Assembly: GCA_029212965.1 (NCBI GenBank)
Contig: JARGOV010000020.1
Location: forward strand, 1-40,672
From: Porticoccaceae bacterium
GTDB taxonomy: Bacteria; Pseudomonadota; Gammaproteobacteria; Pseudomonadales; Porticoccaceae
Reading direction: 5' to 3'
Length of the DNA: 40,672 nucleotides
Part shown: piece by piece, positions 1 through 40,672 of the stretch
Layout: the number at the start of each line of letters is the position of its first letter
Numbering within the stretch: position 1 is the stretch's first letter
Made by a program: the position numbers and the translations under genes
The notes under the pieces: model-generated
Seen by the model: the letters and a program-made list of their open reading frames with translations, nothing else
Told to the model about the DNA's origin: nothing
Databases searched by the model: none

Positions 1-305
1 GCACGGCTGGAATTAACACGATAACCAACAGAGATGACGGCATCGAGATTGTAGGTTTTGCGCTGGCGTTTAACCTGTCGAGTGCCCTCCATTTGAACTT
101 GTAAGGATTCCTTACAAGTTGCCACTTCAGCCAATTCGCCTTCTGCGTAGACGTTTTGAAGGTGCATGGTGATATTTTGCGGATTGACCTCGAAAAGGTC
201 TGCAATTTGCGCCTGAGTAAGCCATAGGGTCTCTTGCTCAAATTGAATCTCAAGCTGAACTTGACCGTCTTCTGAGGTATATAACTGAATTTGTTGCTTA
301 TTCAT
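1..305 (-). CDS. RhuM family (virulence RhuM/Fic-DOC-associated) protein, N-terminal part, truncated by window edge
   Basis: Manual translation of reverse strand: MNKQQIQLYTSEDGQVQLEIQFEQETLWLTQAQIADLFEVNPQNITMHLQNVYAEGELAEVATCKESLQVQMEGTRQVKRQRKTYNLDAVISVGYRVNSSR...; 'ISVGYRVNS' and 'WLTQAQIADLFEV' are typical of RhuM proteins. ORF runs off position 1. Confidence 0.8.
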   Translation of the reverse strand, partial: MNKQQIQLYTSEDGQVQLEIQFEQETLWLTQAQIADLFEVNPQNITMHLQNVYAEGELAEVATCKESLQVQMEGTRQVKRQRKTYNLDAVISVGYRVNSSR

Positions 306-513
306 CTTTTAGCATTCCTTGCTGTATTTGCTGGGCGATAAACAGCTCCAGTTGTTTCTTTGCCAATTTCGAGGGCTGGGTTTTGCCGTTCTCCCAGCGG
401 TTCACCGTGGCAAAGCTCACACCCAGTTCTTTTGCCAGGTCTTCTTGGGACATGCGCAGTGTTGCCCTAAGGCTTTTTACACTTGCTATAAACTCGCGTG
501 ACGCTGATGCCAT
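298..513 (-). CDS. XRE-type helix-turn-helix DNA-binding protein (start trimmed to MASASREF...)
   Basis: SLRATLRMSQEDLAKELGVSFATVNRWENGKTQPSKLAKKQLELF is a canonical XRE HTH; 3' end overlaps the RhuM start by 8 nt (TGA/ATG region), suggesting an operon. Confidence 0.85.
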   Translation of the reverse strand: MASASREFIASVKSLRATLRMSQEDLAKELGVSFATVNRWENGKTQPSKLAKKQLELFIAQQIQQGMLKDE

Positions 514-764
514 GGGCTTTCCATGTAACGAGGGGATTGTGAATATTGACTGGCGATGAATATAACATTTGCTATGACGAGTGTTAATCATTTGACCGTG
601 CATTAAGCACCGCTAGAAAGTGCTTTGAAACCTTTGAAAAGTGCAAGAAGTGCTTTTACGACCCTTAGTGCGGTCTACATGATTGAGCCGAACAAATGAC
701 TTATTCAACTCATAGTGTGAGCCGAATAGCGCAAGTTATTCGGCTCAAAGGCCATCAACGCTCT

Positions 765-1529
765 TTACATCTGCATCGGTAATTTGAAATGACTGGCCAT
801 AATACGGTCGCGGTGGGCGATCAATACCGGGTCAACAGCGGCACGCACATCATCAGCCATGCTGGTGAACATGGGGCGGGCTTGTTCGGGCATGGGGCAT
901 TTTTCGGGGGGCAATAGGTCGAAGAGATTGGAAAAGGCGGCCCAGTAAAAGTCAACGGCAGTGAGACTGTTGCCGACAAAGTATTCACTACCGACGTCTT
1001 GCTGGGCTTGCAACCGTGCCGTGAGGGCATTAAGGGTGGCAATTTGGCGAGCGTCGGCGCAGCTGACATCGCTTGGCGCGGAGCCGTACCTTTTTGCCAT
1101 CTCCACGAAGTCTTCCAATGCCTGACCAGAGGCGACGATGGGCGCAAACATGCTCAAGCGGCGGTTCCAGGCGAGGCCCAGTTGCCCGCAAATCTCGTGG
1201 CTGAGGCCAAGTACCAGCGCGCGTTCGGCACGGTCTTCGGGCAGTAAGCTAGCCTCGGGGGCGAGGCGTTCAAGCAGAAAGAGAATATCGTCCCAACGGT
1301 GGACGGGCGCTTCATCGTCCCAAGCGACGATGGGGGCACCGTGGTTGCCCGCCCAGGCGATTAGTTCGGGATTGTCACTACCGCCCTCCCAGGCTGCGGC
1401 GGCAAAGGTCAGATCTTTGTATTCCATCATAGCCTTGGCGGCTTGCCCCCAGGGGCTTGGCATATAGTGGACGAGAACGAGGCGTAGGCCCTTAGCGTTA
1501 ATCACTTCGTTGGGGCTGACATAATCCAT
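765..1529 (-). CDS. Glutathione S-transferase-like protein
   Basis: 254 aa; thioredoxin-like N-terminus (LRLVLVHYMPSPWGQAAKAMMEYKDL...), GST-type C-terminal segment (YFVGNSLTAVDFYWAAFSNL). Confidence 0.6.
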   Translation of the reverse strand: MDYVSPNEVINAKGLRLVLVHYMPSPWGQAAKAMMEYKDLTFAAAAWEGGSDNPELIAWAGNHGAPIVAWDDEAPVHRWDDILFLLERLAPEASLLPEDRAERALVLGLSHEICGQLGLAWNRRLSMFAPIVASGQALEDFVEMAKRYGSAPSDVSCADARQIATLNALTARLQAQQDVGSEYFVGNSLTAVDFYWAAFSNLFDLLPPEKCPMPEQARPMFTSMADDVRAAVDPVLIAHRDRIMASHFKLPMQM

Positions 1530-1738
1530 AACTCACTTCCTTTATTTCAGTTGTTAGTTTACTTGTTGTACACCGATGATTAATGGAGGCACGCTAACTA
1601 TCTTACGAAAACAAAGGCGCTGCTAACAATATATCAGCTCGCTGTGAATTAAGCGCCACTGCCTTGAGGCTAGGTGACGATGTAATATGAGCAAGCCAAA
1701 GGTCACACTCATACCTTCAATAATAATTAGGTGATGCC

Positions 1739-2629
1739 ATGAACAAATTAATTATCGAGGCCCGCATTAATGAATACGCAGGGCGCGAGCACAACCCCCA
1801 CGTACCCTGGAGTCCGGAAGAAATCGCAGAAACTGCCACCCACTGCCGGGAAGCCGGAGCATCTGTCGTACATTTTCATGCCCGCGCTGACGACGGTAGC
1901 CCCGCACATGATGTAGCCCTGTACGCCGACATTATTCAACGTATTAAGGCCCTTAGTGACATTCTAATTCACCCGACTCTTGGTGCCTTTACCCATGACG
2001 GCGATACAGCGGCGCGTATTCAGCCAATATTAGAGCTAGCTGTCGATCCGCAAACCTGCCCCCACTTTGCACCCCTAGATATGGGTTCGGTAAACATCGA
2101 TGCTTATGACAGTGCGACCAAAACTTTTCGCAGTGACGAGGCGGTATATATCAACACCACAAAAACCCTGTTGCATTTTGCTGAGCAATTAAGCACGACG
2201 ACTGTAAGGCCCTACGCCTCTCTTTGGAATGTGGGTTTCACCCGACAGTTTCTAGCCTTTATTGAAAGCGGGGCCATTGCTGAACCCGCCTACGCCAGCC
2301 TTATTATGACTGGAGACGACCTTCCCGCAGCACACCCAGGTACTGATCAGGGGCTGGATGCCCATACCGCGTTTATACCGAAAGAGCGTAACATTCACTG
2401 GACCGCAATGAACCACGGAGGTGATTTACTACCATTACTGCCAAAAATAATTTCTGAAGGCGGCCATATTTCTATAGGCCTTGGTGATTGGGCTTATATC
2501 GATACCATCCCCTATGTAAGCACACCAACGAATGCCGATATTGTTAACCACACCGCTACGCTGGCCCGCTCTATGGGGCGAGAGGTGGCCACGCCCTCTG
2601 AAGCAGCCACCTTACTCGGACTTGATTAA
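1739..2629 (+). CDS. 3-keto-5-aminohexanoate cleavage protein family (BKACE, DUF849)
   Basis: 296 aa; IEARINEYAGREHNPHVPWSPEEIAETATHCREAGASVVHFHARADDGSP and GLGDWAY motifs typical of BKACE enzymes. Confidence 0.85.
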   Translation: MNKLIIEARINEYAGREHNPHVPWSPEEIAETATHCREAGASVVHFHARADDGSPAHDVALYADIIQRIKALSDILIHPTLGAFTHDGDTAARIQPILELAVDPQTCPHFAPLDMGSVNIDAYDSATKTFRSDEAVYINTTKTLLHFAEQLSTTTVRPYASLWNVGFTRQFLAFIESGAIAEPAYASLIMTGDDLPAAHPGTDQGLDAHTAFIPKERNIHWTAMNHGGDLLPLLPKIISEGGHISIGLGDWAYIDTIPYVSTPTNADIVNHTATLARSMGREVATPSEAATLLGLD

Positions 2630-2637
2630 CCACTTAT

Positions 2638-3498
2638 TCACTGCATTAAATGACGAACGTGAAAAGCGATATGTTCCCCAATAAACGTGGCGATAAAAAA
2701 GTAGCTGTGGTCATAACCCGGTTGGCGGCGCAGGGTTATAGGGTAGGCTGTCCCCTTATGTGATTTTCTCTCGCAGGCTTGTTCAAATAATTCCGGGTGT
2801 AGTTGCTCGCCAAGAAATTCATCGACCTCACCCTGGTCTATTAATATCGGTGGGCAGTGTTGGCTACTTTCGAGTAGTGACAGAGCGTCATATGCCAGCC
2901 AGTCATTTTTATTTTCACCCAGGTAATTGCCCAGTGCTTTTTGCCCCCAGGGTGAGTTAATTGCCGAACAAATGGGGGAGAAAGCCGATACCGACGCATA
3001 TTGTTGTGGGTTGCGAAGCCCCAATGTTAACGCGCCATGGCCACCCATCGAGTGGCCGGCGATACTGGCCCGCATGGGATCAACAGGGAAATGCGCTACT
3101 AACAAAGCAGGCAGTTCTTCGACGATGTAATCGTACATTTGGTAGTGCTCGGCCCAGGGTTGCTGGGTGGCATTGACATAAAAACCCGCACCCAGGCCCA
3201 GGTCGTAAGCGCCATTGGCATCGTCGGGCACACCGTTGCCACGCGGGCTGGTATCGGGCATAACGAGAATAAGGCCCTGTTCACTGGCGTAGCGTTGGGC
3301 ACCTGCTTTAAGTACAAAATTTTCATCATTACAGGTCAAACCCGACAACCAGTACAGCACGGGCCGTTTTCTCTGTTCAGCATGGGGCGGCAGGAACACT
3401 GAGAAGGTCATATCGCAATTCAGGCTCGATGATTTGTGGCTAAAGCGTTGTTGTTGCCCGCCAAAGCAATGATAGGAACTGAGTTGCTGCACTGTCAT
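2638..3498 (-). CDS. fghA: S-formylglutathione hydrolase
   Basis: 286 aa; LYWLSGLTCNDENFVLKAGAQRYASEQGLILVMPDTSPRG and GHSMGGHGAL (serine nucleophile), PGYDHSYFFIATFI. Confidence 0.93.
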   Translation of the reverse strand: MTVQQLSSYHCFGGQQQRFSHKSSSLNCDMTFSVFLPPHAEQRKRPVLYWLSGLTCNDENFVLKAGAQRYASEQGLILVMPDTSPRGNGVPDDANGAYDLGLGAGFYVNATQQPWAEHYQMYDYIVEELPALLVAHFPVDPMRASIAGHSMGGHGALTLGLRNPQQYASVSAFSPICSAINSPWGQKALGNYLGENKNDWLAYDALSLLESSQHCPPILIDQGEVDEFLGEQLHPELFEQACERKSHKGTAYPITLRRQPGYDHSYFFIATFIGEHIAFHVRHLMQ

Positions 3499-3539
3499 GT
3501 CTCCATGGCTATTGATTTTATTGTAATGAATGAACAGCC

Positions 3540-4943
3540 TTACAAGTCAAGGTAACGAGAAAAAGCTTTCGACAGTTCTCCAGATTGTTTCTGCTCGCCC
3601 AACCACGCATCAACATATTGTTTTAGCGCAATATCCTGCGGCATTAAATAGGCTTTTTCAACGTGGGTAAAAAGCTCACCGGGCATGGTGGCGCACAGCT
3701 GTGGATGCAGGCGGTGCTGTAGTTTTACCTCAATAGCATCGGTAATCATCACATCGGCGTGCCCATCAATCAGTTGATTAAAAATTCGGGTATTGTCGGG
3801 ATAAACCGTGATGTGGGCATGGCGAATATGTTCGCGCACGAACTTCTCGTTGGTACCCCCTGGGTTAACAATGACCCGCACCGAGCTTTGATCAATTTTG
3901 GCCAAACTATTCAAGTCACTGACAGCATCACAGCGCGCAATGGGGGTTTTACCGCCGCTGGAATAACCACTGGAAAAAAAGGCCGTGCGCTGACGCAGCA
4001 ATGTGCGGCTAATACCACTCATACCCACGTCGTATTTATTCGCCGCCAGATCAGCCATTAAATGCGGCCACGATGTTGAGACCAGTTGTAGCTCTACGCC
4101 AAGACTGGCGGCAAGATGGCGGGCCAGGTCGATGTCTATACCCGAATACTCGCCACTGGGCTGGTCAATAAAACTAAAGGGTGGGTAGTCGCCAGTCGTG
4201 CCAACGCGCAGTACACCGCTGTGTAAAATTTTCGCCAGTACGTTCATTTCACGGGGGGCTAGCTGGCGAATTTGTAACAGGGATTGTAAAAGCTCGCGCT
4301 GCATTTGAGGCGTGACAAAGGGCACCGTCAACGTGGCTTCCACTTTTTCTAACGCTTGAGTAAAACTATCAAGCGTCTTTAACTCGAGTAAGGCGGGGGG
4401 CAATTGCTCTACCATCTGCGCCCCGAGTGCAAGTAACGCGGGTCTAATTTGTGTTTTCAAATCTGCGCGCAGTGTTTGACTGACCGGAGCAATACCTTGC
4501 GCTTGCCAACTTGCTATCCAACTTTTTTGTATTTTTTTGGCCATTTCAATTTGCAGGCGAAAAAAGGGTTCGAGCGTTGCGGGGTCGAGTGGTAATTGTC
4601 GGGCACTGGCCATAGCGCTGGCCAGCACCACTGTTTCTCGTTGCCGGTTTTCAATCGCTATTTGATTGGCATATTTGTAGGCGGCAACGTCTTCCATAAG
4701 TTGCAAGCGCTGATTAACCAGGCTTAATAACCGTTCAAATTGCGGTGTCTTCACTGGTTCACTGACGGCACCTGCTGGCGACGTCAAAAGGCAAGCCACC
4801 AGTAAAAGATAAGTGCTGGTACTGGTAGCTTTTAGACCCTTGAAGAGGAGACCCTTGAAGAGGAGACGCTTAAACATAGACTTCCTTCTTGTTGTCGCAA
4901 AAGTTTCTTCAGTAGCGTTTTTATCAATGGCACGCTTACTCAT
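3540..4943 (-). CDS. Secreted fusion: gamma-class AroQ chorismate mutase + cyclohexadienyl dehydratase (PheC-like periplasmic binding-protein fold)
   Basis: Signal peptide (alternative start MFKRLL at 4877), then FERLLSLVNQRLQLMEDVAAYKYANQIAIENRQRE...FFRLQIEMAKKIQ (AroQ-gamma) and LRVGTTGDYPPFSFIDQPSGEYSGIDIDLARHLAASLG...NPGGTNEKFV (PheC). Confidence 0.8.
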   Translation of the reverse strand: MSKRAIDKNATEETFATTRRKSMFKRLLFKGLLFKGLKATSTSTYLLLVACLLTSPAGAVSEPVKTPQFERLLSLVNQRLQLMEDVAAYKYANQIAIENRQRETVVLASAMASARQLPLDPATLEPFFRLQIEMAKKIQKSWIASWQAQGIAPVSQTLRADLKTQIRPALLALGAQMVEQLPPALLELKTLDSFTQALEKVEATLTVPFVTPQMQRELLQSLLQIRQLAPREMNVLAKILHSGVLRVGTTGDYPPFSFIDQPSGEYSGIDIDLARHLAASLGVELQLVSTSWPHLMADLAANKYDVGMSGISRTLLRQRTAFFSSGYSSGGKTPIARCDAVSDLNSLAKIDQSSVRVIVNPGGTNEKFVREHIRHAHITVYPDNTRIFNQLIDGHADVMITDAIEVKLQHRLHPQLCATMPGELFTHVEKAYLMPQDIALKQYVDAWLGEQKQSGELSKAFSRYLDL

Positions 4944-5114
4944 TTAGCCGCTTGAAGAGCATTTTTCGAAGCATACCGGAAATCACCGCCAGAAAAGAGA
5001 ACCCGCCTGCCACTTTGTCTCGCAACTGTGATTGCGCTAACCTATGGGCTGGCGTGGGCTGTTTCGGGCACGCCGTCTTTTCAAGCCCCTCTATCGGCAT
5101 AAGCGACGGTAATC

Positions 5115-6404
5115 ATGAAAGTCCTACACACCTCTGACTGGCATCTTGGGCGCTCGCTCTATGGTCAAAAACGCTATGCAGAATTTGGTCAATTTCTCGA
5201 TTGGCTGAGCGCAACCATCGTCTCTGAACAGGTCGATATACTCCTCGTCGCCGGCGATATCTTTGATACCAGCACACCCAGCAATCGTGCACAGAGCCTT
5301 TACTACCAGTTCCTTTGCCAAGTTAGTGCTTCACCTTGCCGCCATATTATCGTGATTGCCGGCAACCACGATTCGCCGACCTTTCTCGATGCCCCGAAAG
5401 CATTGCTGCGCAGCCTCAACGTTCACGTGATCGGTGCCGCTACGGAAAATATCGACGAAGAGGTACTACTGCTGGAAGATGCCCAGGGTCGCGCCGAGCT
5501 ACTGGTTTGTGCCGTACCCTATTTACGCGACCGCGACATTCGCCAGGTGCAGGCGGGCGAGAGCCTGGCCGACAAAGATCACAACCTGCTCGAAGGTATT
5601 CGCGAACACTACGCCAGAGTAACTGCCCTCGCCGCTGCTAAGCGCCAGGACTTGGGCCTGAACATTCCCATCATTGCCATGGGCCACCTGTTCACAGCCG
5701 GCGGAAAAACCATCGATGGCGACGGTGTGCGCGAACTCTATGTCGGCTCGCTCGCCCATGTACATGGGAGCATTTTCCCGCCCTGTATCGACTATGTCGC
5801 GCTCGGCCATCTCCATGTGCCGCAAAAAATTGGCGGGGCCGAGCACATTCGCTATAGCGGCTCCCCCGTGGCCATGGGCTTTGGTGAGGCCACCCAACAA
5901 AAAAGTGTCTGCCTTATTGAGTTCAGCGCTGAGGCTAATAATCTGGGGACTAACAATCTGGCGGCTAATAATCTGGCGACTACGGGCGCGGTAAAGCCTG
6001 ACGTAACATTACTCAATGTGCCGGTATTTCAGCCGCTTCGACAAGTGAGTGGCAACTGGGCGAGTATAGCCTGCGAGTTACGCAGCCTTGTCGATTCTAA
6101 CGAATCCGTGTGGCTCGAAGTCATTTACCAGGGTGATGAGATTGTCAGCGATTTACGCGAGCGTCTTGAAACATTAACCGAAGGCAGTGAATTACTGATT
6201 TTGCGGATTCAAAATACGCGGCTGATAGAGCGCGTACTCAACGCCAGTGACACCGACCAAAGCCTTGAAGACCTCGATGTAAACGATGTGTTTGCGCGCT
6301 GCCTCGCAGCCCATGATGTACCCGAAGACCAGCAGGCCGATTTACTGCAGACTTATCAACAAACCTTAAGCGCGATTCACCATGACGACACCCAGGCTGA
6401 GTAG
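5115..6404 (+). CDS. sbcD: Exonuclease subunit SbcD
   Basis: MKVLHTSDWHLGRSLYGQKRYAEF, VAGDIFDTSTPSNRAQSLYYQFL, VIAGNHDSP: calcineurin-like phosphoesterase motifs of SbcD; immediately followed by sbcC. Confidence 0.95.
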   Translation: MKVLHTSDWHLGRSLYGQKRYAEFGQFLDWLSATIVSEQVDILLVAGDIFDTSTPSNRAQSLYYQFLCQVSASPCRHIIVIAGNHDSPTFLDAPKALLRSLNVHVIGAATENIDEEVLLLEDAQGRAELLVCAVPYLRDRDIRQVQAGESLADKDHNLLEGIREHYARVTALAAAKRQDLGLNIPIIAMGHLFTAGGKTIDGDGVRELYVGSLAHVHGSIFPPCIDYVALGHLHVPQKIGGAEHIRYSGSPVAMGFGEATQQKSVCLIEFSAEANNLGTNNLAANNLATTGAVKPDVTLLNVPVFQPLRQVSGNWASIACELRSLVDSNESVWLEVIYQGDEIVSDLRERLETLTEGSELLILRIQNTRLIERVLNASDTDQSLEDLDVNDVFARCLAAHDVPEDQQADLLQTYQQTLSAIHHDDTQAE

Positions 6405-6407
6405 CCA

Positions 6408-9400
6408 GTGAAAATATTGCAGCTACGCTTTCTTAACCTCAACTCGCTACTGGGTGAGTGGCAAATAGACCTCACCGACCCCGCTTTTAGCAACGACGGT
6501 ATTTTTGCCATTACCGGCCCCACGGGAGCGGGTAAATCGACCATTCTCGATGCCATTTGTCTGGCTCTTTATGGGCGCACCCCGCGGCTGAATAAAATTA
6601 CAAAAAGCAGTAACGAAATTATGTCTCGCCACAGCGGCGAGTGTTTTGCTGAGATTACTTTTGCGACCGCCGCCGGGCAATTTCGCTGCCACTGGAGCCA
6701 ACACCGCGCCCGCAAGAAACCAGATGGTGACTTACAATCCCCCAAGCATGAAATTGCCGATGCCCTGTCGGGAAAAATTATCGAGGCAAAAATGCGCAAC
6801 GTGGCAGAGCGTATCGAAGCCATTACCGGCATGGACTTCGAACGTTTCACACTTTCAATGCTCCTCGCTCAAGGCAGCTTTGCCGCCTTCCTACAAGCTG
6901 CCCCCGACCAGCGTGCGCCGATACTCGAGCAAATAACCGGTAGCGCTATTTACAGTCAGATTTCGACCCGGGTACACGAACTACGCGCCATCGAAAACAA
7001 CAAACTCAACACCTTGCAAGCCGAGTTGGCGGGCATGACGCTGTTAAGCACAGAGGATGAGTCACAACTCAAGGCCTTGCTAGAACAACACAAACAACGT
7101 GAAAGCGAGCTCAGCACACAGAGTGAAAACTATGGCCAGGGCATTAACTGGCTCAATACCATCAATAACCTAGAAAAAGAGTTGCAAGACCTCGACCAAC
7201 AAAATCAAGCTTTAGACCAGCGGCGCGAGGCCTTTAAAGCGGATGCAAAAAAATTGGAGGCTGGCAAACGCGCCCTGCCACTGGCTGCGGACTACGCCAG
7301 CCTGAAGGCATTACGCGAGGCACAACATAGCGAGCAAAAAAAAGAACAGCAATATCGCGACCAATTGCCTGGGAAAGAAATCACACTCGCTGACGCCAAA
7401 GAAAAACGACTGAAACATCAACATGCGCTTGCAGAAAGCCGTGATGCACAAAGTGTAGTGCTACCCATTATTCGCCAGACCCAGGCTTTAGATCTGCAAT
7501 CAAAGGAGCAGCAAGCACCTATCGACAAAGCCGATGCCGGCATTAAAGCTTTGAAGCGTGCTATTACTCAGCTGCAAGATCAGCAGAAAATAAACCAGCA
7601 AAGCCTTGCTGAACATAAAGCCCAACACAGTGACCTTTTAAAAGAGATCGCCAACAGCCGGGCTGACGAAGTTTTAGTTGAGCAACTCAGCGGGCTACAA
7701 GGACGGCTCTCCAACCTTCGCGTATTATCAGCCAACTATCACGAAAAAATTGCCGAGCATAAACAGGCTAAAACCGAATGCCATAACGCCCTTGTTCAAT
7801 GGCACAAACAAGCGAGTGAACTCACCGCTCAGAGCAAAACTCGGCAAGAATTAGACAACGCCTTAACACTGGCACAGGAGCAACGATTACAAACATTAGA
7901 TGGGCAAGACCTGGCTCACTGGCGCAACTATCAGACGAGCCTGCTAGAAAAAAAACAGCTGCTTCACACTTTACATATTCAAGTCACTACCCTTGTCGAG
8001 TTACAAGACTTACAGGCAGAACTGGCCAAGCGTGATGCATCGATCGCTGACACTCTGTCCGAAGACGAGCGGCAACTTTTGACTCACACAGAAAAACACG
8101 CCGCTCTTGAGCGAGAATTAAGCTTACTCGATACACAAATTTCACTACTCCATAAAATCCATAGTTTAGATGAGGCTCGCCAGCAGCTGGAGGATGGCAA
8201 GCCCTGCCCCCTGTGTGGCGCCAATCAGCACCCCTACGCCGAGGGTAATGTTCCTCAAATCGATAGCACCAGCCATAGACGCAACAAGGTAAAAACCCAG
8301 CTGGATGAAAATCAACAGCAGCTTGTCAGGCTTAAAGTACATCTTGCCGAGCACAACAAAGAGCATGAACAAATCACAAGCAAGCAGCAGGAAACCGCTG
8401 TAGACATCGCCAAACATCAAGCGCTGCATGGACAAACCCTGCAACAGTTACACGACCTAGGGGTGCCACTGAACAACTGTGCAGCACTCGTAGACTCTCT
8501 GCCCCAATTGATAAAAGACAATCAAGCTTGCCTCGACACAACAACGCAACTGGTCACGACAATCGAGCAACAAGACCAGGCTCTGGCTGTCTTACGCACA
8601 CAATGTGATACCGCAAATAAAGTGGCCAATCAGTTAGAGCAGCAACATCTAACAGCGGGCCACCAGAAAGACACAGCCGCAAAAAATCTCGCGCGTTCAG
8701 AAAAAGAAGAAACAACACTAGCCGCGCAATTAAAGCACGAGGAGGAGGCACTACTCAGGGTGCTGTCAAATTTCGGTATCACCAGCCTGCCAGAAGATCA
8801 TTTTATCGCTATTGAAAAAAACCTCATTCAACGCCGCGAACAATGGCTGGCCAAACAGCTTGATAAAAATCAAATCGAGCAGTGTATTGAAAATTTCAAC
8901 CTACAAATAAAGCACCGACAGCAACAACTCGAAGAAAGACACAGTGAGTTGAAAGAGCAGCACGCGGAACACACGGCCTTATTAGCTAAGCAAGAACAAC
9001 TCAAGCACAAGCGTCAGGCACTGTTCGCCAATAAAGACCCAGCACTTGAGGAGGCACGTCTAGAAGACGCTGCCACTACAGCGCAACAGCAATTCAATAA
9101 CGCCAACCAAGCCTTGCAAAATGCTTCTCAAGACCTTGCTCAACTGAATCATCAAATAAAAGCCCTGGTCGATAGCCAGAAAAAAAGGAGCGCTCAATTA
9201 AGTATTAGCGAAGAAAAATTCCAACAACGTTTAAGGGAATATTCCTTTATTAGCGAAGCGGATTTCAAAATGGCCTGTATCAGTGATGACACAAGAGACA
9301 AATTGTCGCGACAGGTAGAGCTACTCGATTCAGAACAACATGGCATTAGCGCCCGCCAAAAGGATAGAAAAGAACAGCTAGATAAAGAGCGTAATAAACA

Positions 9401-10094
9401 GCTTACCGAACGCTCTATTGACAAGCTTACCCAAGATCTTCAAGACGTGACCAAGCAACTCAAGATTACTCAGCAAGAGCTTGGCGCCTGCCAGCAAAAG
9501 CTCGACGACAATCAAAAACTCAGAGACAACCAGCGGCAACGGGCAAGCGCCATTGATGCACAAAAACTGGAATGCGAGCGCTGGAACAATCTCCACTTTT
9601 TGATTGGCTCGGCCGACGGTAAGAAATACCGCAATTTTGCCCAGGGCTTAACATTTGAACGTTTGGTCGGCCTCGCCAACCGGCAACTGCAAAAAATGAG
9701 CGATCGCTATTTACTAGTCAGAGATAAAAGCGAGCCACTGGCGCTTAATGTCGTCGATAATTATCAAGCCGGAGAAATACGTTCGACCAAGAATTTATCC
9801 GGCGGTGAAAGTTTTATTGTGAGCCTCGCTCTGGCCCTGGGGTTGTCACAAATGGCCAGTAAAAACGTTCGTGTCGATTCTTTATTTTTGGATGAAGGTT
9901 TTGGCACCCTCGATGAAGAGGCCCTGGATACCGCTCTGGAAGCTCTTTCAAGTTTGCAACAAAACGGCAAGTTAATCGGCGTTATCTCCCACGTTTCCAG
10001 CCTCAAAGAACGCATTGGCACACAAATACTCGTTATGCCGCAAACCGGCGGGCGCAGCCATATCAGAGGCCCAGGGTGCCAGCGGCTTATTTAA
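6408..10094 (+). CDS. sbcC: Exonuclease subunit SbcC (SMC-like ATPase), GTG start
   Basis: 1228 aa; Walker A GPTGAGKSTILDAICLALYGRTPR, zinc-hook CPLCGANQHPY, signature NLSGGESFIVSLALALGLSQ, Walker B SLFLDEGFGTLDEEAL. Confidence 0.95.
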   Translation: MKILQLRFLNLNSLLGEWQIDLTDPAFSNDGIFAITGPTGAGKSTILDAICLALYGRTPRLNKITKSSNEIMSRHSGECFAEITFATAAGQFRCHWSQHRARKKPDGDLQSPKHEIADALSGKIIEAKMRNVAERIEAITGMDFERFTLSMLLAQGSFAAFLQAAPDQRAPILEQITGSAIYSQISTRVHELRAIENNKLNTLQAELAGMTLLSTEDESQLKALLEQHKQRESELSTQSENYGQGINWLNTINNLEKELQDLDQQNQALDQRREAFKADAKKLEAGKRALPLAADYASLKALREAQHSEQKKEQQYRDQLPGKEITLADAKEKRLKHQHALAESRDAQSVVLPIIRQTQALDLQSKEQQAPIDKADAGIKALKRAITQLQDQQKINQQSLAEHKAQHSDLLKEIANSRADEVLVEQLSGLQGRLSNLRVLSANYHEKIAEHKQAKTECHNALVQWHKQASELTAQSKTRQELDNALTLAQEQRLQTLDGQDLAHWRNYQTSLLEKKQLLHTLHIQVTTLVELQDLQAELAKRDASIADTLSEDERQLLTHTEKHAALERELSLLDTQISLLHKIHSLDEARQQLEDGKPCPLCGANQHPYAEGNVPQIDSTSHRRNKVKTQLDENQQQLVRLKVHLAEHNKEHEQITSKQQETAVDIAKHQALHGQTLQQLHDLGVPLNNCAALVDSLPQLIKDNQACLDTTTQLVTTIEQQDQALAVLRTQCDTANKVANQLEQQHLTAGHQKDTAAKNLARSEKEETTLAAQLKHEEEALLRVLSNFGITSLPEDHFIAIEKNLIQRREQWLAKQLDKNQIEQCIENFNLQIKHRQQQLEERHSELKEQHAEHTALLAKQEQLKHKRQALFANKDPALEEARLEDAATTAQQQFNNANQALQNASQDLAQLNHQIKALVDSQKKRSAQLSISEEKFQQRLREYSFISEADFKMACISDDTRDKLSRQVELLDSEQHGISARQKDRKEQLDKERNKQLTERSIDKLTQDLQDVTKQLKITQQELGACQQKLDDNQKLRDNQRQRASAIDAQKLECERWNNLHFLIGSADGKKYRNFAQGLTFERLVGLANRQLQKMSDRYLLVRDKSEPLALNVVDNYQAGEIRSTKNLSGGESFIVSLALALGLSQMASKNVRVDSLFLDEGFGTLDEEALDTALEALSSLQQNGKLIGVISHVSSLKERIGTQILVMPQTGGRSHIRGPGCQRLI

Positions 10095-10147
10095 AAGCCT
10101 AAGGTCTTATTTAAGATAACCGGCATCTCATTTAAAAATTCAGCGGT

Positions 10148-12067
10148 TTATTTAAAGAAATAATGGTAGCTTAGGGAAAAATCGCTGCCTGTGTAATGAT
10201 TGTACCAACGCCGCGTGCTTTTAAACCGCAATGAGTGATTGACCGACAAAATAATATCTTGTTCAAGGCTTAGCTCAATACGCCGTTCACTGCCCGCAAA
10301 CTCCAGCCATTGGCTTTTCAGTGAACCCGCCCCCAAACCATTTTTATAAACCCAGCCTAACTCGGGGCCCATCGCAATTTCTAACGATTGTTTAAAGGCT
10401 TTATTATTTTCCAAACGGCCACCTAATAAGGTATAGACAGTGCTATCCCCGATGGCGTAAGCATAACCGCCACCACCGCTAACATGCGCGACAAGAGGGT
10501 GCTCATCTGCTGTATTCACTCGCTCCAGACCGCCATAAACTCGCCACGACAGACTGTCAAAAATTTCATCGTGGGGTGTTAAAGAAAACACATCCGCCAC
10601 ATCAAAGCGTTCTAATTTTAAAGAATTATCGTCGTAGACTCGCATAGCCACAGTACCCATATTAATTTGAGCACCATCAAGGAACCCATAGGGGTTATCG
10701 AGCAAACTGTGGTAAGCCATGCGAAAACCAAGCTCACTGTAATTACCGCTATCGTCATGCCCCCGCCCTACGGTCAAACGCTTACTTTGATGGGCCTTCT
10801 CCGGTGAGACAGGCACGGGAACCTCCACCTGGGGGTGTGCGGGATAGGTACTCAGCGCAGTCAGTAATGCCAGGCTGTGTTTTGCCGATGTCGCGTCACG
10901 TCCTTTTTTCGCCTGACGGTAGCGCACGATGTGATAAGCGGCTTGCAGTGCACGGTATTGCTGTGACGGCGACAATGCAAGAAAGTCTGGACTTTGAAGC
11001 ACGGCCTCATTCTCGGCAAGCTCAACCAATAAGGGGCGAAGGTTGCCGGGCAGTGCCGATAACTGAAAATGCAATTGGGTGGCAATTGACGGACGATATT
11101 GATGGTCAGTAATAAACCCTGCCTGCTCAATACTGCGCACTGTATCAATGGGGATGGCTGCTAAAACAAACTCATCCGTTAATTCTGCCGAGGGGCGCGC
11201 TACCTCAAGTAATTCAAGCAAACGATAGGAGCAATTTTCTTTAAAAAAATAGTAGGCGAAATTTATATTTTTTAATTCCCACAAATGTGTACCCAGTCGC
11301 CGTGCTTCAAGTGGTGTTAAGTTGAGTGGATATTCCCAAATATCTCTATTTTCAACCCGATTATATTCCTGAATTTTTTTAAAATAGGGTTCAACAATAA
11401 ACTGACCAGGATAACCACCGCTTAAACCTTTATAGGCATATAACAATGAATTATCGCCCGCGGGGATATTGGCACCAAAATTCACGCCATAGGCCAACCA
11501 GTCTGAATTCTTTCCGTCTGAGGGAGGATCGAGCCGCAACAAAGTGTGGCCAAACATAGAAGATGGGCTATTGAGGTGGTGGGCCGGGAACACCAGCACG
11601 ACCTTCTCAACATTCACCATGTCTCGCCACTGTTTGTAAAGCGGGCAATCTACCTTGGGCAAATACTTAGTTTGAATGTTTAATTGTTGACTGAGCCAAT
11701 CGAGCCGTGCAGGAAAGCGGCACTGGGGATGATTGTCGCCCTCACCTTCCTCAAAAAAACCGCGCAGTGTTGCCAGTAACTCAGCTTCGGGGTGAGTGGC
11801 ACCTTCCCGGGAGAGAAAAAACTTCTCATCATCGACATAACTACTGTACGACGCTGACAGTAAAAACGACGTCGCTGGCTTGTAGTGCAGCAGGTTTATC
11901 CATCCTCGCTTACGCCAGAGATTTTTCTCTAAGGCTTGTTGTTGCAAGACCTCGATATAGGCGTCAACCGATAGCTTTGGGTTTTGTAGAGCAACAACTG
12001 TCAAGCTCTGGGCAGCACTGAACAAAAAAAACAGTAAGATGAAAAAAGGTTTCATGAGGCTACCCAA
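10148..12067 (-). CDS. DUF4105 (Lnb N-terminal periplasmic domain-like) exported protein
   Basis: 639 aa with signal peptide; VVLVFPAHHLNSPSSMFGHTLLRLDPP...SDWLAYGVNFGANIP...YKGLSGGYPGQFIVEPYFKKIQEYNRVENRDIWEYPLNLTPLEARRL...FAYYFFKENCSYRLLELLEVARP; beta-rich C-terminus. Confidence 0.85.
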   Translation of the reverse strand: MGSLMKPFFILLFFLFSAAQSLTVVALQNPKLSVDAYIEVLQQQALEKNLWRKRGWINLLHYKPATSFLLSASYSSYVDDEKFFLSREGATHPEAELLATLRGFFEEGEGDNHPQCRFPARLDWLSQQLNIQTKYLPKVDCPLYKQWRDMVNVEKVVLVFPAHHLNSPSSMFGHTLLRLDPPSDGKNSDWLAYGVNFGANIPAGDNSLLYAYKGLSGGYPGQFIVEPYFKKIQEYNRVENRDIWEYPLNLTPLEARRLGTHLWELKNINFAYYFFKENCSYRLLELLEVARPSAELTDEFVLAAIPIDTVRSIEQAGFITDHQYRPSIATQLHFQLSALPGNLRPLLVELAENEAVLQSPDFLALSPSQQYRALQAAYHIVRYRQAKKGRDATSAKHSLALLTALSTYPAHPQVEVPVPVSPEKAHQSKRLTVGRGHDDSGNYSELGFRMAYHSLLDNPYGFLDGAQINMGTVAMRVYDDNSLKLERFDVADVFSLTPHDEIFDSLSWRVYGGLERVNTADEHPLVAHVSGGGGYAYAIGDSTVYTLLGGRLENNKAFKQSLEIAMGPELGWVYKNGLGAGSLKSQWLEFAGSERRIELSLEQDIILSVNHSLRFKSTRRWYNHYTGSDFSLSYHYFFK

Positions 12068-12142
12068 ACGAACATTGAGCGTTTTACTTTATTGACAAGA
12101 TTCGAATGAACCCAAGGAATTACGAAAGCACTGGCAAAAAAA

Positions 12143-12170
12143 TACCCTGTGCCGCAACCGACACAGGGTA
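12143..12170 (-). terminator. Rho-independent terminator for the DUF3015 gene
   Basis: TACCCTGTG-ccgcaaccga-CACAGGGTA perfect 9-bp stem; 7 A's on + strand at its left flank give a U-tract for minus-strand transcripts; sits just after the stop at 12183. Confidence 0.85.
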
Positions 12171-12182
12171 TCGGACTCGAAC

Positions 12183-12683
12183 TTAAGCGGCGTATTTAGA
12201 CAGCTGAGCGTCATTCTTCAGCAATTGCTGTATAGACGTCATCACTTCACTCGCGGTCACATCCTCGTTGGGAAACAAAGTGCTAAAGTTATTGTGTGTC
12301 AGGCGAGCAAATGAAGCTCTATCCTGGACGTCAATACCAAGCGTCAGTGCAACGGCGTTTAAGGCGTCGCCTTCACCACGGGCCACATCTTCAGAGAACT
12401 CATCCATCACCTGAGCCAGTAAGCTGGTGCCACTGTACGTCAAGGTGCCATCAGGCGAACAACCGTTGGTCCCACTACTCATACCAAAAGTCGCATTGCC
12501 CGAAGTGCCATTGGTCAAAGAAGCCCCAAGGTGAGAACCCAGACCTGAATTGCCTTCGAACAACATATTACCCCAACCACAGTTAGGACCACCGGGTGCT
12601 TCAGCAAAACCCAAAGAAGGTAACGCAGATAGAGCAACGATACCGGCCAACTTGCTTACTTGTATTTTTCTCATTTCACTCAT
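12183..12683 (-). CDS. DUF3015 family exported protein
   Basis: 166 aa; signal peptide, GPNCGWGNMLFEG ... TNGTSGNATFGMSSGTNGC ... NFSTLFPNEDVTASEVM. Confidence 0.8.
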   Translation of the reverse strand: MSEMRKIQVSKLAGIVALSALPSLGFAEAPGGPNCGWGNMLFEGNSGLGSHLGASLTNGTSGNATFGMSSGTNGCSPDGTLTYSGTSLLAQVMDEFSEDVARGEGDALNAVALTLGIDVQDRASFARLTHNNFSTLFPNEDVTASEVMTSIQQLLKNDAQLSKYAA

Positions 12684-12782
12684 CCTTATGACAATACAAA
12701 AACGTGTGACAAATATTACCCCGCAGCCTCGTGTTATTCAAATACCAATGTACGAAATAAAGCACTCAGCAAGAGATGTCTC

Positions 12783-13370
12783 TCAAACCAGCGGTAAGAT
12801 TTGATAAAGCAATACCTGAACGATACCGATCATTGCACCCAGTAACGCACCAAACCATGTGATATGGCGAAACTGCTTGCGTGAAAAGCCCATAACTAGC
12901 TCTTCAAGTGTCGCGACATCAAGGTCATCAATTTTAGCTTGTATACGTTGCTTTATTTGCTCACTGTCCTCGCCGCTGCTTTCAGCAACTTTGGTAATTT
13001 CAGCGATCAAATAATTGCCCGCCATGCTTCGCGCCATGCCCAGCATAGGCTCGGTAATATTGAGCATACCACCTAGCTTGCCAATCAACTCGTCGACTTT
13101 AACTGTTAGATCGGCCTTTACTTTTTCTGTCAGAAATAATTCCGCGACATCGTTGTTACCAAACACATGGGCGACAAAGGTATCGGCAATAGATTCCGAA
13201 ATATGATGGCGCTCACGGGGAATCAATCCGGGTGTAAATGGCAATTGCCATTTACCGAGATACAAAGGTACATAGGGGCGAAACAGCATGCGAATCGCCA
13301 CATCGTTGGTCACCGCACCAATCAAAGCGCCAATTAAGGGGGGAAGAACGTAAGCCAACCAAGATTCCAT
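12783..13370 (-). CDS. DUF445 family membrane protein (start trimmed to MESWLAYVLPP)
   Basis: PPLIGALIGAVTNDVAIRMLFRPYVPLYLGKWQLPFTPGLIPRERHHISESIADTFVAHV, C-terminal TM helix: classic DUF445/YheB-like. Confidence 0.85.
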   Translation of the reverse strand: MESWLAYVLPPLIGALIGAVTNDVAIRMLFRPYVPLYLGKWQLPFTPGLIPRERHHISESIADTFVAHVFGNNDVAELFLTEKVKADLTVKVDELIGKLGGMLNITEPMLGMARSMAGNYLIAEITKVAESSGEDSEQIKQRIQAKIDDLDVATLEELVMGFSRKQFRHITWFGALLGAMIGIVQVLLYQILPLV

Positions 13371-13596
13371 AATAAACTCACCGTAATTAGGAGGAAAATC
13401 AGAACAATCAAATGCAGCACGCAATCATAAAGGTCTTTACCTTGCTGTTCCATCCACTCGCAGTAGAGCCTACGTCCACCCTTAAAGCCACAATGAAAAT
13501 GGTCGCGAATAGTCCTCGGCGCATTCACAAAAAGCGCTACACTGCTATGGCAAAAATTATTCATTATCTACACTCATAACTATAAGAGGAAAAGCC

Positions 13597-14355
13597 ATGA
13601 AAACTCTCGAAGGAAAAGTCGCCCTCATCAGTGGTGCCGCCCGTGGTCAGGGTGCTGCCGAAGCGCGCATTTTTGTTGAGCGCGGCGCTAAGGTCATGCT
13701 CTGCGATGTGCTTGATGCTGAAGGTGAGAAAACCGCCAGCGACATTGGTGACTCAGCTGCCTATACACACCTTGACGTGACCCGTGAAAGCGATTGGCAG
13801 GCTGCAGTTGCCGCTACCGTAGCCAAGTTTGGCAAGCTTGACGTGCTGGTGAACAATGCAGGCATTGGTGATTTAGGTATGCTCAAGGAAATGACAGTCG
13901 AGAAGTACATGAAGACCATCAATATCAACCAAGTCGGGGTTTTCCTTGGTATGAAGAGTGTTGCCGGTGCCATGAAAGATGCTGGCGGTGGTTCTATTAT
14001 TAACATCTCATCTATCGCCGGTCTCGGCGGAGCTGTCGGTGGTATCGCTTATTGCGCGAGCAAATTTGCCGTACGTGGCATGACCAAAGTCGCCGCCATG
14101 GAGCTTGGCCCCGACGGTATTCGCGTTAACTCCATCCACCCCGGTGGCATTATGACCCGCATGCTTAGTGATGCTGGCCTAACTGGCGAAAATGCTGACG
14201 CGCTGTTTTCCAAAGCACCCGTTGGCCGCATTGGCCAGCCTGAAGAAATGGCTACGCTGGCGGTTTATCTCGCTTCTGACGACAGCTCTTACTCCACCGG
14301 TTCAGAGTTTGTTGCCGATGGTGGTTTAACTGCCGGTTTTACTTTAGAAGGATAA
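13597..14355 (+). CDS. SDR family NAD(P)-dependent oxidoreductase (3-alpha/20-beta-hydroxysteroid dehydrogenase-like)
   Basis: 252 aa; SGAARGQGAAEAR, NNAGIG, YCASKFAVRG active site, strong RBS (AGAGGAAAAGCC ATG). Confidence 0.9.
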   Translation: MKTLEGKVALISGAARGQGAAEARIFVERGAKVMLCDVLDAEGEKTASDIGDSAAYTHLDVTRESDWQAAVAATVAKFGKLDVLVNNAGIGDLGMLKEMTVEKYMKTININQVGVFLGMKSVAGAMKDAGGGSIINISSIAGLGGAVGGIAYCASKFAVRGMTKVAAMELGPDGIRVNSIHPGGIMTRMLSDAGLTGENADALFSKAPVGRIGQPEEMATLAVYLASDDSSYSTGSEFVADGGLTAGFTLEG

Positions 14356-14372
14356 ATTCACGCTGAATAAAC

Positions 14373-14411
14373 ACCCAGGTACAGCCGCATTAAATCAAAC
14401 GGCACCTGGGT
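14373..14411. terminator. Possible bidirectional terminator/hairpin between the convergent SDR and metR genes
   Basis: ACCCAGGT(aca)GCCG...CGGCACCTGGGT inverted repeat with one 3-nt bulge; no strong U-tract. Confidence 0.4.
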
Positions 14412-14427
14412 CAATCCGCTATGTGTC

Positions 14428-15345
14428 TTACTCGACTTGGTCTGCTACTGGGAAAGAATAATCTGCCCTCTCTCTGCCCACCTCTATAAAGCGTCTTATA
14501 TAAGCGATTTCTCTGTCGCCTTCTCGCATCGCGATATACAGCTTTCTCTGCATACCTTGCTCACCCAGCTTAAGTGTCGTGAGCGGGACGCCATTACACC
14601 TTGCCTCTGCCAGCCACCGGGGTAAGACACAGACACCGCGCTGTAGCTCGGTCATTTGCAGCATGAGCTCTAGCGACTCAACGACTTTATGTCCAGCGGG
14701 CTTAAGGTGTACGGGGGTCAGGAAATGGTTATAAATATCAAGCCGTTCCAAGGGTACCGGGAACGTGAGCAGTGTTTGTGTTGCCAATTGTGCGGGGCTT
14801 ATTTGCCCCAGTTCAGCCAGTGGGTGATCTACCGCCACCACCAGTACCAGTTCATAATCGGCCAGCACTTCGTAATAACTGCCCTGTTGTTTGATCAAGT
14901 CAGGGGTTACCAGAATATCAATATGGTGGTTGAGTAAGCCCTCTAATCCAGAAAACTGAAACTTACTGACGATATCAATATCGACCTCAGGCATCTGGCG
15001 CATAAATTCTCCGGTGACCCCGGTCAACCATTCGTAGCAAGGGTAGCATTCCACGCCAATACGCAAGATACCCTGGCGCCCTTCACCATAAGCTTTCAAG
15101 CTCTGCTCTGCCTGACCCAACACGGGCAAGACCTGCTCAGCCACTTGCAATAACAGTTGCCCTGCGTGAGTTAGGCGCAAATAGCGGCCGTCTCGCTCCC
15201 AGAGGCCAACGTTCAATTTTTTTTCAAGACTGCGTATTTGATGGGACAACGCAGATTGACTTAAACACAAGGTATTAGCCGCCTCGGTGAGGGTGCCATT
15301 TTGCTGCAGGGCAGCCATGATTTTTAGGTGGCTGTGTTCAATCAT
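14428..15345 (-). CDS. metR: LysR-family transcriptional regulator MetR
   Basis: 305 aa; N-terminal LysR HTH (HLKIMAALQQNGTLTEAANTLCLSQSALSHQIRSLEKKL), MetR-like effector domain (GVECYPCYEWL), divergent from metE. Confidence 0.92.
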   Translation of the reverse strand: MIEHSHLKIMAALQQNGTLTEAANTLCLSQSALSHQIRSLEKKLNVGLWERDGRYLRLTHAGQLLLQVAEQVLPVLGQAEQSLKAYGEGRQGILRIGVECYPCYEWLTGVTGEFMRQMPEVDIDIVSKFQFSGLEGLLNHHIDILVTPDLIKQQGSYYEVLADYELVLVVAVDHPLAELGQISPAQLATQTLLTFPVPLERLDIYNHFLTPVHLKPAGHKVVESLELMLQMTELQRGVCVLPRWLAEARCNGVPLTTLKLGEQGMQRKLYIAMREGDREIAYIRRFIEVGRERADYSFPVADQVE

Positions 15346-15364
15346 CTAAAAAGCCCTTCTCATA

Positions 15365-15377
15365 TGAGAATATCTCA
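15365..15377. promoter_or_regulatory. Candidate MetR operator 1 (TGAGAATATCTCA)
   Basis: Palindrome close to the known MetR consensus TGAANNNNNTTCA, in the metR-metE divergent promoter region. Confidence 0.6.
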
Positions 15378-15382
15378 TCATT

Positions 15383-15395
15383 TGACCATAATTCA
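15383..15395. promoter_or_regulatory. Candidate MetR operator 2 (TGACCATAATTCA)
   Basis: 7 of 8 defined bases match TGAANNNNNTTCA; centre lies 18 bp from site 1. Confidence 0.55.
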
Positions 15396-15473
15396 TCATT
15401 ATTACTCACTCGTTGACGGCAATACAATGTCTCGCTTCCCAACCAGCAAACCATAAATAGGAGCACAGCCGTC

Positions 15474-17774
15474 ATGGTGACAACACATAATTTGGGTTTC
15501 CCCCGCATTGGCAAAAAACGTGAACTCAAAGTGGCACTCGAAAGCTACTGGCAGGGCAAGTCTTCGCAAGCAAAATTACTCGCCACGGCAGCCGAACTGC
15601 GCAAGTCCCATTGGCAGCAACAATCGGCACTCGACTATGTACCGGTGGGTGATTTTTCTCTCTACGACCAGGTGCTGGATATGAGTTTTATGCTCGGCCA
15701 TATTCCCTCCCGTGTGCGCGATCTACCCGGCGATGCCCTAGACAATTACTTCCGCGTGGCGCGGGGGCGTTCGGCCAATGAGCGAGAGAGCTGTTGCGTC
15801 AGTGCTGGAGAAATGACCAAGTGGTTTGATACTAACTATCATTACATCGTGCCCGAACTCGACGCAGAGGCGACATTCACACCCAATGCCGACTCGCTTA
15901 TCCAACAAATCGATGAAGCCCAAGCTCTGGGTCTGTCCACTAAACCCGTCATTATTGGCCCCCTGACTTACCTATACCTGGCCAAAAGTAAAGATGGCGG
16001 CAACAAACTGGACGGGGTGCCGGCGATTATCAACGCTTATAAAAGCCTGATCGATACCCTGGCGAAAACCGGTATCGAGTGGCTACAAATTGATGAACCC
16101 GCCCTTGTCACCGAGATGGATGCCCAGTGGCAGGCAGCGGCAATACATATCTATCAACAGTTGCAGAGTCGGCCCTTCAAGGTGTTAGTGGCCACTTACT
16201 TCGGCCAGCTTCAAGACAATCTGAAATTAGCATGCGAACTACCCGTAGACGGTTTACATCTAGATGCGATTAATGCCAAGAGTGAAATAGAACAGGCTAT
16301 TGCTCTACTAGGTAACGATAAGGTGCTTTCACTGGGCGTAATAAATGGCCGTAATATCTGGATTAATGATTTAAACGCGGCACTCGATTGGCTGGAACCT
16401 ATTCACCAGCGCATAGGTGATCGTCTTTGGTTAGCGCCGTCTTGCTCGCTCTTACACGTGCCGGTTGACCTCGACAGTGAACAAAAGCTCGACCACGACA
16501 TCAAGTCTTGGCTGTGTTTCGCAGTGCAAAAGCTCGAGGAAATTAGCACCCTGGCCTACGCTCTCAATAACGGCAGAGACTTTGTTGCCGGCGCTCTGTC
16601 GGCGAATCAGGCAGCAATCGACAGCCGAGAAAGCTCTGTCCGGGTACACAACCCCATCGTAAAAAATGCTGTGAGCCGAGTGAATGACACCATGGCAAAA
16701 CGTCAATCACCCTATGCCCTGCGAGAAGTTGAACAGCGCAAGAAATTTAATCTCCCCCTTTACCCGAGTACGACCATCGGCTCTTTCCCACAAACCGCAT
16801 CGATTCGCCAAAGCCGCAGAGACTTTCGCCTGGGTGAATTATCCGCTGCTAAATATCAACAGGCGATGGAAGAAGAAGTGGCCTACTGTGTACAACAACA
16901 GGAAGCACTGGGCCTTGATGTATTGGTACACGGCGAACCCGAACGCAACGACATGGTCGAGTATTTTGGCGAACAGCTCGAGGGCTACACCTCGAGTCAA
17001 TTCGGCTGGGTACAATCTTATGGCTCGCGCTGTGTCAAACCGCCGATTATTTACGGTGATATTTCACGCCCTAAGGCAATGACCGTTGAATGGGCGCGCT
17101 ACGCCCAATCTCTGACGGAGAAACCCATGAAAGGCATGCTCACTGGCCCGGTGACTATTTTGAACTGGTCTTTTGTGCGCGACGACCAAAGCCGTGCGCA
17201 AACGTGCCTGCAACTGGCCCTGGCGATCCGCGAGGAAGTACTCGACCTCGAGAGCGCCGGCATCGATATTATTCAAATTGACGAAGCCGCTCTGCGCGAG
17301 GGTCTGCCACTGCGACAGTCGCAGTGGCAAAGTTATCTCGATTGGGCGATTCGCGCTTTTCGTATTGCCGCCAATGGGGTGGGCGATACAACACAAATCC
17401 ATACGCATATGTGCTATTCGGAGTTTAATGACATCATTGGCGCCATTGCTGAAATGGACGCCGATGTGATTACGATAGAAACGTCCCGCTCAGATATGGG
17501 CCTGCTCGATGTCTTTGACGAATTCCACTATCCCAACCAAATAGGCCCCGGCGTTTACGACATTCACTCGCCCAATATTCCCAGCGTAGAGTCGATTGTC
17601 GAATTAATGCAGAAAGCCGAACAGCGCATTCCCGCTGAGCGACTGTGGATTAACCCCGACTGTGGATTAAAAACCCGCACTTGGGAGGAAGTGCTGCCGG
17701 CTCTACGCAATATGGTAGAAGCGAAGCAGCTGCTGGTCGCTCAAACCGACAACAAAAAACTAGCGGTCAACTAG
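15474..17774 (+). CDS. metE: Cobalamin-independent methionine synthase (5-methyltetrahydropteroyltriglutamate--homocysteine methyltransferase)
   Basis: 766 aa; [55 protein letters not shown]. Confidence 0.97.
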
Positions 17775-18169
17775 ACATCAAACACTGTATTAACGGAGCA
17801 CTTACCTCGGCTAATACGGTGGCTTACATCTCCACAGTATTCAACCAGGTATCGTGTTTATTGCAAACACTCGACACATTGACGACACCACGATAACTAA
17901 CAACTGACATTTCTGATATCGCGGCTTTATTTTTTGTCGGGTCAAACATCTGATCGGCAATAAAATTAAATTCATGATCGAGCACGATGTACTTAACAAT
18001 AATAGTACCCATGGGCATTCATTTCGTGGGCGTAACGACCTTAAGCACTGAAGCCGTACCATTTTTTATCACCTATATATTGGGCAGGTGACCAGCAACT
18101 GTTTTACCCCAGCGCCCTGGTTAGGCTAAAGTGAAATACACCACCGGCCATGACAAGCTGAGGTGTCAA

Positions 18170-18223
18170 CTACCCAGCGGCAGCACCACCAAAGGCCATG
18201 CGAGTAAATTTTCTACGCTCCAT
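18170..18223 (-). pseudogene. Truncated Tat-type signal peptide ORF, gene remnant
   Basis: Reverse strand reads ATGGAGCGTAGAAAATTTACTCGCATGGCCTTTGGTGGTGCTGCCGCTGGGTAG = MERRKFTRMAFGGAAAG*; RR-x-F-like Tat start followed at once by a stop; a plausible RBS (TTAAGGG) lies upstream. Confidence 0.5.
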
Positions 18224-18375
18224 AGTAAAACCCTTAATTAAGCAGTGAATTTACCGATCCTATACCGGCATTTAACACTGCGCCCATGACTGACTTTAAC
18301 CTGTCAATCGACCATGGGTTCTTATTAGGACCTGAATTCAGAGTGCCATTCTAGACTGAGCGAGACACCGTTAAA

Positions 18376-19682
18376 TCAGCCTCTTTCATCCCTTTCGACC
18401 AACTGCTTTTCACTCAGTTCTTGCAGTAAAAAAGGCTGCCCAAAACTGTCAGCATTTTCACGTCCCAGCTTCATAATCAACTGCTCACCGACATGGTTGG
18501 CCCATGCAGCGACTGTCATTGAGGGAGGGCCTTCCACCGGCTTTGGTAGTGCGGCGGCATCGGCGACATACAGTCCAGGGTGGTCAAACACTTCGCCTTT
18601 GCCATCAACAACAACTTCATCGGTGTTACGCCCAATACATGCGCCACCGAGAGGGTGGGCGGTGGTGGGCCGCTTGATCGACAAAATGCCTTTGCCCGTT
18701 TTCTCTGCGATATGATCCATTTGTCCGCGAATTTCGTCAAAGATAGAACTATTTTCGGGCTTGTAATCGACATTCAGCTTCCCTTTTTTAAGGCTTACTG
18801 TGCCGTCCATCGCGTCTTTACCCATACCCGCAATAAAGGTGCCCTGTCTGAGTTTTTTCGCAATCCAGCTGGGTAGACGCAGCTTATCAGGACACGGTAA
18901 TGGCGCTTCAATAATGAAAGGTTGGTTGGCTTTTCCTTTTAAACGCACATATCCATTGATCGGGAGGCTTTGGCTCATATCATGAAATCTATCTTGCCAG
19001 TCCCAGTAAGCGAAATAATCGCCATTGCTGCCAAAGTTTTTCCCCAACTGCGGCATACCGCCAAGGCCTTTCTCACCATCGCGACTATGCAGTAATAAAT
19101 GCAGTGTATTCACTGTGCCGGCAGCGACAATGACGTGTTTCGCATAATGGCTTTCGAACTGGCCTGTATGGTGATTTTCAACATTGACACAATAGCGAGT
19201 TTCACCCGCTTTCGTTTCTTTTCGGATGGCGAGAACTTCTTGCTGGTCGCATATTTCCAGTCCTTGTTGCATGGCCTTGTATAAATACGCTACTTCCAGC
19301 GATGTTTTGCCGCCATCGGGGGAACCAAGAAAACCACCTTCACCACAGCCAATTTCTCGCCGACGAACACCGTCTTCAGTAGTGATTTCCCTGGGCTTGC
19401 CAGGTTCCTCTGGAAATAGAAATCCCATTGGTAGATCACCAGCTTCAGGACCGCTATGAACGGCATCAGAATGGGAAAAGTGTTTGCGAATTGATAGGGG
19501 ATAGGCTGATCACGCGGCGTGCTAGTGTCCATCCGTTTCAGCACTTCAGCATAGTGGCCTGCCATCCTACCTTCACTCAAATCACTGCCTGTATCATCAC
19601 AATAGCCCGGCATAGGTGGTGACACATTCAAGCCACCCTAATCATGGCTGCCAATAATGGTAACATCTACTTCAGCCGTCAT
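18376..19682 (-). pseudogene. GMC oxidoreductase (cholesterol oxidase/choline dehydrogenase-like), decayed
   Basis: Start with strong RBS at 19682: MTAEVDVTIIGSHD* (in-frame TAG 19638-19640), then most of the FAD-binding domain is missing, then ...AGHYAEVLKRMDTSTP... and a frameshift near 19.48 kb into the long C-terminal ORF (18376-19428) with HPLGGACIGRNTDEVVVDGKGEVFDHPGLYVADAAALP. Confidence 0.85.
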
Positions 19683-19691
19683 AATTCCTCC

Positions 19692-20093
19692 TTAAGCAGT
19701 CGAACGTTCAAGACGGCGTGGATGGTCAATGTAAAAGCCAATAGCCAGCGCGTATATGAAGGGTACATCGCCCCATATATGTGCCATTTCACCTTGCAAG
19801 GTTAAGGCGTAATACGCCATTACCATGCCATGTAAAATGCTGGAAATAATCGCGTAGTCAATAATAATACTGTGCTGAAGAGGGTCTTTAACGGCCATCA
19901 AGAAGCAAATGCCCATGGCATAGTACATCGACACAATCATATGCTCATCGGCCATATTCACTGCGAGGTTAGACCAGCGAAACAAACTCGTCAGTAATAC
20001 CACAACAACAGGTAGCGCAAAAAATGATAGGCCCAGCAGCACCAGTGCGATGGAAAACCGGCGCATAGCCAGGTTATCACCCTGATATAGCAT
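19692..20093 (-). CDS. Small integral membrane protein, DUF6632-like
   Basis: 133 aa, about 4 hydrophobic helices; MYYAMGICFLMAVKDPLQHSIIIDYAIISSILHGMVMAYYAL...GDVPFIYALAIGFYIDHPRR. Confidence 0.6.
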   Translation of the reverse strand: MLYQGDNLAMRRFSIALVLLGLSFFALPVVVVLLTSLFRWSNLAVNMADEHMIVSMYYAMGICFLMAVKDPLQHSIIIDYAIISSILHGMVMAYYALTLQGEMAHIWGDVPFIYALAIGFYIDHPRRLERSTA

Positions 20094-20283
20094 AGCTTTT
20101 CTCCAAAACGACTATTCTGGACGCACCTCAAGGAGATTGTCATATTGAAGATGGCCGAGCTATATCATAAGAATTATTAAATATATAAATACTTGAATAT
20201 ACAGGCCGTCAAATATATAACCTATAGTTTGCAAAGACGAATGTAAATTATAAATTTAACCACCGAGACTACAGGGGATACTT

Positions 20284-20844
20284 ATGTTTGATTTCGAAAA
20301 ATTTATTGAAGACTGCAAAGCGGCTGTTGTTAGCGACAAACCCCAACAGCGAATCAAAGCGCTGATGGAGGATGCATTTAGCGATCCAAAAGCTCTGGAA
20401 CAAGCTCTTGATGAAGCTAGCCCAGAGAAAAGTGTTGCCCCACTCTATTCCGATGAGAGCCTCACGATCTTACGCGTCGCCACACCAGCAAACTTTGTCA
20501 GCCCAATACACAATCACTTAATGTGGGCGATGATCGGTATTCTTGAGGGCGAAGAAAAGAACTGTATCTACCGCCGGACCCGCAATGGGGGTTTAGAAAT
20601 GGAACAGGAAGTTGTATTAACGCCCGACACGGGGATTTTCACTCTTCGTGCCGACGCCATCCATGCTATTGAAACAGCCCCAGGTAAACCTATGTTTGGC
20701 CTTCACGTTTACGGAGGAAATATTCTGGAACGTTCAAGTCGCAGTATGTGGGACCCGGAAACAATGGAGGAGCTACCTTACAACTACAACCGCTTAATGG
20801 ACTTTTGCAAAACGCTTATTGCAAAACGAGAAAGTGCAGCATAG
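20284..20844 (+). CDS. Cupin-fold metal-dependent protein (cysteine dioxygenase-like)
   Basis: 186 aa; PANFVSPIHNHLMWAMIGILEGEEKNCIYRR ... ADAIHAIE ... MFGLHVYGGNI, with HxH and later His as expected for a cysteine/thiol dioxygenase-type cupin. Confidence 0.7.
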   Translation: MFDFEKFIEDCKAAVVSDKPQQRIKALMEDAFSDPKALEQALDEASPEKSVAPLYSDESLTILRVATPANFVSPIHNHLMWAMIGILEGEEKNCIYRRTRNGGLEMEQEVVLTPDTGIFTLRADAIHAIETAPGKPMFGLHVYGGNILERSSRSMWDPETMEELPYNYNRLMDFCKTLIAKRESAA

Positions 20845-21005
20845 ATAGCCCAAATGCATAATTTCATATCAGGGCTATCTTACTCATGATTTAGCCCCAT
20901 ATTCCTAAATGATGGGATAGCCCTGACCGTCGCCAACAAGCTATTTGCTATAGCCCTGCTATCCTCACCGTCAAAGACCTTAACTCTACTGATCTACCAT
21001 GACAG

Positions 21006-21803
21006 TCAAGCTGGTTTATCGGCATAACTCACACCCATTCCTGCACGAACGTCATTATTCACACCGTATTGAGGTATCGGGTAGCGTAGCCCATTACGAG
21101 ACAACGCTTCTAGCCCTTGAATCACTTTTGGCAAATAGGACGGAAGAATGGCCATTAACAATTCGTCTTCCATAACGCCGCCGTAGCGACGTTCAGCAAA
21201 GCAGGGCAAAGAGAGACTGGGTTCGCCAGTGCTCAGAGCACGGCCCCATGAATCGGCACAGGCTGACTCACCCACACATGACCAGTCCAGCTTTTTATAA
21301 CCCGCCCATTGCAAGCCATTAATAAAGATAATCATTTGTGCTGGCGTCGCGTAAATCAGACAAATATCAGGCGGGTTTAATCTGCCACTGGCAAGTGGGC
21401 TTACGGCCATCGCTTCATACTGTCCAAAGGGGACAACATCCATTGCTTGTTGATGGGCCAAAGTATCTCCAGCTGTTTCATACCACACACCTACCATGGG
21501 CTGACCTTTAAGCCACTCGTCATTGCGTGGATGTAAGCCAAGCACCGCACGACATTGTTCGCCCACAAGGTCATCGGCGGTAATACCGACCGTCCACCCA
21601 TTACGTGCAGCCTGACCGACAATTTGATCTGTGGTGTGGATATCATTGGGGCGGCGAATACGTGGCACCGCTTCCATTGCTTCTTTGGTCTCAAAAAGTT
21701 TCATACCAATAACAGTGGTACGCAATCGCAAAAGACGATTCAGGTCGTTGACGATTTTCCCGCCATCAAACTGTTGAATATCAGACGATATAATGTCAGC
21801 CAT
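21006..21803 (-). CDS. DUF169 family protein
   Basis: 265 aa; LNRLLRLRTTVIGMKLFET...CRAVLGL...GRLNPPDICLIYATPAQMIIFINGLQWAGYKKLDWSCVGESACADSWGRAL. Confidence 0.75.
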   Translation of the reverse strand: MADIISSDIQQFDGGKIVNDLNRLLRLRTTVIGMKLFETKEAMEAVPRIRRPNDIHTTDQIVGQAARNGWTVGITADDLVGEQCRAVLGLHPRNDEWLKGQPMVGVWYETAGDTLAHQQAMDVVPFGQYEAMAVSPLASGRLNPPDICLIYATPAQMIIFINGLQWAGYKKLDWSCVGESACADSWGRALSTGEPSLSLPCFAERRYGGVMEDELLMAILPSYLPKVIQGLEALSRNGLRYPIPQYGVNNDVRAGMGVSYADKPA

Positions 21804-21943
21804 AACATTTTCCCGTTAGTAGGTTATTATTTACATAGTCTCTCAGGTTATCACGGCAATATTGTAAAGGCGCTTCTCTATTTATAAAGTAAACAACTTA
21901 CCGCTATACTCTAAGGACACAAGCCTTCTGCTGAGATAATAAT

Positions 21944-22342
21944 ATGAACCAGCTAACGAAGATATTTTGCACTGCCATAAAATATGGCTCGATACTGATT
22001 TCTCTAGCCCTGATTTTAAATACTACGGCCTACGCAGCCCAGATAAGTGATCCTGACTTATCTCAAAAAAATGCCATTAATCAGATGCACCACAAACTGC
22101 ACGCTGACCAAGCGTCTGCCAAAGCTAAAGAAGCACAGACATTGACAGAACTCAACGAAATGACGATTCGTGAAAATGCTGATCTTACAGCGATCAACGC
22201 TAAAATTGACGAACTCATGCTAGCCAAAAAGAACATTATGCGCCTGCGCTATGCTCACCTGGTTGAGATGCGAAAAATTCTAAGCGACGAACAAAAAATA
22301 GAGTACGACAAAGCCGTATTGAATCGCTCTGCTGTGAAATAA
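21944..22342 (+). CDS. Exported Spy/CpxP-like small helical protein
   Basis: 132 aa; signal peptide ending TTAYAAQ; helical, C-terminal LRYAHLVEMRKILSDEQKIEYDKAVL resembles Spy/CpxP LTxxQ-type segment. Confidence 0.5.
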   Translation: MNQLTKIFCTAIKYGSILISLALILNTTAYAAQISDPDLSQKNAINQMHHKLHADQASAKAKEAQTLTELNEMTIRENADLTAINAKIDELMLAKKNIMRLRYAHLVEMRKILSDEQKIEYDKAVLNRSAVK

Positions 22343-22582
22343 ATGCGGTATTTTAAAAGCCACTCGGAGAATAGCAACCGCAATACTATTAAGCGGTAGT
22401 GCTCTTCAGCATCACCTTAATAGTGTAGCGCTCACTGAATAACACCCTATAGCAGCCGATCTTATGCTGCTATCTATTCTCGAGATTGACCACCGAGACG
22501 AGAAGTGCCCTCATGATAAGAAGATTCTACGATTATCAAGGAGCACCTCGAAATACCTCATCGGTCGCAGGAATACGATAAC

Positions 22583-22606
22583 AGGCGAGGCCTTTAATCC
22601 TCGCCT
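22583..22606 (-). terminator. Hairpin downstream of acyl-CoA dehydrogenase gene
   Basis: AGGCGAGG-cctttaat-CCTCGCCT perfect 8-bp stem 14 bp beyond the stop at 22620; weak U-tract. Confidence 0.5.
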
Positions 22607-22619
22607 CGCAACAAACGCC

Positions 22620-23786
22620 TTATTTTTTCTTTTCAGGAAACAACATACCGTAAATTGTTTGGTAGGCATCATCATTCGCTAAGCCCATTATCATACCCGC
22701 CCGTGCATCGCGAAAATAACGCTCAAAAGGCAATCGTCCCGCAAAGGCCGTACCACCAAACATCGTCATTAATTCCTGAGTGACTAACACAGCCACTTCC
22801 GAGCAGCTCACCTTAGCCTGTAAGTAAGGCAAGGGAGCTGCCACCTGTCCGGCATCACCTGCGGCAGCGGCCACATGCAAAAGTGCTCGCGCTGCTTCAA
22901 TTTTGGCACTCAACTCCGCCATACGGCGCTGGTTAATCGAGCTATCCAGGCGTTTGGCACCACTAGGGTAAACCTTCGACGCTTCTTCCATGGCTAGCTC
23001 ATAAGCGCCGGATGCCACCCCTAAATATGCCGCGCCATAGGTCAATGCGACCACCGGCATCATCACAGCACCCAGATATTTCAGCGCATCACCTTCATCG
23101 CCGATGCGATTTTTCTCAGGCACGATACCGTTAAAGCGAATAGGCATACTGTTATTGCCGCGCATTCCCAGACCGTTCCAGTCTTCCAGTGTTTCCCATT
23201 CGACTTTATCGGCCTCAATAAATAATGCGGAGAGTTTGTGGCCTTTCGTTTCAGCACCAACCCGGCAAAGCATAAAGTAATGGGACGCTTGACCCGCCGA
23301 TGTGACATACGATTTTCGCACCTGATCAAGGATATAGCCTTCATCCCCTTTTTCGACGGAGGACAGCACCATGCCCGGCACCCAATTGTCACCCTTACCC
23401 GAGGTTTCACCACCCGCAACAGTGCAAAGAATTTCACCGGCCGCAATTTTTTTAACAAATGCGTCGACCTGATAGTCGCTGGGCATTCGGCTGATAAGCT
23501 CAGCGGCTTCGACGTGCATTTTGTAGCACATGGCGGTGGATGCACACTTCTTTGCGAGTTCTTCCACCACCAAGCAGGTTGACAACAAGTCGGCACCGAG
23601 CCCACCGTGTTCTTTAGAAACACGTAGCCCCCACAAACCGCTTTCCTTTAAACCGTTCAGAGAAGCCCGCGGAAAAGTCCCTGATTTATCGGTTTCTGCC
23701 GCTCGAGGGGCAAGCTCTGTCGTCGCCAGTTGTGCAGCAAGCTCTTTTAAGGCCCGCTGTTCATTGGTTAAGGGGTAATAAGTCAC
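22620..23786 (-). CDS. Acyl-CoA dehydrogenase family protein
   Basis: 388 aa; SKEHGGLGADLLSTCLVVEELAKKCASTAMCYKMH, W(N)GLGMRGNNSMPIRFNGIVP, MTMFGGTAFAGRLPFERYFRDARAGMIMG. Confidence 0.9.
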   Translation of the reverse strand: MTYYPLTNEQRALKELAAQLATTELAPRAAETDKSGTFPRASLNGLKESGLWGLRVSKEHGGLGADLLSTCLVVEELAKKCASTAMCYKMHVEAAELISRMPSDYQVDAFVKKIAAGEILCTVAGGETSGKGDNWVPGMVLSSVEKGDEGYILDQVRKSYVTSAGQASHYFMLCRVGAETKGHKLSALFIEADKVEWETLEDWNGLGMRGNNSMPIRFNGIVPEKNRIGDEGDALKYLGAVMMPVVALTYGAAYLGVASGAYELAMEEASKVYPSGAKRLDSSINQRRMAELSAKIEAARALLHVAAAAGDAGQVAAPLPYLQAKVSCSEVAVLVTQELMTMFGGTAFAGRLPFERYFRDARAGMIMGLANDDAYQTIYGMLFPEKKK

Positions 23787-23822
23787 TGTGTCATCCTCTG
23801 TTGTTTAGCTTAGGGCATCGCT

Positions 23823-24752
23823 TTAATATGACCCACCATTCTCTAGCCAATTTGCGCACTCGGGGGTTAGCGTTTTTGCAATGTGCTCATCATAAGTCGA
23901 CAGCTCATCGTCTGTTAACACCTCGCGCCAACGTCCGTTTGAACCCTTATTAATAAACGTTTGCGCGCCGCCGTCGAATAACATGCCGGCCATAGGTATC
24001 ACTTCGTCAGCACGTTTTTTCATCGACGCGAAGGTGCATTGCTCAGTAACCTCTGCTAGATATTCCGGGGTTATTGCTATATCGAGATAGTCAGCAATTC
24101 GCTGAATTTGACCCTGCAGGTCGGCAAGCATATCAGCATAATTTACCAATAATATATTCGGTAAATGGCGATATTCCCACCAGGTTTTTATGACGTGCAA
24201 CTGAGACCAAAAAGGGTAACCATCACTTTCCCAGTCAAACCAACCACGGCCAATCCAGTCCCGCCAAAATTCGTGAATATCATCACCGGCCGGCGGGAAG
24301 GGATCACCCACTCGGCCAGGCATAGCGTCCAACATTTGGAGAAAGTCCTGAGAATAATTGGAATAATGATTCCACAGTGACATAAATAAATCACGTCCGT
24401 CGCGCGTCACAAAAATATGTTTCACCTCTGGATGAAAAGGAAAGCCATCAAGCGCTGTATGCGTTTTAAGAAAGCGGCGGTGAGTTTGCGCTTCTAGCTC
24501 TTTTTCAAGCTCATCGACTGGCGTCATACGCATATCGACAAAGACGGACATATCGTGAAAGGGGGCTGGCGGTTTACCATCCTGAAAGAGAAGTAAGGAA
24601 ATGATTTGTTGGGTCCATGTCGTCCCCGACTTTTGTGTTGTCGCTACGACAATATCATCTGTACGCGGTTTAAATACTTGCCAGCGAGTACTGTCAATAT
24701 GATGGTTTTGATAAACTCGCGTGACCTCGGGTAATGCATCTTCTTTAGACAT
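23823..24752 (-). CDS. Sulfotransferase domain protein (PAPS-dependent, cytosolic type)
   Basis: 309 aa; 5'-PSB loop VVATTQKSGTTWTQQIISLLL; HIFVTRDGRDLFMSLWNHY (3'-PB); C-terminal GSNGRWREVLTDDEL. Confidence 0.9.
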   Translation of the reverse strand: MSKEDALPEVTRVYQNHHIDSTRWQVFKPRTDDIVVATTQKSGTTWTQQIISLLLFQDGKPPAPFHDMSVFVDMRMTPVDELEKELEAQTHRRFLKTHTALDGFPFHPEVKHIFVTRDGRDLFMSLWNHYSNYSQDFLQMLDAMPGRVGDPFPPAGDDIHEFWRDWIGRGWFDWESDGYPFWSQLHVIKTWWEYRHLPNILLVNYADMLADLQGQIQRIADYLDIAITPEYLAEVTEQCTFASMKKRADEVIPMAGMLFDGGAQTFINKGSNGRWREVLTDDELSTYDEHIAKTLTPECANWLENGGSY

Positions 24753-25063
24753 AAAAAGCCTTTATATATATTGTTTTAGCTCTAGATACTAACAAGAGCA
24801 ACCCATTACGTAAATCAATTAGCCGCCTAAAACCGGTTAGCAACAACACAGAAATTCAGAGCGTTGTTACTTTATTTTTTGCCATCGGCTCATACCATTC
24901 GACTGAATCAATAATCCGCAGTGTTATCCATTGCGATCTCTTCTCGGTAGGCAAAGGACTACGCCTGCCGCCACTATCTCTGGTTGGCCCAGCCACTACG
25001 AACGATCAACCATTCAGCACAACTGCCTGCAAATATTTAAATACCATCGTCTCTACCAATTCT

Positions 25064-26029
25064 TCACGGCGCTAATAATTCAATCGTCCTACGCGTCGCT
25101 GGAAGACGCTGTTCATTCACCGGACTAACGGCCAGCACTGGCATGGCGGCACCCGCCTCCCTAAAGGCTTCTATCTGGTCACGGCACTGATCGGGCACTC
25201 CATAAATACAAACTTGCTCTATCATTCTTTCGCTAATAGCAGTAGCAGCGGCGCGACGATCTCCCCCCTCCCACGCTAATTCAGCGGCTGCCATTTCTGC
25301 TTCAAAACCACAACGACGCCACTGCAAGCGGTAGTTGGGTAGACCAGCAAAAAAAGCGAGGTTGTGCCGCGCCGCCGATAGTGCCGCGTCATTATCTTCA
25401 GAAACAAAGGTCGGAATACTCATTATGCAATCCATACTTTGCCCGTCTTTGCCCACGTTGATCGCAGCATTTTTTGCCGCCTTAATTAATTGTCCCAGAT
25501 AATCGCGGCCAGCGAGAAACGGCATAATGCCATCGGCTTCGCGGCCCGCGACTTCAGCACTGGCAACTGTCAGGGCAGCCAACAATATCGGTACTTCGTA
25601 CGGGCAAGCTTTGGCTTCAAAGAAGCCACTACCGGCCTCGCCACTTAAAATACCTTTAATGGTTTGTGTATATTCGCCAAGATAATGGCGAGGGTTGCTC
25701 ATTTCTATGCCCATGGATTCGAGCAATGGGCGATGGCTCATGCCCAAACCGAGAATTAAACGCCCTTCTGACAGCTCAGCAATGGTTTGTGCGGTCATTG
25801 CCGCAAGAAAAGCGTGACGGTAATAAATATTGGCGATATTCGTGCCGACTTTAATAGTCTTTGTTGCCAAAGCAATAGCCTCAGCACAGGCCAGAGCATC
25901 GCCACGACCTTCGTTAACGAGTACCGCTGCGTAACCGTGGTCTTCAGCCAATTTGCCAATGGCCATTAATTCACGGGGAGGCGCATCGGTGGCAGTAGAT
26001 AGCACGATACCCAATCGAGGTTGAGCCAT
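25064..26029 (-). CDS. LLM-class (luciferase-like) flavin-dependent oxidoreductase
   Basis: 321 aa; MAQPRLGIVLSTATDAPPRELMAIGKLAEDHGYAAVLVNEGRGD...LILGLGMSHRPLLESMGIEMSNPRHYLGEYTQTIKGIL. Confidence 0.88.
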   Translation of the reverse strand: MAQPRLGIVLSTATDAPPRELMAIGKLAEDHGYAAVLVNEGRGDALACAEAIALATKTIKVGTNIANIYYRHAFLAAMTAQTIAELSEGRLILGLGMSHRPLLESMGIEMSNPRHYLGEYTQTIKGILSGEAGSGFFEAKACPYEVPILLAALTVASAEVAGREADGIMPFLAGRDYLGQLIKAAKNAAINVGKDGQSMDCIMSIPTFVSEDNDAALSAARHNLAFFAGLPNYRLQWRRCGFEAEMAAAELAWEGGDRRAAATAISERMIEQVCIYGVPDQCRDQIEAFREAGAAMPVLAVSPVNEQRLPATRRTIELLAP

Positions 26030-26145
26030 AATATTCTCTTTTTATTATTTATTTTTAAAAAAAAGGCCAGACCTATCAGGTGACTAGCCCATTAACACTT
26101 ATCCGATTTAAATATCGAATTTAAGCAACTCAAGTAACCAGCGGG

Positions 26146-26916
26146 CTAAATCATTAAACCCATACGCATTGCGCCATCGATGCGAATACACTCACCGTTC
26201 ATCATGCTATTTTCAACAATGTGACAAGCCAGCTTGGCGAAATCTTTAGGGTTTCCACCTCGCTTGGGGAAAGGCACAGTGGCAACTAAACGGTCAAAGC
26301 CTTCCTGGCCTGTCTCCGCTTTGGCCAGAGGTGTATCGAACACACCGGGGCAAATAGTCATCACACGAATACCATAGGGCGCAAGATCGCGAGCCATAGG
26401 CAAGGTCATGCCAATCACACCGGCCTTTGAAGCAGCGTAAGCGGTATTACCCACCGGGCCGTCGTAACCAAAGATGGAAGCGACGTTGACGAAAACACCG
26501 CGCTCGCCGTCTTCATTTAATGGATCAAGCGCTATCATTTCAGTACTGGCCAAACGACAAACATCAAAGGTGCCGGTCAAATTGACATTAACCACCTTTA
26601 AAAAGCTATCGAGGGGATGGGGGCCTTTTTTATTGGTGATTTTACGGCCAATACCAATGCCCGCCACATTCATCACAATGCGCGCAGTACCCAGCTCGGC
26701 CTTTACCGTAGCTAAGGCGGCCTCCACACTATTGCCATCGGCGACGTCTACCTGAACCGCCAGACCACCGACTTCCGCGGCAATGGCCTTCGCCAATTCG
26801 AAATTCAGGTCGAGCACGGCCACTTTGGCTCCCTTAGCAGCGAGAGCTCTCACAGTGTCGGCACCGAGGCCGGAGGCTCCACCGGTAACGATGGCAACTT
26901 GATTCTTAATATCCAT
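26146..26916 (-). CDS. SDR oxidoreductase, 3-hydroxyacyl-CoA dehydrogenase type 2 (HSD17B10)-like, copy A
   Basis: TGGASGLGADT; YAASKAGVIGMTLPMARDLAPYGIRVMTICPGVFDTPLA; C-terminal NGECIRIDGAMRMG. Confidence 0.88.
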   Translation of the reverse strand: MDIKNQVAIVTGGASGLGADTVRALAAKGAKVAVLDLNFELAKAIAAEVGGLAVQVDVADGNSVEAALATVKAELGTARIVMNVAGIGIGRKITNKKGPHPLDSFLKVVNVNLTGTFDVCRLASTEMIALDPLNEDGERGVFVNVASIFGYDGPVGNTAYAASKAGVIGMTLPMARDLAPYGIRVMTICPGVFDTPLAKAETGQEGFDRLVATVPFPKRGGNPKDFAKLACHIVENSMMNGECIRIDGAMRMGLMI

Positions 26917-26979
26917 TTCTAATTCCTAAAAAATAATGAGTCGTTAATCGCACAGAGTACGGTTTTCCACTAAAAAAAC

Positions 26980-27732
26980 TTAGCCACGCAAGGCGCCATC
27001 GAGGCGAATCACTTCACCGTTAAGCATGGGGTTCTGGCAAATTTCCAGCGCCATGCTGGCAAATTCTGCGGGTTTACCGGCACGCTTAGGAAAGGGCACG
27101 CTACCGGCGTAGTCGTCGGGCTCGCCCCGCAGAACACTTGCAGCCAGTGGCGTGTTAAACACGCCAGGGGCAATCGTCACTACGCGAATACCGTAGGCTG
27201 ATAAGTCTCGGGCCATGGGCAGGGTCATACCAATGACTGCTGCCTTGGTCGCCGCATAGGCGGTTTGACCGAAGGGGCCATCAAGACCAGCGATGGAAGC
27301 GACGTTGACAATCACACCCTGCTCTTCGCCTTCTAAGTCATCGAGCTCACGAATGGCGTCGGCACCCAAGCGGCAGATATTAAAAGTGCCCGTCAAGTTA
27401 ACGGCAATTTGCTGTGTGAGTGCCTCGCGAGGCTGGGGGCCGCCCTTAGTGGCGGTACGCCCAGTAATATCGATACCTGCGCAATTGACCAGTATCCGTG
27501 GCGTGCCGTTCATTTTCCCCGCCTCCGCCAGTGCTGCAATCACTGAGGTCTCATCAGCCACATCACACTGGACCGCAGCACAGCCAAACTCGGTGGCGGT
27601 AGTTTGGGCGAGTTCTAGATTGCGGTCAAAAATCGTTACTTTCGCGCCTTTTTCAATAAACAGCTTTGCCGCGCCCGCACCCAGACCGGAGGCACCACCG
27701 GTAATGGCGACGCTAATATTATTTAAATTCAT
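26980..27732 (-). CDS. SDR oxidoreductase, HSD17B10-like, copy B (start trimmed to MNLNNISVAITGG)
   Basis: TGGASGLGAGAAKL; YAATKAAVIGMTLPMARDLSAYGIRVVTIAPGVFNTPLA; NGEVIRLDGALRG. Confidence 0.88.
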   Translation of the reverse strand: MNLNNISVAITGGASGLGAGAAKLFIEKGAKVTIFDRNLELAQTTATEFGCAAVQCDVADETSVIAALAEAGKMNGTPRILVNCAGIDITGRTATKGGPQPREALTQQIAVNLTGTFNICRLGADAIRELDDLEGEEQGVIVNVASIAGLDGPFGQTAYAATKAAVIGMTLPMARDLSAYGIRVVTIAPGVFNTPLAASVLRGEPDDYAGSVPFPKRAGKPAEFASMALEICQNPMLNGEVIRLDGALRG

Positions 27733-27733
27733 T

Positions 27734-28495
27734 TTAGGTCCCCATGCGAATAGCGCCGTCAATACGAATCATCTCGCCATTGAGCATGGTGTTTTCACAA
27801 ATTTGCTGTACCAAAGCACCAAATTCAAGAGGATTACCCCAGCGCTTGGGAAAGGGCACGGTGGGAATAATACTGTCAATCCAGTCCTGGGGAATTCCCG
27901 CTGCCAGTGGCGTTTCAAACATACCCGGAGCTATGGTCATGACGCGAATACCATAGGGTGCGAGGTCGCGGGCCATGGGTAAGGTCATACCCTGCACACC
28001 AGCTTTTGATGCCGCATAGGCCGCCTGACCCACGGGACCATCTTGTGCGACAACAGAGGCAATATTAATTACCACACCACGCTCGCCGTCGTCATCCAGA
28101 GCATCGAGACCGATCATGCCGTAGGCGGCAACGCGGGCAACATTAAAAGTACCCGTGAGATTGACTCGAATGACCCGCTCAAATTCATCCAGCGGGTGTG
28201 GCCCTTTCGCGCTAGCGGTGCGCACGGCAATATCGATACCTGCCGCATTTAAGACGATGCGCGGGACGCCGAGTTTTTCGACCACCTGCGCAATAGCGGC
28301 TTCTACTGCCGGGCCATCACTCACATCGCACTCCACCGCCATACCACCTAGCTCTTCTGCGAGCTCTGTGGCCAGGGGCAAATTGCGATCAAGCAGGGCG
28401 CACTTTGCCCCCGCTTGACTCAGAATTCTGGCGGCACCCGCCCCCAAACCCGATGCGCCACCGGTAATTAATGCGACTTGTCCTTCTACGTTCAT
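27734..28495 (-). CDS. SDR oxidoreductase, HSD17B10-like, copy C
   Basis: TGGASGLGAGAARI; YAASKAGVQGMTLPMARDLAPYGIRVMTIAPGMFETPLA; NGEMIRIDGAIRMGT. Confidence 0.88.
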   Translation of the reverse strand: MNVEGQVALITGGASGLGAGAARILSQAGAKCALLDRNLPLATELAEELGGMAVECDVSDGPAVEAAIAQVVEKLGVPRIVLNAAGIDIAVRTASAKGPHPLDEFERVIRVNLTGTFNVARVAAYGMIGLDALDDDGERGVVINIASVVAQDGPVGQAAYAASKAGVQGMTLPMARDLAPYGIRVMTIAPGMFETPLAAGIPQDWIDSIIPTVPFPKRWGNPLEFGALVQQICENTMLNGEMIRIDGAIRMGT

Positions 28496-28578
28496 TTTCG
28501 ACCTCTTTGGATTTACTTTGAATTATTTTCTTGTATCAGCGGTATCACTTAAAAGCGCCCACTGGGATCACCCGCAAG

Positions 28579-28686
28579 TTATTCATGGGGTGCCGGATTG
28601 GGCTGGCGCGGTGCGGCCAACCACAATAGAAGTGGGGATACTACCGCAAGCACAGCACTGACAACCAGTATTACGCTGTATCTGCC
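28579..28686 (-). pseudogene. Orphan 3' end of an MFS transporter gene (repeat copy 1)
   Basis: Reverse strand reads GRYSVILVVSAVLAVVSPLLLWLAAPRQPNPAPHE*, nearly the C-terminus of the intact MFS gene (GGYSAMLVVSAVLAVVSPFLLWLAAPRQPNPAPHE*). 96/108 nt identical by hand count, with no gap. Confidence 0.85.
28579..28686. repeat. Direct repeat, left copy (108 bp, offset 1202 bp to right copy)
   Basis: Contains a 40-bp exact match ggtgccggattgggctggcgcggtgcggccaaccacaata (28589-28628) and a 33-bp exact match tggggatactaccgcaagcacagcactgacaac shared with the right copy. Confidence 0.9.
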
Positions 28687-28774
28687 GACAGTACCTTAGA
28701 AAAGCTGTCAAAAAAGCACTCAATAACAAGCAAATAAAATATTCTATTTGTCGTAAATTCTTTACTCTATCACC

Positions 28775-28804
28775 TTTACACAAAAGAAGGCGGCATAGTA
28801 TATT
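28775..28804 (+). promoter_or_regulatory. Candidate sigma70 promoter for the RHH-like gene
   Basis: TTTACA (28775-28780), 18-bp spacer, TATATT (28799-28804), 30 bp upstream of the ATG at 28835. Confidence 0.4.
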
Positions 28805-28834
28805 TCACTCTCTAGAAAACAACAGAGCAATCTC

Positions 28835-29446
28835 ATGGATACAACCAAAATCACAGTAAAAATTTTAGACAAACTTCTTTCCAAATTTAACGAAGCCATT
28901 AACTCGTCGTTTATTAAAAAAGATGCTTTTCTAAATTACATTATAGAAAGCGAAACAAAGGAGCTTGCTACCGAACTAGACGGGTTCATCTTGTCTGGAG
29001 AAGCTCGTCGGTATATCTCTGGAGCGCTTAAAAAAGAAGGCACAAGAACAGTCAATATTACGGTCAACAAATCTACCGCAGAAGCGCTAAATACGGTTGT
29101 AAGTAAAACAAATATATCCCGTGATGCTTTTATAAACAGACTTATTTATTTCCTTCTTGGGACACCGAAGTTACTTAAAACACTTGAGTTACCCCGCCAC
29201 ACAAACCACCCCGCCTTAGGTTCAGCTGAAGATATGGAAACAAGTCCACTTCCAGCTATAGCGTCGATTATGAAAAATCCTCTGTTTTATCTACGTATTG
29301 CTCATAACGAAATTCACGGCTGTGGCCTGTACTCATCTGGGCAGCCCATAGCACCAAACCTCCATGGTTTATGCTGCAATATTGATGACATACATGTACC
29401 AGGAACAAAGACATACCGCAAAGAATGGTCGAGTGACGATCTTTGA
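28835..29446 (+). CDS. Hypothetical protein with two ribbon-helix-helix (CopG/Arc-like) segments; antitoxin/regulator candidate
   Basis: 203 aa; two similar strand-helix-helix segments: KITVKILDKLLSKFNEAINSSFIKKDAFLNYIIESETKEL and TVNITVNKSTAEALNTVVSKTNISRDAFINRLIYFLLGTPKLL. AT-rich relative to neighbours. Confidence 0.6.
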   Translation: MDTTKITVKILDKLLSKFNEAINSSFIKKDAFLNYIIESETKELATELDGFILSGEARRYISGALKKEGTRTVNITVNKSTAEALNTVVSKTNISRDAFINRLIYFLLGTPKLLKTLELPRHTNHPALGSAEDMETSPLPAIASIMKNPLFYLRIAHNEIHGCGLYSSGQPIAPNLHGLCCNIDDIHVPGTKTYRKEWSSDDL

Positions 29447-29482
29447 TTTTGACTCCCACAATCACAACCAGAGTAACTAAAC

Positions 29483-29758
29483 ATGATTTCCAAACATTGC
29501 GAGATAAGAAGCCAACAACGTTGTATTCCACTATTTATTTTAGAATTATTGATTATATACGGCGATGAACGATTTGATGGTTATGGTGGAATAATCAGAT
29601 CTTTTTCAAAAAGAAGTATAAAGAATTTGAACAAAGAATATGGAAAAGCTTTCATCAATCACAACAAAAGATGGCTCAATACCTATCTAGTGGAAAGCAC
29701 ATCAACAGGCACTGTAATGACAGCTGGCCGAAGAACTAAACGCATAAAAAATAGATGA
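29483..29758 (+). CDS. Small basic protein of a 'HxExRxQQR-I...YGdeR' hypothetical family; candidate partner of the upstream RHH-like protein
   Basis: 91 aa; ISKHCEIRSQQRCIPLFILELLIIYGDERFDGYGGIIRSFSKRSIKNLNKEYGKAF...LNTYLVESTSTGTVMTAGRRTKRIKNR; the pattern matches widespread small conserved proteobacterial proteins of unknown function. Confidence 0.6.
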   Translation: MISKHCEIRSQQRCIPLFILELLIIYGDERFDGYGGIIRSFSKRSIKNLNKEYGKAFINHNKRWLNTYLVESTSTGTVMTAGRRTKRIKNR

Positions 29759-29780
29759 ATATAACGACCAGTGATTGGCA

Positions 29781-29888
29781 TCACTCATGAGGTGCCGGAT
29801 TGGGCTGGCGCGGTGCGGCCAACCACAATAAAAATGGGGATACTACCGCAAGCACAGCACTGACAACTAGCATGGCACTGTAACCGCC
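29781..29888. repeat. Direct repeat, right copy (3' end of intact MFS gene)
   Basis: See left copy at 28579-28686. Confidence 0.9.
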
Positions 29889-31088
29889 CGTTACATCGTA
29901 GAGCCAACCACCCAGCCAAGCACCAATGGCCGCGCCCAGCGAGCCGGAAATCGCCAGCGTACCGAAGATGGATGGGAAGAAAGGACTGGTAAATAAATCC
30001 CGAGAGGTGGCCGGAAATATTGGCGTATTGGCGCCGTAACCAAGGCCGACAAAAATCGCAAAGCTGACCGCCACCCACAGAGCCAGCATAGAGCTAAGAT
30101 AAACCAGAGCTCCGATAGCCAGAAGGTTACAAACAGCAGCCATGGTATAGGCTCGCTCGCGACCAATGCGGTCGGACAAATTCCCCCAAAACAGTTGCCC
30201 CACGATGCTAGAGATACCAATAACGCCAGCAATAAAGGAGCTTTCTGTCTTGGCGATACCCTGGTCGACCATAAAAGCAAATTGATGCATAAGTAGTATT
30301 TGCGCGACACAGGCCCCGGTCAAAAAGCAGGCACCAGCCAACCAGAAGCGGGGGGAGCGCAAGGCCGTTTCGAGTATCCAGTCACGATAGAGGGGCTCAT
30401 TGGGAACGGTGCTTGTTTCAATATCAGCTGAAGTCGTATTTTCATGAGAAGCCACCCCCTCATGGACTGGATCTTCTTCTGGCATCTTCAGCAAAAATAG
30501 CGCAGCCGGAATTACCCACGATGCCCCGAAAACAGCTAAGAAAATAAATGTTTGACGCCAACCATAAGTCTCAATCAAAGCATTAATCACCGGAACACCC
30601 ACCAAAATGCCGAGGCCAATGCCTGCCATGGCAAAGCCCAGAGCGGTACCCATTTTCGTAGGATACCAACGCTCTACAGTAACAATAAAAGGTATCCAGC
30701 CAGCCTGAGAAATCCCAATGGCCGTGATCACGCCAAAGGTAATGTAAAGCTGCCACCATGTTTGCACCTGGGAAGTGAGTAACATGCCAATTAGAAAAAT
30801 AAGCCCACCAAAAGCTATCGTCCATTGAGCACCAATCTTCTCAACCATGCGACCGTTCATAGGACCGGCTAAACCGTGGACAACACTCATCACCGAAATA
30901 GCTCCAGCGGTGAGTGAGCGACTCCAACCCATATCTTCTACCAATGCCACAAGAAAGACAGAATAGGCAAACCATACCCCGTAAACGACGCCGAGGGTGA
31001 TAAAGGCAACAAGAACGGCCATTGGCCCATGCCAAGTGTTTTTCAGGGGGGTACCAGGTGTGGCTTTATCAGGAGTTTGTACTGTCAT
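29781..31088 (-). CDS. MFS transporter, OFA (oxalate/formate antiporter-like)/monocarboxylate type
   Basis: 435 aa, 12 hydrophobic segments; VVYGVWFAYSVFLVALVEDMGWSRSLTAGAISV, FWGNLSDRIGRERAYT. Confidence 0.88.
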   Translation of the reverse strand: MTVQTPDKATPGTPLKNTWHGPMAVLVAFITLGVVYGVWFAYSVFLVALVEDMGWSRSLTAGAISVMSVVHGLAGPMNGRMVEKIGAQWTIAFGGLIFLIGMLLTSQVQTWWQLYITFGVITAIGISQAGWIPFIVTVERWYPTKMGTALGFAMAGIGLGILVGVPVINALIETYGWRQTFIFLAVFGASWVIPAALFLLKMPEEDPVHEGVASHENTTSADIETSTVPNEPLYRDWILETALRSPRFWLAGACFLTGACVAQILLMHQFAFMVDQGIAKTESSFIAGVIGISSIVGQLFWGNLSDRIGRERAYTMAAVCNLLAIGALVYLSSMLALWVAVSFAIFVGLGYGANTPIFPATSRDLFTSPFFPSIFGTLAISGSLGAAIGAWLGGWLYDVTGGYSAMLVVSAVLAVVSPFLLWLAAPRQPNPAPHE

Positions 31089-31360
31089 TTTATGATCTAT
31101 TCAGTAGAGGCATTTATGAATTAATGGCGGGTTTGTGCTTTACGTGCTTAATGAGTAAAAATTCAAGCCAGCCGCTGCTTGTCAACACTCCAAATCACTA
31201 TAGCGCACAATCATACCGCTCCCTGCATATAGGGCGGTAACCCGCTTAAAAACGAAGAGCGAGATCTATGGGTAGAAAAACTAAAAGCGGATTCCTAGTG
31301 TACGTTTAGTGAGAACTCAGTAGGAAAGTGTTAATAAAGAGCGTCTCTCAGCGGCCGCCG

Positions 31361-32575
31361 TCAATAACGCAAAGCAGGCGTGGGGAACTTATCCTGCAGC
31401 AGGTATTCACCCACACTTCGAGTGCGGAAACTTATGGGGTCATGCAAACTCAATGTGCGAATATCACGCCAAAAACGATCGAGGTTTTGCGTGCGTAATG
31501 CTGAGCGGGCACCACAGGCGCTAAAAATATCCTGACATACTTTTAGCCCTGTATCTGTAGCAACAATTTTCGCTTGAGAGACTGCAACCGAGGCGGCAGC
31601 GCGCAAGCTTGCCATTTCTTCAACGCTGGCACTTTCTCTTGCATCAAGTGCCACATCGACCAATCGTGCAGCCTCATGAACCATTGCCTCGGCTGCAGCC
31701 AACTGCGAGCTGAGAGCGCCTATTGTGTTGAGGATATAGGGATCATCTATCGCTCGATCAAAGTCAAGACCTGGCCAAGGGTGGGCTCGGGTTTTTTCTT
31801 TGACATAAGCAATGCCTTCACGCAATGCGCCTTTAGCAGCGCCAATAAAAACGCTCGTAAAACCAACCTGTGTGATGGGTCCAAGTAAGTTGGTCACTGC
31901 CATTTGTCGGCTTTCATCAGTTATGCTGGTCATTACTAGCTCGGAGGGTGCGAACACCTTGTTAAAAATTGTCGTGCCACTGCCCGTACCTCTTTGGCCC
32001 ATAGCATCCCAGTCATCAACAATTTCTAAGCCTTTGGCATCTTTGGGAATAATAGCAAGACCCAGATTGCTACCGCACATACCAATCACAGCGAGTTGAT
32101 CACCCGCTAAAGAGCCCGTAGAAAAGAATTTTTTACCGGTAATTTCAACACCACCTTCGACAGGTGTCAGCGTCAAGTCATAACCTTTTTTCAGGTTATT
32201 ATTTTTTTCAGAAGCTGCATTGCCGAGAAACACTTTTCTCTCAACTATATCGGCAAACACTTTGGCCTTTAATTCATCCGGCGCCAATTCATCGAGGAAA
32301 GAGGCGCCGAGTAAACAATGCACCAAAAACATTTGGCCAATAGCAGGATTACCCTTCGAAAAAGACATGATGGCTCGCGTTATATCACCACACGACGAAC
32401 CCAATCCACCATAACTTGTTGGCACAGAAAAACCCAGCACACCACTTTGTTTGAGTTTATCCATTTCTTCTTTAGGGTATTCACCTTTAAGGTCTCGCTC
32501 TGCATAAGTTAGAGAAAACTCATCTGAAAGCTTTTCAATACGCTCTAATGCCTCACTAACACTTTCAATTCTCAT
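31361..32575 (-). CDS. Acyl-CoA dehydrogenase-fold flavoprotein, DszC/monooxygenase-like
   Basis: 404 aa; FSVPTSYGGLGSSCGDITRAIMSFSKGNPAIGQMFLVHCL ... WDAMGQRGTGSGTTIFNKVFAPSELV ... C-terminal LDRFWRDIRTLSLHDPISFRTRSVGEYLL. Confidence 0.82.
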   Translation of the reverse strand: MRIESVSEALERIEKLSDEFSLTYAERDLKGEYPKEEMDKLKQSGVLGFSVPTSYGGLGSSCGDITRAIMSFSKGNPAIGQMFLVHCLLGASFLDELAPDELKAKVFADIVERKVFLGNAASEKNNNLKKGYDLTLTPVEGGVEITGKKFFSTGSLAGDQLAVIGMCGSNLGLAIIPKDAKGLEIVDDWDAMGQRGTGSGTTIFNKVFAPSELVMTSITDESRQMAVTNLLGPITQVGFTSVFIGAAKGALREGIAYVKEKTRAHPWPGLDFDRAIDDPYILNTIGALSSQLAAAEAMVHEAARLVDVALDARESASVEEMASLRAAASVAVSQAKIVATDTGLKVCQDIFSACGARSALRTQNLDRFWRDIRTLSLHDPISFRTRSVGEYLLQDKFPTPALRY

Positions 32576-32610
32576 TTATTACAACCTTAATTACTTTTAA
32601 AAAATATAGA

Positions 32611-34212
32611 TTAAAACTGATAAGTTGCGGAAAATACTGTTTCATTGCGACGTATACCGGGTTCTGCCAAGTATGAACCGAGCCCCCAGGGTCCTTGGTC
32701 ATTGCCACTAACACGCCAATATAAATGTTGCTCCAGTGTAAAAACTAGATGCTTCGAATATAAATATTCCATCTTGATTTTGTTATAGGCTCCGGTAGAA
32801 CGCGGATCATAGGCAAACACAAATAGCGGCTTCCAAAGACCTGCTGCACCATAGCTCGTCGATGCAGAAAAAGTAATCACAAACTCATCCTGATCAAGCC
32901 TATTATTATTCGTACTGACATAACGGCCAGGCACTGATGAACCATTGACTACAGCTGGTTGCACATCATAAAAAGCCCCGCCCTGATAATAATTATTGTA
33001 ATCAAGATAGCGACGCCAGAAAAACTGGGTTGATATAAAGAATGTTCGCAAACTATTTAATGCCGGAATCCAGGTCGGACGATCCACGCCAATCATCACC
33101 ACAGACTGACGAGCCGTATCAAAACTATTTCCATTTGGGTTTGCCCTACGAGGTGCACCTGCTGCAATGGCAACGGGAACACCCGACGTAATCGTAGATT
33201 CAAGTCGAAAAACAGATTGCGTGTAACGATCTTCAGAAAAACTTGCAGTTACACCAAACACATTAATCCGAGGGTTTACTGTCTCTACCACAGTATTGAA
33301 TGTACCAAAGCTGTCTAGCCCTGCCGACTTAACTTTTACGCCCGTAGTCTGCGAAAAACCATAAAAGTAGTTGATACTAAAATCTATTTCGTTCCATATC
33401 CCCTTGAAACGAAAACCTCCCTGCATATTGCTAAACTTTCTTTCATCAGGGGCTCCATCTATTACTGTGACATTTAGATCGTGCAGAGTATTACCAATCA
33501 GTACTGAATTTGCATCATGGTTCTGCAAACCAATACCCCTAACAGCCCAGGGTCGCGGGTATTTAGTCGCAACTATTGTTGGCTTAAAATCATCTGGAAT
33601 AAGTATGACTTCAAGAAAGGTTTCATCAAATGAACCAATTTTCCCTATATCCCAGATACCTCTGGCCATCCACAATGGAATGCGGATGTCTTCCCAAGAT
33701 TCACGGGTACCGTGCCATGTTCTATCCAAAGGGTTGATTACATCCAAGGCACGAAAGTTATCAGTCTCACCCCAAACAACCTGTTGCTTCCCCAAGCGAA
33801 GAGAAAAAGGGGCCATGAGGATATCAACAAAGGCTTCACGTATTTTATATTCTTCTTTCCCCCTGTCATTCAACACATCGTAACTATCTCGAATATCGTA
33901 AGCTGCGTCATAGACAGCACGACCAAGAAAGGTAAATGTTGCCTCTTCAATAGGGCCAGCAGAGAATCGATTAAAGGCCTGCCCATCACGTAAGAAATAA
34001 TACTTACCTTCCAACTGAGCAGTATTACGCTGATGCGTCAGCTCGCCATCATGTAAAAATGAAGCTCCATTTTTCATGATATTGTAGGTTTTCGCATAAC
34101 CTTCAAGTTCAAAATCTTCACCAAAATTGATAATTCCCCATGACAACATTGAAGCTAGGGTAGCACTTAAAAAAACGAATAATTTGGCGAACTGGTTCCA
34201 GTACATAAGCAT
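32611..34212 (-). CDS. DUF1302 family outer-membrane protein
   Basis: 533 aa; signal-like N-terminus, FVDILMAPFSLRLGKQQVVWGETDNFRALDVINPLDRTW, C-terminal aromatic FSATYQF typical of an OM beta-barrel. Confidence 0.85.
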   Translation of the reverse strand: MLMYWNQFAKLFVFLSATLASMLSWGIINFGEDFELEGYAKTYNIMKNGASFLHDGELTHQRNTAQLEGKYYFLRDGQAFNRFSAGPIEEATFTFLGRAVYDAAYDIRDSYDVLNDRGKEEYKIREAFVDILMAPFSLRLGKQQVVWGETDNFRALDVINPLDRTWHGTRESWEDIRIPLWMARGIWDIGKIGSFDETFLEVILIPDDFKPTIVATKYPRPWAVRGIGLQNHDANSVLIGNTLHDLNVTVIDGAPDERKFSNMQGGFRFKGIWNEIDFSINYFYGFSQTTGVKVKSAGLDSFGTFNTVVETVNPRINVFGVTASFSEDRYTQSVFRLESTITSGVPVAIAAGAPRRANPNGNSFDTARQSVVMIGVDRPTWIPALNSLRTFFISTQFFWRRYLDYNNYYQGGAFYDVQPAVVNGSSVPGRYVSTNNNRLDQDEFVITFSASTSYGAAGLWKPLFVFAYDPRSTGAYNKIKMEYLYSKHLVFTLEQHLYWRVSGNDQGPWGLGSYLAEPGIRRNETVFSATYQF

Positions 34213-34302
34213 GTAGTTAACCTCTATGGTAATTATTTTCAGGCTAGCAATAGCGGATCGAGAGGCTTAATCATCAAGCCTCGTTGTAAATTAAATATTG
34301 AG

Positions 34303-35637
34303 TTAGCGTCGACCGCTGATCATGTTACGCAATGAATAGAATTGCTTAGCACGCGCCGCTGTAAATTCTTTCTTATTGGTGAAGCAATGGGTCATTGTTG
34401 CGTGTGGTTTTTTTGCATTAATATCCGTTTGACCCAAATGCATGAAGACTTTATGTCCTAAGGTTTCAGAAAAATCCTGCTTAAGATATGGGGCTTGCGC
34501 GGGGGGCTCTTTATCGTAGTCCTCAGAGTACTTAAGAAAATGCTGATTCATACGCAGTAACTGATCATCTTTTGCATCAAATGCAAACATCCAATGAGTC
34601 CAGAAGGTTTCAGCATCAACAAAAACAACTCGTGCGCTATACGGATGATCCTCTCTTTTAGGCTTTATAAGAACTACATGAGTATCTCGTACTTCCCAGC
34701 GTGTCTTGTGTGGCACCCATAAACTGTCCCCTCCAAATTCAGGGTTAGTCTTGACATTATTTGTGGCCAATATTTTTCGCTTACCTAAATACTCCCAATT
34801 ATTTTCGTAAACTTTGCCACCAAAACCACTGTTGTCTTCACGAATCATATCCATGCCCATCAACTCTCCCGTTCGCTCGGAAGCGAGTGTTCGACGGGGT
34901 TTACGCTGAGCAGGCATATACAGCCAACCAGAGTTTTCTCTATGGTGATCGACGTAACTAATAGACATATCTTTCGCTCCGGCCATATCGCGCGGCGAAC
35001 GAAACTCCATCACACGCTTGCTTTTAACTTCTTCATAACCAGGTACCAAGCTATGATCACCCCGAGCATAGGTTGTATTTATCGAGGTATATTCCATTAT
35101 TCTGTCAAGCTTGCCGTTTTCGCCACGCAACCATGTAACCATGGGCATAGTTTGATCATTAGTTCCGGGACGCCAAAGCATATTCCAAATTACTTTCTGA
35201 GCGGCCATTGGGTCATCAGCATGAATTTCGGTGAAGGGAAATCTACCACCAGTAAAACCAACAAGAGTACCGTCATCATCCAGCTTATAGTCGACAGGCC
35301 ATTCTTTTTCCCAATCATCTGACATGGGATAATTTCTGGTTGCCGCAATCTCCATATCCATATCATCAAAGAAGTAATACTTCCATGCCGTATGCGGAAT
35401 AAGAGCTTCTAACTTACTTTCTCTGTCATTTATAGTGAGGTGTTGACCCGGGGTTAAGGCCTCATCGCCAGGACGATAGTTATCAATCCAGTCACGTAAA
35501 GACTGATAACTTTGATCTTCAGCATGTAATAGCGCAGGTATAAACAGAGAAGCGGAGATTGCAAATATTGCTAACTTCTTGATAAAAAGCCTGCAGCTAT
35601 AGATGCGCCTGAGTGACAACAATAGGGTATTTTTCAT
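34303..35637 (-). CDS. DUF1329 family exported protein (start trimmed to MKNTLLLSL)
   Basis: ERTGELMGMDMIREDNSGFGGKVYENNWEYLGKRKIL, RKPRRTLAS, WEVRDTHVV: typical DUF1329, adjacent to DUF1302. Confidence 0.88.
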   Translation of the reverse strand: MKNTLLLSLRRIYSCRLFIKKLAIFAISASLFIPALLHAEDQSYQSLRDWIDNYRPGDEALTPGQHLTINDRESKLEALIPHTAWKYYFFDDMDMEIAATRNYPMSDDWEKEWPVDYKLDDDGTLVGFTGGRFPFTEIHADDPMAAQKVIWNMLWRPGTNDQTMPMVTWLRGENGKLDRIMEYTSINTTYARGDHSLVPGYEEVKSKRVMEFRSPRDMAGAKDMSISYVDHHRENSGWLYMPAQRKPRRTLASERTGELMGMDMIREDNSGFGGKVYENNWEYLGKRKILATNNVKTNPEFGGDSLWVPHKTRWEVRDTHVVLIKPKREDHPYSARVVFVDAETFWTHWMFAFDAKDDQLLRMNQHFLKYSEDYDKEPPAQAPYLKQDFSETLGHKVFMHLGQTDINAKKPHATMTHCFTNKKEFTAARAKQFYSLRNMISGRR

Positions 35638-36253
35638 AATTATATTTCCTACTAATATTTTGGCACAAAAATTAATAAACAAAATTATGCTTCAATCCCT
35701 TGCTTACTGTTCGCATTCCCAAGTCATATTCACGCTATAAATTTGATATTTCACACTTGTGTGGGTTTATCCAAAAAAAGACAATATTGAACTACAGTTA
35801 CTTCTCTTTAAACTTATCAATATTTTTATATAAAAACATATTGATACTAGCTCGCAACAATAATAATATCAAGCCATAGCTAATCTTCTAAATAGGCATA
35901 AAATCAACTCTGCTATAAAATTAGCGTCAACGTTCAAACACATAACTTTAACGTCAGCACCCTAGTAAATGTTGTTCATCACCATAAACGATCACTGGTT
36001 GAGGGTTGATTTTCTTCGAGTTTTTTCAGCTCTATAGCCAATTATTTGTCAAAGGGCCATCACAAGTGACGTATTGAGCACATCACTTCTCGGTCGCTAT
36101 TATCATGATTCTCAGTAGGTCTGATTTCGATGTTCGCATGATTATTGTTATCTAAGCCCAAAGGTGCCGCGATGAAACACCTTTGGGTAAAAATTTAGCG
36201 CAACTACCGATAGCCACCTAAATAGACTTGCGCAGGTGACAAACAGTATAAAA

Positions 36254-37411
36254 TTAAAACGCTGCCTCCAATGGCTCCCCCTCGAGCATCACCGCTCCTG
36301 CAGAGTGATGGAAACCTCGGCGAGCATCAATCGCCGAAACAACTGCATGAATATTAGCCAGACACCGCTCGAGAGCATGACCTTCCATGAAAGCTGCTCG
36401 AGAACCTTTCGTATAAAGCCGACTTACCATTTCGCGTGCCACATCTCCAGCGTAGAAACTGGATGAATACATCTCTGCTTTTATTTCGTTTGGCACAGGC
36501 TCACCGCTTTGAAGCGCTCCCCACACTTTATCAAAGGCTTCAAGAGAACCCGCACGTATAGAACGCAGCGCAGCATTGGCATCAGCAATAACAAGCTGGG
36601 TTTCTGTTTGGTCTCTTAGCGCCTTACCTGTTATGGAAGACACCTTAGATTTTATTTCACCACTAGCTGCCTCAATAGCACCCTGCAATACCCCAACGGC
36701 TACAGCGGCAAATATTGGTAGGGTTAACAAAGAAGGTGCGCTACGAAATAGCGGCCTATCAATTAATGCCGGATTACCGGGTGAGTGAGCTAGTACCTCA
36801 GGAACGAAAATATCTTCTGCGCTTGCCTGATTACTACCCGTACCACGCATAGCCGCTGCATGCTGCCAAGTTTGTTCGATTTTCAGCTGCTCAGTGGGCA
36901 CGAGAAATATACGTGCATCGGGACGACCATTAGCTAATAGGCGCGGTTTATCACCCTCATGCACTATGCCGGCCAGAGCACACCACAGTGAATCATTACA
37001 GCCAGTCACCACGGGCCAGGTTCCATTGAGAGAATAGCCACCGTCAACTGGCGTTGCCTTTGCAAGAGCAACAGCAGAAAAACCAAAGTTTCTATCTGGC
37101 TCGATAAATAACGCTTGTCGCTCAGCCTTAGGCAGAGCCGCGGCTATCATACAACCTGCCATAGAATTAACGACATACCACCCGACTGCCGGATCTGCAG
37201 CACTTATCGCGACTGTTGCACGAAATGCATCAGATGGTGTGAGTTCAAGGCCGCCAACTTCCTTTGGCGCAAACATTCTAAACATGCCTTCTTTACCTAC
37301 GGCACTCACCACTTCGTAAGCTAGACGCGCGTTAACCTCCCCGTCACGTCGATGCTCTACGATTAAAGGCTGCAAGCTGATCGCAATGTCCTCAATATTT
37401 TTACTACTCAT
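36254..37411 (-). CDS. Acyl-CoA dehydrogenase-fold flavoprotein (HsaA/p-hydroxyphenylacetate hydroxylase oxygenase-like)
   Basis: 385 aa; MFRMFAPKEVGGLELTPSDAFRATVAISAADPAVGWYVVNS...WQHAAAMRGTGSNQASAEDIFVPEVLA. Confidence 0.8.
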   Translation of the reverse strand: MSSKNIEDIAISLQPLIVEHRRDGEVNARLAYEVVSAVGKEGMFRMFAPKEVGGLELTPSDAFRATVAISAADPAVGWYVVNSMAGCMIAAALPKAERQALFIEPDRNFGFSAVALAKATPVDGGYSLNGTWPVVTGCNDSLWCALAGIVHEGDKPRLLANGRPDARIFLVPTEQLKIEQTWQHAAAMRGTGSNQASAEDIFVPEVLAHSPGNPALIDRPLFRSAPSLLTLPIFAAVAVGVLQGAIEAASGEIKSKVSSITGKALRDQTETQLVIADANAALRSIRAGSLEAFDKVWGALQSGEPVPNEIKAEMYSSSFYAGDVAREMVSRLYTKGSRAAFMEGHALERCLANIHAVVSAIDARRGFHHSAGAVMLEGEPLEAAF

Positions 37412-38130
37412 GTCTTTATCCCTTAGTTGTTTTCCTAAAAACTTAATCGTTTTCTTTCATTTCCATCTAGAGCTTTACGTTCAAAGCATTTGGGTAAGCG
37501 ACCAACATTGTTGCCTGCGGCCTCAACCAGTTAATGCCAGCACAGATTAATAGTGCGTAAATCTGGCTTGGCAACCTGGCAAAACTTCTGGCGAAAAGAT
37601 TTCCTGAGGCTTCTACCATTTGAATAGGATCTTAAAGCCCGAAACGGGTATTAGACAGCCACCGGAACTCACATGACCCGATGTGCTTTTTAGGTGGGTA
37701 AATTAATTATTCCAGTGGGGTAAATCACGCACACTTCCTGTATCTGCATTATGTTCTCGATAATGTCTTCACCTTCTGTTGGGAAGAAGGTGCCTTAATT
37801 ACAAAAAAATCAATATTTAAGCGTTCAAGGAACCGGTATTGATGCCAACACGAACTTGGCTCATGTAAACAAATTCGGAAAGGTTTTTAGAAAAACAAGA
37901 TTAGTCACACCCCGCCCATAGAAGCCACATTTGTGCTTACGCCACCCTCGCAGAGTGAATAAAAATAGCCGATGGCTTCATTCGCGGCGTCAGTATTTTT
38001 GCCGTAGTCAACCCACGTCAATAACAACAACGCGAAGACTGTCCTGAGCAACGGAGCACTAGTGCCACCGAAAACCCTCCTGAAACCGGTTCTTAACCGA
38101 GCCCCAATCCACTGTGTTTTTTTCGAGTAA

Positions 38131-38164
38131 AAAAAAACCCAATGCGGTAAACATTGGGTTTTTT
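38131..38164 (-). terminator. Rho-independent terminator downstream of the amidohydrolase gene
   Basis: AAAAAACCCAATG-cggtaaa-CATTGGGTTTTTT; strong stem with A/T tracts on both sides; 22 nt beyond the stop at 38186. Confidence 0.85.
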
Positions 38165-38185
38165 CAAATCAAGCTACGTATTTAC

Positions 38186-39331
38186 TTACGCCGGAATTTT
38201 GTCAACAGGCAAGTTGTAGCACTCAATAATATTGTCGCGCATGATCCAGCGTCTATGTTCATCCGTTAAACCAGAGCTGTGTTTTTCAACCAACTCTTGA
38301 GACCAAGGCCAAGTTGCATCGCTATGGGGGAAGTCGTTCGCCCAAACCAATTTCTTTGGGTTCATTATATTGGCGACTTTAAAAGCAACCCAATCATCCT
38401 GGAAGGTCAGCCATACGTGGTCATTGAGATAGTCACTGGGCATTTTTTCCAAATCTTTGCCACCGCCTAGCCACAAACCATGACGCTCGTAAGCGTGGTC
38501 CATGCGGTAGGCATAGTGGGGCAACCAACCGGCATCAGCCTCAGCGGCAATAAATTTCAGCTTGGGATGACGATCAAAAATGCCACCCAGAACGAACAGA
38601 CCCATTACATCCTGTACACCACGAATGATGTTGAGGAAACCATTGATCTTATTACCACGAGCCATCAGGACTTCGTCAACCGATCCACCTTTTGAAGTCA
38701 AAATGTGGAAAGACAGCGGCATTTCTAGCTCAGCAGCACAGGCCCAAAGGTCGTCGTACATGGGGTGATCATAATCTTCATGCTGGGGGTTGCCGGGCAT
38801 CATAATGCCGACGAAGCCCTTTTTCTTCGCATCTTGAATATCTTTAATCGACTGCTCAACCGACTCACAAGCGGTCTGACCCAGACCAAACAAACGACCT
38901 TCCGGCGCATCGGCAATATAGCTTTGCAGCCACTCGTTGTAGGCGTGCATACAAGCAGTTTTGTAAGCAAAATCAGGGTGGTTACACAGAGCCATACCAA
39001 CTGAAGGGTAGATGATTTCTGAAACCACGCCATCGCGATCCTGATCGGCAACACGACAGCTCGCATCCCAACCACTGCGGTGCAGTGACTCAAAGGTGCT
39101 ACCTTCACGTCGAGCAGCAAGATCTTCAGGGGTTAAACCAGCTGCAGCAACCAGTCCGAGAGGAATGGTAGAGTCCATACCAGGAATAACATAAATGTCA
39201 TTGCCCGCAGCATCTCGCTCAATGGTTGGCGCCCTGTCCTTGAACTTGGGGTCAATAAAATCGGTATAGCAATTGGCGGGCTCAACAATGTGAGAATCCG
39301 CAGAAATAAAACCAAAGCCTAAGCTACTCAT
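38186..39331 (-). CDS. Amidohydrolase family (ACMSD-like) metal-dependent hydrolase
   Basis: 381 aa; FISADSHIVEPANCYTDFIDPKFKDRAP, PLSFHILTSKG, FVLGGIFDRHPKLKFIAAEADAGWLPHYAYRMDHAYERH, VWANDFPHSDATWPWS. Confidence 0.92.
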   Translation of the reverse strand: MSSLGFGFISADSHIVEPANCYTDFIDPKFKDRAPTIERDAAGNDIYVIPGMDSTIPLGLVAAAGLTPEDLAARREGSTFESLHRSGWDASCRVADQDRDGVVSEIIYPSVGMALCNHPDFAYKTACMHAYNEWLQSYIADAPEGRLFGLGQTACESVEQSIKDIQDAKKKGFVGIMMPGNPQHEDYDHPMYDDLWACAAELEMPLSFHILTSKGGSVDEVLMARGNKINGFLNIIRGVQDVMGLFVLGGIFDRHPKLKFIAAEADAGWLPHYAYRMDHAYERHGLWLGGGKDLEKMPSDYLNDHVWLTFQDDWVAFKVANIMNPKKLVWANDFPHSDATWPWSQELVEKHSSGLTDEHRRWIMRDNIIECYNLPVDKIPA

Positions 39332-39692
39332 AGTCTCTTACTCCGCTCCATCAGTAGGATCATGAAAATTTATTGAGATAACAGCTCTGCTTCAGAGCCC
39401 GCCGAAGGGCGAATTTGACGCCGAAGAGGTGAACCATCGTTACCATAGAGGAAATAATGGTTACCAGCTGTTAACTTGCGGGTATTAAGCAGGGTGTTGA
39501 CATAAATTGCAAGCGCGATTTAAGTCAACACTGACTCTTTCTTTATAAACAGTTCTTGCGACGCTTTAATGACATCCTAAAACTTTCTTGGTGACTGCCT
39601 CACTTACGGTCGCGCATCCAACATTTCACCCCTACTGGCATACAAATGGCCCTGCAGCGGGTGTCACTGTGGTCGGCTTTTTGGTGGTCCAT

Positions 39693-39724
39693 TAGTAGGA
39701 AGAGCACGTAGTAGGAAGAGCACG
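39693..39724. repeat. Perfect 16-bp tandem duplication (TAGTAGGAAGAGCACG x2)
   Basis: Read directly: tagtaggaagagcacg tagtaggaagagcacg, intergenic. Confidence 0.9.
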
Positions 39725-39859
39725 AGAGCGCTGCAAACCTCGTTAACCCGGAGGCGCCCCGTTTGACGCTAACGTAAAAACCAGCTTGGATTAGGAGGCA
39801 CTTAACGAAATAGTCTTTCGATTCTCTGCCTGTATGGCGGTCAAACCAGGTATTTAGTT

Positions 39860-40672
39860 TTAGCCAGAACCCTCGTTTACACAGGTACGATTACGGCCCT
39901 CGTCCTTCGCTCGATACAGCGCTTGATCAGCTGCATCGACAAGCTCATCTACCTCGTTATACGGTGGTAATGCTGCCAAACCCACACTAAACGTGCATGA
40001 AAAATCACCTTTTGAGCAGCGATGTTTAATCATCGCAAACTGCTCTCGGAGGTTGTCCATCAATACACAGGCCGCCTCTAAACTAGTATCGGGTAAAATA
40101 ATGGCAAACTCCTCTCCCCCATAACGACCAACAATATCGGACTGACGTAAACGCTGGACCAGAAGACAAGAGATATTTTTAATTACCTCATCCCCAACTG
40201 GATGGCCATAGTTGTCATTAACCAACTTAAAATGATCGATGTCTATCATGGCAAACACCAGGCCAGTGTCATGCCGCAAGCAACGACTCACCTCTGACTT
40301 GAGGTGAGTTTTTAATGTCGCATGGTTAAGTAAGCCACTGAGCATATCAATCTGCATACGTGACCGTAGCTTGCGAAAACGCCGAATACGCGTTCTCACC
40401 GCCACCCGCAAGCTCTCGGCGTTAATAGGTTTTGTGAGGAAATCGTCCCCCCCTAGCTTCAATGCCTCCATTTTCCAACTAACGTCATCTCCGGTCGACA
40501 GGAATACAATGGGGATGCTAATCCACTCATTTGTCTGACGAATCACTGCCGCTGCTTCAAGCCCTGAACACTCAGGCATGTTGACGTCCATCAGAATCAG
40601 ATCCGGCTGAAATTCTGACACCAGCATAATTATGCGTGTCACGTCTTCGACAACTAGCGCCTCCATGCCTGC
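39860..40672 (-). CDS. Response regulator with GGDEF (diguanylate cyclase) domain, truncated at right edge
   Basis: REC: PDLILMDVNMPECSGLEAAAVIRQ...GGDDFLTKPINAE; GGDEF: DIDHFKLVNDNYGHPVGDEVI...RQSDIVGRYGGEEFAIILPDT. Coding continues past the window end. Confidence 0.92.
   Translation of the reverse strand, partial: AGMEALVVEDVTRIIMLVSEFQPDLILMDVNMPECSGLEAAAVIRQTNEWISIPIVFLSTGDDVSWKMEALKLGGDDFLTKPINAESLRVAVRTRIRRFRKLRSRMQIDMLSGLLNHATLKTHLKSEVSRCLRHDTGLVFAMIDIDHFKLVNDNYGHPVGDEVIKNISCLLVQRLRQSDIVGRYGGEEFAIILPDTSLEAACVLMDNLREQFAMIKHRCSKGDFSCTFSVGLAALPPYNEVDELVDAADQALYRAKDEGRNRTCVNEGSG

Follow-up and report, generated by a model that had tools for sequence, protein, structure and literature searches.

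An apparent insertion of a putative toxin-antitoxin-like gene pair between copies of an MFS gene 3' end in a Porticoccaceae bacterium

The window analysed here is the whole of a 40,672-nt stretch of DNA from a Porticoccaceae bacterium (GenBank assembly GCA_029212965.1, contig JARGOV010000020.1, positions 1–40,672). Between an MFS transporter gene and an SDR gene, it carries an AT-rich, two-gene cargo of 1,094 bp (28687–29780), which comparison with the sequences of congeners strongly indicates to be an insertion. The cargo is enclosed by a direct duplication of the MFS gene 3' end. Its two genes form a recurrent pair that may reasonably be read as a toxin-antitoxin-like unit, and the pair is bracketed in a comparable manner by a duplicated gene end in a genome of another class.

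The duplicated gene end and the empty sites

The duplication consists of a left copy (28579–28686, minus strand) and a right copy (29781–29888, minus strand), the latter being the 3' end of the intact MFS gene that adjoins the insertion (29781–31088, minus strand; PF07690, E = 5e-60; protein 93% identical to that of congener G004). The copies are identical at 96 of 108 positions, without gaps and in the same orientation, as an earlier note on this DNA had claimed. No other 108-bp ungapped self-match in the window scores as high; the runners-up reach at most 82 of 108 positions and all come from three paralogous SDR genes, which lie consecutively at 26146–28495. A repeat finder returned the same duplication as 104 bp at 90%, and no third copy is present in the rest of the genome (2.76 Mb, 64 contigs). 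The MFS frame is open for about 36 codons in the left copy, which reads GRYSVILVVSAVLAVVSPLLLWLAAPRQPNPAPHE followed by the stop, and an in-frame stop codon lies 5' of the matching part. As it is in the MFS frame, the left copy is not a chance match; it is a truncated duplicate with the last 36 or so MFS codons and the stop, and without the full gene.

The 12 mismatches between the copies fall at positions 2, 4, 10, 51 and 54, with the rest within 88–105, leaving perfect agreement over 40 bp (positions 11–50) and 33 bp (55–87). At the inner edge of the truncated copy, the differences are mostly amino-acid-changing (GRYSVIL versus GGYSAML). Each copy is equally far from G004 (82/108 for the left, 82/108 for the right). 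In the intact MFS gene, the final 108 bp are 76% identical to G004, compared with about 88% for the remainder of the gene (Fisher p = 0.0014), and no species stands out as clearly closest to the duplicated stretch among possible donors.

The GC content of the 1,094 bp between the copies is 0.373, against 0.483 for the window, and all 748 other stretches of the same length are richer in GC (mean 0.482). The third-position GC is 0.34 in ORF1 and 0.27 in ORF2, with neighbouring genes at 0.36–0.57. The cargo contains two coding genes only, both on the plus strand and antiparallel to the genes around them, and shows no recognisable recombinase. The earlier description of an AT-rich segment of about 1.09 kb, with two small plus-strand genes amid minus-strand neighbours and neither integrase nor transposase inside, is thus borne out.

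In four congeners (G004, G006, G001 and G005), the SDR gene (27734–28495, minus strand; adh_short, E = 4e-45, assigned also by synteny) is immediately adjacent to one MFS 3' end, without the cargo. The named records that have the same gene are Gammaproteobacteria, Cellvibrionales and Porticoccaceae MAGs. Neither a second MFS gene nor the cargo was found at this locus in any of the relatives compared, and ORF1 has no relative in six other genomes of the same genus that were searched. The single 3' end without cargo in four congeners argues for an insertion and against an ancestral MFS duplication. Insertion of the cargo between the MFS and SDR genes, which had been proposed in the earlier note, is therefore well supported by these comparisons; the alternative put forward there, a tandem MFS duplication largely replaced by the cargo, is not supported, as the relatives compared have one MFS gene here. 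The cargo was presumably acquired horizontally.

That the MFS gene was imported as a whole from beyond the clade was considered and finds no support, since the upstream part of the gene is as close to G004 as the neighbouring genes are. Along the window, identity to G004 varies from 73 to 99% in 500-bp steps. The step at 27000–27500 reaches 99%, against 87–94% in neighbouring steps, which suggests a recent exchange between species. The window contains no tRNA that could be a target. A viral origin was also rejected, as no relatives were found among viral contigs or phage records.

The ORF1–ORF2 pair

ORF1 (28835–29446, plus strand) encodes 203 residues and is proposed, from its homologues, genetic linkage, predicted structure and Foldseek matches, to be an antitoxin or autoregulator. 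The N-terminal half forms two β-α-α units in the predicted model, which is of low confidence (mean pLDDT 51.8). Searched with Foldseek, this half of the model best matches F plasmid relaxosome chains (E = 3.4e-3, probability 1.00), of which the accessory chain is TraY; AcaB and VirC2 are further best matches. All these proteins are of the ribbon-helix-helix (RHH) type. No curated family matches ORF1 above cut-off, and its homologue P0001 matches RHH_3 with an E-value of 0.008. ORF1 is thus a probable tandem RHH DNA-binding protein according to the model. It resembles the RHH plasmid proteins (F relaxosome chain, AcaB, VirC2) in the modelled N-terminal half, but differs from them by an extra C-terminal domain and by its linkage to a DUF4258-like gene instead of transfer genes. 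A possible sigma-70-like promoter (TTTACA-18-TATATT) precedes ORF1 at 28775–28804 on the plus strand, in a scan that found no more such consensus sites than in shuffled sequence.

Relatives of ORF1 were found in genome G012 (33% identity), on a Methylibium petroleiphilum plasmid (28%) and on an uncultured-bacterium plasmid (26%). On the Methylibium plasmid, RPME01, a DUF4007 gene (L044:5436-6371) with matches to SspB defence models is found two genes downstream of the relative. In G781 and G012, ORF1 is also linked to a third gene family (L149:5537-6067 and L038:8208-8972), whose two members are 31.7% identical over 164 residues (E = 1e-20) and have no Pfam or PADLOC match.

ORF2 (29483–29758, plus strand) encodes 91 residues and is proposed to be a DUF4258-like toxin of the RelE/ParE superfamily, from its alignment with proteins that match DUF4258 below cut-off. 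The window ORF2 itself matches neither the DUF4258 profile (PF14076) nor any other family significantly. Four of its relatives give weak DUF4258 matches, with E-values of 1e-3 to 1e-4, and the aligned relatives score 19.7–22.7 bits, below the curated cut-off of 25. A pattern H-R-QR-I...T is common to the aligned set of small proteins. The structure model of ORF2 is too poor for use, and sequence searches returned no meaningful relative of solved structure. Plasmid relatives of ORF2 are preceded by different partner genes, some of which show hints of a helix-turn-helix, and some relatives are located close to Zorya or Abi genes. In plasmids of Thauera and Caballeronia, a protein of about 260 residues with a weak uracil-DNA-glycosylase match is encoded 3' of the ORF2 relative (L132:3326-4105 and L134:792-1595).

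The two genes are found together at five loci: the window, the uncultured-bacterium plasmid pM02_c6, where the ORF2 relative directly follows the ORF1 relative, and three genomes in which the pair was found by profile searches. Two of these, G868 and G424, belong to the same class as the window genome, and the third, G781, to a different class within the phylum. In G868 and G781 the two genes share a 4-bp overlap, and the G868 pair is near a phage-type integrase gene (Pfam E = 5e-16). Wider searches for further copies of the pair yielded none beyond the five loci. That ORF1 and ORF2 constitute a genuine gene pair is well supported by this recurrence at the sequence level.

DUF4258 is described as a toxin family of the RelE/ParE superfamily (BECR fold), with the antitoxin gene first and an unknown target; MqsA is listed as its fusion partner (PMC11980606). 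Since the relatives of ORF2 nearly match this antitoxin-first family, it is reasonable to regard the pair as a putative toxin-antitoxin-like unit. The likeness to type II toxin-antitoxin systems with DUF4258 toxins lies in the two small co-directional genes, the first encoding a DNA-binding-type protein and the second a DUF4258-like protein. The difference lies in the partner, which here has about 200–260 residues and is predicted to combine a probable tandem RHH with a C-terminal domain. Neither ORF1 nor ORF2 has itself a PADLOC match to a known defence family, and no description of an RHH-DUF4258-like pair was found in the literature searched. The suggestion in the earlier note of a mobile or defence/toxin-antitoxin cargo agrees with the look of the genes and with the recurrence of the pair elsewhere.

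Brackets around the pair at other loci

A 2.2-kb insert in G781 holds the pair together with a third gene, between 76-bp direct repeats that are 93% identical. The repeat comprises the first 13 codons of a gene, the sequence upstream of it and one half of a terminator-like hairpin. From its sequence, we take this gene to be thiL. Three close relatives of G781 (identity across the thiL region: 96, 94 and 87%) have one copy of the repeat and no insert. Thus, at both loci, direct repeats of host sequence bracket foreign DNA, and an empty site with one copy exists. The duplicated end is the 3' end of the MFS gene in the window and the 5' end of thiL in G781. The two brackets have no common core above chance, the longest common word being 7 nucleotides compared with a mean of 6.5 for shuffled sequences. 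As in the window, no recombinase was recognised in the G781 insert. It contains an 82-residue ORF that resembles by eye an IS3-type transposase remnant, with no Pfam match.

The G781 copies differ at positions 3, 10, 11, 19 and 21 of 76, that is, at 5 of 24 positions at the edge and 0 of 52 elsewhere (p = 0.002). At both loci, the copies agree in the middle of the stretch and diverge at the edges, a divergence that is partly built into the calling of repeat ends. In the truncated G781 copy, too, the differences at the inner edge mostly change amino acids (DTISLLFK versus DAISRLFQ). The outer halves of the G781 copies are native-like and the inner halves less so.

In G424, the pair is flanked by two MITE-like units (L150:4219-4560 and 6189-6314), with ends like GGAGGCTGTCCGAGAATGC. 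This bracket is made of MITE-like ends with inverted repeats, unlike the gene-end duplicates. Overall, enclosing direct repeats of at least 40 bp were found at three of the five pair loci (two gene-end duplicates and one MITE-like set), at none of 19 other loci, which have only one of the two families or other partners, and at none of 224 control positions.

Possible routes of entry

With two cases at hand, single-crossover integration through about 100 bp of gene-end homology appears the most likely route, and we hold it with roughly even confidence. The fragment that brought in the two-gene unit would have included about 100 bp from the 3' end of a related MFS gene. It would have been circularised or end-joined before entry, and a single homologous crossover within the short MFS stretch would have produced the order gene end, cargo, gene end, the MFS gene remaining intact at one flank and a truncated duplicate lying at the opposite flank. 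The native-like outer and less native-like inner halves in G781 are as expected from a crossover between a circle and the chromosome with a diverged gene end. For the window, later gene conversion has to be assumed: as both copies match G004 at 82 of 108 positions and the rest of the gene at about 88%, native and incoming parts are inseparable. Decay of the truncated copy together with gene conversion could mimic the edge pattern. The collections searched yielded no donor in which the cargo adjoins an MFS end. About 100 bp of homology at 85–90% identity is short for RecA.

A precedent is found in E. coli, where 56 of 60 Lac- recombinants were PCR-positive for a partial lacZ duplication, and 14 sequenced duplications measured 109–950 bp; they were explained by a single crossover of trimmed, recircularised molecules, which was recA-dependent in that study (PMC3240628). 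In these integrants, as here, the cargo lies between direct repeats of a host gene end, of about 100 bp upward, without an integrase. They differ in that the constructs were made in the laboratory and the homology was identical, whereas the event here is natural and its copies are 89–93% alike.

The earlier note had favoured an integrating element that targets gene 3' ends and carries a replacement end, the displaced native end being left at the far junction. A site-specific element of this kind, its integrase lost or provided in trans, appears rather unlikely. Its classic look is present, a re-made gene 3' end repeated over 108 bp, with the gene intact on one side and its end partial on the other; the unusual distance from G004 of the terminal 108 bp in the intact MFS gene would fit, and the integrase gene near the G868 pair is in its favour. 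The cargo is, however, tiny and devoid of recombinase, the duplicated stretch occurs nowhere else in the genome, and the related G781 case is at a gene 5' end. Opposite gene ends, no constant core and no recombinase together argue against an integrase that targets 3' ends, and the equal distance of both copies from G004 does not bear out the notion of a replacement and a displaced end. The want of a common core would suit another unlikely explanation, a long target-site duplication in which the cargo was captured at a staggered double-strand break with 76–108 bp of fill-in. The non-functional copy would then have decayed, as the amino-acid changes at the inner edges of the truncated copies would suggest, but the clustering of differences at the edges does not fit, and a plain duplication would not cause the distance of the intact MFS end from G004.

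Two further explanations fare less well than these. Improbable is an HFIR-type event, with one-ended homologous recombination and an illegitimate far joint during transformation duplicating host DNA. Such events need homology on one side only and are known in competent bacteria, and the swings in identity to G004 are compatible with DNA exchange within the genus at this locus; they are nevertheless expected to delete host DNA, and the duplications in the E. coli study were assigned to circles (PMC3240628). Very improbable is an assembly artefact, in which the perfect repeat core let the assembler join the cargo of another genome. The genome is a draft in 64 contigs and the copies agree perfectly over 40 and 33 bp, but 12 positions distinguish them and each continues into unique sequence, and the same architecture occurs independently in G781. 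A speculative and improbable reading is that tandem-RHH/DUF4258 pairs travel as very small elements that insert actively and make 76–108 bp duplications of arbitrary host gene ends, the RHH protein perhaps bringing the donor circle and the target together.

Of what is new here, the recurrence of the RHH-DUF4258-like pair and the existence of a second gene-end bracket, with its empty site, are the most useful. The two loci would be natural examples, with empty sites, of toxin-antitoxin-like cargo entering a chromosome through short gene-end homology without a recombinase of its own. If the gene-end bracket is general for the pair, the movement of solitary toxin-antitoxin modules would become testable.
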